From NCBI GenBank assembly GCA_020630955.1, contig JAHDIE010000015.1, forward strand, positions 1 through 64,000: 64,000 nucleotides of DNA. Reading direction: 5' to 3'. Both the position numbers and the translations under genes were made by a program. Below are positions 1 through 64,000 of the stretch, in pieces. The stretch's first letter is position 1; every line of letters starts with the position of its first letter. Below the pieces are notes generated by a model, which worked only from the letters and a program-made list of their open reading frames with translations, made no database searches and was not told the origin of the DNA. The DNA is from Saprospiraceae bacterium (GTDB lineage Bacteria; Bacteroidota; Bacteroidia; Chitinophagales; Saprospiraceae).

Positions 1-9
1 AAACACAGC

Positions 10-1116
10 CTACTCTACCAAATACTTTTCAAACTTATTTAAAAATAACGGATCAAAATCTGCTCCTATACCCGGAGTATCATCCAAAGTAACTTCCCAA
101 TCCTTTTGATAAACCATGCCACCCAAAATTGGATCCTCGGATTGCATCAGTGGGCTATCAAGATCATAATAAATAATGTTGTCCCAAGCCTTTGCGAAAT
201 GAGTTAAGGCAGTTATTCCCAATCTTGTTTCAGAAAAAGACCCTACTTGACAATACACTCCAGCAGCTTGCGCTATCGAAGCAATTTTCATCGCATGACA
301 TATACCTCCAGACTTACCAAGTTTAATATTGATTAAATCAATGGCATCTATCGCCAAATTTCTGTACGCGTCTTGATGACTAAATACAGACTCATCTCCC
401 ATGATGGGTATCGGAGATTCAGCACGCAATTTTTCCCTACCTATAAAATCACCTGCTGCTAAAGGTGCCTCACAATGTTGAATATTTAATTCTGCCATTC
501 CATCTAAGGCCTGACTCGCTTCATAATAGTTCCATCCCTGATTGGCATCGATTCGAAGATCCAATTCCATTCCTATCTCTTTTCGAATAGCAATGATCCT
601 TTCGATATCTTTACTTGCAGTCTCACCTAATTTAACTTTCAACACAGGAAAACCATCATCGACAAATTGCCTTGCTTTTCTAGCCATTTTAGATTTCTCT
701 AATAAACTTACCGTCATATCCGTATAAATCTTCTTATCATTATCTCCTTGTAAATATCTGTACAATGGAAGTCCCGATGCTTTAGCATTTAGGTCATATA
801 AGGCCATATCAAATGCAGCTTTAATAGATGCATTGCCTGCCAATGTCTTGTCAATTTTCTTTACTAATTTCCTGATTTCGCGAGCATCATCTCCAATTAA
901 TAATTGAGCCAAATCTTTCCCAGCTGCAACAGTTCCTTGCTGAGTTTCCCCATGAATGGTTCTGTAAGGACAACACTCCCCTATCCCATAATTACCATCT
1001 TTGGTATAAATTTTCACAACAGTATTTCGTGCATGGGTTAAAGGGCCTTTCGAGATTACAAAAGGTTCAGTCAGTTTTATTTGAATTGGAATTATTTCAA
1101 TTTTGTCAATTTGCAT
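10..1116 (-). CDS. Dipeptide epimerase (enolase superfamily, MLE subgroup)
   Basis: The 368-residue protein has the two-domain layout of the mandelate racemase/muconate lactonizing enzyme family: an N-terminal capping domain (about 1-120) and a barrel. Visible catalytic elements are KVK (160-162), the metal ligands D190 (in RIDANQGW), E216 (CEAPL) and D241 (GDES), and K265-K268 in NIKLGKSGG. The K-x-K plus late lysine pattern is that of L-Ala-D/L-Glu-type dipeptide epimerases, which recycle murein peptides or epimerise other dipeptides; the exact substrate cannot be read from sequence. It follows a glycosyltransferase gene by 47 nt on the same strand and may be the last gene of that operon. 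A short inverted repeat lies in the 47-nt gap. Family call is firm, dipeptide specificity is inferred. Confidence 0.88.
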   Translation of the reverse strand: MQIDKIEIIPIQIKLTEPFVISKGPLTHARNTVVKIYTKDGNYGIGECCPYRTIHGETQQGTVAAGKDLAQLLIGDDAREIRKLVKKIDKTLAGNASIKAAFDMALYDLNAKASGLPLYRYLQGDNDKKIYTDMTVSLLEKSKMARKARQFVDDGFPVLKVKLGETASKDIERIIAIRKEIGMELDLRIDANQGWNYYEASQALDGMAELNIQHCEAPLAAGDFIGREKLRAESPIPIMGDESVFSHQDAYRNLAIDAIDLINIKLGKSGGICHAMKIASIAQAAGVYCQVGSFSETRLGITALTHFAKAWDNIIYYDLDSPLMQSEDPILGGMVYQKDWEVTLDDTPGIGADFDPLFLNKFEKYLVE

Positions 1117-1132
1117 TTTGCAAGTATTTATT

Positions 1133-1147
1133 CTTACTTAAGGTAAG
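1133..1147. promoter_or_regulatory. Inverted repeat upstream of the dipeptide epimerase
   Basis: CTTAC-TTAAG-GTAAG is a perfect 5-5-5 inverted repeat 17-31 nt upstream of the epimerase ATG. Its core TACTTAAGGTA differs at one position from the palindrome TACTTAAAGTA found in front of the Lrp-like gene. It could be an operator; the function is inferred only. Confidence 0.3.
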
Positions 1148-1163
1148 CAATTCTTCAGTTAAA

Positions 1164-2483
1164 CTATAAAGTTGGCTTGGCAGATCTTATGTTCATACTT
1201 CCGTAAATAGCAAAAGCCAAAAGGAGAGCATATTCTAAAAATAAGACTATACTATGTTCTTGCACTGGATTACTGTCATAGGCAGAATAAGATAACATCA
1301 CTAAAAATGACCAGCATAAAATCAAATATTGCCATCTTGCATTAAACACAGCAAATGCTATAAGTACTCCAAGATACCAAGGGTGGATCGTGGTACTGAA
1401 AAGCAGATATACTAAGTACAATGTTGGTATCTGAGAAACTACCAATTCTACCCGAGGTTCTCTTATTAATTTGGAAGATACTTTTATTATAATGACAAAG
1501 CTGATGAAAGCCAATAAAGGTCCAACAAGAGCAATCATATTATACCCCTTATTCAAATAACCCAACCATCTACCTAAATAATAGATACTGGCATTGAACT
1601 CAAAGGATCGAAAATATAAATCAACAGAATCCAATAGATTATCAAGTTTTGATCCATACAACATCAATCCAAATCCCAATGCAACCAAAATACTTGCTGG
1701 CACAAAAAAGTGAAGCCATTTTTTTTTCTTAATTAAATAAAATAGCAACATAGGTCCGAGCAAAAATGGATGCAATTTTGTTAATATTCCAAATGCATAT
1801 AGAATTCCAGCTTGCCAATATTTTTCCTCAAGAAGATAAAAACACATCCATACCAAGGCAGCTATCATTAAAACTTCCGCATGGATGTTTCCAACCAGCT
1901 CCGTAATGATTAATGGATTTAAGAAATAAACCATTGATAATTTTTGATCTTTCCCAAAATGATCAAGAATTTTTACTAAACCTATTACCACCAATACATC
2001 AGCCAATAAATAGATACACTTCATTAATATGGCAGTTGACACCACAGATTTCCCCAATGCAACTGTTACCCAAAAAACAAACTGTAGCACTGGAGGATAT
2101 ATAGTATAATAATCTTTAGAATTTAACAGTTGAAAGACTTCTTGCATTTCAGCTGAAAGTACTACCATATCCATAAGCACCCTTGGCGTATAGTCGAATG
2201 GATGTATACCTTCCAACCAAAGTTTTCCATCCCAAAAAAATCGATAAATATCATCGGATAGATTAGGGAATAAAAAGATTGTAATAACTCTAAGCAGCAA
2301 TCCAAGTAATAAAAGACTACGAAATGAAAATTTTCCACATTTTAATATCAAATATGAATAGCTTAAAAAGCAAATCGAAATGTGAACAATTATACAAGAA
2401 AAATCATCTTGTTGACAAAACATCATTTGAATTGCAAAAGCAACACAATAGATGATTACCAACAAAACCAACTTCCAATTCAT
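1164..2483 (-). CDS. Polytopic GT-C type glycosyltransferase (GT87/mannosyltransferase-like)
   Basis: This 439-residue protein is almost entirely hydrophobic segments separated by short loops, as in GT-C fold glycosyltransferases that use polyprenyl-phosphate sugars. The first periplasmic loop holds the acidic stretch NLSDDIYRFFWDGKLWLEG (about 74-92), matching the position of the catalytic acidic motif in this fold and the common Bacteroidota pattern D-D-x-Y-R-x-x-W-D-G. It starts 8 nt after the stop of a processive GT2 gene and is two genes away from a DPM-synthase-like GT2. A polyprenyl-phosphate hexose made by the latter could be its donor. The acceptor is unknown. Membrane glycosyltransferase is well supported, the precise family less so. 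Confidence 0.75.
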   Translation of the reverse strand: MNWKLVLLVIIYCVAFAIQMMFCQQDDFSCIIVHISICFLSYSYLILKCGKFSFRSLLLLGLLLRVITIFLFPNLSDDIYRFFWDGKLWLEGIHPFDYTPRVLMDMVVLSAEMQEVFQLLNSKDYYTIYPPVLQFVFWVTVALGKSVVSTAILMKCIYLLADVLVVIGLVKILDHFGKDQKLSMVYFLNPLIITELVGNIHAEVLMIAALVWMCFYLLEEKYWQAGILYAFGILTKLHPFLLGPMLLFYLIKKKKWLHFFVPASILVALGFGLMLYGSKLDNLLDSVDLYFRSFEFNASIYYLGRWLGYLNKGYNMIALVGPLLAFISFVIIIKVSSKLIREPRVELVVSQIPTLYLVYLLFSTTIHPWYLGVLIAFAVFNARWQYLILCWSFLVMLSYSAYDSNPVQEHSIVLFLEYALLLAFAIYGSMNIRSAKPTL

Positions 2484-2491
2484 GGCAAGTT

Positions 2492-3973
2492 TTATGAATT
2501 TTGAAGATGCCTTATAGAATAATAAAAAATGGTTCCAAAACCTATTGACAAGGCCAAGTGATATATGATTAAAGAGGTAGTTCCCGTATATACAGCTGCA
2601 ATGACCGCAAGTAGAAAATATATTGAAAGTACTCCCTCCATGATTGTGGCAAATGAAATTTTAGTTTTACGGTATTTTCCTTTATTAAATTTATCTTGGA
2701 GCGAAACAATATTAAACTTTGGGGTTCTGATAAAAGCAGATTTTTTACCTCTATATCCTTGCAATACAGCAATAGAATTGTGAAGTGACAATCCCATTGA
2801 CAAAGATAAAAATACAGGAAACAGAAAAATAAACTTAATGATCTTTCTGATCAACGATTGACCTTGCCATGCCGTTTGAACATTGGCTACAAAGTAAATA
2901 ATACTAATAGACATTAAACTTATCATAAAGACAGCCAATATGTCCATGTTAAAATTAATCTTCCCAATAAAATAAATTAAAGGCACTGAAAAAACACCTA
3001 TGATAAATATGAATAGGAAAACCGAACTACTTAATAAATGTGAACTTGCATGAAATTTTTCGATCATAGAAAGATCTGATTTCCAAATCGTTGGAAGAAT
3101 TTTTCGTGCCGTTTCAGCACCACCTTTCATCCATCTAAATTGTTGAGATTTAAGCCCATGCATTTCTGCAGGTAATTCTGCTGGTGCCAAAACATCTTCT
3201 AAGAATATAATTTCCCATCCCTTAAGTTGAGCCCTATAACTTAAATCTAAATCTTCAGTCAAAGTATCTGCTTCCCAACCTCCAGCTTCTTCTATGCACT
3301 TTGCTCTCCATATTCCGGCTGTTCCATTAAATTGTAATAGATAATTCCCTTTGTACCTTCCTTTCTGCTCAACAGTAAAATGAACGTTCAATTGAAATGC
3401 CTGCAACTCTGTAAGAAGTGAATAGTTTTGGTTGATATGTCCCCATCGGGTTTGCACAACTCCAATTTCATCATTCTTGAAAAAAGGCATAGTTTTCTTC
3501 AGAAAGTCTGGTTCAGGAAGAAAGTCAGCATCAAAAATTGCAACAAATTCAGAATCACAAAACTTCATTGCTTCTTTTAGAGCACCAGCTTTGTAACCAA
3601 CTCTATCCTTTCTAGTGATTTGCTCAATATCAAAACCTAAGGCTTTATACTCATTTACTTTGGCCAAGGTTATTTCAACTGTTTCATCCGTTGAATCATC
3701 CAATACATGAATTTGTAATTTATCTTTAGGATAATCCAATTTGCAAATATTATCAATCAACCTTTCCACAACATATTGTTCATTGAAGATTGGTAATTGA
3801 ATGGTAACCTTGGGCAAATAGCCATCATCTTCAGGCTTATTTATCTCTCGAACATTTTTTAATTTATATTTCACCAATAGATGAAATTGCATTAAGCAAA
3901 ATATTGTTATAAAAGTCAATCCAACTAAATAAATCCCAAATATTATATACCCTAAAATCTCTATTATTGTCAT
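2492..3973 (-). CDS. Processive family 2 glycosyltransferase (cellulose synthase-like)
   Basis: The protein has 493 residues: one N-terminal membrane segment (about 5-30), a GT-A domain, and several C-terminal membrane segments (about 310-490). All motifs of processive GT2 enzymes are visible: LDDSTDET (D92, D93), the DxD motif in IFDADFLPEPD (D148, D150), the TED motif at 239-241, and QQFRW (277-281), the Q(Q/R)xRW signature of membrane beta-glycosyltransferases. These use UDP-sugars in the cytoplasm and extrude or elongate glycans or glycolipids. It is spaced 6 nt from the upstream GT2 gene and 8 nt from the next, so the three are one operon. The sugar and product are not identifiable; single-glucosyl transfer to a lipid is also possible. 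Confidence 0.87.
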   Translation of the reverse strand: MTIIEILGYIIFGIYLVGLTFITIFCLMQFHLLVKYKLKNVREINKPEDDGYLPKVTIQLPIFNEQYVVERLIDNICKLDYPKDKLQIHVLDDSTDETVEITLAKVNEYKALGFDIEQITRKDRVGYKAGALKEAMKFCDSEFVAIFDADFLPEPDFLKKTMPFFKNDEIGVVQTRWGHINQNYSLLTELQAFQLNVHFTVEQKGRYKGNYLLQFNGTAGIWRAKCIEEAGGWEADTLTEDLDLSYRAQLKGWEIIFLEDVLAPAELPAEMHGLKSQQFRWMKGGAETARKILPTIWKSDLSMIEKFHASSHLLSSSVFLFIFIIGVFSVPLIYFIGKINFNMDILAVFMISLMSISIIYFVANVQTAWQGQSLIRKIIKFIFLFPVFLSLSMGLSLHNSIAVLQGYRGKKSAFIRTPKFNIVSLQDKFNKGKYRKTKISFATIMEGVLSIYFLLAVIAAVYTGTTSLIIYHLALSIGFGTIFYYSIRHLQNS

Positions 3974-3979
3974 TTTGAA

Positions 3980-4669
3980 TTATAGCAATTTAAAAATAGT
4001 CCACAGGATTTTATGCCCTGCTAAAATAGTCCCCTTTAAGGTTCCCGAAACCTTCGATACTCCAATTCGCTTGCGATAAGTTACAGCTACTTCCTCATAT
4101 TCTAATTTATGCTTTGCAGCCTTAACTTGCATTTCGACAGTCCATCCAAAATCTTTATCAACCATTTCTATATCCATCAATTTTGTATATCTGATTGCAC
4201 GAAATGGACCTAAGTCAGTAAACTTATAAGAATAGAATAGTCGTATCAAGTTTGTTGCTAACCAATTGCCAAAAATTTGTTGCGGCATCATAGCGCCCTT
4301 CTCCAAATTTCCTAATACTCGTGATCCAATCACTAAATCCTTAGATCTATGTAAAATTGGTTCCACAATCTTTGTCATTTCCTCAGGGTGGTCAGAATAA
4401 TCACCATCCAAAAAAACAACAATGTCTGGTTTTATATCTTTCTCCCCAATGAACTCGATTCCTTTCAAACAAGCATTACCATAACCTGCTATGGGTTGAT
4501 CAACCACAGTAGCCCCAGCAGAAAGAGCACGCTCTTTCGTTTGATCCTTACTTGCATTATTACAAACTATGATATCTCGTACCAAGCCAATAGGTATATC
4601 TCCAATTACCTTCGCAATAGAATCTTCTTCATTATAGGCTGGTATGATAACATCAATTATTGCATCCAT
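3980..4669 (-). CDS. Family 2 glycosyltransferase (dolichyl/polyprenyl-phosphate sugar synthase-like)
   Basis: A soluble GT-A domain of 229 residues begins with DVIIPAYNEEDSIAKV and carries FLDGDYSDHPEEM, the DxD region of DPM1/UgtP-type GT2 enzymes that transfer a hexose from a nucleotide sugar to polyprenyl phosphate at the inner membrane face. No C-terminal membrane segments are present, as in short DPM synthases. A longer frame begins four codons earlier at TTG; I chose the ATG at 4669 because it starts right before the first beta strand. It is the first gene of the glycosyltransferase operon and may feed the GT-C enzyme two genes downstream. Family call firm, donor sugar unknown. Confidence 0.85.
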   Translation of the reverse strand: MDAIIDVIIPAYNEEDSIAKVIGDIPIGLVRDIIVCNNASKDQTKERALSAGATVVDQPIAGYGNACLKGIEFIGEKDIKPDIVVFLDGDYSDHPEEMTKIVEPILHRSKDLVIGSRVLGNLEKGAMMPQQIFGNWLATNLIRLFYSYKFTDLGPFRAIRYTKLMDIEMVDKDFGWTVEMQVKAAKHKLEYEEVAVTYRKRIGVSKVSGTLKGTILAGHKILWTIFKLL

Positions 4670-4802
4670 CTTAAAGTGCAAAGTTAAAGGAAATAAGTTC
4701 CAACAAGTGTAGGAACTGAGACAATTCTTCCATTCCTATTCCAAACCAAAATGAACCAAAAGATAGAATCAAAGGAAAACTATATCTTTAAAGAAAAACG
4801 GC

Positions 4803-5489
4803 ATGCAAATTCTTATCCAAAGCCCTGCAGCTAAACCTTCTCAAAGTCTTTCATTCTATGAAAGTTTAAATTTCAAAGTGATTTCTAATGAAAATCCGGT
4901 TATAGTTTCAGATGGTCAAGTCCATATTGAAATTAACCCTAAAAAATTCGTCAGAGCAGGCATCAAAGTTTTTAAAGAAAATTGGAAGAAAGATGTTGAA
5001 CTACTCAAGACATTTACGAAAGTACACAAAACCGATTCAGGCTTCCTTTGTAGTGATCCTTCAAATTGTTGGATCTACCTAGAGGAAGGGACTCCGTCCG
5101 TAGAATTAACCAAAATGGAATGCTTCTCAAGCCTTGGAAATTTTGCAGGAATGTCACTAGAGTCTATGGATATTCAAAAATCAATCGATATCTGGGCTTG
5201 CCTAGGATTTGAACACAGTATGGGAGCCATCGAAAATGGATGGTATGCCATGACCGAAAAAAATGGATTTGGTGTCAGCTTTATGACACCAAACTCATGC
5301 CCTCACCAATTCTATAATCCATCTCTTACTTATTTTAATGGAGGTAAAAATCTACCTGTAATTGACAAAATTAAACTAGCAGGAATCCCTATAGCAGAAG
5401 AGATATCAACATTCAATAAAGAAGGTATTGTAGATAATGTAATCGTTAAAGATCCTGGTGGATATGGCTTTTTTATTTTTAATGATTGA
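4803..5489 (+). CDS. VOC (glyoxalase/bleomycin-resistance fold) family protein
   Basis: The 228-residue protein looks like two consecutive VOC half-domains (about 1-110 and 118-228), each starting with a pattern typical of the fold: a substrate-binding strand, then a phase such as SLSFYESLNFKV or SIDIWACLGFEHS. Paired betaalphabetabetabeta modules form a metal-binding cup in glyoxalases, dioxygenases and resistance proteins. I cannot identify a confident set of metal ligands, so the reaction is not assigned. It stands alone between the divergent glycosyltransferase operon and a lipoprotein gene. The ATG at 4803 is preceded by TATCTTTA, one mismatch from the Bacteroidota -7 element. Confidence 0.7.
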   Translation: MQILIQSPAAKPSQSLSFYESLNFKVISNENPVIVSDGQVHIEINPKKFVRAGIKVFKENWKKDVELLKTFTKVHKTDSGFLCSDPSNCWIYLEEGTPSVELTKMECFSSLGNFAGMSLESMDIQKSIDIWACLGFEHSMGAIENGWYAMTEKNGFGVSFMTPNSCPHQFYNPSLTYFNGGKNLPVIDKIKLAGIPIAEEISTFNKEGIVDNVIVKDPGGYGFFIFND

Positions 5490-5572
5490 GGGATTAAAGG
5501 ACAATTGTAAGTCCAGTTTGCAATAATATTGGGCAATTCCAACTAAATTGCAACCCAAATCGTTTGATTAAT

Positions 5573-7048
5573 ATGAATGAAAAATGGTTCGCTTGGATAT
5601 TCGCTATCGGCTTGTTTGCAATCCTACTTAGCGCATGTAGAGAAGATAATTTTTACGATGGTGGTAATGCTATGGTAACTACTTCATTGGATACTTTAAC
5701 ATTTGATACTGTTTTTACAGAAATTGGTACAACAACCAAGTTTTTTAAGATTTATAACCAAGAAGATGCTACCATCATCATTGATCAAATTGCTCTTGCT
5801 GATCCATCAGGTATTTTTAGATTAAATGTAGATGGAACTCCATCACAAGAAGTAAACAATATTCAAATTGCTGCAAAAGACAGTATCTACGTTTTTGTAG
5901 AAGCAACAATAGACCCAAATCTCCCACTTGAAGTAAGTCCATACATTATTGAAGATTTGGTAAACATTAGCATTGATGAAAAAACCAATTCAGTGTTATT
6001 ACAGGCATGGGGTCAGGATGCTAATTATATTACTGGCCCTGGAAGTGTAAGTCAAATCAATCTACTCACCTGCAATCTTCAAGAAAGAGTTTGGGATGAT
6101 CCAAAACCCTATATCATATACGGTACACTATTTATAGATAGTTGCACATTGATTCTCCCACCAGGTACAAAGGTTTATGTTCATGGAGGTGTTGCAATAA
6201 ATGATCAATTTGGAGTATACACTTCAGGCCTTCTTTATTTTCTTCCCAATGCAAGAATACTATCGCAAGGTACTCCCGAAGAACCAGTTACCATACTTTC
6301 AGACCGTTTAGAAGAAGAGTACGAAGATATAAAAGGTCAGTGGTTTGGAATATATTTAGATAGGAGTAGAGAAAATAGATTTGAACATACAACCATAAGT
6401 CAATCTTTAACCGGAGTCCGAGTTGATTCCGCGGCCAGTGCCTCATTTTACGCCTGTGAAATAAGTCATACAGCAGCTCCAGGAATAGTGGGAAGCCATG
6501 CAGATATTTATGCAGAAAACACCTTAATCCATAATTCAGGAACTGCCAATGTAGGTATAGACCATGGTGGTAATTATGAATTCAATAATTGCACTTTCGT
6601 AAATTACAATAATCAAGACGAAGCCATACAGTTAGCAAATTTTACTTGCTATGATCAAGGCTGTGGGCTATTTGATGATAATCCTTTAAAAGCCACTTTT
6701 AGAAATTGCCTAATTCTTGGAAATGAAAACGATGAGATTGCCCTCGCAGATTGGAATCCAGAAGACCCAACTGACTTTAACTATAAATTCGAAAATTGCT
6801 TTGTACAAGTAGACGAATTATTGGATAACGAATTTTATGCAGATTTTTTCAACCATTGTACAGATTGCCTCAATAATCCACCAAAAGATACTATGTTTCT
6901 AAATATGGATGAATATGACTTTAGGCTGGATACTTTTTCTAAAGCCATTGATGCAGGCCGAAATCTCCCTTTTGTTATTGGCGACCTTCTTGGTAATCCA
7001 CGTGATGATGGCAGTTATGATATCGGATGTTATGAATTTAAATTATAA
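5573..7048 (+). CDS. Secreted lipoprotein with parallel beta-helix-like repeats
   Basis: A 491-residue lipoprotein: basic start, hydrophobic stretch and lipobox LLSAC ending at about C22. The middle (about 200-400) is rich in short repeated beta-like strands such as NRFEHTTISQ, SASFYACEISHT and YEFNNCTFVNYNN, the pattern of right-handed parallel beta-helix proteins. The end (SKAIDAGRN, then DDGSYDIGCYEF) is the typical close of choice-of-anchor Q-type secreted proteins in Bacteroidota. A TTG three codons upstream could extend the frame; the ATG gives the better signal peptide. The gene is followed after 3 nt by a second lipoprotein gene, so both are probably co-transcribed. Function unknown; surface binding or structural role is inferred. 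Confidence 0.72.
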   Translation: MNEKWFAWIFAIGLFAILLSACREDNFYDGGNAMVTTSLDTLTFDTVFTEIGTTTKFFKIYNQEDATIIIDQIALADPSGIFRLNVDGTPSQEVNNIQIAAKDSIYVFVEATIDPNLPLEVSPYIIEDLVNISIDEKTNSVLLQAWGQDANYITGPGSVSQINLLTCNLQERVWDDPKPYIIYGTLFIDSCTLILPPGTKVYVHGGVAINDQFGVYTSGLLYFLPNARILSQGTPEEPVTILSDRLEEEYEDIKGQWFGIYLDRSRENRFEHTTISQSLTGVRVDSAASASFYACEISHTAAPGIVGSHADIYAENTLIHNSGTANVGIDHGGNYEFNNCTFVNYNNQDEAIQLANFTCYDQGCGLFDDNPLKATFRNCLILGNENDEIALADWNPEDPTDFNYKFENCFVQVDELLDNEFYADFFNHCTDCLNNPPKDTMFLNMDEYDFRLDTFSKAIDAGRNLPFVIGDLLGNPRDDGSYDIGCYEFKL

Positions 7049-7051
7049 ATC

Positions 7052-7429
7052 ATGAAAAGAACACTCTTTTTATTTCTTCTTATTTCAATCTTTGCTTGTA
7101 ATAAAGAAGACTGCATTGAGCTTGAATTAGAAAATCCAACCACCGTTAAAAACCAAGACTATTTATGCATCAATGGTCAAGAATATCAATTGTTGGTTGA
7201 TGATGCTAGATGCCCCTGCGAAACAGATTGCTTTTGGGAGGGTGAATTTGTATTAAGTCTACAAGATGCAAATGATGAAATAGTCTTCATCTATAATCAG
7301 ATTGATTCAAGCTCAAATGAAAGTCCTTTTTTTGCAGAAACTTTTGAAATTTCGAATGTTAGTAATGAGGGCCCATGTGGAGATCCATCAAAGGTTGATA
7401 TGGTATTATTTGAGATTCTAATTCAATAA
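7052..7429 (+). CDS. Small cysteine-rich lipoprotein, function unknown
   Basis: 125 residues with a lipoprotein signal (LISIFAC, lipid-attachment C16). The mature part holds RCPCETDCFWEGEF (about 52-65), a variant of the R-C-P-x-x-x-x-C-x-W-x-G motif seen in many short Bacteroidota lipoproteins, and another cysteine near the C-terminus (GPCGDP), suggesting disulfides in the periplasm or at the surface. It lies 3 nt after the beta-helix lipoprotein gene. Its stop codon abuts the stop of the convergent transporter gene with no base between them. I do not know its function. Confidence 0.68.
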   Translation: MKRTLFLFLLISIFACNKEDCIELELENPTTVKNQDYLCINGQEYQLLVDDARCPCETDCFWEGEFVLSLQDANDEIVFIYNQIDSSSNESPFFAETFEISNVSNEGPCGDPSKVDMVLFEILIQ

Positions 7430-8734
7430 TCAATTTGCATCTTTATTATCAAAGCTTACACCCATTAAGCTAACAAAGCCTATCAAAAATAGAACAGCCA
7501 ATGCTAGAACACTAGAACGAAGATCGTCGGTTAAATGAAGAACCATACCATACACAAAAGTACCCGCAACTATTGAAACTTTAAACAGCACGTCATAGAA
7601 ACTGTAGTAAGAAGTAAGATCATCTACCTCTTCTTGAAGTAATTTTGTATAGCTACTTCTAGCCAATGATTGTATACCACCCAGCACCATACCTACCAAT
7701 GCCACCAAGACATAGAAGGTCGACTTTGTTGTTGTATAATATGCGGCAATACATATTAATATCCAAATCATAATCTGCGCTGCTAATGCAAACTTATTCC
7801 CTTTTATTTTTGATACATAAGCAAAAAGATATGCACCAGCAATAGCCACTAATTGCAAGATTAATATGAGAATGATCAACTCAGTTTGGTTAAAACCGAT
7901 TTCTACACTTGCAAATACAGAAGCAACATAAATGATGGTATTTACTCCTGCAGAAAAGAAAAAGAATGAAAAAAGAAAACGTCGTACATTTCTATCCTTC
8001 ATCACCAAAAAGAATGTTTCCTTCAGCTCGACCAAACCCTTTTTTACAATTCCTGGCTTTCGTGGTTCCTGATTATCCTGTGGCATTCTTCTAAAAGTAA
8101 TTTGCGCAAAGCCTAACCACCAAATTCCTACCAATAAAAATCCAATTCTTGAACCTGAATTCCCATCACTGAAACCAAACCAATCAGGCTTCATAACCAT
8201 AACTAAAATAAACAATAAGAGCAAAACACTTCCGAAATATCCATAAGCGTACCCCTTTGCACTCACTTTATCATACTGATCTTCAGTTGCAATTTGTGGC
8301 AGGTAGGAATTATAAAAAACCAAACTTCCAGCATATCCTATCGTACCTAAGGCAAAAGCAATGATTCCTATCCATAGAAAAGTTTCATTTTCAAAAAAAT
8401 ACAATGCAGAACAACCTACAGCTCCAAGGATGGTAAAAAATTTCAAAAATTTCATTCGTCTTCCTCCAGCATCCGCTATCCCAGATAATATGGGTGACAG
8501 AAAAGCGATCAACAAATATGATGCAGATACGATAAAACTTTGGACTGAGGTATTGCTATATTCTACACCAAAAATGCGGATCAAATCTGGCGAATTAAGA
8601 AGGAAATAAATCGGAAATATAGCAGTAGAAATTACTAGTGAGTATACAGAATTGGCCCAATCAAAAAAGGCCCAACCATTTATGGTCTTCTTATTGTTTA
8701 ACTCAAAATTTTGGTCGGTAACAAGCTGGTTCAT
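7430..8734 (-). CDS. MFS transporter, UMF1 (Atg22-like) family
   Basis: 434 residues with about 12 hydrophobic segments. The N-terminus NGWAFFDWANSVYSLVISTAIFP carries the WAxxDWANSxY signature of UMF1/Atg22-type major facilitator proteins (shown here in parts: GWAFFDWANS at about 21-30). These are inner-membrane permeases of uncertain substrate in bacteria; yeast Atg22 is a vacuolar amino-acid exporter. The gene is monocistronic on the minus strand, divergent from rimK, and its stop directly abuts that of the convergent lipoprotein gene. Family assignment is strong, substrate unknown. Confidence 0.85.
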   Translation of the reverse strand: MNQLVTDQNFELNNKKTINGWAFFDWANSVYSLVISTAIFPIYFLLNSPDLIRIFGVEYSNTSVQSFIVSASYLLIAFLSPILSGIADAGGRRMKFLKFFTILGAVGCSALYFFENETFLWIGIIAFALGTIGYAGSLVFYNSYLPQIATEDQYDKVSAKGYAYGYFGSVLLLLFILVMVMKPDWFGFSDGNSGSRIGFLLVGIWWLGFAQITFRRMPQDNQEPRKPGIVKKGLVELKETFFLVMKDRNVRRFLFSFFFFSAGVNTIIYVASVFASVEIGFNQTELIILILILQLVAIAGAYLFAYVSKIKGNKFALAAQIMIWILICIAAYYTTTKSTFYVLVALVGMVLGGIQSLARSSYTKLLQEEVDDLTSYYSFYDVLFKVSIVAGTFVYGMVLHLTDDLRSSVLALAVLFLIGFVSLMGVSFDNKDAN

Positions 8735-8852
8735 AACCTTAATATAAGAATAGCTTTCGACAATCCCACAAAAGAATAAAATACTTTAATTTATATCGAT
8801 TTTGGCACAATAAATGACCTTTTAAGAATAATTTGACGTCCCAAAAAGAGAC

Positions 8853-8881
8853 TTGAAAATCTATTTTTTCACTTAACTTTA
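8853..8881 (+). promoter_or_regulatory. Likely promoter of the rimK operon
   Basis: TTG at 8853-8855 and TAACTTTA at 8874-8881 are 18 nt apart and fit the Bacteroidota -33 (TTG) and -7 (TAnnTTTG) elements with one mismatch in the latter. The rimK ATG follows 10 nt later, giving a very short leader. Confidence 0.4.
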
Positions 8882-8890
8882 TAGCTATCA

Positions 8891-9769
8891 ATGAATATTG
8901 CCGTTCTATCTAGAAATCCAGCACTTTATAGCACCCAAAGTCTTGTTCAGGCAGCAAGGAGAAGACACCATTATGTTCGAGTCATTGATTATGTCAACTG
9001 TGATATGGTTTTAGATGCAACAAATCCAAAAATCATGTACAATGGACAACAATTGGGAAATATAGATGCTATTATTCCTAGAATTGGTTCTGGTCATACT
9101 GCCTATGGAGCACAAATTATTAGACAGTTTAAGGGTGCAGGTGTGTATTCAACTTTGGATGAAAATGCACTTTTGGAAGCAAGAAATAAAATTGCATCAA
9201 TGCAAATTTTATCAAATAATGGAATCCTCATTCCTAAGTCTTTAATCTCTAACAATTCTTTATTTTTTGATGATATTCTCAACCAATTAGATGATGAAAA
9301 AGTAGTTATCAAATTGGTAAATGGAACACATGGTTTAGGAGTTATTCTGGCGGATACTCATAAGCAAGCCACCTCAATAATGGAAGCTTTCTCTAGATCG
9401 AAAAGTAAAGTTTTTATGCAAGAATTTATTGAAGAAGCAGGTGGTGCAGACATTAGGGTCTTTATTGTCAATGGTCAAATTGAAGGAACCATGAAACGTC
9501 AAGCCAAAGAAGGAGAATTCCGATCCAACCTTCACAGAGGGGCCACAGCAAATATAGAACCCATATCAGACGAAGAAGCAAGAGTTGCACTGAAAGCAGC
9601 AGAAATTTTAGGCTTAAAAATCGCAGGCGTAGATATGCTTCGATCCAAGAAAGGACCTATGATTCTTGAAGTAAATGCATCTCCAGGGTTAGAAGGAATA
9701 GAAACAACTACACGAAATGATATAGCAGGAAAAATTATTGCTATGATAGAGGAAGACACTAAAAAATAA
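8891..9769 (+). CDS. rimK: RimK: ribosomal protein S6-L-glutamate ligase (ATP-grasp)
   Basis: 292 residues, the usual RimK length. It starts MNIAVLSRNPALYSTQSLVQA like RimK (cited in part) and has an ATP-grasp domain from about 95: the lysine-rich ATP-binding strands KVVIKLVNGTHGLGV (137-151), FMQEFIEEAGGADIRVF (about 176-192), and the metal-binding end MILEVNASPGLEGIE (about 257-271). RimK adds glutamate residues to the C-terminus of ribosomal protein S6, or makes poly-glutamate, and affects translation. The next gene, an AstE/AspA-like hydrolase, starts 2 nt after the stop and a PBP4 gene follows, so this is an operon. Whether the substrate here is S6 is inferred from family. Confidence 0.9.
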   Translation: MNIAVLSRNPALYSTQSLVQAARRRHHYVRVIDYVNCDMVLDATNPKIMYNGQQLGNIDAIIPRIGSGHTAYGAQIIRQFKGAGVYSTLDENALLEARNKIASMQILSNNGILIPKSLISNNSLFFDDILNQLDDEKVVIKLVNGTHGLGVILADTHKQATSIMEAFSRSKSKVFMQEFIEEAGGADIRVFIVNGQIEGTMKRQAKEGEFRSNLHRGATANIEPISDEEARVALKAAEILGLKIAGVDMLRSKKGPMILEVNASPGLEGIETTTRNDIAGKIIAMIEEDTKK

Positions 9770-9771
9770 GA

Positions 9772-10731
9772 ATGAGTCAAGCAAGGACAATAACCATTGA
9801 AAAAGAGGAAATTAGACCAGGTGAGTACAAACAAATCTCTATCAATGTTGGGCGACTACCTTCCGACACCAGAATTAATATCAGAGCACATGTATTCCAT
9901 GGCAAGGAAGCTGGTCCCACGGTTCTAATATTAGGAGGGATTCATGGAGATGAAATCGTAGGCGTAGAAATTGTAAGAAGAAGTATAGCAGAAGGACATT
10001 TTGAGGGTATCCAGGCAGGAACAATAATCGCAATTCCGTTATTGAATGTCTATGGTTTTATAAATTTTAGTCGAGAGGTGCCAGATGGTAAAGATGTCAA
10101 TAGAAGTTTCCCAGGGAGTACTTCAGGCTCTCTTGCTAGCCGTGTTGCTCGTACACTTTCCAAGAAAATTTTACCCTATGTAGATTATGCTATGGATTTT
10201 CATACAGGCGGTGCCTCGCGGTATAATTATCCTCAGGTTCGATACACCAAAAATTATCCTGAATCAAAATCCCTTGCTGATGTTTTCAAGGCACCCTTTC
10301 AAATTGAAAACACAGTCATTAAAAACTCATTCAGAAAAACTTGTAGAGATATGAATATCCCTTCAATTGTGTTTGAAGGAGGCGAATCCGTACGACTCGA
10401 TGGATATTCTATTATTGTTGGCCTTAAAGGCATACAAAGAGTACTCAATCATTTGGGTATCTTTGATAAAAATACCCCAGCCCCCGATTACAAAGTGATT
10501 AATATCAAAAGAACCAGTTGGCTGCGTGCTCCATATTCGGGCATGTTTGTTTGGTCCCAATCTTCGGGAACGTTTGTAAAAGTAGGCGAACCATTGGGAA
10601 TGATATATGATCCATTTGGAACAAAATCGGTAACTGTTAATTCTAAATATGAAGGATACATTATTGGACACAACAATGCCTCAGTGGTCAATCAAGGAGA
10701 TGCTCTATTCCATATTGGATACGAGATTTAG
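9772..10731 (+). CDS. Succinylglutamate desuccinylase/aspartoacylase-family metallohydrolase
   Basis: 319 residues of the AstE/AspA branch of the M14 fold. Zinc ligands and catalytic residues are visible: H58 and E61 in GGIHGDE, H144 in DFHTGG, N110-R111 in NRSFPG, and E202 in VFEGGES. A C-terminal beta domain (about 235-319) with SGMFVW and GEPLGMIYD resembles the end of many bacterial family members. The family cleaves amide bonds next to acidic groups, for example N-succinylglutamate or N-acetylaspartate. The gene starts 2 nt after rimK, a pairing seen widely, so the substrate may be the glutamate tails made by RimK; this is inference. Confidence 0.85.
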   Translation: MSQARTITIEKEEIRPGEYKQISINVGRLPSDTRINIRAHVFHGKEAGPTVLILGGIHGDEIVGVEIVRRSIAEGHFEGIQAGTIIAIPLLNVYGFINFSREVPDGKDVNRSFPGSTSGSLASRVARTLSKKILPYVDYAMDFHTGGASRYNYPQVRYTKNYPESKSLADVFKAPFQIENTVIKNSFRKTCRDMNIPSIVFEGGESVRLDGYSIIVGLKGIQRVLNHLGIFDKNTPAPDYKVINIKRTSWLRAPYSGMFVWSQSSGTFVKVGEPLGMIYDPFGTKSVTVNSKYEGYIIGHNNASVVNQGDALFHIGYEI

Positions 10732-12166
10732 CCTTATTCTTTTTATCTGCCTTTCGGCAAATGGTTTCTCCCAAGAAAGCAATACACTACAAAGTAAATT
10801 AGATCGTTTTCTACTTTCTTCAGAATTTAAGTATGCATCTGTTAGCATTACTGTTGTCGATTATGAAACCAGCGAACATCTTGCACAAGTCAATCCGGAC
10901 ATGTCTATCATACCAGCATCCTCGCTTAAATTATTGACCACCTTAAGTGCAGTTGAATTGCTAAGTGATACTTTCCAATTTGTTACAAGAATAACCCACG
11001 ATGGATACATCGAAGCAGATGGTACACTCAAAGGAAATATTTACATTGAAGGAACTGGTGACCCTACCTTTGGTTCAGGGAAGTTTAGAGAAGAAATGGA
11101 TTTTGAAAAACTATTTCCAAGAATTGCCAAGGCCATAACTGACAAAGGCATCAGCTGTGTAGATGGATATATTGTTGCTGATGAATCCGAATTCAACGCA
11201 TTCCCAATCTCACCATCTTGGCAATGGAATGACTTAGGAAATTATTATGCTTCAGGAGCATGGGGTATCAACATCAATGAAAATGAATACAAAATTATTT
11301 TCACAAACAGATCAACCATCGGACGGCGGCCTTCGATTAGTCATCATTATCCATACATTCCTAATTTGGTATTTTCTAATGAAGTAAGCGTAGACAGCTC
11401 ACATACTGGTGACCAGGCATATATTTTTGGCGGGCCTTATAATTATCAAAAAAGAATAGTAGGAACCATCCCTCAGGGTAACAAATCATTTACAATCAAA
11501 GGATCAATACCAGATCCACCTCTCTTTGCTGCATACTTTCTTTCAGAAAAACTGAAGGAAAGAAAAATCAAAACAGGAGGATATAAAACAGAATATTATC
11601 CCAAAGCAAAATCACAAAGGAAGTTAATTACAAGAATCAAATCTCCTTATCTTATAGATATTGCTCAAGCTGCAAATTACGACAGCAATAACCTCTATTG
11701 CGAAGCTATACTTAAGGCAATGGGAAAGAAAAAAAATGGAGAAGCAACTGGACAAAATGGAATTGCAGCCATCAGAGGAATCCTGCGAAAATTTGGCGTT
11801 GACCACAAGGCGCTTAACATGGAAGATGGATCTGGACTTTCTGCTCGAAACAATATTAGTAGTCACCTTTTGGCTGATTTTCTACAACAATTTACTAAGA
11901 AAAAAGGGATCGAATACACCAAAGAATTACTACCCAAAGCTGGGTCCCAAGGAACAGTCAGAGGAGTTCTTAGAAATTCTCCAGCACAAGGTCATGTCTG
12001 GATGAAATCGGGATCAATGAATCGTGTCCTGACATATACAGGCATCCTGCAAGACAGCAGAGGAAATTGGAAAACCTTTAGCATAATGATCAATGGCTTT
12101 GATGTCAAGTATAGAGTAATGAGAAGTAAAGTAGAAAAAATGGTGGGTTGGATTTACCGATATTAA
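10700..12166 (+). CDS. dacB: D-Ala-D-Ala carboxypeptidase/endopeptidase, PBP4 family
   Basis: The 488-residue protein carries all three motifs of class C penicillin-binding proteins: SxxK in PASSLKLL (S74-K77), SxN in DSNNLYCE, and KSG in MKSGSM near the C-terminus. PBP4 enzymes trim or cut peptidoglycan cross-links in the periplasm. I chose the ATG at 10700 rather than 10649 because it places a clean signal peptide (MLYSILDTRFSLILFICL then ANGFSQ) at the N-terminus. The start then overlaps the metallohydrolase gene by 32 nt, implying translational coupling. Large inserted domains I and III between motifs 1 and 2 are consistent with PBP4 length. Confidence 0.9.
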   Translation: MLYSILDTRFSLILFICLSANGFSQESNTLQSKLDRFLLSSEFKYASVSITVVDYETSEHLAQVNPDMSIIPASSLKLLTTLSAVELLSDTFQFVTRITHDGYIEADGTLKGNIYIEGTGDPTFGSGKFREEMDFEKLFPRIAKAITDKGISCVDGYIVADESEFNAFPISPSWQWNDLGNYYASGAWGININENEYKIIFTNRSTIGRRPSISHHYPYIPNLVFSNEVSVDSSHTGDQAYIFGGPYNYQKRIVGTIPQGNKSFTIKGSIPDPPLFAAYFLSEKLKERKIKTGGYKTEYYPKAKSQRKLITRIKSPYLIDIAQAANYDSNNLYCEAILKAMGKKKNGEATGQNGIAAIRGILRKFGVDHKALNMEDGSGLSARNNISSHLLADFLQQFTKKKGIEYTKELLPKAGSQGTVRGVLRNSPAQGHVWMKSGSMNRVLTYTGILQDSRGNWKTFSIMINGFDVKYRVMRSKVEKMVGWIYRY

Positions 12167-12216
12167 GTCAATGTTAGACAATCCTTGAGCCGATCATAAG
12201 GTTATTTTATCTGTAA

Positions 12217-12945
12217 TTACTTCTTTTGAGCTTGCACAATATATTGAAAATCAAGTGAAGTATCATCTGTAACAATATCAGTAAATCCTGCAGCTGCTAA
12301 ATCCTCTTCCACCAAGTGAATGTATACACGATTTGAATAATCAGGAGCTTCAATTGGTAAATTCCTAACCTTATAATCAACAATATGTATTCTGCCATTA
12401 TCATTAAGTGCAGTATGACATTTACGGAAGTATTCTCTACGGTTTTCAAAATATCCCATGACATTAACGATTAGAATATCGTCTACTTCCCTACTGTTCA
12501 ATAAGGGATCATCAGGCTCCGCCAATCTTGTTTCAAATTTATTCTTATTATCATCAGAAAGAGACAAAGCCAAATTCTTCATCAATTCAATAAGGTCGGG
12601 CTCAATCTCAATAGCAATCACCTTGTTTGCTCTGGGGATCATTCTAAAAGAAAAGTAACCAGTTCCCGCTCCAATATCGGCAACTGTTCTGTTTTCCAAA
12701 TTTCCCATTTTATCCAATATAAGACTGGGCTTCTGCCATGCCTCTCTTGAATCAGTTTCAACTTTCGGAATTTCTTCAACTAATAAAGATTCTACCTCAA
12801 CTTCAGGAATTTCAACAGTTTGGTTCCCCTGACATGAAGAAATCATGACCATTAATAAAACCAAAACATAAAAGCGAAATAAATCCAATTGTGAAATTTT
12901 TCTCAATATACGGAAGAAGGATCGACCAATTCTAATTTTTTTCAT
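12217..12945 (-). CDS. Class I SAM-dependent methyltransferase with lipoprotein signal
   Basis: 242 residues. The N-terminus is basic (MKKIRIGRSFFRILRK), then hydrophobic (LFRFYVLVLLMVM) and ends in ISSC at about residue 38, a plausible lipobox, followed by a Glu-rich linker. From about 70 a Rossmann methyltransferase domain starts, with motif I VADIGAGTGYFS (about 88-99), an acidic end of beta 2 in IAIEIE, and DDILIVNVMGY as motif IV region. Such lipidated or exported methyltransferases recur in Bacteroidota, but SAM outside the cytoplasm is unexplained. The gene start overlaps the upstream Lrp gene by 14 nt, so the pair is translationally coupled. The substrate is unknown. Confidence 0.75.
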   Translation of the reverse strand: MKKIRIGRSFFRILRKISQLDLFRFYVLVLLMVMISSCQGNQTVEIPEVEVESLLVEEIPKVETDSREAWQKPSLILDKMGNLENRTVADIGAGTGYFSFRMIPRANKVIAIEIEPDLIELMKNLALSLSDDNKNKFETRLAEPDDPLLNSREVDDILIVNVMGYFENRREYFRKCHTALNDNGRIHIVDYKVRNLPIEAPDYSNRVYIHLVEEDLAAAGFTDIVTDDTSLDFQYIVQAQKK

Positions 12946-13408
12946 GAATCAACAAAGGTACATTACGCCGAAATGCTGTTTCAAACGAAATGGTAGTATT
13001 GGTACCTTCCACTCCTTCGATAGGTTGAATTTTTTCGTAAATAACATCTCTGAGATCTCTATTGTTGACAGCATAAATTTTCACCAATAAAGCATATCTG
13101 CCAGATATATTGACACACTCTACAATCTCTGGAATTTTAGATAACTCCTCCTCCACCCTTCTGTGATGTTTTGAATTGGTCAACATAATCTGTGTATATG
13201 CTGATGATTGATAACCTAAGGACCATGGACTTAAGCGATAGGTAGCATTTTCAAGAATCCCATAGGCTTTTAACTTTCTAATGCGTTGATGCACAAAAGT
13301 ATTTGAAACATTCAGCTTTTTGGCCAATTTTATCATTGGAATTCGAGCATCTTGTGTCAATTCATTAATAATTCTCTCATCAAATGCGTCAAGTTTAAAT
13401 TCACTCAT
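12932..13408 (-). CDS. Lrp/AsnC family transcriptional regulator
   Basis: 158 residues with an N-terminal winged helix (about 5-60: FDERIINELTQDARIPMIKLAKKLNVSN is the classic start, shown in the protein over residues 8-36) and a C-terminal RAM/AsnC ligand-binding domain (about 68-150; EIVECVNISGRYALLVKIYA). These regulators form octamers or hexadecamers, sense amino acids and wrap DNA at arrayed sites. The gene is divergent from marC and overlaps the downstream methyltransferase gene. The sequence TACTTAAAGTA, 5 nt upstream of its ATG, and two related copies further on are candidate autoregulatory sites. Confidence 0.92.
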   Translation of the reverse strand: MSEFKLDAFDERIINELTQDARIPMIKLAKKLNVSNTFVHQRIRKLKAYGILENATYRLSPWSLGYQSSAYTQIMLTNSKHHRRVEEELSKIPEIVECVNISGRYALLVKIYAVNNRDLRDVIYEKIQPIEGVEGTNTTISFETAFRRNVPLLIHEKN

Positions 13409-13413
13409 AGAAA

Positions 13414-13512
13414 TACTTAAAGTAAAATATATAATGACTCTAATTTAATACTTTTAGTTTATTATTGACTTAGTATTCACTTTTTCAAGTCATTAATGTC
13501 ACTTTTAGTCTA
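13414..13512. promoter_or_regulatory. Arrayed ACTTWWAGT repeats between lrp-like gene and marC
   Basis: Three related words lie in the 141-bp divergent intergenic region: the perfect palindrome TACTTAAAGTA (13414-13424), TACTTTTAGTT (13449-13459) and CACTTTTAGTC (13500-13510), spaced 35 and 51 nt apart. The last two share acttttagt[tc]ta as a direct repeat. Spaced arrays are how Lrp-family octamers bind. Binding is inferred, the repeats are seen. Confidence 0.4.
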
Positions 13513-13518
13513 ATTTTG
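13511..13518 (+). promoter_or_regulatory. -7 promoter element of marC
   Basis: TAATTTTG is an exact match to the Bacteroidota -7 consensus TAnnTTTG, 31 nt upstream of the marC ATG. No clear TTG is visible at the -33 position. It abuts the last ACTTTTAGT repeat, so a regulator bound there would touch RNA polymerase. Confidence 0.45.
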
Positions 13519-13549
13519 CGTTTAAATAGAAATTACAAAAAACACAATT

Positions 13550-14110
13550 ATGGCAGCAATCTTATCAGTAACAGTTATTCTTTTTTCAGTCATTGACATG
13601 TTAGGGAATGTTCCAATAATTATTGGTATGAAAAAAGAGGGTTTAAAGTTTAATGAAACAGTCGTAACTTTAATCTCAGCGAGTATTATGGTTACTTTTT
13701 TGTTTTTTGGAACATCAATTCTAGGTGTCTTTGGAATTGATACCTCATCATTTGCCATAGCTGGATCATTGGTCATGTTTTTTATCGGATTAGAAATGAT
13801 ATTGAATATCAAAATATTCAAAGAAGATCCAGAATCAGACGAAGCATCATCGGGAAGTATAGTTCCTATAGCATTCCCTTTGTTGGCAGGTGCTGGAACC
13901 ATGACCACTATCATTTCATTAAAAGCAGAATATGATACTTATAGTATTTTGATAGGGATTCTAATCAACGCAGTTATCATTTTTGGTGTTTTAAAATCTG
14001 TTGATTGGATGTCAACTAAATTATCAGCCCAAGCTATTAGCACATTAAGAAAGGTGTTTGGAATTATCTTATTGGCAATTGCAATTCAAATTGTCAAATC
14101 AAATATTTAA
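13550..14110 (+). CDS. MarC family integral membrane protein
   Basis: 186 residues with about six hydrophobic segments in the MarC arrangement. The start ILSVTVILFSVIDMLGNVPI matches the first helix of the family (F-x-x-x-D-x-x-G-N-x-P), and the repeat-like second half begins IVPIAFPLLAGAGTMTTII, corresponding to the family P-L-x-x-G-P-G-x-I motif. MarC proteins are inner-membrane proteins of unclear function, once thought to be involved in antibiotic resistance. The gene is divergent from the Lrp-like regulator, which may control it, and ends in a strong terminator, so it is monocistronic. Confidence 0.88.
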   Translation: MAAILSVTVILFSVIDMLGNVPIIIGMKKEGLKFNETVVTLISASIMVTFLFFGTSILGVFGIDTSSFAIAGSLVMFFIGLEMILNIKIFKEDPESDEASSGSIVPIAFPLLAGAGTMTTIISLKAEYDTYSILIGILINAVIIFGVLKSVDWMSTKLSAQAISTLRKVFGIILLAIAIQIVKSNI

Positions 14111-14141
14111 GAATAAACACCAGGATGGAACTCTAATTACC

Positions 14142-14195
14142 AAAGCCCATAAATGATGATTTCATTAAATTAAACCATCTTTTATGGGCTTTTTA
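14142..14195 (+). terminator. Rho-independent terminator after marC
   Basis: AAAGCCCATAAA (14142-14153) pairs perfectly with TTTATGGGCTTT (14181-14192), with a further gatg/catc pairing inside, and is followed by a T-rich stretch. It starts 32 nt after the marC stop. Confidence 0.85.
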
Positions 14196-14363
14196 TTCTT
14201 AAAGATAATTATATATCAAAATATATTTTAAATTATATTTAATTGATTTTCAGTTGTTTAACATGCATTTCTGGCTTAAACTAAGAGCATAAAGTGAATC
14301 AAGAACAATATCTGTAAAATTCATCACGTTTTTTGGGTGCTATTTTAATCATTGCATCAAAAC

Positions 14364-16493
14364 ATGAAAATGAATCAGGTCCTAATTGCTGGAGGAGCGG
14401 GCTTCCTTGGCAGCACAATCGTCAACACCCTCCTCCAAAGTAATTACAAAATTAATGTTTTAGACTCTTTAAAATTTGGAGCGAAATCCCTAAGCAAATT
14501 TAAAGATCATGAAAACTTCACATTTTATTTTGGTGATATTACCAACAAAGATGATGTTGAAAGAGCAATTCAAAATTGTCAATATGTCATTGCCTTGGCT
14601 GCAATCGTAGGCGATCCGGCATGCCGAGTCAATCCAGATCTAACCCACAAAATCAATTTTCAAGGAAGCGAAAATTTAATTAATGCTTCAATCAAACATA
14701 AAGTCAAGAGGTTTCTATTTGCCTCATCTTGTAGTGTATATGGCCAAAATCCTGATTTAGACCTGAAAGAAGAAGCCAAACTCAACCCAATTTCTCTTTA
14801 TGCAGAAAGCCAGGTTGCAACAGAAAATGCTTTAATAAAAGTAAAAGATGAACTTAACTTTACAATCTTAAGGCTTTCAACGCTATATGGATTATCGCCA
14901 AGGAGAAGGTTCGATCTTGTTATAAATAACTTCGCTGGCAAATTAGCAAATGGTGAACAAATTGAAATTATTGGTGGCCAACAATGGAGACCATTTTTAC
15001 ATATTAAAGATGCGGCCAAAGCTTTTCAAAATGTTATTGAAGCAGATGAAGAAATGGTAAATGGGCAAATATTTAATATTGGAGCCAATGAAAACAACTT
15101 CCAAATGTCCGAAATAGGAGAAATCATCCGAGCAAATATTCCAAACGCTAAGTTGAAAACTCTTGCTGAAAGATCTGATGCTAGAAGTTATCATGTCAAT
15201 TTTGACAAAGCCAAAACGACTCTTGGATTCAAACCGAAAAACAATATCCATACTGCCATAAAAGAAATGGTAGAAGATATACAAAAAAACCAAATCGATA
15301 CCCAGAACTACCTACACCACAATGGAAAAGCTTGGAGTTACTTCCAAGAAGAAAAATATATTCCATTTGCAGTACCAGAAATTTCACAAATTGAAAAGCA
15401 AGAAATATTGAAGACCATTGATTCAGGATGGTTGTCTGCAGGACCGAAGGTTGCAAAATTTGAAAATGCGCTTTTTGATTATTTTGGAAAGGATGACCTT
15501 CATTGCATTTCCGTTAGTTCGTGTACAGCAGCCTTACACTTGCAATTGCTAGCAAATAATATAGGCCCCGGAGATGAGGTGATCACCTCAGTAAACACCT
15601 TCGCTGCAACTGTTATTACTATCCTTCAATGCGGTGCAAAACCAGTTCTTGTCGATATCAATCCTGAAGATCTGAATCTAGACATAGACCAAGTTAAAGA
15701 AAAGATAACTCCGAAAACCAAAGCCATTGTACCAGTCTATTATGCAGGAAACCCTTGCGATCATTATAAGTTAAAAAAAATATGTCAAAAAAATGGAATA
15801 TTAATTCTGGCAGATGCTGCTCATGCTTTTGGTGGCTGTTTTGATGGACAAAAAATTGGAACCTATGAAGATTCTGCAGCTTTCAGTTTCTATGCAACTA
15901 AAAATCTCACAACAGGAGAAGGAGGACTTATCACCACTTCAAATCAGAAACTTGCGGAAAGGCTTAAAAAAATGAGATCATTTGGTAGACAAACATTCAA
16001 TGATAAACCAAATTACCTATATGAAATTACGGAAGAAGGATACAAATATAACTTTACCGATATCCAAGCATCCTTTGGAATCCATCAGTTAAAAAAAATA
16101 GATGCTTTCAATCAATATCGATCGGAGATTGTAGCCTTCTATAATGAAAACTTTAAGGATTGTCCTTACTTAACATTACCAAGAACAAATAAGCTTGCAA
16201 AAAGCACAAACCACCTCTACCCGCTTCAAGTTCATTTCAACAAATTATCATTAAGTAAACTTGAATTTATTAAAGCCATAGCTCAAAAGAAAATTGGACT
16301 TTCAGTGCACTATGTACCCATTCATCACCATTCCTACTTTCAAAGGAAGCTCGGAATAAAAGCAAATGATTTTAAGCAATGCAATTTCTTTTACGATCAA
16401 GAAATTTCGTTACCAGTCTATACTAAATTAAAGATCGAAGATTTGAAAAGAATTACAAATGCCGTTATAGAAACCATTGCTATTCATACATAG
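14364..16493 (+). CDS. Fused sugar-nucleotide epimerase (SDR) and DegT-type aminotransferase
   Basis: One 709-residue frame joins two enzymes. Residues about 3-305 form an extended SDR domain: NAD-binding GGAGFLGS, D at the end of beta 2, SSCSVYG, and Y146-A-E-S-Q150, where the catalytic lysine of YxxxK is replaced by glutamine. Residues about 325-709 form a DegT/DnrJ/EryC1/StrS aminotransferase, with SSCTAALH, DAAHAFG (D484) and the internal-aldimine lysine K513 in FYATKNLTTGEGG. Members transaminate keto-sugars to aminosugars for surface polysaccharides. The ATG at 14364 is used; a TTG four codons earlier and an ATG two codons later are alternatives. It stands alone, not in a polysaccharide cluster. 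Confidence 0.88.
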   Translation: MKMNQVLIAGGAGFLGSTIVNTLLQSNYKINVLDSLKFGAKSLSKFKDHENFTFYFGDITNKDDVERAIQNCQYVIALAAIVGDPACRVNPDLTHKINFQGSENLINASIKHKVKRFLFASSCSVYGQNPDLDLKEEAKLNPISLYAESQVATENALIKVKDELNFTILRLSTLYGLSPRRRFDLVINNFAGKLANGEQIEIIGGQQWRPFLHIKDAAKAFQNVIEADEEMVNGQIFNIGANENNFQMSEIGEIIRANIPNAKLKTLAERSDARSYHVNFDKAKTTLGFKPKNNIHTAIKEMVEDIQKNQIDTQNYLHHNGKAWSYFQEEKYIPFAVPEISQIEKQEILKTIDSGWLSAGPKVAKFENALFDYFGKDDLHCISVSSCTAALHLQLLANNIGPGDEVITSVNTFAATVITILQCGAKPVLVDINPEDLNLDIDQVKEKITPKTKAIVPVYYAGNPCDHYKLKKICQKNGILILADAAHAFGGCFDGQKIGTYEDSAAFSFYATKNLTTGEGGLITTSNQKLAERLKKMRSFGRQTFNDKPNYLYEITEEGYKYNFTDIQASFGIHQLKKIDAFNQYRSEIVAFYNENFKDCPYLTLPRTNKLAKSTNHLYPLQVHFNKLSLSKLEFIKAIAQKKIGLSVHYVPIHHHSYFQRKLGIKANDFKQCNFFYDQEISLPVYTKLKIEDLKRITNAVIETIAIHT

Positions 16494-16521
16494 TCAGAAG
16501 ATCTAATAAGCCAATTGAATT

Positions 16522-17802
16522 CTAAACTGACATTACATTTCGAACAATTAAATTTCTACGTTGAGGACCTTTAGAAATAAAATCTACTGGCACTTTGAGT
16601 AAACGTTCTAGTTCCAAAAGAAAATCTCTTGCTGCACTTGGAAGGTCTTCGAAATTTTCAAGACCTTCAAGGTCGGTTTTCCAACCATGCATGGATTCAA
16701 AATCAACATAAATTTTTGAACTGTTCATGTCAAATGGAAGTTTATCTGTTTTTTGTCCATCGATCGTGTATTCCTTTGCCAATCGGATTTCATCAAAGTC
16801 ATTAAGGATATCCAGTTTGGTAACACACAAGCTGGTAACTCCATTGATCATGATTGTATATTTCAATTGCGGAATATCGATCCATCCACATCGTCTAGGC
16901 CTTCCTGTAGTAGCGCCAAATTCACTACCTAATGTCCTCAATTTTTCTCCTACATCATCATTTAATTCGGTTGGAAATGGTCCAGATCCTACCCTAGTAC
17001 AATATGCCTTCGTTATTCCCAATACATTACCTATTTTTTGCGGCGCAACCCCCAATCCATTGCATACACCAGAAGTTACAGTATTAGAAGATGTAACGAA
17101 GGGATAGGTGCCAAAATCAATATCTAACATAGATCCTTGTGCTCCTTCAGCCAATATGTTTAAGCCATTGTCTAAAGCTTCATTTACATAATATTGGCTA
17201 TCGACTACTGGAATCCATTTTATTTCATCAATCGCTTCAAACCATTTTTCTTCTTCCTCTTTATGGTTGAATTCTACAGCAGGATAAATAGAAAGCAATT
17301 GCTTGTGTTTAGCTGCCAATGCAGTATATTTTTCTTTGAAGTCACCAGCTGTGATGTCGCCGATTCTCAATCCGTTTCTTCCGGTCTTATCCATATACGT
17401 TGGACCAATTCCTTTGAGCGTACTCCCAATTTTTTGCTTTCCTTTGGAAGCTTCAGAAGCGGCATCTAGCCAACGGTGAGTTGGCAAAATTAGATGTGCC
17501 TTTGAAGATATCTTCAGGTTCGCCATTTTAAGGCCTGCATCTTTTAATCCTCTGATTTCCTTTGCTAAAATAATTGGGTCGACAACCACACCATTACCGA
17601 TGAGGTTATCAACATTCTCTCTAAAAATTCCAGATGGGATTGTATGAAGAACAAATTTATCTTCTCCAATAACAATAGTATGCCCAGCATTCGGACCACC
17701 TTGAAAACGAGCTATCATGTTGTAATTGGGGGCGAGATAGTCTACAATTTTACCTTTCCCTTCATCTCCCCATTGTAGACCTAATAATACATCTAAAGCC
17801 AT
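16522..17802 (-). CDS. purA: Adenylosuccinate synthetase
   Basis: 426 residues, normal length. The N-terminal GTP-binding signature LQWGDEGKGK (about 8-17), the catalytic GGPNAGHT, and GITKAYCTRVGSGPFPTE in the middle are all typical of PurA, which converts IMP and aspartate to adenylosuccinate with GTP in AMP synthesis. The C-terminal GPQRRN binds base and phosphate. Convergent with the fusion gene; divergent order with rbfA upstream on the same strand but 145 nt apart, with its own promoter element. guaB, the other branch enzyme from IMP, also lies in this window at 30.5 kb. Confidence 0.97.
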   Translation of the reverse strand: MALDVLLGLQWGDEGKGKIVDYLAPNYNMIARFQGGPNAGHTIVIGEDKFVLHTIPSGIFRENVDNLIGNGVVVDPIILAKEIRGLKDAGLKMANLKISSKAHLILPTHRWLDAASEASKGKQKIGSTLKGIGPTYMDKTGRNGLRIGDITAGDFKEKYTALAAKHKQLLSIYPAVEFNHKEEEEKWFEAIDEIKWIPVVDSQYYVNEALDNGLNILAEGAQGSMLDIDFGTYPFVTSSNTVTSGVCNGLGVAPQKIGNVLGITKAYCTRVGSGPFPTELNDDVGEKLRTLGSEFGATTGRPRRCGWIDIPQLKYTIMINGVTSLCVTKLDILNDFDEIRLAKEYTIDGQKTDKLPFDMNSSKIYVDFESMHGWKTDLEGLENFEDLPSAARDFLLELERLLKVPVDFISKGPQRRNLIVRNVMSV

Positions 17803-17835
17803 TGAGCTTTGTATTTGAAATGGTTATTTAAAGGT

Positions 17836-17843
17836 CAAAAATA
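17836..17843 (-). promoter_or_regulatory. -7 promoter element of purA
   Basis: On the minus strand TATTTTTG fits TAnnTTTG exactly, 33 nt upstream of the purA ATG. Confidence 0.4.
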
Positions 17844-17947
17844 GAAAAAAGCAAATATGTAAGAGAATAAAGGCAAAGGAGTTATGAACAATTTTCAAAT
17901 CTTTTTGCACAATTCTCCAATTCTTTATCTTTTTAGACCGGAAGTAA

Positions 17948-18325
17948 CTATTCTTCCTCTTTTCCCATTAAATTTTGGTCATGTAATTGGCCGAAGACAC
18001 TTCGAAGCCTATACATTTCGTCCAAGGTCTCATCTAAATATATATTAATGTTTGGTATCCTTCTAACATGTCTTTTGATGCGGGCAGCTAGTTGCTGGCG
18101 CAACAAACTATTGTTCGACTCTAATTGGTCAATCACATCCAATTTTTTGTCAGTCCCATATACCGAAATATAAATTTTAGCCAATCCTAAATCTGAACTC
18201 ATCTTAACATCAGTAACGGTCAATAGCAAGCCGGGCAGTATATTTGGCCCTTCATTCATTATAACAGTACTGAAATGTCTCTTAATCAACGATCCTACCT
18301 GCTGTTGTCTTTTAGATTCTGCCAT
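17948..18325 (-). CDS. rbfA: Ribosome-binding factor A
   Basis: 125 residues, the usual length. The protein has the small KH-fold layout of RbfA: ESKRQQQVGSLIKRHFS at the start, VTDVKMSSDLGLAKIYISVYG in the middle (an alanine/serine-rich K-x-S-x-D-L-x-x-A pattern), and RRIPNINIYLDETLDEMYRL, matching the R-x-x-P-x-L-x-F-x-x-D-x-S-x-x family end. RbfA helps mature the 30S subunit by binding 16S rRNA. It is divergent from recG. Confidence 0.93.
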   Translation of the reverse strand: MAESKRQQQVGSLIKRHFSTVIMNEGPNILPGLLLTVTDVKMSSDLGLAKIYISVYGTDKKLDVIDQLESNNSLLRQQLAARIKRHVRRIPNINIYLDETLDEMYRLRSVFGQLHDQNLMGKEEE

Positions 18326-18389
18326 AGTGCTAAATTAAACGATTGATCTAGTATTTAAGTTCATTTTCATAAATAATGTCATGAATGTT

Positions 18390-18397
18390 ATATTTGT
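18390..18397 (+). promoter_or_regulatory. -7 promoter element of recG
   Basis: TATATTTG is an exact TAnnTTTG match 24 nt upstream of the recG ATG. No convincing -33 TTG is seen. Confidence 0.42.
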
Positions 18398-18421
18398 TTA
18401 ACCCTTTCGGCAATATTATAG

Positions 18422-20530
18422 ATGAGTAAATTATTAACAAAACCGATTGAATTTGTAAAAGGAGTTGGTCCAACGAAAGGTAAATTCCTAATACAAGACC
18501 TTAATATTCGCACCGTTGAGGACCTTCTCTATACCTTCCCATTTCGCTATGTTGATAAAACCAATTATACAACAATCAATCAAATTGGCAGAGATGGCGA
18601 AAAAGTATTGCTAAAAGCTAAAATCACTTCAGTTAAAGAACTTAAAGGAAAGCGACAACATAGACTTTCAGCAATTGCCAAAGACGATACGGGTTACATA
18701 GAACTGCTTTGGTTTAAAGGTGTCTCCTGGGTAAAGAAAATGATTATACCTGATCAAGAATACATCATCTATGGAAGATTAAGTCTTTTCAAAGGTAAAA
18801 AAACACTAGCACATCCTGAGCTTGAAATGATTAAAAATGAATCAAGCAAACTTAAAACAAGTTTAGATGCAGTCTATTCTTCTACAGAACAATTAACCAA
18901 ATTAGGTCTTGACAACAAAACCAGAAGAAGACTAATCAGTACAATCTTTGATGAACTTAAAGAGTCTGATATTCAAGAAACCCTACCGCCTTATCTCACC
19001 GAAAGATTAAAATTAAAGTCAAGATATGAAGCGCTCATTAAAATTCATCAACCAAAAAATAGGCAAGAAGCTGATGAGAGTATCGCAAGATTAAAGTTTG
19101 AAGAAATTTTCTTTTTCCAATTGGCCATGTTGTTCAGCAAACAAAGAAGAAAACTTAAATATAAGGGTCCCAGTTTCCAAACCATCGGAGAAACTTTCAA
19201 TAATTTTTACAAAAACAATCTACCTTTTGAGTTAACAAATGCACAAAAACGTGTGGTAAAGGAAATTAGGACCGATGTTGGTTCTGGATATCAAATGAAT
19301 AGGTTATTACAGGGAGATGTGGGCTCCGGCAAGACCATGGTTGCCTTACTTACTATGCTTATTGCAATCGATAATGGATTTCAAGCAGTCATGTTGGCAC
19401 CCACTCAAATCCTTGCACAACAGCATTTTGATTCTATAAAAGAATATCTAGATGGTACTGGTGTTAGAGTCGGTTATCTATCCGGAGCCGTCAAGGGAAA
19501 AGAACGAAAAATAGTTTTAGACTATCTTAGAAAAGGTGAATTAAACATCATTGTAGGCACGCACGCACTTTTGGAAGATTATGTTGTCTTTAATAAATTA
19601 GGCATTGCAGTGATTGATGAACAACATCGATTTGGAGTCATGCAGCGAGCAAAACTTTGGAATAAAAATCCCGATTTTATTCCTCATATTTTGGTCATGA
19701 CCGCAACCCCAATTCCTAGGACCTTGGCGATGACTGCCTACGGAGATTTGGATGTATCTGTGATCGACGAACTTCCTCCTGGCAGAAAAGAAGTTAAAAC
19801 ACTTCATATGCGGGAATCAAAAAGATATCAGCTAATCCAATTTATGAGAGAAGAAATTGCCAAAGGCAGACAGATCTATATTGTATTTCCTCTCATCGAA
19901 GAATCTGAAACTCTTGACTTACAAAATCTCCAACGAGGCTATGAAGAAATCAGAGACATATTCAAACCACCAGAATTCCAAATTAGTGTTGTACATGGTA
20001 GGCTAAAACCAGCAGACAAAGATTTGGAAATGAAGCGTTTTGTAGAAAAGAAAACTCAAATCATGGTGGCAACCACTGTCATAGAAGTGGGTGTAAATGT
20101 ACCCAATGCATCAGTGATGATTATTGAAAATACGGAACGATTTGGCCTAAGTCAACTTCATCAATTAAGAGGACGTGTTGGAAGAGGCGCAGAACAATCC
20201 TATTGCATATTGATGAGTGGAAACAAACTTTCGGCCGAAGGGAAGGAAAGAATCCACACCATGGTTTCTACTACTGATGGTTTTAAAATTGCGGAAGCAG
20301 ATCTAAGACTCAGAGGACCTGGAGATCTTATGGGCACACAACAAAGTGGAGTCATGCGATTTCAATTATTAAGCTTGGTAGAGGATAGAAATATATTGAC
20401 AACAGCAAGAAATGTTGCAAAAAGAATACTTGACAACGATCCAAATTTAGATCATCCAGACAATAAATTGCTGAGAAAATCTTTGAAAAAATATTTTGAA
20501 AAGCACAAAGACTGGGGTAGAATTTCATAA
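18422..20530 (+). CDS. recG: ATP-dependent DNA helicase RecG
   Basis: 702 residues. An N-terminal wedge/OB-fold region (about 1-180) precedes the helicase core with Walker A LQGDVGSGKTMVAL, motif II VIDEQHRFGV (DEQH), motif III MTATPIPRTLA and the motif VI region QLRGRVGRG. RecG remodels stalled replication forks and Holliday junctions. The next gene, ypdA, starts 14 nt after the stop. A standard, intact gene. Confidence 0.97.
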   Translation: MSKLLTKPIEFVKGVGPTKGKFLIQDLNIRTVEDLLYTFPFRYVDKTNYTTINQIGRDGEKVLLKAKITSVKELKGKRQHRLSAIAKDDTGYIELLWFKGVSWVKKMIIPDQEYIIYGRLSLFKGKKTLAHPELEMIKNESSKLKTSLDAVYSSTEQLTKLGLDNKTRRRLISTIFDELKESDIQETLPPYLTERLKLKSRYEALIKIHQPKNRQEADESIARLKFEEIFFFQLAMLFSKQRRKLKYKGPSFQTIGETFNNFYKNNLPFELTNAQKRVVKEIRTDVGSGYQMNRLLQGDVGSGKTMVALLTMLIAIDNGFQAVMLAPTQILAQQHFDSIKEYLDGTGVRVGYLSGAVKGKERKIVLDYLRKGELNIIVGTHALLEDYVVFNKLGIAVIDEQHRFGVMQRAKLWNKNPDFIPHILVMTATPIPRTLAMTAYGDLDVSVIDELPPGRKEVKTLHMRESKRYQLIQFMREEIAKGRQIYIVFPLIEESETLDLQNLQRGYEEIRDIFKPPEFQISVVHGRLKPADKDLEMKRFVEKKTQIMVATTVIEVGVNVPNASVMIIENTERFGLSQLHQLRGRVGRGAEQSYCILMSGNKLSAEGKERIHTMVSTTDGFKIAEADLRLRGPGDLMGTQQSGVMRFQLLSLVEDRNILTTARNVAKRILDNDPNLDHPDNKLLRKSLKKYFEKHKDWGRIS

Positions 20531-20544
20531 GTAAAAAATCATTT

Positions 20545-21510
20545 ATGCTTCATGATGTTATTATTATTGGTGCTGGTCCTGCTGGACTAATTTGTGGAAT
20601 AGAAGCACAAAAGAAGAACTTAAACTATTTAATTCTAGAAAAAGGCTTGTTGGTAAATTCAATCTATAATTTTCCAAACAATATGACTTTCTTCTCCACC
20701 AGCAAAAAACTTGAAGTAGCTGATATTCCATTTATTTCACATACTGAGAAGCCAACCAGAAAGGAAGCACTTGAATATTATCGAAGACTTGCAGAATATT
20801 ACAAACTAAAGATTCACTTCCGTAAATGTGTTACAGCCATTCAAAAATCTGATGATTATTTCACCATAACAACTCAAGATGGTTTGTACAAAGCCAAAAA
20901 TGTTGTACTAGCACTGGGTTTTTATGATACACCACGAAATCTAAATGTAAATGGAAGCCATTTAACGAAAGTAAAACATTATTATGATGATGCTCACCAA
21001 TATATTGGTATGAATATAGTCGTTGTTGGTGGAGGCAATAGTGCTTGTGACGTTGCTCTTGAAACTTGGGCGCATGGCGCCAATGTAACAATGGTAGTGA
21101 GAGATACTAATCTATATCAAGGTGTTAAATATTGGATATTGCCAAACATTGAAAATAGAATTAAGGAAGGCTCGATCCCTGCTTATTTTAATTCAACCAT
21201 CATAGAAATAAGAGAAAATGAGGTGACCATAAATACTCCAAAAGGTGTGGTAACCATTGAAAATGATTACGTACTTGCGATGATTGGCTATCAACCTAAT
21301 TATAGCTTATTAGATCAACTGGCGGTAAGATATAAAGACAATGAAAATTTAGTCCCAAGTTTTGATCCCAATACATTAGAAACAAATATTAAGAACGTAT
21401 TTGTTGCTGGTGTCATGAATGCAGGACTTAAAACCAACAATCTTTTTATTGAAAATACCCGTGATCATGGATATAAAATCATGAAACGCATCAAGGATGA
21501 GATTAGCTAA
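20545..21510 (+). CDS. ypdA: YpdA family putative bacillithiol disulfide reductase
   Basis: 321 residues of a two-dinucleotide-binding flavoprotein. FAD-binding GAGPAGLICG lies at the N-terminus (about 8-17), NADPH-binding VVGGGNSACDVALE in the middle, and a C-terminal FAD motif NVFVAGVMNAG. The segment NSIYNFPNNMTFFSTSKKLE is characteristic of YpdA/Bdr, which lacks the CxxC of thioredoxin reductase and reduces bacillithiol disulfide. I see no CxxC. The gene is 14 nt after recG. Function is from family; whether this organism makes bacillithiol must be shown by bshABC elsewhere. Confidence 0.85.
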   Translation: MLHDVIIIGAGPAGLICGIEAQKKNLNYLILEKGLLVNSIYNFPNNMTFFSTSKKLEVADIPFISHTEKPTRKEALEYYRRLAEYYKLKIHFRKCVTAIQKSDDYFTITTQDGLYKAKNVVLALGFYDTPRNLNVNGSHLTKVKHYYDDAHQYIGMNIVVVGGGNSACDVALETWAHGANVTMVVRDTNLYQGVKYWILPNIENRIKEGSIPAYFNSTIIEIRENEVTINTPKGVVTIENDYVLAMIGYQPNYSLLDQLAVRYKDNENLVPSFDPNTLETNIKNVFVAGVMNAGLKTNNLFIENTRDHGYKIMKRIKDEIS

Positions 21511-21592
21511 CACCATTTATTCTTAGAATGCAAAAAGGACACTACACGTTTGCAGCATCCTTTTCTCCTATTACGATTCTTTAAATAATCAA

Positions 21593-24500
21593 TTATCTGA
21601 GCAGTGTGACGTCTCCTTCTAAAAGCGTCTCTCCTGCTGGAGTTAAATATCGAGCATACCAATAAAAAACTTCACTTGGTTGTCGCTTTCCATCAAAAGC
21701 TCCGTTCCAACGTAAAGATACATTATCACTTTCAAAAACCATTTTTCCCCAGCGATTAAATATCTTAAATTCATAATCTTCAATAATTTCTGGACATTCT
21801 ACAAAAGGACCAAAAGTTTTATCTTCATCTATCTCATTATTCCCAGGCATAAAAGTATTAGGGAATTCTAACCCTGTAGGGAAATCATTAGCATTGACAT
21901 CTATAGACGCTTCTACTTGTTGAAAGCAATTCAATGCAGTAACAGAATAAGTTCCTGCTTCATTGGTCATGATCTGAGCTGTATTAACTGCCCCAGTACT
22001 CCACTCTACATTAAAAAAGTCATTTCCAGCATTGGTAATATTGATATCTATTAATCCTGAATTGCAAAATGAATCAGACACCACTTCCAATATTGGTTGT
22101 TGAGGAGATGGCAAGTCAGATTCTAATATATCAATACTAGCTCCGACATCTTGAAAACAACTTAAAGCAGCTACAGTATATGTACCAACTGCTCCAACCG
22201 TAATTCCGACTACATCTTCTTGGCCATTACTCCAAACTATATCTGTAAAATCACCATCGGGATTTGTTAAGCTAATTTCTATATCGCCAGTGGTACAATA
22301 AGTGTCAAAATTAGTTGCGAGCATAGGAACATCTGGTGCTGGCACTAGCGCCTCTGTCAATTCAAATACCTCTACTATTTCATCCATGCAATTATCAGAA
22401 ATCGTAACACTGTAAGTTCCTAAATCTGTTACGATAATTTCTGGACCAGAATCACCCGTTGACCAAGAATAAGTATATGGTGCTAATCCACCAGTTGGTG
22501 TAACAGACAGTGGGAAAGTTTGATCTATGCAATATTGGGCATTGTTGGTTTCTGAATTAACCCCAAGTGGTTGGAGCTCTGCAAAGTCTCCCTCATCAAC
22601 ACTAGCCATTACTTCTTGAAAGCAATTAACAGCAGTGACTGAGTATGGTCCAGGTCCCGGAACTGTAATAATATCTGTTGTTTCTCCGGTACTCCAAACT
22701 ATATCAGTAAACTCACCTGCATTTAGAATTCTAATTTGATATACTCCAGTCTCACAGAAAAGTTGCTGATTAAAATCTATCGCGGGTATTTCTGGTTCTG
22801 GAAGATTGGATGCTGATAAATTTATTTGTGAAGATTCACTATTTCCACATCCATCTGTGATGGTAACAGCATAATTTCCATATTCAGTAACAGAAATACT
22901 GCTAGAAGTTTCTCCGGTGCCCCACATATAAGTATAAGGTGGAAGACCAGCACTTGCTCCTGCACTTGCAATGAATTCTCCTGTTTCACAATAATTACTG
23001 TTATCTAAGCTCATAGCTAAACTTGGAAATTCCAATTTACTAATGATTGAAGTATCACAAAGCGTAAAACATGCCAAGGTGTCAAAAGTGACTGTCACCA
23101 TGTACTCACCATCTTCAGTCACCTCAATGGTTGGTGTTGTCTCGCCAGTACTCCATTCATAACTTTCAGCATATTGAGCAGTAGCATCAAGCGTCACCAT
23201 AATTGGATCTTGGGGGCAAAAGAAGGTATCCAAGAGAGTCACCATCGGCAAATCATAATTTAAATATTCTTCACCTTCCACCATAGCGTCACCCAACTCC
23301 AAAAATCTATCATATTCCCAAAATAAAGTATCAACTTGAAAATTAACCAACGTATCATTTAATAACGCCATTGCATTTTCTTCACAATTGGCATTTCCAT
23401 CTTCATCAATTCTGACAACAAAAGGGTAAAGAGAACCAACATCAAAATTGACTGCACCCCCTGACAACATATATTCTGTTCCATTCTGTTCTAAATCTCC
23501 ACCTAATAAAATACCTAGGTTTTGATCAAAGAAATAGGTGTTAATTCGTGGAAAGGTTTTACTCCAAACCAAATCTCCTAAGGAATTCAACCTAATAATA
23601 TAATCTGATTGTTCTCCAGAACCAATATCCAACATTTTTCCAGAAACAACAACATTGTCATTGTTATCAATAATTACTTGATTCGTAAATGGTAAGGGAA
23701 ACACACCTGGCACTCCAACTAGGTTCGTCCATAATACATCTCCATTAATATCAACCTTACAAACATAACTAAATACTAAACCAGTAATTGGCTCAATCAA
23801 TAGCCCTGTAAATGCTGTGGTAGTATCGAGACCACAAGCTACATCTGTAACTTGATTGATAAAACCCACACTATCAATAGGTTGAATTTGATAACTTTTT
23901 GACCACAACATTTCTCCTTCTCGATCAATTTTTGAAAGGAATGAAAGATTGGAAGTATCAGTAGACATGATACCAGCCATCATAAAACTAGAATCGACTT
24001 GGCAATCATCAACTGAGGCTAAAAATGAATTTCTTGAAAGTCCTTCTTCATCTAAATTTTTATACAGATTTGACCAATTGGCAAGACCATTTTGATCAAA
24101 AGAAGCCAAATAAGCATTCGTTTCTAAATCTGTAGTATCACTATTCAAGTTGGCATACAAATGTCCTCCAGTAAAATTATCAACTAATTTTACTTCACCT
24201 GGAGCAACCAAAGCATCTTCAACTTCCGATCCTACTGTTTTGGACCAAACAAATTCCCCATCTTCGTCTACTTTTACCATAACTCCAAAGGCAGTACCAC
24301 CAGTATTTGGGTCGATTTCTGTGAAAGCAAAAACAACGCCTTTGTCATCAGTTGTAATTATATCTGTATTGAAATCAATAAATTCTGAATGATTTTCAAC
24401 CTCATAATCATAGGACCAAAGCACGTCCCCTTTATAATGGTGCCTTGTAACGTGAAATTTAAGTATTTGTTCTTGCTGATCAGGATATAAGTTGATCATA

Positions 24501-24640
24501 TAAAAACCACCATCGTTAGCAACAGCTAAACCTCCATGGATCATGACTCTATCACTTATTTCATAGGTTCTTTGGAAAGTATGTTGACCAAACAACGACT
24601 GAACAACAAAGAGAAAGAAAAATATATATAAGCTCTTCAT
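21593..24640 (-). CDS. Secreted type IX cargo protein with gliding-motility C-terminal domain
   Basis: 1015 residues. A signal peptide (MKSLYIFFFLFVVQSLFG, then QHTF) is followed by about 430 residues of blade-like repeats ending in patterns such as DEDGEFVWSKTVG, DREGEMLWSKSY and NSLGDLVWSKTF, suggesting a beta-propeller. Then come about six Ig/PKD-like modules of 60-80 residues, with WSTGETTPTIEVTEDG-type starts and SVTALNCFQ-type ends. The last 85 residues are the CHU_C/type B sorting domain: FPNTFMPGNNE, FNRWGKMVFES, WNGAFDG and VFYWYARY. It is exported and attached or released by the type IX system. Probably an adhesin or surface structural protein. Confidence 0.88.
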   Translation of the reverse strand: MKSLYIFFFLFVVQSLFGQHTFQRTYEISDRVMIHGGLAVANDGGFYMINLYPDQQEQILKFHVTRHHYKGDVLWSYDYEVENHSEFIDFNTDIITTDDKGVVFAFTEIDPNTGGTAFGVMVKVDEDGEFVWSKTVGSEVEDALVAPGEVKLVDNFTGGHLYANLNSDTTDLETNAYLASFDQNGLANWSNLYKNLDEEGLSRNSFLASVDDCQVDSSFMMAGIMSTDTSNLSFLSKIDREGEMLWSKSYQIQPIDSVGFINQVTDVACGLDTTTAFTGLLIEPITGLVFSYVCKVDINGDVLWTNLVGVPGVFPLPFTNQVIIDNNDNVVVSGKMLDIGSGEQSDYIIRLNSLGDLVWSKTFPRINTYFFDQNLGILLGGDLEQNGTEYMLSGGAVNFDVGSLYPFVVRIDEDGNANCEENAMALLNDTLVNFQVDTLFWEYDRFLELGDAMVEGEEYLNYDLPMVTLLDTFFCPQDPIMVTLDATAQYAESYEWSTGETTPTIEVTEDGEYMVTVTFDTLACFTLCDTSIISKLEFPSLAMSLDNSNYCETGEFIASAGASAGLPPYTYMWGTGETSSSISVTEYGNYAVTITDGCGNSESSQINLSASNLPEPEIPAIDFNQQLFCETGVYQIRILNAGEFTDIVWSTGETTDIITVPGPGPYSVTAVNCFQEVMASVDEGDFAELQPLGVNSETNNAQYCIDQTFPLSVTPTGGLAPYTYSWSTGDSGPEIIVTDLGTYSVTISDNCMDEIVEVFELTEALVPAPDVPMLATNFDTYCTTGDIEISLTNPDGDFTDIVWSNGQEDVVGITVGAVGTYTVAALSCFQDVGASIDILESDLPSPQQPILEVVSDSFCNSGLIDINITNAGNDFFNVEWSTGAVNTAQIMTNEAGTYSVTALNCFQQVEASIDVNANDFPTGLEFPNTFMPGNNEIDEDKTFGPFVECPEIIEDYEFKIFNRWGKMVFESDNVSLRWNGAFDGKRQPSEVFYWYARYLTPAGETLLEGDVTLLR

Positions 24641-24733
24641 AATGAATATGTAATTCTTAAAAACTAAGTGTACAAATTTGCTAATACTAAGTCAATTTTA
24701 CTAATCTGAGCCCTTATTTCTCCGATATATTGC

Positions 24734-26554
24734 TTAGGAATACATTGCATCTATTTGGTTTGCACATTTATCCCGAATTACTCGTCTTTTCAGCTTCATT
24801 GTAGGAGTTAATTCTGCTACTGATGAATCTGTTTTTACAGATTCCCAAGAATCACCAAGTAATGTGAATTTCTTAATCTGTTCAACATGACTAAAAAGTG
24901 GATTAATATCATTAATAGCTCGTTGATATAGGTCTTTCACTTTTGGATTTTCAATCATTTCATTGAGCGAATTGGTTTCCACATCATTGTTTTCGCACCA
25001 ATCTTTGAGTACTTCTTCAGATGGAACGATTAAAGCTGAGACAAATTTTCTTTTATCTCCAACAACCATTACATTTTCAATAAGAAAGTTCTCTTTCAAC
25101 TTACTTTCAATTGGAGCAGGAGCAACATATTTTCCACCACTCGTTTTAAGCAATTCCTTTTTCCTATCAGTAATTTTCAAATAATCTTTGCCACCTGGTC
25201 CTTTTACCCACTTTCCAATATCTCCAGTTCTAAACCATTTTTCTCCTTCTATTTCTTTAAATACCTCGGCAGTTTTTTCAGGCTTTTTATAGTATCCCAT
25301 CATTACTCCTCTTCCTTTCGCTAAGATTTCTCCTTCTCCTTCTGCATACTCACCTTCTGAATCATCAATTTTAATCGTTACGCAAGGAATAGGTGTCCCA
25401 ACCGTACCTATTTTTGCTTCATTTCCATGGTATTTATTAACAGTTAATGTGGGTGAAGTTTCGGTGAGACCATATCCTTCTAAGATTGGAATCCCAGCTG
25501 CAGAAAAGACCCGTGCTATTTTAGCTGGACAAGGTGCTGCACCAGTAACAATGGCGACTAGATTCCCACCTAAGGCATCTCTCCATTTTGAAAATATTAA
25601 TTTGTCAGCAATTTTTCGTTTAAACCCTGCTAAACCACTATAAGTTTTTCCAATTTCATAATCATCCGTAAGATCTAAAGCCCAAAAGAATAATTTCTTT
25701 TTGAGGCCAGTGAGCAACAAACCTTTGTTGTAAATTTTCTCGTAGACTTTTTCAAGTAGTCTAGGGACCGTAGAAAAGAAATTTGGTTTCACAGATTGAA
25801 GATCTCCTTCTTCTCCACCTAAGTTATCAGTACCGGTACAGTAGGTAGTCACTCCAATGTACATATATCCATAATAGACAGCTCTTTCAAAAATGTGGCA
25901 AAAAGGAAGGAAGCTAAGGGATACCTGACCGGTTTCTAATGGAAGGACCTCGATGGTATCATTGACAACATTAATGATATTATCATGGGTAAGCATGACA
26001 CCCTTTGGATTCCCTGTTGTTCCTGAAGTATATATGATTGTTGCAAGGTCTTCTGATTTTACCTTCTTTTTGGATTCATTTACTTGATCCAAGTTGTTTT
26101 TATTCATTAACTCTTCCCAATGATTCCCTTGTGTATCTTTATCAAAAGCATAAATATGTTGTAGACTGGGAACATTGGCTTGAGCCTTTTTTACCTTATC
26201 ATATAAGTCCTCCCCTCCTAAAAATACAGCTTTAACTTCTGCCTCTTCTAAAATATATTCATACTCAACTGGACTAATTGTTGGATATAAAGGCACTGAA
26301 ATTACACCAAGGTATTGACAAGCAAGCTCGGTGATAATCCATTCAGGTCTATTTACATATGCCACAACACCAACTTTATCACCTTCTTTAATTCCTAAGT
26401 CTATCAAACCAGAAGCCAAATTATGTGAAAGATTGAGCATATCATCGGTGCTAAAAAACTTCCATTCGCCAGAAAGTTTTGAACCAAATGCCTTTTCTAA
26501 TGGATAGTTTTTCTTTTGATATTCTAGGTATTCGAAGAGTCGAGTAGGATTCAT
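24734..26554 (-). CDS. Long-chain fatty acid-CoA ligase (AMP-forming)
   Basis: 606 residues of the ANL superfamily, the long FadD15/ACSL-like form. Visible motifs: P-loop IIYTSGTTGNPKGVMLTHDN (about 168-187), EGYGLTETSPT, FRTGDIGKW, and ITDRKKELLKTSGGKYVAP with the catalytic lysine region. It activates fatty acids to acyl-CoA at the membrane. An SCP2 lipid-transfer gene lies upstream on the same strand, but a strong terminator separates them. Chain-length preference cannot be told. Confidence 0.93.
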   Translation of the reverse strand: MNPTRLFEYLEYQKKNYPLEKAFGSKLSGEWKFFSTDDMLNLSHNLASGLIDLGIKEGDKVGVVAYVNRPEWIITELACQYLGVISVPLYPTISPVEYEYILEEAEVKAVFLGGEDLYDKVKKAQANVPSLQHIYAFDKDTQGNHWEELMNKNNLDQVNESKKKVKSEDLATIIYTSGTTGNPKGVMLTHDNIINVVNDTIEVLPLETGQVSLSFLPFCHIFERAVYYGYMYIGVTTYCTGTDNLGGEEGDLQSVKPNFFSTVPRLLEKVYEKIYNKGLLLTGLKKKLFFWALDLTDDYEIGKTYSGLAGFKRKIADKLIFSKWRDALGGNLVAIVTGAAPCPAKIARVFSAAGIPILEGYGLTETSPTLTVNKYHGNEAKIGTVGTPIPCVTIKIDDSEGEYAEGEGEILAKGRGVMMGYYKKPEKTAEVFKEIEGEKWFRTGDIGKWVKGPGGKDYLKITDRKKELLKTSGGKYVAPAPIESKLKENFLIENVMVVGDKRKFVSALIVPSEEVLKDWCENNDVETNSLNEMIENPKVKDLYQRAINDINPLFSHVEQIKKFTLLGDSWESVKTDSSVAELTPTMKLKRRVIRDKCANQIDAMYS

Positions 26555-26591
26555 ATATCCAGATTAATAGGTTAAGGAATAACATAAATAT

Positions 26592-26627
26592 AAAAAAAAT
26601 GGCTATCCACTTTTGCATGGATAGCCA
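26592..26627 (-). terminator. Rho-independent terminator after the SCP2 gene
   Basis: TGGCTATCCA (26600-26609) pairs perfectly with TGGATAGCCA (26618-26627) around an 8-nt loop; on the minus strand the stem is followed by eight T (26599-26592). It ends the SCP2 transcript 25 nt after its stop and isolates the acyl-CoA ligase gene. Confidence 0.88.
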
Positions 26628-26652
26628 CCTTTATTAATAATATTTATATTTT

Positions 26653-26949
26653 TTATCCGATTAAGGACTGTAATTTCATCGCTAAACCCATATCTCCTTT
26701 AATTTTCACCTTTCCGCTCATGACGGCCATCATGGGATTGAGGTCACCATCTTTCATTTTTTGTAATGTTTCAGCACTTGTGATAATTACACAATCTGCA
26801 TCTTTATCTTCGTCTGAAACAATGTTATTGTCTCCTGTTCCATCAATAAATATCGGGTGATCATCCAGTACAAACTTAAATGTGGCTCCTAGAGGACTGA
26901 TGTTTTCTGCTTGTTTTTCTACTATTGCTTTAATAGATTCTAATGACAT
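26653..26949 (-). CDS. SCP2 sterol-binding domain protein
   Basis: A single SCP2 domain of 98 residues: GATFKFVLDDHPIFIDG, DADCVIITSAETLQKMKDGDLNPMMAVMSGKVKIKGDMGLAMKL is the typical second half (residues about 50-93, quoted in part: MAVMSGKVKIKGDMGLAMKL). These small cytosolic proteins bind acyl-CoA or other lipids. It sits near an acyl-CoA ligase, which fits, but a terminator splits the two. The upstream gene on this strand is a phosphohexomutase. Confidence 0.88.
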   Translation of the reverse strand: MSLESIKAIVEKQAENISPLGATFKFVLDDHPIFIDGTGDNNIVSDEDKDADCVIITSAETLQKMKDGDLNPMMAVMSGKVKIKGDMGLAMKLQSLIG

Positions 26950-27085
26950 AGTAATTTGTTTTGAAAGAAATTTGGAAATTGCACTAGTCGTAATAGGGAT
27001 AACAATCTAATAACTTATTAGGTTCAAATAAGCCTCATATTTTCTGTTTTCGAGATAATTTCTGCAAACAGTACAATTTTAAGTT

Positions 27086-28486
27086 CTAACAACCTTCCTG
27101 GAGTGTTAAATGCGCATCATCTAATAAGGCTCTCACCCGTTCATTATCTTCAGCCTGAGCATATACTCTCAATACGGGCTCCGTACCACTAGGCCTTACC
27201 ATTACCCAACGGTGTTCTGAAAGAAAAAACTTGTAGCCATCGATACTTTCGGTTTTAATTACTTGCTGATCTCCAATTTTTGATATGTCGCCAGATCGAC
27301 ATTTTTCAATTATATTTTGTTTCTTTTTATCCGTTATATGGAGATCATCTCTATCAAATTTGAAACTTCCAACTTTGTTATAAATCTCTTGAATTAATTC
27401 ATTGATTGACTTACCTGTTAATGCCATAAATTCCATAATGGTAAGACCAATCCAAATTCCATCTCTTTCTGGTATGTGGCCTTTTATAGCCAAACCTCCA
27501 GACTCTTCTCCTCCTACTAAAACATCCTCCTCTATCATAATTTCAGCAATATATTTGAATCCTATTTTCGTAACAGTCAAATCCAAATTATAGAGTTCTG
27601 CGAGCTGCTTCATTTTGTTAGTAACTGAAAATGTGACAATCACTTTTCCATCCATTTTTTTGTATTCCTTTAGGTAATACAAAAGCAATAACAATATATG
27701 ATGAGAATCCACAAAATTTCCCTTTTCATCATACATCCCAATTCTATCAGCATCCCCATCATTTGCAATACCTACATTAATCTCATCATGGTCTTTTATA
27801 TATTGAGATAATTCTTGAAGATTTCTGTGAATAGGTTCTGGCGCTTGACCCATAAATGAAGGATTGTAATCACAATGAAGCAAGGCAGCATTTGGAAATA
27901 ATCTTTTCATCACATTTTGCCCAGCTCCATACATGGCATCAAATGCTATCTTCAAACCTGATTTCCTTATTAAGGCAAGGTCAAAATTTTCTTCAACATG
28001 ATCGATGTACATTTGCTCCAAATCAACAAATTCAATTTTACCTTCTTCAACAAATTCCTCAAATGATGCTAATTTTCCAATCGGGGTATCTGGAATTATA
28101 TATTCGATTTCTTCAATTTCTTTAGGAATAGTTGGTCCTCCAAATGAAGATTTCAATTTAAAACCATTATAACTTGGTGGATTATGACTTGCCGTGATTA
28201 CAACACCCAAATCTGCCTTTGTTTTTACAACACCAAGAGAAACCATCGGTGTAGACACAAAGTCTTTGGCTACGATTGTTTTGATATTAAAGTGTGCAAA
28301 TACTTGTGCTGCCGTCTGTAAAAACATTTCACCACCAAATCTGCAATCATGACCGATCACCACCTTTGACATTTTTTTCTTATTCATCCATCTTGCAGCT
28401 GCCTCAGATACCCGCTGAACACCTGCGGTGGTGTACTCTTTTGCAATGATTGCCCTCCAACCATCTGTTCCGAACTTAATCTTCAT
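27086..28486 (-). CDS. Phosphoglucomutase/phosphomannomutase family protein
   Basis: 466 residues, four-domain alpha-D-phosphohexomutase. Active-site serine S100 in ITASHNPPSYNGFK, metal-binding NDGDADRIG (about 240), sugar-binding GGEESGG (about 325) and phosphate-binding RPSGTEP (about 445) are all present. It interconverts hexose 1- and 6-phosphates for glycogen or cell-surface sugars; glucose, mannose or glucosamine preference cannot be set from motifs. Divergent from pcm. Confidence 0.92.
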   Translation of the reverse strand: MKIKFGTDGWRAIIAKEYTTAGVQRVSEAAARWMNKKKMSKVVIGHDCRFGGEMFLQTAAQVFAHFNIKTIVAKDFVSTPMVSLGVVKTKADLGVVITASHNPPSYNGFKLKSSFGGPTIPKEIEEIEYIIPDTPIGKLASFEEFVEEGKIEFVDLEQMYIDHVEENFDLALIRKSGLKIAFDAMYGAGQNVMKRLFPNAALLHCDYNPSFMGQAPEPIHRNLQELSQYIKDHDEINVGIANDGDADRIGMYDEKGNFVDSHHILLLLLYYLKEYKKMDGKVIVTFSVTNKMKQLAELYNLDLTVTKIGFKYIAEIMIEEDVLVGGEESGGLAIKGHIPERDGIWIGLTIMEFMALTGKSINELIQEIYNKVGSFKFDRDDLHITDKKKQNIIEKCRSGDISKIGDQQVIKTESIDGYKFFLSEHRWVMVRPSGTEPVLRVYAQAEDNERVRALLDDAHLTLQEGC

Positions 28487-28586
28487 ACTTTTATTATCTT
28501 ACTATAATTCTCCCACAATTTAATGGATATAGAACACAATCAAAGAATTTTAGTTAAACATATTAAAGAAAATTATAATATTTAAT

Positions 28587-28594
28587 TAGATTTG
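28587..28594 (+). promoter_or_regulatory. -7 promoter element of pcm
   Basis: TAGATTTG is an exact TAnnTTTG match ending 8 nt before the pcm ATG, so transcription would start within a few bases of the start codon (near-leaderless mRNA). Confidence 0.4.
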
Positions 28595-28601
28595 TCTCCA
28601 T

Positions 28602-29267
28602 ATGTACGATAGTTATAGACATAAAGGTCTAAGAGCAAATTTGGTAAAAACCTTGAGGGACAAGGGGATACAAAATGAAAATGTTTTACTAGCCATCGGG
28701 GCTATTCCCAGACATTTATTTTTAGATCGTGCATTTGAGGAATGGGCATACAAAGATGTTGCTTTTCCGATTGGCAATGAACAGACCATTTCCCAGCCCT
28801 ATACAGTTGCCTATCAAAGCCAACTATTGGAAGTTAAGCCAAAGGATAAAATATTAGAAATTGGAACTGGATCGGGATATCAAGCCTGTGTTCTTTCTTT
28901 GCTCAAGGCAAAAGTTTATTCCATTGAGAGACAAGAAGACCTTTTTTTAAAAACATCTAGATTTCTACCAGAAATTGGTTTTGGCGCTATCAGAACATTA
29001 TATGGAGATGGGTATGAAGGCTATCCTAAGTTTGCTCCATTTGATAAGATCTTGATTACTGCATCTTGTCAATTCTTCCCAAAAAAATTATTACAACAAT
29101 TAAAAATTGGAGGCATCATGGTGGTCCCAAAAGGAAATGTAAAAGAACAGACCATGTATAGAATCACAAAACGTTCGGAAACTGAATTCTCACAAGAAGC
29201 ATTTGATAAATTTGCATTTGTTCCATTTTTAAAAGGGGTTGTTTCAGCAGAAAAAATGCCCATCTGA
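28602..29267 (+). CDS. pcm: Protein-L-isoaspartate O-methyltransferase
   Basis: 221 residues. The family start (RANLVKTLRDKGIQNENVLLAI), the preceding RHLFLDRAFEEWAYKD segment and the pattern FPIGNEQTISQPYTVA (about 54-69) are specific to PCMT. Motif I is ILEIGTGSGYQACVL (about 83-97). The enzyme methylates L-isoaspartyl residues with SAM to start repair of aged proteins. A minus-strand terminator for the next gene overlaps its 3' end. Confidence 0.95.
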   Translation: MYDSYRHKGLRANLVKTLRDKGIQNENVLLAIGAIPRHLFLDRAFEEWAYKDVAFPIGNEQTISQPYTVAYQSQLLEVKPKDKILEIGTGSGYQACVLSLLKAKVYSIERQEDLFLKTSRFLPEIGFGAIRTLYGDGYEGYPKFAPFDKILITASCQFFPKKLLQQLKIGGIMVVPKGNVKEQTMYRITKRSETEFSQEAFDKFAFVPFLKGVVSAEKMPI

Positions 29268-29283
29268 CAGACTCAAATGGGCA
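29251..29283 (-). terminator. Rho-independent terminator after the small lipoprotein gene
   Basis: TGCCCAT (29257-29263) pairs with ATGGGCA (29277-29283). On the minus strand it is followed by six T. It lies 28 nt after the lipoprotein stop and overlaps the last codons of pcm. Confidence 0.7.
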
Positions 29284-29310
29284 ATTAGCATAACTTAATT
29301 TATTTGACTA

Positions 29311-29844
29311 CTACTCGCTTACTCTTCTACCGTTTACTTGTTTACGCTTCACAGAATAACTTTGCATCTTATTGACATTTACCATAAGTGCTGCCAAAGC
29401 ATTTCTTGTGCTAGTCTCATACACTTCTCCCCCATAGGTTACTTTTCCATATCCATCCTCCCATTCTTTTCCTAAAAGTGTATAGCGATCATTCAGTTTT
29501 TTATTGGGACCAAAAATTAAAAATTTATCGTCGTCATTTTCGAAGCTTACAGCAAATCGGTCTTGTTTTGGAAAGAAAATCACCACTCCAGGAGTGCCAC
29601 TTTTGATTACAATTTCCTTTGCTTTGCGCTTTTCCTTTAATTTTATCTTTCCATTCTCTACACTGGCTTCATCGTTTTCCATTGATTTATATAACACAAT
29701 ATCCTGGGAGAGATAAAACTGTACAGATTTAATTTCCTCGTCTGCCAAGTTTAAATCTTCATAAATTTCTTGTGTAAACGGGGTCAAAGAAGTACACGAG
29801 CTTAGCAGTAAGATAACCGAGGTAAATAAAAGTATTGATCTCAT
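29311..29844 (-). CDS. Lipoprotein of unknown function
   Basis: 177 residues. The ATG at 29844 (three codons inside a longer TTG-started frame) gives MRSILLFTSVILLLSSC with lipobox LLSSC, then T-S-L. The mature protein has mixed beta-like segments such as SVQFYLSQDIVLYKS, a Lys/Glu-rich stretch, and GTPGVVIFFPKQDRFAVSFEN. I recall similar lipoproteins in Bacteroidota but cannot assign a function. It is monocistronic with its own terminator and lies beside tadA on the same strand, 110 nt apart. Confidence 0.72.
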   Translation of the reverse strand: MRSILLFTSVILLLSSCTSLTPFTQEIYEDLNLADEEIKSVQFYLSQDIVLYKSMENDEASVENGKIKLKEKRKAKEIVIKSGTPGVVIFFPKQDRFAVSFENDDDKFLIFGPNKKLNDRYTLLGKEWEDGYGKVTYGGEVYETSTRNALAALMVNVNKMQSYSVKRKQVNGRRVSE

Positions 29845-29954
29845 AACTTTCAATTTTGATAGGAATGAAGTTAAGCATCAACCATTATTACTACAATCAG
29901 CTTAAGACTTGTTTAACGCAATGCATAAGAGATTTAAGACTAATTAACAAAAGT

Positions 29955-30404
29955 CTATCTTCTTTCAAGAAAAAAATTTTTCAGTAGAGATGAACAATCT
30001 TCATGCATAATTCCAAATTCAAGCCGCGTTTGGGGATGTAGCATTTCTTTCCCAAACTTCATAAAGCCTCCTTTGTCGTCACTACATCCATAAACTACCC
30101 TACTTAGTTGTGCCCATTTGATGGCTCCAGCACACATTGGACATGGCTCCAATGTTACATATAGTGTACAATCGTTTAAATATTTGGATCCTAAATAATC
30201 ATTTGCAGAGGTTATCACTATGATTTCTGCATGTGCTGTAACATCGGTAAGAGCTTCCGTTTGGTTATGTCCTCGCGCAATAATTGTATTATTACAGACA
30301 ATCACTGCACCTACGGGGACCTCTCCATTTTCATAGGCTTTTAAGGCTTCATTATAAGCCTGCTTCATAAAATGACTATCTGAATAGACGCTTAATTGTG
30401 ACAT
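29955..30404 (-). CDS. tadA: tRNA-specific adenosine deaminase
   Basis: 149 residues. Zinc and catalytic motif HAE (H58, E60) and PCPMC (C88, C91) with a typical ALEAYENGEVPVGAVIV-like start. TadA converts A34 to inosine in tRNA-Arg(ACG). The guanine-deaminase-like relatives in the same fold are less likely given the length and LEPCPMCAGAI. Divergent from guaB. Confidence 0.92.
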   Translation of the reverse strand: MSQLSVYSDSHFMKQAYNEALKAYENGEVPVGAVIVCNNTIIARGHNQTEALTDVTAHAEIIVITSANDYLGSKYLNDCTLYVTLEPCPMCAGAIKWAQLSRVVYGCSDDKGGFMKFGKEMLHPQTRLEFGIMHEDCSSLLKNFFLERR

Positions 30405-30471
30405 GATATAGATTATTAGATAAAGAAAAGATTGAATCTGATAATTCTCAAATGTTTTTAAAAAAATATTT

Positions 30472-30479
30472 TACTTTTG
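30472..30479 (+). promoter_or_regulatory. -7 promoter element of guaB
   Basis: TACTTTTG matches TAnnTTTG exactly and ends only 3 nt before the guaB ATG, which predicts a leaderless or nearly leaderless mRNA. No clear -33 element is visible. Confidence 0.38.
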
Positions 30480-30482
30480 CTT

Positions 30483-31967
30483 ATGGAAAATAACTTTGAC
30501 CTCAGCGACTCTCAATTCGAAGAAGCTTTTACATTTGATGACGTACTTCTAGTTCCTGACTATTCTAATATTCTTCCTAGAGAAGTAGACATCAGCACTA
30601 GGGTAACCCGCAACCTTAAAATAAATGTTCCCATTGTATCCGCCGCTATGGATACAGTAACAGAATATAGACTTGCTATAGGCTTAGCACGTCTTGGTGG
30701 ACTGGGAATTGTACATAAAAACATGTCAATAGAAGATCAAGCTGAACAGGTACGAAAGGTGAAAAGATCGGAATCTGGAATGATCATAGATCCGGTAACT
30801 TTAGATGCTGGATCTAGGGTAGCTGATGCACTCAATATGATGAGAACCCACAAAATTGGAGGAATTCCTGTAGTCAATGATGCTAAAGAATTAATAGGTA
30901 TTCTGACCAACAGAGACCTACGCTTTGAAACCGATATTTCAAAGTATGTTAAGGATGTTATGACTTCTAAAAATCTCGTTACGGCACCAGAAGGGACAAC
31001 CCTCCAAGAAGCACAAGCTATTTTACAAAAGTATAAAATTGAAAAATTACCTGTCATCAATGATCAGAAGAAACTGGTTGGATTGATTACCTACAAGGAT
31101 ATTCTAAAGGTCGAATCGTATCCCAATTCTGCAAAAGATGGTCATGGTCGTTTGATGGTTGGCGCAGCAGTTGGGATATCTAAGGATACAATGGATAGAA
31201 TTGATGCTTTGGTCAATGTAGAGGTAGATGTGGTAACTGTCGATACTGCACACGGACATTCTCAAGGCGTGCTTGACTCGATCAAAGAAATTAAAAAAAG
31301 ACATCCAAATCTACAGATCATCGGAGGTAACATTGCTACAGGCGCTGCGGCAAAAGCATTGGTTGATGCTGGTGTAGACGGAGTAAAAGTAGGTGTTGGT
31401 CCTGGTTCCATTTGTACTACTAGAATCATTGCAGGGGTAGGTGTACCTCAACTAAGTGCAATCCAATCCGTATATCAGACAATTGGAAATTCTGGAGTAC
31501 CTATAATTGCCGACGGAGGGATCAGATTTACAGGTGATATTACCAAAGCATTAGCGGGAGGAGCAGATTGTATTATGGCTGGATCTCTTTTTGCTGGAAC
31601 TGAAGAAGCACCAGGAGAAACCATCATCTTCCAAGGTAGAAAATTTAAAATCTATCGGGGGATGGGTTCAGTTACTTCTATGAAGCAAGGATCTAAGGAT
31701 AGATATTTTCAAGACGCAGAAGATGATGTTAAAAAATTAGTACCTGAAGGTATAGAAGGCAGGGTGCCATTTAAGGGAACTGTATCAGAAGTTATGGTTC
31801 AATATATTGGAGGACTTAGATCAGGAATGGGTTATGTTGGAGCAAAAAACATTGAAAGCTTAAAAGGCAAAAAGATGGTACGGATTTCTAGCGCAGGGAT
31901 GCATGAGAGTCATCCGCACAATGTTACCATCACCAAGGAAGCACCTAATTATACGACACGCAGCTAG
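30483..31967 (+). CDS. guaB: Inosine-5'-monophosphate dehydrogenase
   Basis: 494 residues with [11 protein letters not shown] at the start, two CBS domains inserted at about 95-215 ([18 protein letters not shown] and the preceding repeat), the catalytic loop GPGSICTTR (cysteine), and the flap and C-terminal [15 protein letters not shown] and [11 protein letters not shown]. The enzyme makes XMP from IMP, the first step to GMP. The ATG at 30483 is preferred over a TTG two codons earlier. The stop overlaps the GTG start of the following glycosylase gene by one base (TAGTG). Confidence 0.97.
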
Positions 31968-32596
31968 TGAGTCGAGTCATACCAAAGAATTATTATCAAA
32001 ACCCAGACACACTTTATTTAGCAAAGGATCTTTTGGGCAAAACTCTATTTACCCACTTTAAGCAACAGCTATGCTCTGCTAAAATCATTGAAACAGAAGC
32101 ATATATTGCTCCCGATGATCGAGGCAGTCATGCTTACAATAATCTACGAACGAAGAGAACAGAAACCATGTTTGGTGAGGGAGGAAGAGCTTACATTTAT
32201 CTATGTTATGGTATTCACTCAATGGTAAATGTGGTGACTGGTCCAAAAGAAAGTGCGCATGCAGTGTTGATAAGAGCTGTAGAACCATTGTCTAATTTTT
32301 CAGCAATGAAAAGCAGAGTAAAAACCAAAAAGAAAGATATCCTTTTAGGTTCTGGACCAGGCAATGTCTGCAAATCAATGGGAATTACTACACAACACAA
32401 CAATTTAGAATTCTTTACAAAAGAAAATATCTGGATCGAAGACAATAATATCACCATAGATAATAGTCAAATTATTGAAAGTCCAAGGGTTGGAATTGCT
32501 TACGCAAAAGAATGGGCAAACAGAAATTGGCGATTTTATATCAAAGATCACCCTTCGGTTTCAAAACCAAAAATTGTTAAGTATGACTTCAAATAA
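31967..32596 (+). CDS. DNA-3-methyladenine glycosylase (AAG/MPG family)
   Basis: 209 residues. The fold-specific sequences IIETEAYIAPDDRGSHAYNN (catalytic Glu in ETEAY), GEGGRAYIYLCYGIHSMVNVV and the LIRAVEP turn identify the mammalian-AAG-like family (bacterial YxlJ/Mpg). It removes alkylated purines from DNA as the first step of base-excision repair. It starts with GTG overlapping the guaB stop, and its 3' end overlaps the patatin gene by 14 nt, giving a three-gene translationally coupled run. Confidence 0.9.
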   Translation: MSRVIPKNYYQNPDTLYLAKDLLGKTLFTHFKQQLCSAKIIETEAYIAPDDRGSHAYNNLRTKRTETMFGEGGRAYIYLCYGIHSMVNVVTGPKESAHAVLIRAVEPLSNFSAMKSRVKTKKKDILLGSGPGNVCKSMGITTQHNNLEFFTKENIWIEDNNITIDNSQIIESPRVGIAYAKEWANRNWRFYIKDHPSVSKPKIVKYDFK

Positions 32597-33362
32597 TCAA
32601 AAAGATATTGCCCTTGTTTTATCGGGGGGCGGTGTGAAAGGATATGCACATATAGGTTTATTAAAAGCATTAGAAGAAAATGGGGTTTTTCCAAATATCA
32701 TATCAGGAACGAGTTTTGGAGCGATTGTGGGTGCTTATTATTGTGCTTCTTTTCCTGCAGATGAAATTTTTAAAATTTTAAAAAAAATAAAATTCATTGA
32801 CCCATTTTCTCTTACTTTTAAGAAAGCCGGAATCATAAACATTGAAAAATTAACAGACTTTTATAAAAAGGATTTTCCAGTTAATACTTTCGAAAGTTTG
32901 GACCGAAAATTATTTGTTACTAGTTCAGAGATGAACACCAACAAAGCAGTAGTCCATGATTCTGGTGCTCTGGTTAAAAAGGTTCTTGCTTCAGCTTGTT
33001 TCCCTGGTGTCTACGCCCCAGTGAGTATAGATGGACAATATCACATGGACGGTGGTATCACATGTAACTTCCCTGCTGAGCCTATCCAAAAATTGGAAGC
33101 AATAAAAATCGGAAGTTATGTCTGTTATGTTGGTGATAGAGAATCAAAAAAATTAAATTCAACCCTCAGGATGTTGGTAAGAAGTTCGCAGATGATGCTC
33201 TGGCACATGTCAGAACCAAAATTCAGTCAAATGGATTACATGTTTTGTCCTGAAGCTTTAAGTAACATTGGATTCTTTGATGGAAGAAAAATCCAGGAAG
33301 CATTTGAACTTGGATATGAACATGCGCGCAATAACATGTCCCAGATTTTGAAATTAATTTAG
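32583..33362 (+). CDS. Patatin-like phospholipase
   Basis: 259 residues from the ATG at 32583; a longer in-frame extension would run through the glycosylase gene and is rejected. The oxyanion-hole GGGVKG (15-20), nucleophile GTSFG (S44) and DGG (D156) form the patatin Ser-Asp dyad. These enzymes hydrolyse phospholipid or other acyl esters and are cytoplasmic unless a secretion signal exists; none is seen here. The start overlaps the glycosylase by 14 nt. Confidence 0.9.
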   Translation: MTSNNQKDIALVLSGGGVKGYAHIGLLKALEENGVFPNIISGTSFGAIVGAYYCASFPADEIFKILKKIKFIDPFSLTFKKAGIINIEKLTDFYKKDFPVNTFESLDRKLFVTSSEMNTNKAVVHDSGALVKKVLASACFPGVYAPVSIDGQYHMDGGITCNFPAEPIQKLEAIKIGSYVCYVGDRESKKLNSTLRMLVRSSQMMLWHMSEPKFSQMDYMFCPEALSNIGFFDGRKIQEAFELGYEHARNNMSQILKLI

Positions 33363-33383
33363 ATATAAGTAAACAAGCTGCGG

Positions 33384-34307
33384 CTATATTTTCACCATTT
33401 TCATTAATCCAAATAATTTCGAAGGTGTACGAGAAATGTTCTTGTAATAAATTTTTTCGGCGCCAAAATTTCTTCTCACACGTTCAAGATTTGGGATCAT
33501 TGAACCTTCGAAATCAAAAACAGAAGCTCCGATGACTTCTTTTGAATACTTAATACATTCCCAGATTAGGCGAATGGAAGCACCATTTTTTCGCAATTTA
33601 GGGTTCATGCCCGCGAGATGATAGTATGCTCGATGAGAATCCCAAATCAAAAACATTGAGGCATATAAATTGTCTTCATCGTCACGCATTGAAAGAATCA
33701 TTCCACGTTTTTTCTTGAGAATATTTTTGACATGTTTTCTAACATATTTCTCATCAAATGGAATATCAAATTTGGCATAGGTATAACTAGCCATTTGCAT
33801 CTCAATAATATCATCGATGGGTGCATCAATGACTAATTTTAAATCCTTTGCTTTTGGTATTTTGTTATTTCGATAATCGGAATTGATTTTAGAAAATATT
33901 AGCTCTATATCCCTGGTCAGATCCAATTGATAGCTGTAAGCTTGTTTTTGTTCATATTCTTCAAACTCAATTGCTGTATTATTATAAAAGAGATTTTGGG
34001 TAAAGTGATGATGCTCTGGCATTTTTGCTATTAAAGCCTTAATCAATTTCAATTTTCTTTCTGGTTGACTTTCAACATTCGTTAAAGGGCCCATCCATTT
34101 ACATAAATGTGGCATTGTTATATAATTGAAAATCGATTTTTTCTTGATAAAGTAAGGCCATATTCCAAAGGCTCCATCTTCTTCTTTGACCCAAACAAAT
34201 GACCACTTACCAGGAGGAATGCAAGCATCCAGATACCAATCTTCAAAATAGATTGGTACATAGTCAAAGCTATTTAAGTACTCTTTGTATTTGGTTTTAC
34301 TAGGCAT
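33384..34307 (-). CDS. GNAT/FemAB-like acyltransferase
   Basis: 307 residues. The N-terminal half starts like Bacteroidota GNAT proteins (YVPIYFEDWYLDACIPPGKW), and the second half (about 165-300), with MILSMRDDEDNLYASMFLIWD and YYHLAGMNPKLRKNGASIRLIWECIKY (quoted from about 235), is the acetyltransferase 6 (FemAB/BioF2-like) pattern. The donor may be acyl-CoA or aminoacyl-tRNA. It is the last gene of a three-gene operon with an O-methyltransferase (12 nt gap) and an EamA exporter. Substrate unknown. Confidence 0.7.
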   Translation of the reverse strand: MPSKTKYKEYLNSFDYVPIYFEDWYLDACIPPGKWSFVWVKEEDGAFGIWPYFIKKKSIFNYITMPHLCKWMGPLTNVESQPERKLKLIKALIAKMPEHHHFTQNLFYNNTAIEFEEYEQKQAYSYQLDLTRDIELIFSKINSDYRNNKIPKAKDLKLVIDAPIDDIIEMQMASYTYAKFDIPFDEKYVRKHVKNILKKKRGMILSMRDDEDNLYASMFLIWDSHRAYYHLAGMNPKLRKNGASIRLIWECIKYSKEVIGASVFDFEGSMIPNLERVRRNFGAEKIYYKNISRTPSKLFGLMKMVKI

Positions 34308-34318
34308 TAGATCTGCAA

Positions 34319-34957
34319 TTACAATTTATATATGCAGTTGATCCCGTCTGCAATCGGAAGTAAAATATTGAAAACTCTGCTATCTGACTTAATTTTTTGG
34401 TTAAAATCGTGCAGAGATCTTGTTTTCGGCTTCATTTGTGGGCCTAAAACTTGGCCATAGAAGAGGACATTGTCTGCCAAGATCAAACCGCCAGGCCTTA
34501 TTTGATCTATAACCAAATCAAAATATTGACTGTATTCGTTCTTAGAACCGTCGATAAATACGAGGTCAAATTCGTCCTGAATGGAAGGGATGATTTCGAT
34601 CGCATTACCTTTATATTGCTTGATTTTATGGCCATGGGTTGATTTCTTAAAAAACTCCTCAGATATGTACAACACTTCAAGATCACTTTCAATCGTATGG
34701 ATAACTCCATCTGGATGCATTGCTTTAGCAAAAGTCAATGTAGAATATCCCGTAAAAGTTCCAATTTCCAAAATAGACTTGGCGTTGAGTAATCTGGTAA
34801 GAATAAAAAGAATTTTTGAAAGTTGAGGACCGCCAATCATTCCAGGAGATAGTGTCCTAAGATGGGTTACTCTATCCAACTCAAGCAATAAAGGATCTTC
34901 ATCGGAGCTCCACTTTTCAGCATAAGCTTGGATCATAGGGTTGGTTATTTCTATCAT
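34319..34957 (-). CDS. O-methyltransferase (COMT/CCoAOMT-type)
   Basis: 212 residues. Motif I SILEIGTFTGYSTLTFAKAM, acidic residue after beta 2 in IHTIESD, and FDLVFIDGSKNEY with GLILADNVLFYGQV place it in the caffeoyl-CoA-like O-methyltransferase family (divalent metal dependent; D in FIDGS and DN in ADNVL are metal ligands). It acts on catechols or other hydroxylated small molecules, or sometimes on wobble uridines (TrmR). It overlaps the EamA gene by 4 nt (ATGA), so the two are coupled. Confidence 0.88.
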   Translation of the reverse strand: MIEITNPMIQAYAEKWSSDEDPLLLELDRVTHLRTLSPGMIGGPQLSKILFILTRLLNAKSILEIGTFTGYSTLTFAKAMHPDGVIHTIESDLEVLYISEEFFKKSTHGHKIKQYKGNAIEIIPSIQDEFDLVFIDGSKNEYSQYFDLVIDQIRPGGLILADNVLFYGQVLGPQMKPKTRSLHDFNQKIKSDSRVFNILLPIADGINCIYKL

Positions 34958-35829
34958 TTACTTAAATACTTTTTCGCGAATGGATAGCTAAATACTACTG
35001 CTAAGATAATGACCACTCCTAGATAAAATTTCATATTTAATTCATGATGCTCCTTAAGAATCAAGATTGCTAACAAAATCCCATATACCGGTTCTAGATT
35101 GATGATCAAGTTGGTTTCGAATGCTGACAATTTCTTTAGTGCCAAAAGTCCCAAATAGTAAGCCAAAGTAGTACAAAATAGCGCCAAAAATATTAGGTAA
35201 GGCCAGTCATTTCCGGAAGGGACAAAAGGAGAATAATATTCTGCAAAAACTGGATACAAAAGGCTTAAAAATATCAAAACGCCCAACATTTCAAGAAATG
35301 TCATTGAGAATGCTTCTATCTTATCGACCAAGGTTTTATTCAATACACTAAATAGAGAAGCCATAAATGCAGATACAATTCCAATGTACAATCCAGTCAT
35401 CAAATAGGACTCAATATTTCTAACAATAAGATAGATTCCTGGAATAACCAAAAATCCAAAAATGATTTGAATAATATCAGGTCTGCGCTTAAAGACCAAC
35501 GGTTCGATAAAAGAGGTAAATAGTGTTGTTGTAGATAAAGCAATTAGGGCAATCGAGGCATTTGCATATTTTATGGAGCCATAGAAAGTCACCCAATGGA
35601 TACCTATCACAATTCCAATAAGCAGTAACTGAATGGTGTGTTTTCTGGATACAGATAATAAGCTTCTGCCAAATTGGATAAAGAATAGTAAACTTAAACT
35701 TGTTATAAAAACACGCCACCAAACCAGAGAAGTTGCAGGTATAGTAATCAAGTCTCCAAGTATAGCAGTCAGGCCATAAAGAAAGACTGCAATGTGAAGT
35801 TGAATGTATGGAACTAGACTTTTTTTCAT
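34954..35829 (-). CDS. DMT superfamily transporter (EamA family)
   Basis: 291 residues with about ten hydrophobic helices in two EamA repeats (about 8-140 and 150-285). The second repeat contains KLSAFETNLIINLEPVYGILLAILIL, whose E-P-V motif is the usual EamA signature. These proteins export metabolites or amino acids. It is the first gene of the operon with an O-methyltransferase and an acyltransferase, a setting that suggests export of a modified small compound. Confidence 0.88.
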   Translation of the reverse strand: MKKSLVPYIQLHIAVFLYGLTAILGDLITIPATSLVWWRVFITSLSLLFFIQFGRSLLSVSRKHTIQLLLIGIVIGIHWVTFYGSIKYANASIALIALSTTTLFTSFIEPLVFKRRPDIIQIIFGFLVIPGIYLIVRNIESYLMTGLYIGIVSAFMASLFSVLNKTLVDKIEAFSMTFLEMLGVLIFLSLLYPVFAEYYSPFVPSGNDWPYLIFLALFCTTLAYYLGLLALKKLSAFETNLIINLEPVYGILLAILILKEHHELNMKFYLGVVIILAVVFSYPFAKKYLSK

Positions 35830-35931
35830 CTTTTAATCCGTAGAGAGGCCTTTGTTTGCAACATATTTTGCAAAGCTGATCGAATATTTACAAAATACCA
35901 CTCTATCAAACAAATATTATGGAAAATGTTC

Positions 35932-35939
35932 TAAATTTG
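35932..35939 (+). promoter_or_regulatory. -7 promoter element of the peroxiredoxin-clpS-aat operon
   Basis: TAAATTTG matches TAnnTTTG exactly, 19 nt upstream of the peroxiredoxin ATG. Confidence 0.42.
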
Positions 35940-35958
35940 GAATTCAACACCGAACAAA

Positions 35959-36429
35959 ATGATACTAACAAACGGCAGTAAAGCACCGGGTTTTAAATTA
36001 AGGGATACAGAGAAAAAAGAAGTAAGCTTGGAGGACTACAAAGGCCAAAATGTTCTATTATTATTTTTTCCACTAGCATTTACTGGAACTTGTACGGAAG
36101 AACTCTGTTTAATCAGAGATGAGAAAAGTTTTTATGACGATATAAACGCTCAAATTCTGGCAATTTCTGTTGATTCACTTTTTACATTAGAAAAATACAA
36201 GGCTGAACAAGGATATAATTTCCCCATGCTTTCAGATTTTAACAAAGATGTAAGTCGTTCTTATGGAGCTCTCTATGACGATTTTGTTCTTGGAATGAAA
36301 GGTGTGTCAAAGAGATCAGCTTTTGTAATTGATGCAAAAGGCACTATTCAGTATGCAGAAGTGTTGGATAATGCTGGAGAACTTCCTAATTTTGAAACTA
36401 TTAATTCTATACTAGAAAAACTGAGATAA
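35959..36429 (+). CDS. Peroxiredoxin (AhpC/TSA family, AhpE/BCP-like)
   Basis: 156 residues of the thioredoxin-fold peroxidase family. The peroxidatic cysteine C45 lies in PLAFTGTCTEELC, with C50 five residues later, as in atypical 2-Cys BCP/AhpE enzymes. It reduces hydroperoxides with thiols. It starts a tight run with clpS (4 nt gap) and aat (40 nt gap); the functional link to N-degron proteolysis is not obvious. Confidence 0.9.
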   Translation: MILTNGSKAPGFKLRDTEKKEVSLEDYKGQNVLLLFFPLAFTGTCTEELCLIRDEKSFYDDINAQILAISVDSLFTLEKYKAEQGYNFPMLSDFNKDVSRSYGALYDDFVLGMKGVSKRSAFVIDAKGTIQYAEVLDNAGELPNFETINSILEKLR

Positions 36430-36433
36430 TCCT

Positions 36434-36745
36434 ATGAGTAATCTACACACCCAGACCATCAAGGAAATCGACGAACTTGTTGACGTACTAGAAAAGGACA
36501 TAAATACCAACACATCACAACTTATCGTCTTTAATGATGATTTTAATACTTTCGATTGGGTTATTCAGTCTTTAATGGAAATTTGTAATCACACTTTCCA
36601 GCAATCAGAACAATTATCTATCTTAATACATTATACTGGAAAGGCAATTATTAAAACTGGAAGTTTGACCGCTCTTGAACCAATGAAAGATGGTCTCGTA
36701 GACAGAGGAATCTCTGCTGTTATTGAAACACTAGCAAATAGCTAA
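36434..36745 (+). CDS. clpS: ATP-dependent Clp protease adaptor ClpS
   Basis: 103 residues. The N-degron-binding residues are at the same positions as in the E. coli protein: N34, D35 and D36 in FNDDFNTFDWVI and H66 in ILIHYTGKA. ClpS delivers proteins with N-terminal Leu, Phe, Tyr or Trp to ClpAP or the Bacteroidota ClpC equivalent. It lies 4 nt after the peroxiredoxin gene and 40 nt before aat, which adds such residues. Confidence 0.92.
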   Translation: MSNLHTQTIKEIDELVDVLEKDINTNTSQLIVFNDDFNTFDWVIQSLMEICNHTFQQSEQLSILIHYTGKAIIKTGSLTALEPMKDGLVDRGISAVIETLANS

Positions 36746-36785
36746 GATTTACATCCTCTGTATTTATTTTACAGGAAAAGGGTGA

Positions 36786-37463
36786 ATGTATTTCAAAACA
36801 CACGATAAAGCGATATTTCCACATCCACTTTTCTCAGACGAGGAAGGAGCAGTTGCATTTGCCGAATCAATCAACAAAGAAGATGTATTGACGGGCTATG
36901 CATTTGGACTTTTTCCATGGTATAATAATTACCCCATATTTTGGTGGAACACCAACCCCAGATGTGTCTTGTTTCCTGATCAACTCAAGATCAGCAAAAG
37001 CATGAGACCATACTTTAATCAAAATAAATTTAGCGTTAGCTACAACACTGCCTTTCTTAAAGTAATCAATGCTTGTAAAAATATTAAAAGACCAGGTCAA
37101 GCTGGAAGTTGGCTAAATGAGGACCTTATTCAAATATTTACTAAGCTTCACAAACAAAATATTGTTCAATCAGTTGAAGTGTGGCAAGATGAAAAACTGG
37201 TTGGAGGATTATATGGAATTAAGCTTGGGAAAATATTTTTTGGAGAATCCATGTTTTCACTAAAGCCCAATGCATCTAAATTTGGATTCATTTCTTTAGT
37301 TAAAAAGTTACAGAAAGAAGGTATAGTTCTTATTGATTGTCAACAAGAAACCGAACATCTTAAAAGTTTAGGTGCTAGGACGATTGATAAAGTAACATTT
37401 TGGGGATATATCAAACGCAATCTTTTAGAAATTCTCAAGGAAGAACCAGAATTGCAAAATTGA
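36786..37463 (+). CDS. aat: Leucyl/phenylalanyl-tRNA-protein transferase
   Basis: 225 residues. Family signatures GYAFGLFPWYN, WWNTNPRCVLFP and FFGESMFS are present. Aat transfers Leu or Phe from tRNA to proteins with N-terminal Lys or Arg, making N-degrons for ClpS. The adjacency to clpS makes a complete N-degron recognition pair. A non-canonical distance of 40 nt separates the genes; no terminator is seen. Confidence 0.93.
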   Translation: MYFKTHDKAIFPHPLFSDEEGAVAFAESINKEDVLTGYAFGLFPWYNNYPIFWWNTNPRCVLFPDQLKISKSMRPYFNQNKFSVSYNTAFLKVINACKNIKRPGQAGSWLNEDLIQIFTKLHKQNIVQSVEVWQDEKLVGGLYGIKLGKIFFGESMFSLKPNASKFGFISLVKKLQKEGIVLIDCQQETEHLKSLGARTIDKVTFWGYIKRNLLEILKEEPELQN

Positions 37464-37493
37464 AAGATTAATTTTACACCATAATCTTTTAAA

Positions 37494-38735
37494 GTGATCG
37501 AATTCGAAAAATATACTTTGGACAACGGACTTCGGGTCCTACTCCATAAAGATATAAGCAGCCCATTGATTGCAGTCAATGTCCTTTATGATGTTGGTTC
37601 ACGAGATGAGGATCCAGAAAAAACAGGCTTTGCTCATTTGTTTGAACACCTGATGTTTGGTGGCTCACTTAATGTTCCAGATTTTGATATTCCTATTCAG
37701 ATTGCGGGTGGAGACAATAATGCCTTTACCAATTCAGATGTCACAAATTTTTATAATGTATTACCCAAGGAAAATGTAGAAACAGCACTTTGGCTTGAAT
37801 CTGATAGAATGCTTCAACTTAACTTTAATCAAGAAATGTTGGATATTCAAAAAAAGGTAGTTGTTGAAGAATTTAAAGAAACCTGCCTAAATGTTCCTTA
37901 TGGAGATATGTGGCATGAGTTAAGTAAATTATGTTACAAAACTCATCCATATCAATGGCCTACTATAGGAAAAGACTTTTCACATATTGAAAAAGCCCAG
38001 TTGGAGGATGTAGAGTCCTTTTTCAATAAGCATTATCATCCCAATAATGCAATTTTATGTATAAGTGGAAACTTTGAGCTTGCCCATATTAAAGAAAGGA
38101 TACAAAATTGGTTTGGCCCAATTCCTCCTGGCCAGATAGTGCCAAGAAAATTAGCACAAGAATCAAAGCAAATAGAAAAAAGAGAATTTATAAAATACAG
38201 TAATGTTCCAGGACAAAATTTTTTGATCGCCTATCATATGGTTGAAAGATCTCATCCCGATTATTACACTTTTGATTTAATTTCTGATCTATTAAGCACT
38301 GGAAAGTCTTCAAGATTCTATCAAAAATTGGCCAAAAGAGGTGATTTATTCAATAGCCTCTCAGCATACATTTCAGGAAATATGGATCCAGGCCTATTTA
38401 TCATCGATGGTAAAGTTGCAGAAGATCAAGATTTCAATCTTGCTATTGAAAAAGCCAAAATAGAATTAAATCAACTACAATCTGAGTTGGTTACAAATTA
38501 TGAACTTGCAAAAATCAAAAATAAAATTATCAGCTTACTTGAATACTCTGAGCTAAGTATACTAAATAAGGCCATTAATTTGAGTCATTTTGAATTAATG
38601 GGAGATGCAAATCTGATCAATAGACAGGCTCAAATGTATGAAAATATCAGCGCGAATGACATTCAAAGAATTGCTCAAGAATATTTTACTGAAGAAAATT
38701 GTAATAGCCTAGTATATTTGCCAAATGCCAATTAA
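37494..38735 (+). CDS. M16 family zinc metallopeptidase (single unit)
   Basis: 413 residues. The inverted zinc motif HLFEH (H48, E51, H52) follows AVNVLYDVGSRDEDPEKTGF, the usual start of M16B subunits; the third ligand is expected near E123 in VVVEEFKE. The start is GTG at 37494, which gives the canonical family start. The gene overlaps the next (GT39) by 11 nt. It may cut short peptides or process signal peptides; a partner subunit is not seen. Confidence 0.9.
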   Translation: MIEFEKYTLDNGLRVLLHKDISSPLIAVNVLYDVGSRDEDPEKTGFAHLFEHLMFGGSLNVPDFDIPIQIAGGDNNAFTNSDVTNFYNVLPKENVETALWLESDRMLQLNFNQEMLDIQKKVVVEEFKETCLNVPYGDMWHELSKLCYKTHPYQWPTIGKDFSHIEKAQLEDVESFFNKHYHPNNAILCISGNFELAHIKERIQNWFGPIPPGQIVPRKLAQESKQIEKREFIKYSNVPGQNFLIAYHMVERSHPDYYTFDLISDLLSTGKSSRFYQKLAKRGDLFNSLSAYISGNMDPGLFIIDGKVAEDQDFNLAIEKAKIELNQLQSELVTNYELAKIKNKIISLLEYSELSILNKAINLSHFELMGDANLINRQAQMYENISANDIQRIAQEYFTEENCNSLVYLPNAN

Positions 38736-40317
38736 CATAGAATTAGATAAAACTGAAAAACTTCTCTTAGTTGTTATCCTAATTCTTTGCATTCCTGCAT
38801 TTTTCATCAATTTGGGATTATTGGTATTTAATGAAGATGAAGCAATCAGATCCTTGGTTGCTTATGAAATGCTCTACAACAAAGACTTTATTGTCCCGAC
38901 ACTTAATGGGCTTCCTTATTATTACAAACCACCAGTTTACAATTGGTTTATTGCATTGATATATGCAACTACAGGCGTAGTCAATGAATTTACTTCAAGA
39001 TTACCTACTTTATTTTTCCTGAGTTTATTCTCATTTATCATTTACAAAACCAACCGGATATATCTTTCGCAGAAAATGAGTCTACTCATAACATTATGCT
39101 ACATAACCTGTGGTCGAGTTTTGTTTTGGGACTCCTTTATGGCTTTAATCGATATTGGCTATTCAGTAGTTAGTTATTTAACCATTTTTTTAAGTTATCA
39201 TTATTACAATAGAGAAAAGTATTTTCAATTTTTTGTTATAACTGCATTACTTACGGCGTTAGGTTATTTGATGAAAGGATTTTCTTCTTTTATTTTCTAT
39301 GGGGCTAGTATTGGGGGTGTATTACTTTTCAAAAGAGACCTAAAAAGGTTTTATAAGGGGCCTGGGTTTTTAGTTGGGATGATATTAATGCTAGGCATCA
39401 TTGGACTGTACTATTTTGTTTACAACCAGACACATGACTTTAGCAATACCATTGGCCCTTTGGTTGATCAGTCAACAAGAAGGACCATTGTACGTTTTGA
39501 TATTTCAGATGTGATTAAACATTTGTTTACTTATCCTTTTGAAAACCTTTATCACTTTTTCCCATGGGTTCTTCCAGGCCTTCTCATGCTTAATAAAGAG
39601 ATCAGACAAAAGGTTTTTGCCAATGATTATATAAAATATTGTTTCATACTTTTTGTTTGTAACATTCTGGTATATTGGGTTTCTCCTGAAGTATATCCAA
39701 GATATATTTTGATGTTGATTCCAATCAGTTTAACAGTTATATTTTTTATGATCAATGAAGCTGTAAATCATTCTCCAAAATGGTGGATTTTCTTCAGATG
39801 GTATTTTCTACTTATTCCTTTTATCCCTTTTCTGGGCATCATTTTAGGCTTCAATCATCCTGGCATCCATTTAGTTTCCTATCCTTACTTAAAATTATCA
39901 TTACTTGGGATATCATTTGTAATTCTAATCATCTTAATGTTTCAAACAAGGATGTATTTATTTTGGTATGTAATCGTTGCCTTATTGCTGACCAGAATTG
40001 GCTTTAATCTTTTTGTAATGCCAGAACGATATGATGGTAACATTGCTACTGAATCCAAGTTGGCTATTTTAGATATCCAAAAAAAATTTGACGAAAAACC
40101 AATTAGGTTGTACAAGAAATCAATAATGGATAAAACTTGTTCTTTTTATCTCGCTACTGCAAATGGCTATCCAAACATCATTGAAGACAGTATTACTGAC
40201 CAATACTATTATATTGTTGATACCCTACGAGTAGATTATCCTATTGGAGTAACTAAATTGGATAGTTTTATTCTTCGTGAATTTGAAAGAGAGATTTTTT
40301 TAGTTCAAAAGGAATAA
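38725..40317 (+). CDS. GT39 / ArnT-like membrane glycosyltransferase
   Basis: 530 residues with about 11 hydrophobic segments. The first periplasmic loop carries FNEDEAIRSLVAYEML (D at the position of the GT39 catalytic acid), then NGLPYYYKPPVYNWF, as in ArnT/PMT-type transferases that move sugars from polyprenyl phosphate to lipid A or proteins. The start overlaps the M16 gene. The last about 100 residues are soluble. A strong terminator follows about 200 nt downstream. Donor and acceptor are unknown. Confidence 0.85.
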   Translation: MPINIELDKTEKLLLVVILILCIPAFFINLGLLVFNEDEAIRSLVAYEMLYNKDFIVPTLNGLPYYYKPPVYNWFIALIYATTGVVNEFTSRLPTLFFLSLFSFIIYKTNRIYLSQKMSLLITLCYITCGRVLFWDSFMALIDIGYSVVSYLTIFLSYHYYNREKYFQFFVITALLTALGYLMKGFSSFIFYGASIGGVLLFKRDLKRFYKGPGFLVGMILMLGIIGLYYFVYNQTHDFSNTIGPLVDQSTRRTIVRFDISDVIKHLFTYPFENLYHFFPWVLPGLLMLNKEIRQKVFANDYIKYCFILFVCNILVYWVSPEVYPRYILMLIPISLTVIFFMINEAVNHSPKWWIFFRWYFLLIPFIPFLGIILGFNHPGIHLVSYPYLKLSLLGISFVILIILMFQTRMYLFWYVIVALLLTRIGFNLFVMPERYDGNIATESKLAILDIQKKFDEKPIRLYKKSIMDKTCSFYLATANGYPNIIEDSITDQYYYIVDTLRVDYPIGVTKLDSFILREFEREIFLVQKE

Positions 40318-40551
40318 AAAAAATCGTATCTTAAAGATTTATGGATGGTTTAAAGGTTGCCTTATACTTCTGTGTCTCCGATTTTAATAAAACAAAAACG
40401 GTAAGCATTTTTTAATACTACTATCTCTTCAATTCCACAAGTAAAGTATACAGACCAAGTTATTTGAAAATAAGACTCATATCAAGATAAAGGTTGATAA
40501 GCCTTTGTAATAGGAACTGGGGAAAATTGTAAACACAATTTTCCCCTTTTT
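40318..40551 (+). other. Intergenic stretch ending in a terminator, possible small RNA
   Basis: About 200 nt lie between the GT39 stop and a perfect terminator. A second hairpin, aaaggtt/aagccttt (about 40490-40507), sits just before it. This could be the long 3' untranslated region of the GT39 transcript or a separate small RNA. I cannot name it. Confidence 0.25.
40519..40551 (+). terminator. Strong rho-independent terminator
   Basis: GGGGAAAATTGT (40519-40530) pairs perfectly over 12 bp with ACAATTTTCCCC (40535-40546) around a 4-nt loop and is followed by five T. It points to the plus strand. Confidence 0.92.
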
Positions 40552-40575
40552 AGTTATGTCGCCTTAAAGAAAAGT

Positions 40576-41841
40576 TTATAATTGACCATCACTTACCATT
40601 GCGCTTAGTTCATCGATAATTGCTTCATTATTATATTTTTTAGGATGAAAGTATGGAGCATAGGAAGGCAAATTGAGTTCATCTAAAATATAATCTGTAC
40701 AAAGTTTGCCAGCAGCGCAAGCACTCATGGTTCCATATCCAGCCAATGCCCCTACAACAAAGACATCTTTCACTTCTGTAGGTCCGATAAGTGGAAGATT
40801 CTCCTTAGTCCTTGTATAATGTCCACCATATTCAATAATAGGAGTCGGAATTTTTTCTGCATAATGACCCAAGGCAGGAATAAATCTACTTGCCCCTTTT
40901 AAAACTGCATGAGGAAATAAATCTATATTTTGAACCTCCCATTGGGCTTCCACTTTTTGTGTTTGAAATGCCCAACCTAATTTAATTCCATTCCCATCAG
41001 GTCTTATATGCAAACCTCCAGGCAATTTATTAGTCAACCACCTGTATTTCTTTTCTTCCTTTAAAAAAATAAATTCATTCTTTGACCAATTTAAAAATTG
41101 TGCATCGGCGTAAATTGTGAATGGCATATCTTTAGGAATGACATTCAAGGGGTCTGGAATGATAAATTTTCTTTGAACTATATTATTAATGGCAAACTCA
41201 AATCCTAACATTGCTGCAATATGATTTAGAAATGGACCAGTTGCAATCACAAGCTGATCAACATTCAAATTTTGCGATCCATTAAGTTCAACTTTAAATG
41301 AGTCATCTGCCTTACTAATATTTACAATTTCTCCTTGAATTAATTTTAGCCCTTTTGCATGAGCCTCTTTAAGCATATATGAACCCATAGCATAGACATC
41401 AATTCTTCCTGCCTTTTTTATACGAAGTACTTTTTCTATTTGTTTATCTAAATATGGATACCTGATTTTTATTTTGTTGGTATCTACAATTTCATCAAGA
41501 TCATCCTCCCCATAATTTTCATTAAAATCAATATTAAAAATTGAATTATTGGAATCATGGCTTACAAAATTGTATCCATTTTCTATCATTTCAAAAGGCT
41601 CATCCATAGTGAGCCGCATATCTTTCATTAGCTCAATGCTATGGCTTACAAATTGACGCATACATTTTTGAGGCCAATAATTTCTATAGTTTTCCCCGGA
41701 CTTGCTCGTAGTAAAAGACATAGGTTGATTTTTATCAACAATGGTTATCGACAAATCTTTGTTTGCCATAAGCAAATAATATGCAGTTGCTATTCCAGCA
41801 ATTCCTGCTCCACAAATGCAAATATTAACTTTAGGTGACAC
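40576..41841 (-). CDS. FAD-dependent oxidoreductase (DAO family)
   Basis: 421 residues. The Rossmann FAD-binding motif CICGAGIAGIATAYYL lies at residues about 7-22 and the D-amino-acid oxidase/glycine oxidase layout continues to LIGPTEVKDVFVVGALAGYGTM near the C-terminus. The start GENYRNYWP is a specific variant of this subfamily. Substrate could be an amino acid or secondary amine. The start is GTG; no ATG fits. It is divergent from the PheC-like gene, and an 18-bp inverted repeat lies between them. Confidence 0.82.
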   Translation of the reverse strand: MSPKVNICICGAGIAGIATAYYLLMANKDLSITIVDKNQPMSFTTSKSGENYRNYWPQKCMRQFVSHSIELMKDMRLTMDEPFEMIENGYNFVSHDSNNSIFNIDFNENYGEDDLDEIVDTNKIKIRYPYLDKQIEKVLRIKKAGRIDVYAMGSYMLKEAHAKGLKLIQGEIVNISKADDSFKVELNGSQNLNVDQLVIATGPFLNHIAAMLGFEFAINNIVQRKFIIPDPLNVIPKDMPFTIYADAQFLNWSKNEFIFLKEEKKYRWLTNKLPGGLHIRPDGNGIKLGWAFQTQKVEAQWEVQNIDLFPHAVLKGASRFIPALGHYAEKIPTPIIEYGGHYTRTKENLPLIGPTEVKDVFVVGALAGYGTMSACAAGKLCTDYILDELNLPSYAPYFHPKKYNNEAIIDELSAMVSDGQL

Positions 41842-41914
41842 TCTATTTTATTTTTCTAGAAGCAAATCATTGATATAAATGTGCAACATCATAAATAAGT
41901 CTAATATAAAAATC

Positions 41915-41932
41915 ATAACTTGAATAAGTTAT
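41915..41932. promoter_or_regulatory. Inverted repeat in a divergent intergenic region
   Basis: ATAACTT-GAAT-AAGTTAT is a perfect 7-bp inverted repeat with a 4-nt spacer, centred between the start codons of the FAD oxidoreductase and the PheC-like gene. Possible operator; no factor is known. Confidence 0.35.
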
Positions 41933-41958
41933 CATTATTTAAAAACTAATATCAGAAT

Positions 41959-42807
41959 TTGATAAAATATAGAAATAAGCCGGTCAAAATATTAATGATT
42001 AATATTTCTATCATGCTTGTTTTTTCGATATCAGCTTGCAAGCAAGACTATTCCCAGAAAAACAATTTTCGAGTAAGCACTTACTCTCTATTAGATGAAA
42101 TCATTGAAAGAGGTGAACTTTGGGTAGGAACAACCGGAGACTTTACTCCTTTTTCATATCAAGATGATAAAAATTCCTCTGAGTATAAAGGAGTTGATAT
42201 TGAAATGGCAAAAGATTTAGCCTCTGTATTGGGAGTTCAGCTACGTTTAGTTAAGACATCTTGGCCAAGTTTAATAAAAGATCTTGAAGATAAGAAATAT
42301 GATCTTTGCATGAGCGGCGTAACAATTAAATTGGATAGACAAACAAAAGGTCTTTTTAGTATTCCGATTCTTCAAAGTGGAAAGGCAGTGATCACAAGAG
42401 ATGAAAATGCTAGCAAATTCAATTCTATTGAGTCGATAAATAATACAACTGTTAAAGTAATTGTCAATCCAGGAGGTACCAATGAACAATTTGCATTACA
42501 AAATTTCCCAAATGCTGAAATTATTAAAAACGAGGACAACCTAAGCATCTTTCAAAGAATTGTAGACGGTGATGCTGATCTCATGGTAACAGATGCAGTT
42601 GAAACCATGGTTCAAGAAAAAATTCATCCAGAACTAGAAGCTGTTAATGCTGATAATCCTTTTAATTTCTTTGAAATGGGATATCTGCTTCAAAGAGATT
42701 TTGTTTTCAAAGCCTATATTGATCAGTGGATCAATTTAAGAATAAAAGAAGGGAGCTATCAAAAGTTGTTTGACGCGGAGTTGGAAAAATTCGTTGAAAA
42801 GCAATAA
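41959..42807 (+). CDS. Lipoprotein resembling cyclohexadienyl dehydratase PheC
   Basis: 282 residues. A TTG start yields a basic n-region (KYRNKPVK), a hydrophobic stretch and lipobox SISAC (C27); an ATG at 41995 is a shorter alternative. The mature part is a periplasmic-binding-protein fold (SBP_bac_3) with specific resemblance to Pseudomonas PheC: VGTTGDFTPFSY, VKTSWPSLIKDLEDKKYD, MSGVTIKLDRQ, IVNPGGTNEQFA, FQRIVDGDADLMVTDA and HPELEAV. PheC converts prephenate to phenylpyruvate or arogenate to phenylalanine. An ordinary amino-acid-binding protein is the alternative. It is divergent from an FAD oxidoreductase. Confidence 0.78.
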   Translation: MIKYRNKPVKILMINISIMLVFSISACKQDYSQKNNFRVSTYSLLDEIIERGELWVGTTGDFTPFSYQDDKNSSEYKGVDIEMAKDLASVLGVQLRLVKTSWPSLIKDLEDKKYDLCMSGVTIKLDRQTKGLFSIPILQSGKAVITRDENASKFNSIESINNTTVKVIVNPGGTNEQFALQNFPNAEIIKNEDNLSIFQRIVDGDADLMVTDAVETMVQEKIHPELEAVNADNPFNFFEMGYLLQRDFVFKAYIDQWINLRIKEGSYQKLFDAELEKFVEKQ

Positions 42808-42839
42808 AAAAAAAGCAGACACCTTTCGATATCTGCTTT
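42805..42839 (-). terminator. Terminator between convergent genes
   Basis: AAAGCAGA (42812-42819) pairs with TCTGCTTT (42832-42839). On the minus strand it runs into a T tract, so it mainly serves the TonB receptor gene, 24 nt after its stop. It may also act weakly for the PheC-like gene on the plus strand. Confidence 0.68.
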
Positions 42840-42862
42840 CATTATTGTGTTTTCTAAGTTTA

Positions 42863-45469
42863 TTATAACTTATAAATTAATTTAAAGTAAACCATACCTC
42901 CATGGTATCCGATTGGAGTACGACGTGGGAAAGGCATACCTTGCGATAATCTTGTTGCAATTTCATCAGGATAATTATTTAGAATATTATTTCCACCTAA
43001 AATTAACTTCATATTATCCATCACTTTGTATGCAAATTCTAAATCAAGTAAAGTTTCAGCACTGACTTCCTCGCGATCTCCTCTTTCATCGATTGTTCCT
43101 CCGTAATAATTCGCTCTTAATGAAGCATCAATTTTTCCAAAATCATGGGTAATTGATAAGTTACCTCTACTTTTCGGGAGGTTATTTTCGAGATTGAAAA
43201 TTGTTCCTTCTGAAACTGGATCTTTGCCGCCTACCTGAGTTTGACTCAAGACCTCTGTACTGTTGTAATTATAAGCTAAACTTACACTCGTGTTGGAACC
43301 TTTCCATGATAGCACGGCATCTAATCCATTTGTTTGAGTATTTAATGAATTAGTATAAAATGCTAATTCAGAAAACAAAGGATTATCAATTGGCAAAGAT
43401 CTTGACTTAATGATTCTATCATTTACTTCTATTTGATAATAATCCACTGTCAAACTTAAGTTATCAGTTAATCTTGATGCGATTCCAACACTTAGATTTT
43501 GCGATGTTTCTGGAGTAAGTGCCTTACCTCCAAGTTGTTGTGCTAAAGGATTAGTCGGGCTTACAGTACCCTCTTGAACTTGCTCACCTGAAACACCATC
43601 AAATGATGTTGTTATTGTTACAACATTAGCTTGTCCAGGAGTAGGCGCTCTAAAACCAGTAGAGTAGCCTCCTCTCACTGTTAACCAATCTGCAACTGTA
43701 TACCTTGCTGCTATTTTGTAATTATCTGCGCTTCCAAATTCTTCATATTCTTCATGTCGATAAGCAAGTTGCAAAAGCAAGGCATCGGTAATATCATATT
43801 CTAGATCAGCATACACACCCCATGAATCACTTTCAAATACACCGGCATCATCTTTTGTTGTTCCTGCTAAACCATTCGCACCAATAGCAGGGGTGGCATA
43901 ATTTTCTCCGGTCTCTGGGTTAATTAATTGACCTACACTTGCCCAAGGTCCTGCTGCATAAGATTGATAATCTCCTTCATACATGGTATACACCTCTTTT
44001 CTTTTTTGGAAACCAACTGCTAAATTCACTTTATCAGAAAGTTCCTTAGAAAGATCAAGGTTTATATTTCGCTCATTCTGCTGAAGATCACCTGGTTCAA
44101 AGTTTCTTTGAGACAATGGGCCCCACGAAGGGTTTAACGTGCCATTTAGCAAATAATTGATTCTGTTATAACCAAAGGAAGCACTTACATCATATTTAAT
44201 TCCTGCCCCTAATTCTCCTCTAATACCTGATACTGTACTAAAGTCCTTTTGGAATCCTTCCAATCGTGGTGTAAATCCTAGTGGAAATGCATCTCCCCAA
44301 CTAAAGTTTCCTTTGGATGGATCTTGTGGATCATTTGGCACTGGCGTTAATACACCACCTCGGTTAGGTGCACGATAGAAGAAACTATAATTACCATAGG
44401 TATCTGCAAAGTTTCCAAATGAATACATTTGTACATTATCGGTAATATCGATTCCTGCGTTCCAGATACTTCTGAATCCGCTACTTTCAGGTCTTCCCCA
44501 ATTCATTACTGGATCAGGAACTCCAGCCAAGCCTTCTGCTGCGGCATGCTGATTTCCTCTTCTTAATTCTTCATTAAAAGTGTACTCGCCACTAATATTG
44601 AAAAATCCTTTCTTAGTAAGTGGCATACCAACATTCAAGGCAACCTTATAATCTGTTTCAGCACCATAGTTCCTTCCATACCATTGTCCAACTTGTGCTT
44701 GAAATTCTGCCCCATGATTTGCATCTTTTAATAAGAAATTAAAAACACCAGCTATCGCATCTGATCCATATTGAGCTGCAGCACCATCTCTTAAAACTTC
44801 CAAATTTTTTACGGCAATACTTGGTATATGTCCAATATCAACAGCATGAGCTCCAACATTCATCGCGGCACCAAAATGTGCTATCAAAGCGGATCTATGA
44901 CGTCTTTTTGAATTAACCAAAACCAAGGTTTCATCAGGTGGTAATCCCCTCAAAGATGTTGGTCTTACAAATGCTGCTCCATCCCCTGTTAGTGGGGTAG
45001 CAGAATAGGAAGGAACAATATTTTTAAGATTCTCTGTTAGATCACCATTTCCTTGCTTGTCTATGACTTCCGCTACAAAGTTATCAATAGGAACAGGAGA
45101 AGAAAGGGCTGTACGGGGCTTTGATCTTGTACCAGTCACCACAACATCACCTAAAAGCACACCTGTGGCTAAGGCAAAATCAGCTGTATTAGCTCCTAGA
45201 GATACTGTGATGGCCTGTTGCAAAGCAGTATATCCAGTATAAGTAGCTTCTAGGATATAATCACCTGGTTCCAAATCCAAGGTATATTTCCCATCAAAAT
45301 CAGTTACGGTGCCAGCAGCTGTCCCTACGATTTTGACAGTAGCTCCGATTAGAGGTTCTCCTTCTCCAGTAACAACTCCGGAGACCGTACTCTGACCAAA
45401 CATGATAGATGATGCAGTCAAAAACATCACAATCAAGCAGGCTTGCGTTTTTTTAAGTAGGTTTTTCAT
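42863..45469 (-). CDS. TonB-dependent receptor with carboxypeptidase-like N-terminal domain
   Basis: 868 residues. Signal peptide (MKNLLKKTQACLIVMFL to MFGQ), then a carboxypeptidase-D regulatory-like domain (about 28-110: VSGVVTGEGEPLIGATVKIVG), the TonB-box and plug (about 110-260: GDVVVTGTRSKPRT, SLRGLPPDETLVLVNSKRRH, LRDGAAAQYGSDAIAG), and a 22-strand beta-barrel. No SusD-like partner is next to it, so it is unlike the SusCD pairs for glycans and may take up a small ligand such as a siderophore or vitamin. Substrate unknown. Confidence 0.9.
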   Translation of the reverse strand: MKNLLKKTQACLIVMFLTASSIMFGQSTVSGVVTGEGEPLIGATVKIVGTAAGTVTDFDGKYTLDLEPGDYILEATYTGYTALQQAITVSLGANTADFALATGVLLGDVVVTGTRSKPRTALSSPVPIDNFVAEVIDKQGNGDLTENLKNIVPSYSATPLTGDGAAFVRPTSLRGLPPDETLVLVNSKRRHRSALIAHFGAAMNVGAHAVDIGHIPSIAVKNLEVLRDGAAAQYGSDAIAGVFNFLLKDANHGAEFQAQVGQWYGRNYGAETDYKVALNVGMPLTKKGFFNISGEYTFNEELRRGNQHAAAEGLAGVPDPVMNWGRPESSGFRSIWNAGIDITDNVQMYSFGNFADTYGNYSFFYRAPNRGGVLTPVPNDPQDPSKGNFSWGDAFPLGFTPRLEGFQKDFSTVSGIRGELGAGIKYDVSASFGYNRINYLLNGTLNPSWGPLSQRNFEPGDLQQNERNINLDLSKELSDKVNLAVGFQKRKEVYTMYEGDYQSYAAGPWASVGQLINPETGENYATPAIGANGLAGTTKDDAGVFESDSWGVYADLEYDITDALLLQLAYRHEEYEEFGSADNYKIAARYTVADWLTVRGGYSTGFRAPTPGQANVVTITTSFDGVSGEQVQEGTVSPTNPLAQQLGGKALTPETSQNLSVGIASRLTDNLSLTVDYYQIEVNDRIIKSRSLPIDNPLFSELAFYTNSLNTQTNGLDAVLSWKGSNTSVSLAYNYNSTEVLSQTQVGGKDPVSEGTIFNLENNLPKSRGNLSITHDFGKIDASLRANYYGGTIDERGDREEVSAETLLDLEFAYKVMDNMKLILGGNNILNNYPDEIATRLSQGMPFPRRTPIGYHGGMVYFKLIYKL

Positions 45470-45534
45470 ATTAAAAATTTGATTAATAATTTATAATAGA
45501 GTAAGATTCTTTCCTTTAACAATCAGTTTATAAA

Positions 45535-46815
45535 CTAATTGAATTCACTGGTCCATTGAGCCATTAAATGAAAAGCCTCCATAACCTTAGGAGCCAATTC
45601 AGAAGCTTTTGCCTCTGGATTACTTTCGATTAATTCGATTGCTTTAGCTCCATCAAAATCTACATAGGACAATCTTGCACCTAGAAAATCTTCAGGCATT
45701 CCAAAGGCACTTAGCGGAAGCAATGCAACTCCTGTTTCTTTTAACAAGGAATCACATAATTGAACACTTGTGATTATATTTCTTTTTTGAAAATTGTCCT
45801 TATAATTATTAAAAGTAGGCATCAGATAAAAACCGCCTACTGGAAGATTGTGTTTAATATTGTTATCTGTTAAAATAGTCGATCCTGCTGCAGCAATAAT
45901 TTTAAGAATACTTCTTGAGCTCTTTAAATATTGGTCAATCTCTTCTCCACCATTAAATGCTGCAATTGCTGCGTATTGTATTGGCGCTGAAGTTGCACTG
46001 AATGTTTCACTTGCAACCACTCCCATTTTATCCAAAAGCCAACGCATTCTTTTTGGAAAAGTAAAGGTGCCAAGTCTCCAACCACCAGCACCTGCCCATT
46101 TGCTCAAGCCGCTACTTACTATTGTTCCTTCAGGATAATATTTTGCGATTGAATGATGATTGCCATCATGATGCATTTCACCGTATATTTCATCTGACAA
46201 TACTAAAAGATTGTGTTTCTTTGCAACCACAGCTATTTCCTCAAGACTTTTAACGGATAACGAAGAGCCTGTTGGGTTTGATGGATAATTAAGAATGAGA
46301 ATTTTGGAGCCTTGTTCGCTTTGCATACAATGCTCATCTAATTTTACTGCATTCAACAAATGGCCATCCTCAAAATCTGTAGGAATCCATGAAAATTTTT
46401 TATTGGCTAGTTGGGCTTGAGGTTCATATGAAACCCAACTCGGCTGAGGAATCAACAACTCGCCGCAATATATCAATTGACAAAGAAATAAAAGTTCTTT
46501 CGAACCAGGACCAATAAATACATCTTCTGCGTCACAGGTTAATCCATGTTTTCTTGCATGGTAATTAGCAACAGATTCACGAAGATCAAATAATCCTTTT
46601 ACCGGTAAATAATCTTTTTGGTGAGCATTGTTTTTCAATGCCTCAACAACAACTTTAGGCACAGGAAAAGGCGATTGGCCAAAACCTAATTTATAAACTA
46701 CCTCACCCTTTGCAATTAAGTTTTTGGACTGTTCATTAATAAGTAAAGTAGCTGAAGGTTTTAAGCCAATGATATGATCATTCACTAAAAATTCAGTGTT
46801 TACATTCTCGGTCAT
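45535..46815 (-). CDS. Class I/II pyridoxal-phosphate aminotransferase
   Basis: 426 residues of fold-type I. PLP lysine in SGLSKWAGAGGWRLG, the aromatic/Asp NYPSNPTG and the family start FGQSPFPVPKVVVEAL are visible, as is the long C-terminal small domain. Members are aspartate, aromatic or branched aminotransferases; specificity cannot be told. Its promoter region carries a perfect 17-bp palindrome with the TACTTTAAGTA core that is also in front of the Lrp-like regulator, suggesting shared control. It lies 66 nt downstream of the TonB receptor start on the same strand. Confidence 0.9.
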   Translation of the reverse strand: MTENVNTEFLVNDHIIGLKPSATLLINEQSKNLIAKGEVVYKLGFGQSPFPVPKVVVEALKNNAHQKDYLPVKGLFDLRESVANYHARKHGLTCDAEDVFIGPGSKELLFLCQLIYCGELLIPQPSWVSYEPQAQLANKKFSWIPTDFEDGHLLNAVKLDEHCMQSEQGSKILILNYPSNPTGSSLSVKSLEEIAVVAKKHNLLVLSDEIYGEMHHDGNHHSIAKYYPEGTIVSSGLSKWAGAGGWRLGTFTFPKRMRWLLDKMGVVASETFSATSAPIQYAAIAAFNGGEEIDQYLKSSRSILKIIAAAGSTILTDNNIKHNLPVGGFYLMPTFNNYKDNFQKRNIITSVQLCDSLLKETGVALLPLSAFGMPEDFLGARLSYVDFDGAKAIELIESNPEAKASELAPKVMEAFHLMAQWTSEFN

Positions 46816-46845
46816 CTTCCTAATATAGGAAAAATTTACTTTTTA

Positions 46846-46862
46846 TTATACTTTAAGTATAA
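46846..46862. promoter_or_regulatory. 17-bp perfect palindrome upstream of the aminotransferase
   Basis: TTATACTT-T-AAGTATAA (arms 8, centre 1) lies 31-47 nt before the aminotransferase ATG. Its core TACTTTAAGTA is the same as the palindrome TACTTAAAGTA in front of the lrp-like gene apart from the central W base. A likely operator. Confidence 0.45.
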
Positions 46863-46902
46863 ATAACATAATGCTCAAGCGATCTTTTAGCCGAATTGAA
46901 AT

Positions 46903-47412
46903 TTAGTTTCTAAGACTTAAGCCATAGACGAATTGGCCACAAATAACTTGATCCATCTGAATAATATTTGGAAAATGTCCCCATTTTTTAAATTTTAATT
47001 TTTCAAGTAAGGCTATACTTCCAGTATTGATATCTAATAGAATAGCTAATAATTTGCTTATACCAACTCGTTGACAATCTGCGATCACAAAATTTAATAA
47101 TTTGGAAGCAATGCCTTGACCATGATAATTAAAATCGACATAATAACTAATTTCAGCAACATGTTTCATTGCTCTTCTTCCTGGTCTGTAGGGAGATATA
47201 GAGCAATAGCCGATAAGCTTTCCATCTGTTTCGCAAATGTAAAGAGGAAAAGATTGATTTGAAAATTTCTCGAACCAAGCAATTCGATCTTCTACCTTAA
47301 ATTCATCCAAATCACCAGTTGATCTTTTCGACCTAATAGCTTGATTATAGATATCAACCATACTTGGAAGGTCTTCGCGTCTTGCAAATCGAATAGTAAG
47401 ATCATTTTGCAT
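46903..47412 (-). CDS. GNAT N-acetyltransferase, phosphinothricin acetyltransferase-like
   Basis: 169 residues from the ATG at 47412; a TTG two codons upstream is the alternative. The start ARREDLPSMVDIYNQAIRSK and AEISYYVDFNYHGQGIASKLLNFVI (acetyl-CoA-binding Q/R-x-x-G-x-A region, quoted around 105-125) match PAT/bar-like GNATs, such as those that acetylate phosphinothricin or methionine sulfone. Substrate is unknown; methionine analogues are common for this family. It lies 4-11 nt after a HAD gene, so the two are co-transcribed. Confidence 0.83.
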   Translation of the reverse strand: MQNDLTIRFARREDLPSMVDIYNQAIRSKRSTGDLDEFKVEDRIAWFEKFSNQSFPLYICETDGKLIGYCSISPYRPGRRAMKHVAEISYYVDFNYHGQGIASKLLNFVIADCQRVGISKLLAILLDINTGSIALLEKLKFKKWGHFPNIIQMDQVICGQFVYGLSLRN

Positions 47413-47422
47413 AACCAAACAT

Positions 47423-48091
47423 TTAATCTAAGAATTGTAAAATTTCTCTAATATCATTCAAGACATAATCCGCCCCAGCCTCAATCAATTCTGATCGACT
47501 TGAACTTCCAGTTAAAACGCCGATGGTACATACATTTGCGTTTTTTCCTTCTTTCATATCTACAATGGTATCTCCTACCTTTATGACTTGTGATCTGTTT
47601 GTTATTTCTAAGCTCTGTATGGCGTTATTGATCATGATGGGATTCGGTCTTCCCTCCCCAAGATTTTCTGAGCTATTTAAGTAATCAAATTCGTTTTTAT
47701 TCCATCCAGATTTAACAATTAAATGATTAATAAAGTCTAGTGGCAACCCACTTCCAAGACCTATTTTCACTCTCTTGGTTCTCAATGTATCAAATACTTC
47801 CATTGCTGAATCAATGGGTTTAATACTTTCGATGGAATCATTCAGCATTTGCATGAAATCATTAAAAATGGTGAGTTCTAAAATTCTGTTTTCATCATCA
47901 CTCCCTAGCAAATTTTTAATGGCCTCGGTTTTTAATTTTCCCCTTTCTCTTTTGATATTATCCACATCCAAATGGATCCCATTTTTACTAAAAGCATTGA
48001 TAAAGCTGTTGATAATTAAAGAACCATCCTCTGTTGAATCAATAAAGGTTGTACCAATAAGATCGAAAAGAATAAAACAAGGATTCAGCAT
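47423..48091 (-). CDS. HAD hydrolase, phosphonatase-like
   Basis: 222 residues. The nucleophile motif is FDLIGTT (D10, with I12 where most HAD phosphatases have the second Asp), as in phosphonoacetaldehyde hydrolase-like proteins, which have Ala there. The C-terminal half with GRPNPIMINNAI, VIKVGDTIVDMKEGKNANV and GVLTG fits the PhnX-like phosphonatase group. The insert cap with the Schiff-base lysine of true PhnX cannot be confirmed. It is followed by a PAT-like acetyltransferase in the same operon. Confidence 0.8.
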   Translation of the reverse strand: MLNPCFILFDLIGTTFIDSTEDGSLIINSFINAFSKNGIHLDVDNIKRERGKLKTEAIKNLLGSDDENRILELTIFNDFMQMLNDSIESIKPIDSAMEVFDTLRTKRVKIGLGSGLPLDFINHLIVKSGWNKNEFDYLNSSENLGEGRPNPIMINNAIQSLEITNRSQVIKVGDTIVDMKEGKNANVCTIGVLTGSSSRSELIEAGADYVLNDIREILQFLD

Positions 48092-48142
48092 GTCTTCATA
48101 TTTTTAAAAGAGACAGCATTTCTACCATTTTTATAGTAAGAA

Positions 48143-49618
48143 TCAATATATATATCGTCTTACACCCATCAGATGTTTCGCCAATCTTACTACTTGGCAT
48201 GTATAACCATATTCATTATCATACCATAGATATACCGTTGCATTTAATCCATCCTCTGACACAATTGTACTAGGAGCATCTACCACACAGGTAGTATTCA
48301 TTCCAATAGCATTAGAAGAAACGTATTCTGTATCTGTTGAATAAAGTATTTGTTCCATATATTGACCTTTCAATGAACCTTCCTTCAATTTCGCGTTTAA
48401 TTCAACACTATTTGTTTGTTTGTCCAACGATAAATTTAAGATGGCCAATGAACAGTTAGGAGTTGGAACCCTTATTGCATTCCCTGTAAGTTTGCCTTTC
48501 ATTTCTGGAAATACTTTAGCAACTGCAGCAGCTGCCCCCGTGCTGGTTATGACCATATTGGTTGCTGCTCCTTTCCCTCTTCTTTGCTTACTATGAAAAT
48601 TATCAATTAGATTTTGATCATTTGTATAGGCGTGAATGGTCTCTATATGTCCTTTTGTAATTCCATACTCTTTATGAATAATATCAACGGCTGGAACAAT
48701 TGCATTGGTTGTACATGATGCGGCACTGAATATTTTATGATCATCCGTTGAAAAGTTTTCTTCATTCGCTTTATATACAATATTAGGAACATCACCTTTA
48801 CCTGGAGCAGTAAGTAGAACTTTTGCAATTCCTGGTCTTAAATGGCCTTCAAGACCTTCTCTATCTCTCCAGACTCCTGTATTATCTATTAAAAGAGCAT
48901 TATTTATACCATATTCAGTGTAATCAATTTGATCAGGAGACTTGGCAAATATTAGTTTGATTTTGTTACCATTGATAATAATTTCATTTCCATTATCTGA
49001 GACTAATACGGATCCCGGAAATGCACCATGTACAGAATCATGAGATAATAAGGCTGCACGTTTTTGAGCCTCTTCTAATCTGTCTTTAAGTTTTGGACGA
49101 ATGACAATCGCTTTCAATCTTAACTGTTCTCCTTTTCCAGTATTGTTTACCAGAATTCTTGCTGCAAGTCTTCCTATTCTTCCAAATCCATAAAGAACAA
49201 CATCACTTGCTGCTCCATTTTTGGGATCTACATTTATAAAGTTCTTTAATTTGAAGTGTACAAATTCTTCTTCATTATTAAAATCACCTTTCTCTTCTAC
49301 CCATTCCAAGCCTAGCTTTCCGATATCAACTTTGCATGGCATAAGGTTATCAGCTTTAGCAATTGCAGAAGCTAGACCAAGTGTCGCAGTTACACTAAGT
49401 GGTTTTTGCGAATAGTTTAAAGAGAACAAATGTTGATTCAACAAAGAACTTGTTCTTGTATCATGAATAGGAGCACCAAATAGCACTAGCTCAATTGAAC
49501 TTCTAAATCGAAGTTGTCCAGTTATTCGTTGCAATTCGAGGGCCATTTTTTCGTCTTCTCTCCAGTCTTTTAAGGAGTTGTTAACCTCTTCTCTTATCAA
49601 CAGTTTTTCTTGTTCCAT
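48143..49618 (-). CDS. gap: Glyceraldehyde-3-phosphate dehydrogenase, long form
   Basis: 491 residues, 130-140 longer than classical GAPDH at the N-terminus. The NAD-binding start GFGRIGR is at 144-150 and the catalytic cysteine C302 in SAASCTTN, followed by typical C-terminal WYDNEYGY. The extension (residues 1-135) includes TSSLLNQHLFSL and resembles that of other Bacteroidota and some cyanobacterial or proteobacterial long GAPDHs. Works in glycolysis or gluconeogenesis. Divergent from yaaA. Confidence 0.92.
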   Translation of the reverse strand: MEQEKLLIREEVNNSLKDWREDEKMALELQRITGQLRFRSSIELVLFGAPIHDTRTSSLLNQHLFSLNYSQKPLSVTATLGLASAIAKADNLMPCKVDIGKLGLEWVEEKGDFNNEEEFVHFKLKNFINVDPKNGAASDVVLYGFGRIGRLAARILVNNTGKGEQLRLKAIVIRPKLKDRLEEAQKRAALLSHDSVHGAFPGSVLVSDNGNEIIINGNKIKLIFAKSPDQIDYTEYGINNALLIDNTGVWRDREGLEGHLRPGIAKVLLTAPGKGDVPNIVYKANEENFSTDDHKIFSAASCTTNAIVPAVDIIHKEYGITKGHIETIHAYTNDQNLIDNFHSKQRRGKGAATNMVITSTGAAAAVAKVFPEMKGKLTGNAIRVPTPNCSLAILNLSLDKQTNSVELNAKLKEGSLKGQYMEQILYSTDTEYVSSNAIGMNTTCVVDAPSTIVSEDGLNATVYLWYDNEYGYTCQVVRLAKHLMGVRRYIY

Positions 49619-49640
49619 ATTCGTTAGATCAATTCGTCTA

Positions 49641-49648
49641 CAAATATA
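49641..49648 (-). promoter_or_regulatory. -7 promoter element of gap
   Basis: On the minus strand TATATTTG is an exact TAnnTTTG match 22 nt upstream of the gap ATG. Confidence 0.42.
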
Positions 49649-49703
49649 TTTTAATTTACAATCCTATGCTACTAAAACAAGCTGTATATCTTCATGGTTA
49701 TTA

Positions 49704-49711
49704 TATCTTTG
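49704..49711 (+). promoter_or_regulatory. -7 promoter element of yaaA, which decides its start
   Basis: TATCTTTG matches TAnnTTTG exactly. Transcription would begin at about 49716, downstream of the ATG at 49694, so the true start must be the ATG at 49730. Confidence 0.45.
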
Positions 49712-49729
49712 ACGACAAATAATTCAAGA

Positions 49730-50488
49730 ATGATCATATTGCTTTCTCCTTCAAAAACTTTGGATTTTCAACATGAAAAGATGGGAGACACTATACCTCA
49801 TTTTGTTGAGGAAAGTCTAATTATCAATAAATATCTTAAAAAGTACAGCAGGAAAAAACTCAGTGAATTAATGCATATTAGTGACAAACTTGCTTTTGTC
49901 AATCACCAACGAAATCAAGAATTTGATTCTAATTATGATGATGAAAACAGCAGGGCAGCTATTTATGCATTTAAAGGTGGTGTCTATTTGGGACTAAAAG
50001 TTGAAGATTTTAATAAAAATGACTTAAAATTTGCCAACAAACACTTACGCATACTAAGTGGTTTATATGGATTACTTCGTCCATTGGACAGAATGCAAGC
50101 TTATCGATTAGAGATGGGGACAAACCTAAAAATTGGTCGTAAAAAAAATCTTTATGAATTTTGGGGAGCCCAAATATCAAAGCAAATTAATGAATCACTC
50201 CTAGGACATAAAAATCGAACTATCATCAATCTTGCATCAAAAGAATATTTTAAAGCTGTCCAATTAGATCATTTGAATGATCCTGTCATCAATATTGATT
50301 TTAAAGAATACAAAGATGACAAACTAAAATTTATCTCTTTCAATGCAAAGAAAGCGAGAGGATTGATGTCACATTATATTATCAAAAACAAACTTCAAAA
50401 ACCAGAAGATATTAAAGGCTTCAATTACGAAGAATACTCATTTGATGATGATTTAAGCAATGATCTAAATTTTGTATTTACAAGGTAA
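49730..50488 (+). CDS. yaaA: Peroxide stress protein YaaA (UPF0246)
   Basis: 252 residues. From the ATG at 49730 the protein starts MIILLSPSKTLDFQ, the canonical family start, and continues with RAAIYAFKGGVYLGL, LRILSGLYGLLRPLDRMQAYRLEMG (quoted from about residue 105) and FISFNAKKARGLMSHYII. YaaA limits iron-driven oxidative damage and binds DNA. A longer frame from 49694 is rejected because of the promoter and family length. The next gene starts 6 nt after its stop. Confidence 0.93.
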   Translation: MIILLSPSKTLDFQHEKMGDTIPHFVEESLIINKYLKKYSRKKLSELMHISDKLAFVNHQRNQEFDSNYDDENSRAAIYAFKGGVYLGLKVEDFNKNDLKFANKHLRILSGLYGLLRPLDRMQAYRLEMGTNLKIGRKKNLYEFWGAQISKQINESLLGHKNRTIINLASKEYFKAVQLDHLNDPVINIDFKEYKDDKLKFISFNAKKARGLMSHYIIKNKLQKPEDIKGFNYEEYSFDDDLSNDLNFVFTR

Positions 50489-50494
50489 TTTCCA

Positions 50495-52918
50495 ATGAAG
50501 AAAATAATTAAAATTTTTATCACCTTAGCTCTGCTATCATTTCTTAGTTATTTTCTGCACAATGGATTCAGGGTAAATGAAAAATTAAAAATTCCTGGAC
50601 TAACCAGGTTGTTGAACCCAACAACTGGATTATGGAAAAACATTGATCTTTCTTATCAAGAAAAAGAGCAAACAATAAAGATAAAGGGAATTGATAAAGA
50701 AATTACCGTCTACTATGATGACCGGATGGTCCCTCATATTTTTGCCCAAAATGAAAGAGATGCAATCTTTGCTCAAGGTTATATTATTGCCAGCCAAAGA
50801 TTATGGCAGATGGATTTTATGGCAAGATTAGCATCAGGCAGGTTAAGCGAAGTTCTTGGAAAGGCCACCATCAATCGAGATTTAATGATGCGAAAATATG
50901 GATTGGAATATGGTGCAAAGAAGGCGGTTGAAAAGTGGAAAGAATTTCCAGAAGCTTATGCAAGCATAGAAGCATTTAAAGAAGGCATCAATGCCTACAT
51001 CAATTCATTGGAATCAAGTCAACTACCATTAGAGTTCAAATTGGCCAATTACAAACCAGAACCATGGACTGATCTAAGTTCTGCACTCATTTCAAAATAT
51101 ATGGCATTTACTTTGAGTAGATATGGTCCAGACATTTTCAATACCAATGCTAGAATATTATTAGGGGAAGAAACTTACGATCGGCTTTATAGCCAATCAG
51201 ATTCAAATCAAATTCCTGTTATTAGGGAAGATTCCTCAATTCCTTCAGATCTCAGAAGAAGTAAGCCAGAAGGAATTGATTTCAATGAAAATCTTGTTCA
51301 AGGTTACAGCTACAAAGAGCCAACGAAAGGAGCTGGCTCAAACAATTGGGCAATAGCTCCTTTGAAATCAAAAAATGGATATGCAATTCTTGCCAATGAT
51401 CCTCATCTACAATTAAGCTTACCTTCAATTTGGTTCGAGTCACATATAAACACTCCTGAAATAAACGCATATGGTGTTACCGTTCCTGGCATACCTGGGA
51501 TCATCATTGGCTTTAATGAACATATAGCATATGGATCAACCAATGTAGGACATGATATGCTAGATTATTACACCATTGATTGGGTTGATAAACTGGCTGG
51601 TACTTATCGAGTGGATGGTAAGATATTGACTGCCAAACGAATACCTCAGACGATTAAGGTAAAAAATGGACCCGATATTAATTGGGATATGTTGGTCACA
51701 GAATTTGGACCCATAATATGGGAATCAAAAGATGAAAAATCAAAAGACCTTGCCATGCAGTGGATGGCATTAGAAGAGCCGAACAAACCAGATCTACAAA
51801 CCTTTGTAAAAGCAATGAAATGCAAAGATTATAATTGTTACAAATCTGCTACTTCAAACTTTGTATCTCCTGCACAAAATTTTGTATTTGCTGACAAGCA
51901 AGGCAATATAGGTCTTCGGATAAATGGTAATCTACCAGTCAAATATCCAAATGAAGGTGTATTTCTAAAAAACGGAAATAGTTTGAATAATAAATGGACT
52001 GAAATCATTCCTCGAACATCTAATCCTCAAAGTTATAATCCAACTTTAGGTTTTGTCGCTTCCGCAAATCAGGTTTCCATAGGAGAAGATTATCCACATC
52101 CATTCCATGGAGGGTTTGAAGATTACAGAGGTCGTCGAATCAATGAATTACTTGAACAAGGAGACAACTTTACGATTGAGGATATGCAAAATTTTCAATT
52201 GGATGATTTAAGTATAAAGGCACGCGAATTTCTTCCTTTGATATTGAGCAATATTGATAAAGAAAAGTTAAACTCCAAGGAAACAGAAATTTACCAAATT
52301 CTATCTGCATGGGATTATCGTTACAAAGCTGAGCAAGAAGCACCTTACATCTTTGAACAATATTGTATGATTTTCGAAAACAATGTGTGGGATGAGATAG
52401 AATATGAAGATTACAAAATTTCAAAACCAGATTTTTGGCGTCTTTACCAACTGATTCTTGAAAATCAAAAAGACCCATTCTTTGATATAAAGACAACAAC
52501 TAAAAAAGAAGAATTTGGTGATATTGTCAGAAAGACATTTACGGAAGTGGCAGAAAAAATAGACTTAAATGAAGATAATGCATGGAATGTCAAAAAACCG
52601 GCCCGAGTCATGCATTTGCTCAACATCCCTGGATATTCAAAAATGAATTTGCAAACAGGTGGTTGCGGTGATGCATTAAAAGCAACCAGAAACGGATTCG
52701 GACCATCATGGAGAATGGTCGTAGAACTTGGAGACAAAATAGATGCTTGGGGTGTCTACCCTGGAGGTCAATCTGGAAATCCTTTGTCTCCCTACTATGA
52801 CAACATGATAGAAGCCTGGGCAGAAGGTAGTTATTATAAACTATTATTCACTTCGGATCAAAATGAAATAATCAAGCAGTCACAATTTGTTCACCAAATT
52901 ACTCCGATCAATGAATAA
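50495..52918 (+). CDS. Penicillin acylase family (Ntn hydrolase) protein
   Basis: 807 residues. Signal peptide/anchor (MKKIIKIFITLALLSFLSYFL), an alpha chain region up to about 285, then the self-cleavage site GAGSNNWAI where serine becomes the N-terminal nucleophile of the beta chain (about 281-289). AILANDPHLQLSLPSIWFE follows as in S45 enzymes. Such hydrolases cut acyl amides, e.g. acyl-homoserine lactones or penicillins; natural substrate unknown. It is 6 nt after yaaA and overlaps the next gene by 8 nt. Confidence 0.9.
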   Translation: MKKIIKIFITLALLSFLSYFLHNGFRVNEKLKIPGLTRLLNPTTGLWKNIDLSYQEKEQTIKIKGIDKEITVYYDDRMVPHIFAQNERDAIFAQGYIIASQRLWQMDFMARLASGRLSEVLGKATINRDLMMRKYGLEYGAKKAVEKWKEFPEAYASIEAFKEGINAYINSLESSQLPLEFKLANYKPEPWTDLSSALISKYMAFTLSRYGPDIFNTNARILLGEETYDRLYSQSDSNQIPVIREDSSIPSDLRRSKPEGIDFNENLVQGYSYKEPTKGAGSNNWAIAPLKSKNGYAILANDPHLQLSLPSIWFESHINTPEINAYGVTVPGIPGIIIGFNEHIAYGSTNVGHDMLDYYTIDWVDKLAGTYRVDGKILTAKRIPQTIKVKNGPDINWDMLVTEFGPIIWESKDEKSKDLAMQWMALEEPNKPDLQTFVKAMKCKDYNCYKSATSNFVSPAQNFVFADKQGNIGLRINGNLPVKYPNEGVFLKNGNSLNNKWTEIIPRTSNPQSYNPTLGFVASANQVSIGEDYPHPFHGGFEDYRGRRINELLEQGDNFTIEDMQNFQLDDLSIKAREFLPLILSNIDKEKLNSKETEIYQILSAWDYRYKAEQEAPYIFEQYCMIFENNVWDEIEYEDYKISKPDFWRLYQLILENQKDPFFDIKTTTKKEEFGDIVRKTFTEVAEKIDLNEDNAWNVKKPARVMHLLNIPGYSKMNLQTGGCGDALKATRNGFGPSWRMVVELGDKIDAWGVYPGGQSGNPLSPYYDNMIEAWAEGSYYKLLFTSDQNEIIKQSQFVHQITPINE

Positions 52919-53336
52919 AATAGTTGCAACTGTAAGTATAATAATTTTACACCTAACTTTAAACCAATTTTTACCTTGGTGGAATATCATACCTGTAGTT
53001 GTGTTGATCATATTCCTTACAAAACTGAAAAGTAAAGCAAGTTGGTTGATACCATCATTGAGTGTAATGGCAATATGGTTAATACAAATTTTATGGCTTG
53101 ATCAAAAAACAGGCTTTAGAAGCAGCCAGAGAATAGCAGACATTTTTGGAGCCCCTGGAATTATTTCTTACTTAGTTCCTATTCTTTCCATTGGTCTGAT
53201 TGCAGGCTTAAGTGGTTATCTTGGAAAATTATTTTCAGATAGACCACAAGAGATAGAATTACATTTTGAAGAAGATATGGATATTGATGATTACAAGAAC
53301 AATACTCCTAGCATGAAAGGAAAGGACATCGTGTAA
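52911..53336 (+). CDS. Small integral membrane protein, function unknown
   Basis: 141 residues from the ATG at 52911, which overlaps the acylase stop by 8 nt; a longer TTG frame is rejected. Four hydrophobic segments (about 5-25, 28-45, 53-70 and 90-115) and an acidic soluble C-terminus (QEIELHFEEDMDIDD). The overlap suggests translational coupling with the acylase. I do not recognise the family. Confidence 0.7.
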   Translation: MNKIVATVSIIILHLTLNQFLPWWNIIPVVVLIIFLTKLKSKASWLIPSLSVMAIWLIQILWLDQKTGFRSSQRIADIFGAPGIISYLVPILSIGLIAGLSGYLGKLFSDRPQEIELHFEEDMDIDDYKNNTPSMKGKDIV

Positions 53337-53381
53337 TTTTCCAATGGAAAATCAATGGTAAGATATAATTCAAAATGGGAA

Positions 53382-53389
53382 TACTTTTG
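53382..53389 (+). promoter_or_regulatory. -7 promoter element
   Basis: TACTTTTG is an exact TAnnTTTG match 14 nt upstream of the ATG at 53404. Confidence 0.4.
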
Positions 53390-53403
53390 CAAAACTATAA
53401 AGA

Positions 53404-54303
53404 ATGAATTGGAAATACATCTTCTTCTTGGTGATAGGAATAATATTGAGTGAGATAGCAATAGGTCAAGAAGTTCACGAGAAGAGATTTTATCCTACCA
53501 GATTGTACCAGAAAGGTGGACATGAAGTTAAGTTGTTCAACAACTATTACATGGAAGGATTTGATTCTGGATTTAGACAAGATTTCTATGCGAGTTTTTT
53601 ACAAGTACTAATTGGAACAAATAAGAACTTGAATTGGGGTATTGACTTGAAATTCAGATCAGCTGCATCTTCGTCGGACAAAACAAATCGTTTTATTGCC
53701 TTTCCATTTAATAATCAAACAAGAATGTCAGGGGATGAAAGAGTTGATTATCGAAGAATTGGTTTCAGTGCAATTGGACCAAGAATTAAATATGCGGTAA
53801 AAAGTACTGCGGGAGCAATTTCTATCTTACACGCTGTATACTTTCCTACTTTAGATCAAGCTGAAGGCAATGATAATTTTGGTTTCGTGGATTGGGAACA
53901 CCTTCAATTTTTTAACAATTTATTTTTTGAGAAAAAAATAAATGGCAATTCAAGTTATTTTATTGATGCCGGATTGCATTTAGAAAATACTGGATCATTT
54001 TTGTTTAACGATGAGTCAGGTTATGCACAATTGTTGGTGCCCATTACTTTGATATACAATTACTTTCCCAGTTGGAAACAAACCATCTATGGATTGGTCA
54101 ACATAAGCCCCAGAATTGGACTTAACGATTCAGGTTCAAATGTAAATGCTCTTGGAGGCGCTTTTGCACAAGCAGGTTTGGGTGCAAAATATTTTATTAG
54201 ATCATGGTTGGAAGCGGAACTATTGTACACGCAGTTTTTCAACTTTGGATCCAATAGCTCCGCCTCAACCATAAACCTAGGGTTTCGGTATTCCCGAAAC
54301 TAA
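53404..54303 (+). CDS. Exported protein, probable outer-membrane beta-barrel
   Basis: 299 residues with a signal peptide (MNWKYIFFLVIGIILSEIAIG, then QEVHEKRFYP). The mature protein has alternating beta-like segments and ends AELLYTQFFNFGSNSSASTINLGFRYSRN (last strands quoted in part: STINLGFRYSRN), with a terminal aromatic-plus-polar pattern as in outer-membrane barrels. I do not recognise the family or function. It is monocistronic with its own promoter element. Confidence 0.6.
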   Translation: MNWKYIFFLVIGIILSEIAIGQEVHEKRFYPTRLYQKGGHEVKLFNNYYMEGFDSGFRQDFYASFLQVLIGTNKNLNWGIDLKFRSAASSSDKTNRFIAFPFNNQTRMSGDERVDYRRIGFSAIGPRIKYAVKSTAGAISILHAVYFPTLDQAEGNDNFGFVDWEHLQFFNNLFFEKKINGNSSYFIDAGLHLENTGSFLFNDESGYAQLLVPITLIYNYFPSWKQTIYGLVNISPRIGLNDSGSNVNALGGAFAQAGLGAKYFIRSWLEAELLYTQFFNFGSNSSASTINLGFRYSRN

Positions 54304-54322
54304 ATCATTAGGCAATTCAATA

Positions 54323-54344
54323 TAGTACAATCTTTATTGTACTA
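54323..54344 (+). terminator. Hairpin after the barrel protein gene
   Basis: TAGTACAA (54323-54330) pairs perfectly with TTGTACTA (54337-54344), 19 nt after the stop. No T tract follows, so terminator function is uncertain. Confidence 0.33.
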
Positions 54345-54419
54345 CCTGTTGGACGTAAACAAGCCCAACACTAACTGAAAAAACTCTGAGTGAGCGTATT
54401 TTTTGTTTTTGTTATACTC

Positions 54420-55058
54420 TTAAAAGAAGACTCCTACACTGAGTGAAGCAGTATGTGGTAAAGATTTCAGATTTAGGTTTTTACCTCTTACTTGATAATC
54501 CTCTCCTGTTTGATTGAAGTTAAGTTCTCTCTTAACATCGATATGGATACGGTCTTTAATAATATATCCAACCAAAAACTGAAACCCAGTGTCAATTTTC
54601 CTTTTGCTAATTGAAAATTCGGGCATTTCTAACAAGCCATAATCAGATTGTGCTTTGAAAGTAAAAACTGGCCCCAGTCCCAACTTTAAATTGTTTTTTC
54701 TCCAACCTGCTGCAATTGGAATGGAAAGCTCTTTAAATTTATCTTCGTAGGCTTTTGCACCTCTCTCCGTTTTGCCCATTTCATCCAGCGAGTACTGCAC
54801 TGATTTTTTTCGATAGAGAAGATCGCCTCCAATCCAAGCATGACCAATATCTTGATAAAATCCTAAGCCATAAGCATAAGATGTTCTGGTTGATAAATAC
54901 TTAAGATCGTAAGCACCTGATCGGTCAATATTGTAAAATTGCTTACTTACTTCCTTTGCTGAAAAAGAAGGAGAAGTACCTCTTAGTCCAATTTTTATTT
55001 GTGCGGATAAAATTCCAGTTGTGAGCATAAAGCTCAAGATTAACATTACATTTTTCAT
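54420..55058 (-). CDS. Outer-membrane beta-barrel protein
   Basis: 212 residues from the ATG at 55058, which gives the signal peptide MKNVMLILSFMLTTGILSAQ. The upstream 26 codons of a longer frame are not signal-like and are rejected. The mature part has the pattern of an OmpA-like or PorT-like eight-stranded barrel: short strands such as IKIGLRG, YAYGLGFYQDIG and AWIGGDLLYRKK, and the C-terminal end ASLSVGVFF with terminal Phe. Function unknown. About 760 bp without another gene precede it. Confidence 0.72.
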   Translation of the reverse strand: MKNVMLILSFMLTTGILSAQIKIGLRGTSPSFSAKEVSKQFYNIDRSGAYDLKYLSTRTSYAYGLGFYQDIGHAWIGGDLLYRKKSVQYSLDEMGKTERGAKAYEDKFKELSIPIAAGWRKNNLKLGLGPVFTFKAQSDYGLLEMPEFSISKRKIDTGFQFLVGYIIKDRIHIDVKRELNFNQTGEDYQVRGKNLNLKSLPHTASLSVGVFF

Positions 55059-55820
55059 GGAAGTGGATTTATTAGTTCTAATTATTGATACTAAGATCTT
55101 TGTTTTTGAATTTTCGTTGTTCGTCATCATCTTCAATTTCGAATTTTAATAATTTTTGTTTTGTTAATGTTTGTACTTATTAGGTCTCTTGATTATATAA
55201 AAAGGTTGCTTATTAAATTTTTTTTAACTTTTCGTTTTGGTTGTCGATCATATATATAGAATGCCCAAAAACTCATTTTACTCTATTTAATCTGGACTTT
55301 ATTTATTATTCTCACACCTTAAGTCGTCATAAAATCTTTAGTCCAAATAAATTTATTTAATCGGCAACGTATTCACTGTTTTTGACGTTAGTCTCCTCTT
55401 TGGTTTTCATTGTCATTTTGGCAATCATCAAGTGTATAATGCTTCAGTCTCAATATTTGTGACAAAAAGTAAGTGTTGTCCATTAATTAACCGTATTAAT
55501 ACCATGCCTTGTATCTATGTGATTAAAAAATGAAAAAAGTAAACAGGTAAAACTTAATCTATAAGAAAAATTTTAAGTCTAGAATGAATTCCTAAACTGT
55601 GAAGTAATGGTTGTTGCAATATGTTTTGAATTATGCATGTTTTTTGGTTAAGCCAATCTCAAAATTGTGTAAACTTAGAACCGTTCAAGTGCCATAAATA
55701 TTGCACTCATTTTAATAAAAAAGAGCTTTCAAAAATTTAAGGATTTTTTGTTTTTCTAGATTTGGGTTTAGTGAAACTTTTAATGCATTTAACAGTATTT
55801 CACGATATCTTTATAAACGA
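55059..55820. other. Long AT-rich intergenic stretch, no gene seen
   Basis: This 762-bp stretch holds no convincing gene. Seen are AT-rich runs, a weak inverted repeat AGTGC (55688-55692) / GCACT (55703-55707) and a 35-codon plus-strand frame at 55633-55740 with no support. The segment next to 55059 must contain the promoter of the barrel gene, but no exact TAnnTTTG is visible. The rest could be a decayed gene or a long 3' untranslated region of lon. Confidence 0.6.
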
Positions 55821-58232
55821 TTATCTTTTATTTAATGCCAATTCAATCACCTCTTCCATCTCTTCAACAAACTGAAAATCAACACCTTTGAGATAATCTT
55901 CATTGATTTTTTCAACGTCTTTTCGATTATCTTCACACAGAATAATATTTTTTATACCTGATCTTTTTGCAGCGAGAACCTTTTCTTTAATACCACCGAC
56001 GGGAAGAACCTTTCCTCTTAAAGTTATTTCTCCACTCATGGCTAATCCAGATTTTACCTTTTTTCCACTTAGCACAGAAGTAAGTGCCGTTAACATAGTG
56101 ATACCTGCTGAAGGACCATCTTTGGGTATCGCGCCTGCAGGAACATGTATATGTATTTCTGTATCATTAAAAACCGCAGAATCGATTCCGAGTATTTCTG
56201 CATTGGCTTTAATGTAAGAGAGGGCTGTTGCAGCTGATTCCTTCATGACATCTCCCAAATTTCCTGTAAGTTTCAATCCTGACTTACCTTTGTTGGTTGA
56301 GGCTTCAATATATAGTATATCGCCACCGACTCTTGTCCAAGCCAAGCCAATTGCTATCCCCGACTGTTTGATTTTATTGAAGCGGTCATCTCTAAATTTT
56401 GCAGGGCCCAAGATGTCTTTAAGCTGTTCCACTTTTATTTTAGGATCATATTTTTCATTCATTGCTACTTTTTTAGCAATGTTTCGCATAGCACCTGCAA
56501 GAGTTCTATCCAATCCTCTTACTCCTGACTCTCGTGTATATCCTCTAATAATACTTGTCAAAACCTTATCAGACAAGCTGATATGCTTTGCTTTCAAACC
56601 ATGCTCGGTTCTTTGCTTTGGTACAAGATGCTTTTTAGCAATTTGAACTTTTTCTTCCGTCGAATATCCACTAATCTGGATGACTTCCATTCTATCCAAG
56701 AGTGCAGGTTGGATGGTATTCAATGAATTTGATGTGGCAATAAACATCACCTTTGAAAGATCATATTCAAGCTCGAGATAGTTATCATAAAAACTATGAT
56801 TTTGTTCTGGATCCAAGACTTCAAGTAAAGCAGAAGATGGGTCACCTCTAAAATCCTTTCCGATTTTATCAATCTCGTCTAAAATAAACACTGGGTTTGA
56901 AGACTTTGCTTTTTTTACTGACTGAATAATTCTTCCAGCCATAGCACCAATGTAAGTTTTTCTATGTCCTCTAATTTCACTTTCATCATGCAAGCCACCA
57001 AGTGACATTCTAATAAACTTTCTACCCAGAGCGGAAGCAATTGACTTACCAAGACTTGTTTTACCAACACCAGGAGGACCTACTAAAAGTAAAATTGGAG
57101 CCTTCATATCTCCCTTTAATTTTAGAACTGCCAAGTGTTCCAAAATTCTTTCTTTAACATCGTCAAGACCATGGTGATCTTTGTCTAGTATCTCCTTTAC
57201 CTTTGTTAGATCAAAATTATCTTCAGTATATTCATTCCAAGGCAAGCTGATCAAAGTATCCATGTAGTTTAAAAGAATAGAATACTCTGCTACCTGAGGA
57301 TTCATTCTTTGCAAACGTTTCATTTCTTTGTCAAAATGTTGCTGGACAGGTTCTGGCCAATCCTTTTTTTCTGCTTTAGCTTGAATTTCTTTCAAGTCTT
57401 CTGCTTGTGGATTTTGGCCCAATTCATCTTGGATGGTTTTCAACTGCTGAGATAAAAAATAATCCCGTTGTTGTTTTTGGATATTGCCTTTAACCTTTGA
57501 ATCAATTTGATCCCGGATTTCTAACATTTCCAATTCTTGCTGCATCCTTGAAAGAATAGCCGTTGCTTTTTTAATTGGGTTGTTGATGTCTAGAATCTCT
57601 TGTTTAGATTCTACCTCAACATTTAGATTGCTGGCAATAAAATTCATTAAGAAACCATCGCTTTTGATGTTTTGCAACATCACGATTGATTCGCTCGGAA
57701 TATTTGGCGAAAGCTCAATTATCTTCTTAGCGCTATCCTTGATTGAGGAAATCAATGCACGATATTCTGTCTTCTCCTTAACTTCTTCCATTAATATTTC
57801 AGAAACCTGACCCATCAGATGAGGCTCATCTGAAACAATTCTTTCAAGCACAATTTTTTTTCTCCCTTGAAGGATTGCTGTTGTATTCCCATCTGGCATT
57901 TTGATCAATTTAATGATCTTGGCCATGGTACCTACATTATATAGATCTTCTAGTTCAGGATTTTCTGTAGCTATATCCACTTGCGAAAAAACACCAACCA
58001 ATTTATTACTTGCATATGCGTGTTTTATCGCCTTTTTTGATTTACTTCTTCCTACGGTAATTGGGATTACTAAACCAGGATATAGTACCGTATTCTTAAG
58101 CGCAAGTAAGGCAATATTAGAGGGAACTTCTATCTCCTCCCCTTCATCACCATTACTAGAAATAGAAAACATTGGAGAAAAATCCATTCCATCATCTCCT
58201 GCTAGTATTAATTTCTTCAAATCTTCAAACAT
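55821..58232 (-). CDS. lon: Endopeptidase La (Lon protease)
   Basis: 803 residues from the ATG at 58232. Lon N-terminal substrate domain (about 40-235: [23 protein letters not shown]), AAA+ domain with Walker [14 protein letters not shown] and Walker [11 protein letters not shown], and the serine protease domain with S708 in KDGPSAGIT and K751 in [12 protein letters not shown], the catalytic dyad. Lon degrades misfolded and regulatory proteins. A longer frame from 58325 is rejected because Bacteroidota Lon starts with a short [10 protein letters not shown]-like N-terminus. A 5-5-5 inverted repeat lies upstream. parE is upstream on the same strand. Confidence 0.97.
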
Positions 58233-58258
58233 AAGTTTTGTATTCTTGGAGAATCTAT

Positions 58259-58273
58259 GTACAACATATGTAC
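58259..58273. promoter_or_regulatory. Inverted repeat upstream of lon
   Basis: GTACA-ACATA-TGTAC lies 27-41 nt before the lon ATG. It could be an operator for heat-shock control; it does not match CIRCE. Low certainty. Confidence 0.2.
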
Positions 58274-58363
58274 CATGCCATGATTTCACCAATTTTGACA
58301 GTATTGAAGCAATTAGGTGTGACACATTGACAAAAAATCGAAAAGAAAACCAAATATTGTCGT

Positions 58364-60268
58364 TTATTCCACAAGTTCTTCATCCAAGTCCATAATAGCA
58401 GCAGCAGACATTTCTTCCACACTGTCTATTTCTACTTTTAAGTTGTCAATGATAAACAACTGTCGCTCCATAGAGTTTTTACCCATATAATATTGAAGAA
58501 TATCGGCAATACTTACCCCTTCATTGAAGATTACGGGCTCTAGTCTCATATCTTCTCCAATAAATCCACCAAACTCATTTGGTGAGATCTCTCCCAATCC
58601 CTTAAACCTTGTGATTTCTGCTTTTCCCCTCAGACTTTCTATGGCTTCTCTTTTTTCCTTGTCACTGTAACAATAGAATGTTTTCTTTTTATCCCTAACT
58701 CTAAACAACGGAGTTTCAAGAATAAATAAATGGCCATCTCTCACAAGGTCAGGAAAAAACTGTAAGAAGAATGTAAGCAATAACAGCCTAATGTGCATTC
58801 CATCTACATCGGCATCTGTTGCAATGACCACCTGATTGTAACGCAAACCATCCATACCGTCTTCGATATTCAAAGCATGTTGAAGAAGGTTTAATTCTTC
58901 ATTTTCGTATACAACTTTTTTGGTCTGACCATAACTATTTAAGGGTTTACCCCTTAAACTAAAAACCGCTTGTTTTTGTACATCTCTAGCCTTGGTGATC
59001 GATCCACTTGCAGAATCTCCCTCTGTGATAAATATAGTCGTAGAGTTCAAATCTTCTTCAGTAACTCCTCTTTTCTTTTCATTGAGATGTATCCTACAAT
59101 CTCTTAATTTTTTATTGTGAATATTGGCAACCTTTGCTCTTTTGTTTGCCAATTTTTTTATGCCTGCAATTTCTTTCCGTTCTCTTTCTGATTGTTGAAT
59201 TCTTTTTAGAAGTGCTTCTGAAACGTCTTTGTTTTTGTGCAAATAATTATCAAGATGTTTCTTTACAAATTCTACAACAAATGACCTCATGGTTTGCCCT
59301 TCAGGTGCCACATTCAACGAACCCAGTTTTGTTTTAGTTTGAGACTCAAATACTGGTTCTTCAACTCTTACACTTATCGCACCGATAACTGCAGATTGTA
59401 TATCCTTTGTGTCAAAAGACTTTCCATAAAATTCTCTAACTGTTTTGACTATGGCTTCGCGATAAGCGGCAAGGTGTGTTCCACCTTGGGTTGTATTTTG
59501 TCCGTTCACAAAAGAGTAGTATTCTTCACCATACTGGTTACCATGCGTTAGTGCCATTTCAATATCATCTCCTTGAAGATGTATGATTGGATAACGAATA
59601 CTTTCTACATCACTTTTTCGCTCAAGCAAATCTTTTAATCCATTTCTAGAGACAAAGGTTTTTCCGTTAAATTTTAATTTAAAACCTGCATTTAAGTACG
59701 CATAATTCCATAATTGGTTGGCGATGTATTCGTCTCTATGTTTGTACTTTTTAAAAACTGAATCATCGGGTATGTATTCGATCAAGGTACCATTTGACTC
59801 TTTGGTTTTGGTCATTTTTGATTCTTTGATCAATTCACCTTTTTCAAAAGTTGCAGATTTTTGTTTACCATCCCTAAATGCAGTAACGGTAAATTGATTT
59901 GAAAGTGCATTCACTGCTTTCAATCCTACCCCGTTCAAACCAACAGACTTTTTAAATGCTTTGGAGTCATACTTTCCTCCAGTGTTTATTTTTGAAACCA
60001 CATCCACAACTTTTCCTAGTGGGATCCCTCTCCCGTAGTCTCGGACACTCACCATACCTTCTTCAACATTGATCTCAAGTTGCTTTCCATGCCCCATGAC
60101 AAATTCATCAATAGAATTGTCTATAACCTCTTTCAATAATACATAAATTCCATCATCAACATGTGAACCATTCCCTAATTTTCCAATATACATTCCAGGT
60201 CTGAGCCGAATGTGCTCTTTCCAATCAAGGGATCTAATATTGTCTTCATTATACTGTACAGCTGCCAT
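58364..60268 (-). CDS. parE: DNA topoisomerase IV subunit B
   Basis: 634 residues of the GyrB/ParE family, at the short length typical of ParE. GHKL ATPase motifs DNSIDEF, GRGIPLG and [14 protein letters not shown], and TOPRIM motifs EGDSASGS and [10 protein letters not shown] are visible. GyrB is usually longer or has a different insert. Topo IV decatenates daughter chromosomes. parC is expected elsewhere. It precedes lon by 132 nt and has its own -7 element. Confidence 0.9.
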
Positions 60269-60290
60269 ATCTTGTTAATGTTTGAATCCT

Positions 60291-60298
60291 CAAAGATA
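60291..60298 (-). promoter_or_regulatory. -7 promoter element of parE
   Basis: On the minus strand TATCTTTG is an exact TAnnTTTG match, 22 nt before the parE ATG. Confidence 0.42.
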
Positions 60299-60350
60299 AA
60301 CATCTTATTATAATTTTTAATATGTTGGTTTGTCCGAGGCTAAGGTAGGA

Positions 60351-61556
60351 CTAGTATTTTTCGATAATTAGGGCGTACCCTTGACCGACACCAATGCACA
60401 TGGTTGCCAAGCCATACCTTTTGTTTTGTTCATGAAGCTCTAGGGCAAGGCTGTGTGTAATTCTAGTCCCTGAAACACCCAATGGATGACCGATGGCAAT
60501 AGCTCCTCCATTTGGATTAATTCTGGGATCAGCATCATCTAGACCAAGCTCTCTTGTACAAGCTAGACTTTGTGCGGAAAATGCTTCATTTAACTCAATA
60601 AGATCGATATCATTCAAGGTCAAACCTGCCTTTTGTAAGGCTTTTTGACTTGCCTTTACAGGGCCAATACCCATAATTCTTGGTTCAACACCAACGACTG
60701 CAGAACTTACAATTCTAGCTAAAGGTTTAAGTTTATATTTTTCGACCGCTTCTCCTGATGCAACAATCACAGCTCCTGCCCCATCGTTGAGACCACTTGC
60801 ATTTCCTGCCGTTACTGTCCCACCCTCTTTAAAAACAGTTCGCAATCCAGCCAAGGCTTCCAAAGTTGTATCTGGTCTTATAAATTCGTCTTGGTCAAAA
60901 ACCAAAGGATCTTGTTTTCTTCTAGGGATTTCAAGGGGAATTATTTCTTTTGCCAATCGACCACTTTCTCGAGCTTTGGTTGCTTTTTGCTGAGACCAAA
61001 AAGCAAATTTATCTTGATCCTCACGGGAAATATCAAACTTCTCCGCAAGATTTTCTGCTGTGTTTCCCATTGCCTCTGTTCCATACAATCTTGCCATTTT
61101 AGGATTGATGAATCTCCATCCAAAACTGGTATCATAAACCTTGTTGTCACCTCCATATGGTCTTGAAGATTTGGACATGGCCAAAGGAGCTCTTGTCATA
61201 TGTTCAATTCCTCCACTGATAAACACATCCCCATCTCCTGCTTTGATGGCACGGTTTGCTTGAACAATAGAGGACATTCCTGAAGAACATAATCTGTTGA
61301 TGGTTTCTCCTGGAACGGACCATGGCAATCCTGCCAAAAGCAAGGACATTCTTGCTACATTTCTATTGTCTTCACCCGCTTGATTGGCACAACCAATGAT
61401 CACATCATCATAAGCATCTTTTGGTATTGAGGAATTTTGCTCTACCAATCCTTTAATCACATGTGCCAATAGATCATCTGTACGTATGCTCGAAAGAGTC
61501 CCTCTGAATTTTCCAAAAGCTGTTCTAAGCCCATCTACAATATATGCTTCCTTCAA
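60351..61556 (-). CDS. Acetyl-CoA acyltransferase, 3-oxoadipyl-CoA thiolase-like
   Basis: 401 residues from a TTG start at 61556, giving [19 protein letters not shown], the family start (a TTG eight codons upstream would overlap the next gene by 14 nt). The nucleophilic cysteine is in [11 protein letters not shown], with [15 protein letters not shown] and the final C in [33 protein letters not shown] is very like PaaJ/PcaF thiolases of the phenylacetate/beta-ketoadipate pathways. The substrate could also be generic 3-oxoacyl-CoA. Operon partners: quinone reductase, TesB, crotonase. Confidence 0.9.
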
Positions 61557-61566
61557 TGTATTTTTT

Positions 61567-62541
61567 TTAAATATTAACAATCAATTTGCCTATTGCCTTT
61601 CGATCCATCATCAACTGGATGGCATCTGGGGCCTCACCAAGAGAAAACCTTCGATAAATGTAAGGATTCAATTTACCTTGACTAAATAATTCAGTCAAAT
61701 GATGCATCATCTTACTTGCCTCATTGGGATCCTTTCTCATGAAAGCACCTAGGAATACCCCAACCACTTGACATGATTTCAAAAGGTTGAGATTTAATGG
61801 AAATTTAGGGATTTCTCCGGAAGAAAATCCTACTACCAAGTATCGTCCCTCCCAGGCAATAGCTCTCAAACTAGGTTCTGCATAACGACCACCTACTGGA
61901 TCCAAAATCACATCTACTCCTCTATTTTCGGTCAGACTTTTTAATGTTGACTTAAGATCAACTTCATTATAATTTATACAGATATCTGCTCCTTGCTCAG
62001 CACAAACCTTCAACTTATCGCTTGTGGAGGCACCAGCAATCACTTTCGCACCCATCATTTTTGCAATTTCAATTGCTGCCAGTCCAACTCCTCCAGAGGC
62101 ACCAAGAACAAATACTGTTTCAGCTTTCTGCAGTTTAGCACGATGATGAAGGGCGTAGTATGAAGTTGCATAAGTGTACAAAAATGCCGCTGCCTTTTCC
62201 ATAGATATTTGCTGAGGCTTAGGAATACAATTAGAGGAAGAAATCGCTATTTTTTCTGCCAAGCCACCAAATGTAGCAACGCCAATAACTTCATCTCCAG
62301 CTTTATAATCCATTACTTCACTTCCAACTTCTAAAACTATACCAGCAAAATTAGATCCTGGGGAAAATGGTAGTTCTCCTTTAAACTGATATTTTCCTTG
62401 GATAATTAAAGTGTCTGGAAAGTTGATAGAACAAGCTTTCACCTGCACCAATATTTGATCTTCGGCAATGACCGGATCGGGTATCTCTCTATATTGGAGC
62501 GTTTCAGGAGTCCCGTATCTTTCGCATACAATAGCTCTCAT
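61567..62541 (-). CDS. Zinc-independent NADPH:quinone oxidoreductase (MDR family)
   Basis: 324 residues. GroES-like N-terminal domain (about 1-120: SINFPDTLIIQGKYQFKGELPF), Rossmann domain with VLGASGGVGLAAIEIAKMMGAKV (about 142-164) for NADPH. No zinc-ligand cysteines are visible. It belongs to Qor/ETR-like reductases acting on quinones or enoyl compounds. The start overlaps the TesB stop by 4 nt (ATGA) and the thiolase follows 10 nt downstream. Confidence 0.9.
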   Translation of the reverse strand: MRAIVCERYGTPETLQYREIPDPVIAEDQILVQVKACSINFPDTLIIQGKYQFKGELPFSPGSNFAGIVLEVGSEVMDYKAGDEVIGVATFGGLAEKIAISSSNCIPKPQQISMEKAAAFLYTYATSYYALHHRAKLQKAETVFVLGASGGVGLAAIEIAKMMGAKVIAGASTSDKLKVCAEQGADICINYNEVDLKSTLKSLTENRGVDVILDPVGGRYAEPSLRAIAWEGRYLVVGFSSGEIPKFPLNLNLLKSCQVVGVFLGAFMRKDPNEASKMMHHLTELFSQGKLNPYIYRRFSLGEAPDAIQLMMDRKAIGKLIVNI

Positions 62542-63401
62542 CGATTCGATATCCTTATTAACCCTTCTTGCATAACGGTAGAAACCAATCTTCCTTTTTG
62601 GTCAAAAATTCTTCCATAGCCCATGCCTCTCGAATTAGATGCACTTGGACTATCAATATAATAAAGTAGCCAATCTGTGAAATCAAATTCTCTATGGAAC
62701 CACATAGCATGATCTAAACTAGCTATAAATAATTTATTCAAATCTATCTTGGTACCATGAGGATAGACAGCGGTCAGAAGCAAATCGTAGTCAGATGCAT
62801 ATGCCAATAATTGATGTTGAACTGGAATAGGAATATCCGTTTCTTCAGTGACCTTCATCCAAATTTTTCTATTTGGTTTGGCATTCATAAAATCTTCAAA
62901 GGGTACTTTTTCAACAGGTCGAAATTCTATGGCGTCTTGTTTTCGAGCTTGTATTCTCCGATAGATTTTTGGAAAGGTTTCCTTGATCAATTCTCCTTGT
63001 TGCATGTCTGTCATAAAGCTTTCTGGACCGAGTACTTCAGGCATTTCATTCTGATGATCAACACCTTCTTGTTCCAATTGAAACGATATTGCAGAAACAA
63101 AGATGGCTCTTCCTTTTTGAATTGCTGTTACTCGCCTTGTCGAAAAACTACCCCCGTCCCTAATGACTTGTACTTCATAGATAATTGGTTGATGAATATC
63201 GCCCGGCAAGATGAAATAACTGTGTAGCGAGTGAGCAATCCGAGCAGGATCAACTGTCTGGTAGGCTGCGTTGAGTGCTTGCCCTAATACCTGCCCTCCA
63301 AAAACCCTTTCCCAAGGTGTTTTATAATTTTGACCTCGAAACAAACAATCATCAAGCTTTTCTAATGACAATAGATTGATGAGATCCATTAATTTATTCA
63401 T
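62538..63401 (-). CDS. tesB: Acyl-CoA thioesterase II
   Basis: 287 residues, two tandem hotdog domains. DCLFRGQNYKTPWERVFGGQVLGQALNAAYQTV (about 17-49, quoted here as its central part RVFGGQVLGQAL), HSYFILPGD and the second hotdog with SLDHAMWFHREFDFTDWLLY carrying the catalytic region D-H identify TesB. It hydrolyses acyl-CoA to acid and CoA. Coupled to the quinone reductase by a 4-nt overlap and 2 nt from the crotonase gene. Confidence 0.92.
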   Translation of the reverse strand: MNKLMDLINLLSLEKLDDCLFRGQNYKTPWERVFGGQVLGQALNAAYQTVDPARIAHSLHSYFILPGDIHQPIIYEVQVIRDGGSFSTRRVTAIQKGRAIFVSAISFQLEQEGVDHQNEMPEVLGPESFMTDMQQGELIKETFPKIYRRIQARKQDAIEFRPVEKVPFEDFMNAKPNRKIWMKVTEETDIPIPVQHQLLAYASDYDLLLTAVYPHGTKIDLNKLFIASLDHAMWFHREFDFTDWLLYYIDSPSASNSRGMGYGRIFDQKGRLVSTVMQEGLIRISNR

Positions 63402-63403
63402 GC

Positions 63404-64000
63404 CTAATCCCTATAGTTTTCAAAATTCCCTTTTCGTTTTTGCATTCCTGCAAAGATGGCTTCCAATTGATTCTTCTTTCCAATAATTTCAGCTTGTTCT
63501 TTCGATTCCATCAGTAGGCCATCTTCCATAGATAAATCCCCAAGGCTATTAAAAAGTTTCTTCGCTTTAACTATTGCATCAGGACTTTTAGAGGCAATCT
63601 CCTTGGCCAAGGTAATAGCATCATCCAATGGGTGATCCGAAATGTGCGTTGCAAAGCCATATTTTACAGCTTCTTCACCTGAAAATATCCTGTGAGTATA
63701 GGTTAATTCTCTAATAATATCCTCTCTAATATTGTGTTTCATGAGTTGTGGACCGGCCATATCAGGAATGATGCCCCATTTCATTTCCATGATTGACATT
63801 CTCGTATTCGCTTCCGCAAATTTGATATCTGCAGCCAACATAATTTGTAATCCACCACCAAAGACTACACCATGGACGGCAGCAACGACTGGAACTTGAA
63901 GTTCCCTCCAAACCGTTACTGCTCTCTGCCATTTATTAGCAATACCATGTGTTCTATCTTCTAAAGGAACAGATAACATTTCTGATTGTCCATCAAAAGA
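63404..64000 (-). CDS. Enoyl-CoA hydratase/isomerase family protein (5' end outside window)
   Basis: The frame is open to the window edge (upstream codons S-F-D-G-Q-S-E precede the internal M). The 198 visible residues start in the crotonase core: VPVVAAVHGVVFGGGLQIMLAADIKFAEANTRMSIMEMKWGIIPD (in part: HGVVFGGGLQIMLAADI holds the oxyanion-hole GGG), then a helical C-terminus. Hydrates or isomerises enoyl-CoA in beta-oxidation-like pathways. First gene seen of the acyl-CoA operon; the upstream genes are outside the window. Confidence 0.87.
   Translation of the reverse strand, partial: SFDGQSEMLSVPLEDRTHGIANKWQRAVTVWRELQVPVVAAVHGVVFGGGLQIMLAADIKFAEANTRMSIMEMKWGIIPDMAGPQLMKHNIREDIIRELTYTHRIFSGEEAVKYGFATHISDHPLDDAITLAKEIASKSPDAIVKAKKLFNSLGDLSMEDGLLMESKEQAEIIGKKNQLEAIFAGMQKRKGNFENYRD

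Follow-up and report, generated by a model that had tools for sequence, protein, structure and literature searches.

In Pseudomonas aeruginosa, a dehydrogenase whose NADH is recycled with alpha-ketoglutarate (WbpB) is coupled to a DegT aminotransferase (WbpE). WbpB, a Gfo/Idh enzyme rather than an SDR, is a protein separate from WbpE. ArnA and ArnB are enzymes of one pathway. For the enzyme closest in structure to the SDR half studied here, Cj1427, a ping-pong C4-dehydrogenase mechanism is described in which tightly bound NADH is re-oxidised by alpha-ketoglutarate to give L-2-hydroxyglutarate (PMC10680097). In SDRs, the triad lysine is credited with bringing down the pKa of the tyrosine, and SimC7 is presented in the same source as an active extended-SDR reductase without the canonical triad, having Ser-Ile-His (PMC5039031). 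Multidomain enzymes derived from gene fusion are mentioned for deoxy-sugar synthesis (PMC8987622).

The window (the whole stretch of 64,000 nucleotides analysed here) encodes an extended SDR and a DegT aminotransferase in one chain, with the following features.

14364-16493, forward strand: fused SDR-DegT gene, 709 residues plus stop; open frame without internal stop, with full-length fused orthologues
14376-15317, forward strand: SDR half, residues 5-318, of the Cj1427 lineage (Pfam Epimerase at 6-240; AF2 model; 6vo6 as best structural match)
14376-14411, forward strand: glycine-rich NAD-binding motif, residues 5-16, QVLIAGGAGFLG; G10, G13 and G16 do not vary among 51 unfused SDRs and are retained by all three fused proteins
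14727-14729, forward strand: Ser122, which we take to be the triad serine from the spacing in GalE; invariant in the three fused proteins
14799-14801, forward strand: Tyr146 of the YxxxK motif (codon TAT), kept; invariant in 51 of 51 unfused SDRs and in the three fused proteins
14811-14813, forward strand: Gln150 (CAG), where the catalytic lysine would be expected; of 51 unfused SDRs, 50 have K and the other has R, and the three fused proteins have Q, Q and R
15318-15362, forward strand: junction, residues 319-333, HNGKAWSYFQEEKYI; H319, N320 and W324 are invariant in the three fused proteins
15360-16466, forward strand: DegT aminotransferase half, residues 333-701 (Pfam match at 340-701; PseC profile from residue 333; ArnB as nearest solved structures)
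15813-15815, forward strand: Asp484, invariant in the three fused proteins; presumably the residue facing the PLP pyridine nitrogen, judging by fold-type I enzymes
15900-15902, forward strand: Lys513 (AAA), the PLP Schiff-base lysine; present in every one of the three fused proteins and throughout an alignment of 13 aminotransferases, where it is K186

Both Pfam domains, Epimerase at residues 6-240 and DegT_DnrJ_EryC1 at 340-701, scored far above their cut-offs, and the DegT family profile gave 376.1 bits against a cut-off of 19.8. A preliminary description of this DNA had reported one 709-residue chain with an SDR followed by a DegT aminotransferase, glutamine in place of the lysine of YxxxK and an intact PLP lysine, and all three hold, as the frame is open from 14364 to 16493, YAESQ stands at residues 146-150 and K513 is present. 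The GC content of the gene (0.352) is that of the window (0.353).

The model of the SDR half (AF2, residues 1-324) had a pLDDT of 96.0 and a pTM of 0.93, and its best structural match was 6vo6 (Z 39.6, rmsd 1.6 over 301 residues, 31% identity), with which Foldseek agreed. The lead of 6vo6 is small, other extended SDRs trailing at Z 37.7 and below; 6vo6 and 6vo8, the best structural matches, are titled as Cj1427 in complex with NADH. Cj1427 was also the best phmmer match of this half, and a family profile built from 13 SDRs, the window's own among them, scored 6vo6 at 268.9 bits, the next chain reaching 155.1. With its GxxGxxG Rossmann fold and its closest similarity to Cj1427, the SDR half belongs to the Cj1427 lineage. 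For the aminotransferase half, ArnB enzymes were the nearest solved structures (1mdo, 4lc3) and PseC the best curated profile, and neither NCBIfam equivalog cut-off was reached (334.4 of 423.5 bits for PseC, 284.4 of 631 for the UDP-Ara4O aminotransferase (ArnB) model). A full-length model of the fusion made from two sequences had a pLDDT of 40.2.

A full-length match without a stop was present in three of 398 genomes of the family Saprospiraceae, namely the window's own (G000), G124 and G045. The orthologue in G124, a member of the window's genus, has 713 residues, is 64% identical and reads YAESQ (contig CALFDU010000013 of a Saprospiraceae MAG, handled as both L009 and L012), and that in G045 (L013), from a different genus, is 53% identical and reads YAKTR instead of YxxxK. 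The fusion was present in two of the six genomes of the window's genus. No fourth member appeared among the matches listed for samples of the class (395 genomes), the phylum (395), the order (386) and the family centred on G045 (377), which overlap each other. In the search for this architecture and for conservation of the glutamine, as suggested in the preliminary description, the fusion recurred, with Q in two proteins and R in the third.

The three fused proteins formed one clade in the SDR tree (support 100/98; 64 rows, with the fragment L100 dropped and L080 replaced by L013) and likewise in a quick tree of the aminotransferases (SH-aLRT 100), and the same branching in both fits inheritance of the two halves as a unit. 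Two further SDR-DegT fusions were encoded on IMG/VR contigs (L173 at 1954-4146 and L242 at 1963-4152, the SDR of the latter being more distant at 81.6 bits), which resemble the three in domain order within one chain and differ in having kept the lysine (YAGTK and YGATK), so that fusion by itself does not entail its loss. A single origin of the three and L173 was rejected for the SDR half by the AU test (p-AU 0.0186), for a group named after the fusions had been seen, and L173 also stood apart from them in the aminotransferase quick tree. Besides, two IMG/VR contigs carried ORFs of 707-709 residues with a related SDR (YSELK) followed by about 400 residues without a Pfam match (L137 at 1279-3405 and L139 at 2998-5118), and similar ORFs were seen in L140-L143 and L148. 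Among phage records, three of the 175 that matched covered at least 80% of the query, and both of the two that were opened held two separate ORFs. Coverage of at least 80% at one place was reached by 212 of 1847 matching plasmid records; of the best 25 of these, several had no annotation, one listed no SDR and the rest named the two enzymes as separate features, and the one plasmid locus that was opened had two genes.

Comparison with relatives showed the loss of the lysine to be specific. Among 65 SDR relatives of at least 100 bits, distinct in residues 21-280 (L242 thus falls outside, and the truncated copy L080 was counted as the G045 row), the 61 unfused comprised 59 with YxxxK, one with YxxxR (L176) and one fragment without the site, and the four fused read Q, Q, R and K. 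Separate genes with YxxxK, which in the preliminary description would have spoken for a local accident, characterise the more distant relatives. Across 51 unfused reference SDRs, from which L173 and nine distant or long-branch rows were left out, 42 columns were at least 90% conserved, and of these 39 were kept in G000, 39 in G124 and 40 in G045, K150 being the sole column lost by all three. Tyr146 and all three NAD-motif glycines were unchanged, as were D34, R182, D184, D272, R274 and Y276; the Ser/Thr and Tyr of the triad were present as S122 and Y146 in all three proteins, and the lysine of YxxxK expected of a Cj1427-type extended SDR was replaced by Q, Q and R. The proteins also share Ala77 (His in 43 of 51 unfused) and His277 (Arg in 31 of 51); at the Ala77 position L173, whose fusion is separate, has IALAA. 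Filtering for columns basic in all three and rarely basic elsewhere, which only columns 96 and 308 passed, revealed no obvious replacement lysine. Given its presence in 50 of the 51 references and its described effect on the pKa of the tyrosine, an SDR that loses the lysine should lose activity. One unfused member of the family, encoded on an IMG/VR contig beside a DegT aminotransferase gene (L176 at 4294-5283), has YxxxR.

The gene order of unfused relatives was compared with that of the fusion. A DegT gene lay at most 600 bp downstream on the same strand in 18 of 21 unfused SDR loci, many of which were found by a two-half query that favours pairs; at the nine loci matched by the SDR only (G027, G036, G063, G029, G081, G632, G654, G428 and G758) it was downstream in six. 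Three loci departed from this: in G428 the DegT gene was 2.7 kb off, and none was found in G063 or in G758, whose contig stops shortly afterwards. The fusion therefore has the order of the operon. Directly upstream of the SDR, three of the 21 loci (G016, G083 and G927) had a gene for L-2-hydroxyglutarate oxidase (481-533 bits against the NCBIfam cut-off of 299), which fits a Cj1427-like reaction with its by-product cleared. The remaining 18 had no adjoining oxidase, and none was present in eight stretches around near aminotransferases lacking a Cj1427-like SDR or in the three fused loci. The oxidase is not exclusive to Cj1427-like SDRs, as a fragment of it stood beside a GalE-like SDR and an aminotransferase in L037. 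The oxidase had no match in three of the eight genomes searched (G000, G124 and G672), and in G045 it was encoded on a contig other than that of the fusion; its absence from the matches in G000 counts against Cj1427-like chemistry in the window's genome.

In three contigs the oxidase, the Cj1427-like SDR and the DegT aminotransferase stood in a row on one strand (L265 at 6820-10143, L085 at 7930-11333 and L113 at 6550-9886), which suggests a cassette for sugar amination recycled by alpha-ketoglutarate. No link of this oxidase to SDR-DegT pairs was found in the literature searched, most subscription journals being outside its scope. The gene order suggests that Cj1427-type SDRs are alpha-ketoglutarate-recycled partners of DegT aminotransferases, a role that would give a function to many genes annotated merely as 'NAD-dependent epimerase'.

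In the window, the fusion is flanked by a MarC-family gene on one side and a convergent adenylosuccinate synthetase gene on the other, with rbfA beyond. The nearest sugar-related genes noted are some 10 kb away on the left, where there are two for GT2 glycosyltransferases, and some 11 kb away on the right, where there is one for a phosphoglucomutase/phosphomannomutase. No polysaccharide cluster was seen among the 18 ORFs scanned with Pfam, out of 58 ORFs of at least 120 residues, and in G124 the two immediate neighbours have no Pfam match. The earlier statement that the gene is outside any polysaccharide cluster is thus upheld for the scanned part of the window and consistent with G124, and does not extend to G045, where the fusion is the last gene of such a cluster on the same strand. 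This cluster includes Poly_export, a Wzc-like ATPase, a bacterial sugar transferase, a flippase-type Polysacc_synt_3 gene and several genes for glycosyltransferases, together with a Wzy_C match that stayed under its cut-off and a gene of WecG/TagA type; next comes a Gfo/Idh oxidoreductase, which reached no NCBIfam equivalog cut-off, followed by a protein directly upstream of the fusion (L047 at 8195-9049, 284 residues) that had no Pfam, NCBIfam or convincing PDB match and no match in seven other genomes searched. A scan for promoters and terminators at the window's fusion gave a signal no higher than that of shuffled sequences. Elsewhere in the window, the longest ORF of an S13 peptidase overlaps the last 83 bases of the AstE/AspA-like ORF ahead of it (10649-10731), so that its true start is probably further downstream.

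The two halves of the fusion have diverged differently. Between the fused members, identity in the SDR half and in the aminotransferase half was 59.1 vs 68.5%, 45.1 vs 59.3% and 40.6 vs 58.8%, whereas in all 37 unfused comparisons the SDR was the better conserved, by a mean of 8.2 points; these comparisons required an aminotransferase identity of at least 50% and came from 15 loci, the three fused ones from three proteins, and neither set is independent. In other lineages, the SDR was anywhere from some 16 points better conserved than the aminotransferase to some 6 points worse, over the 25 comparisons listed out of 91. The contrast suggests that the constraint on the fused SDR half has altered, a suggestion confounded because the aminotransferase branches differ and the comparisons are not independent. 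Relative identity partly suggests that the SDR half is decaying; the conserved columns, of which 39-40 of 42 were kept, gave this no support.

We tentatively favour, at somewhat below an even chance, the view that the fusion is a single-chain bifunctional nucleotide-amino-sugar synthase whose SDR half works through an altered site. It would have originated by fusion of an operon pair, that is, a Cj1427-lineage SDR acting as NAD-dependent C4-dehydrogenase and an ArnB/PseC-like PLP aminotransferase. The SDR half would oxidise a hydroxyl of an NDP-sugar, probably at C4, with tightly held NAD, and would do so with a Ser-Tyr-Gln (or Arg) site; the keto-sugar may then pass, as the preliminary description suggested and as the gene order of the unfused loci indirectly supports, from the SDR site to that of the aminotransferase half, which would aminate the ketone using glutamate, and the alpha-ketoglutarate so formed might re-oxidise the bound NADH, yielding L-2-hydroxyglutarate. 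This reading is preferred because the tyrosine and nearly all conserved residues are kept despite only 41-59% identity in the SDR half. It is also supported by the recurrence of the fusion in three genomes with matching branching of both halves, by the likeness of the SDR half to Cj1427 and the mechanism described for that enzyme, by the SDR-then-aminotransferase order at 18 of 21 unfused loci and by the oxidase at three of the 21 against none of eight comparison loci. Against it stand the loss of a lysine that nearly all references have, the missing oxidase match in G000 and G124 and its absence next to 18 of the 21 unfused SDRs, the weaker conservation of the SDR half in all three fused comparisons, the reverse of what all 37 unfused ones show, and the Gfo/Idh oxidoreductase near the G045 fusion, which could supply the ketone instead. 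A stricter form, in which the protein is a self-contained converter of hydroxyl to amine, with a lysine-free SDR whose bound NAD(H) is re-oxidised by the alpha-ketoglutarate that its own aminotransferase makes from glutamate, appears unlikely. If true, the protein would not have to release free cofactor or keto-sugar, and the fusion would be the end-point of the cassette of Cj1427-type SDR, aminotransferase and L-2-hydroxyglutarate oxidase.

A serious rival, possible though on the whole doubtful, is that the SDR half, as in the binding or regulatory role suggested in the preliminary description, is a former dehydrogenase reduced to binding NAD(H) and/or the nucleotide-sugar and to docking, orienting or sensing substrate for the aminotransferase joined to it, the keto-sugar coming from another enzyme. 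Such a role is suggested by the identity of the only conserved column that all three proteins have lost, the catalytic lysine, which two different residues replace, and by the lower conservation of the SDR half (three of three fused comparisons, none of 37 unfused), the lack of an L-2-hydroxyglutarate oxidase match in G000 and G124 and the Gfo/Idh oxidoreductase near the fusion in G045. A pure binding domain would have no need of the tyrosine, yet Tyr146, Ser122 and the other conserved residues (39-40 of 42) are kept. The rate contrast is moreover confounded, because most comparators have an aminotransferase from a DegT branch other than that of the fusion and because the comparisons lack independence; in addition, an SDR less conserved than its partner, by as much as 6 points, occurs in other pairs too, within the 25 comparisons listed out of 91.

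Still less probable is an active SDR half whose reaction has changed to one less reliant on a lysine-lowered tyrosine, such as reduction or epimerisation of the keto-sugar before or after amination. Retention of the tyrosine with loss of the lysine, the shared Ala77 and His277 and the activity described for SimC7 without a canonical triad (PMC5039031) are in keeping with it; but the nearest solved relative is a dehydrogenase, the columns of the dehydrogenase lineage are kept, and SimC7, going by the same source, lacks the tyrosine as well and is hence no close parallel to the SDR of the fusion. A local mutation, frameshift or assembly join confined to one genome, the possibility raised in the preliminary description, would fit the rarity of the fusion and is nevertheless ruled out for practical purposes by the two fused orthologues, for the architecture and the lysine loss are common to three separately assembled genomes at 53-64% identity, the proteins form one clade in both trees, the fused ORF has no internal stop and its GC content matches that of the window.

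Among the residues of an SDR, the triad lysine counts as central to catalysis; in this natural clade it is the only conserved residue to have gone from every member, the remainder of the site being retained, which makes the fusion a good test case for its role.

In relation to known systems, no description of an SDR-DegT fusion or of a Cj1427-type SDR with YxxxQ was found in the literature searched, a search with most subscription journals outside its scope. The unfused SDR-DegT pairs of Bacteroidota and other bacteria have the SDR family and the order of the fusion, but they are two genes, have the lysine in 59 of 61 SDRs and carry aminotransferases mostly on branches of the DegT tree other than that of the fusion. 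Cj1427 of C. jejuni (6vo6, 6vo8), a GDP-D-glycero-D-manno-heptose C4-dehydrogenase, shares the RxRxDL and D-x-R-x-Y motifs, the glycine motif and the tyrosine with the fusion; unlike it, Cj1427 is single-domain, has the lysine (YGIDK) and is 31% identical. ArnB and PseC are similar to the second half but are separate proteins, and WbpB/WbpE share the logic proposed for the fusion. ArnA, which was among the PDB matches, also contains a nucleotide-sugar SDR in a fused protein, but one joined to a formyltransferase and belonging to another SDR branch. The fusion and its YxxxQ Cj1427-type SDR are thus a variant of known elements, the domains, the operon pairing and the fusion of nucleotide-sugar enzymes being already known.
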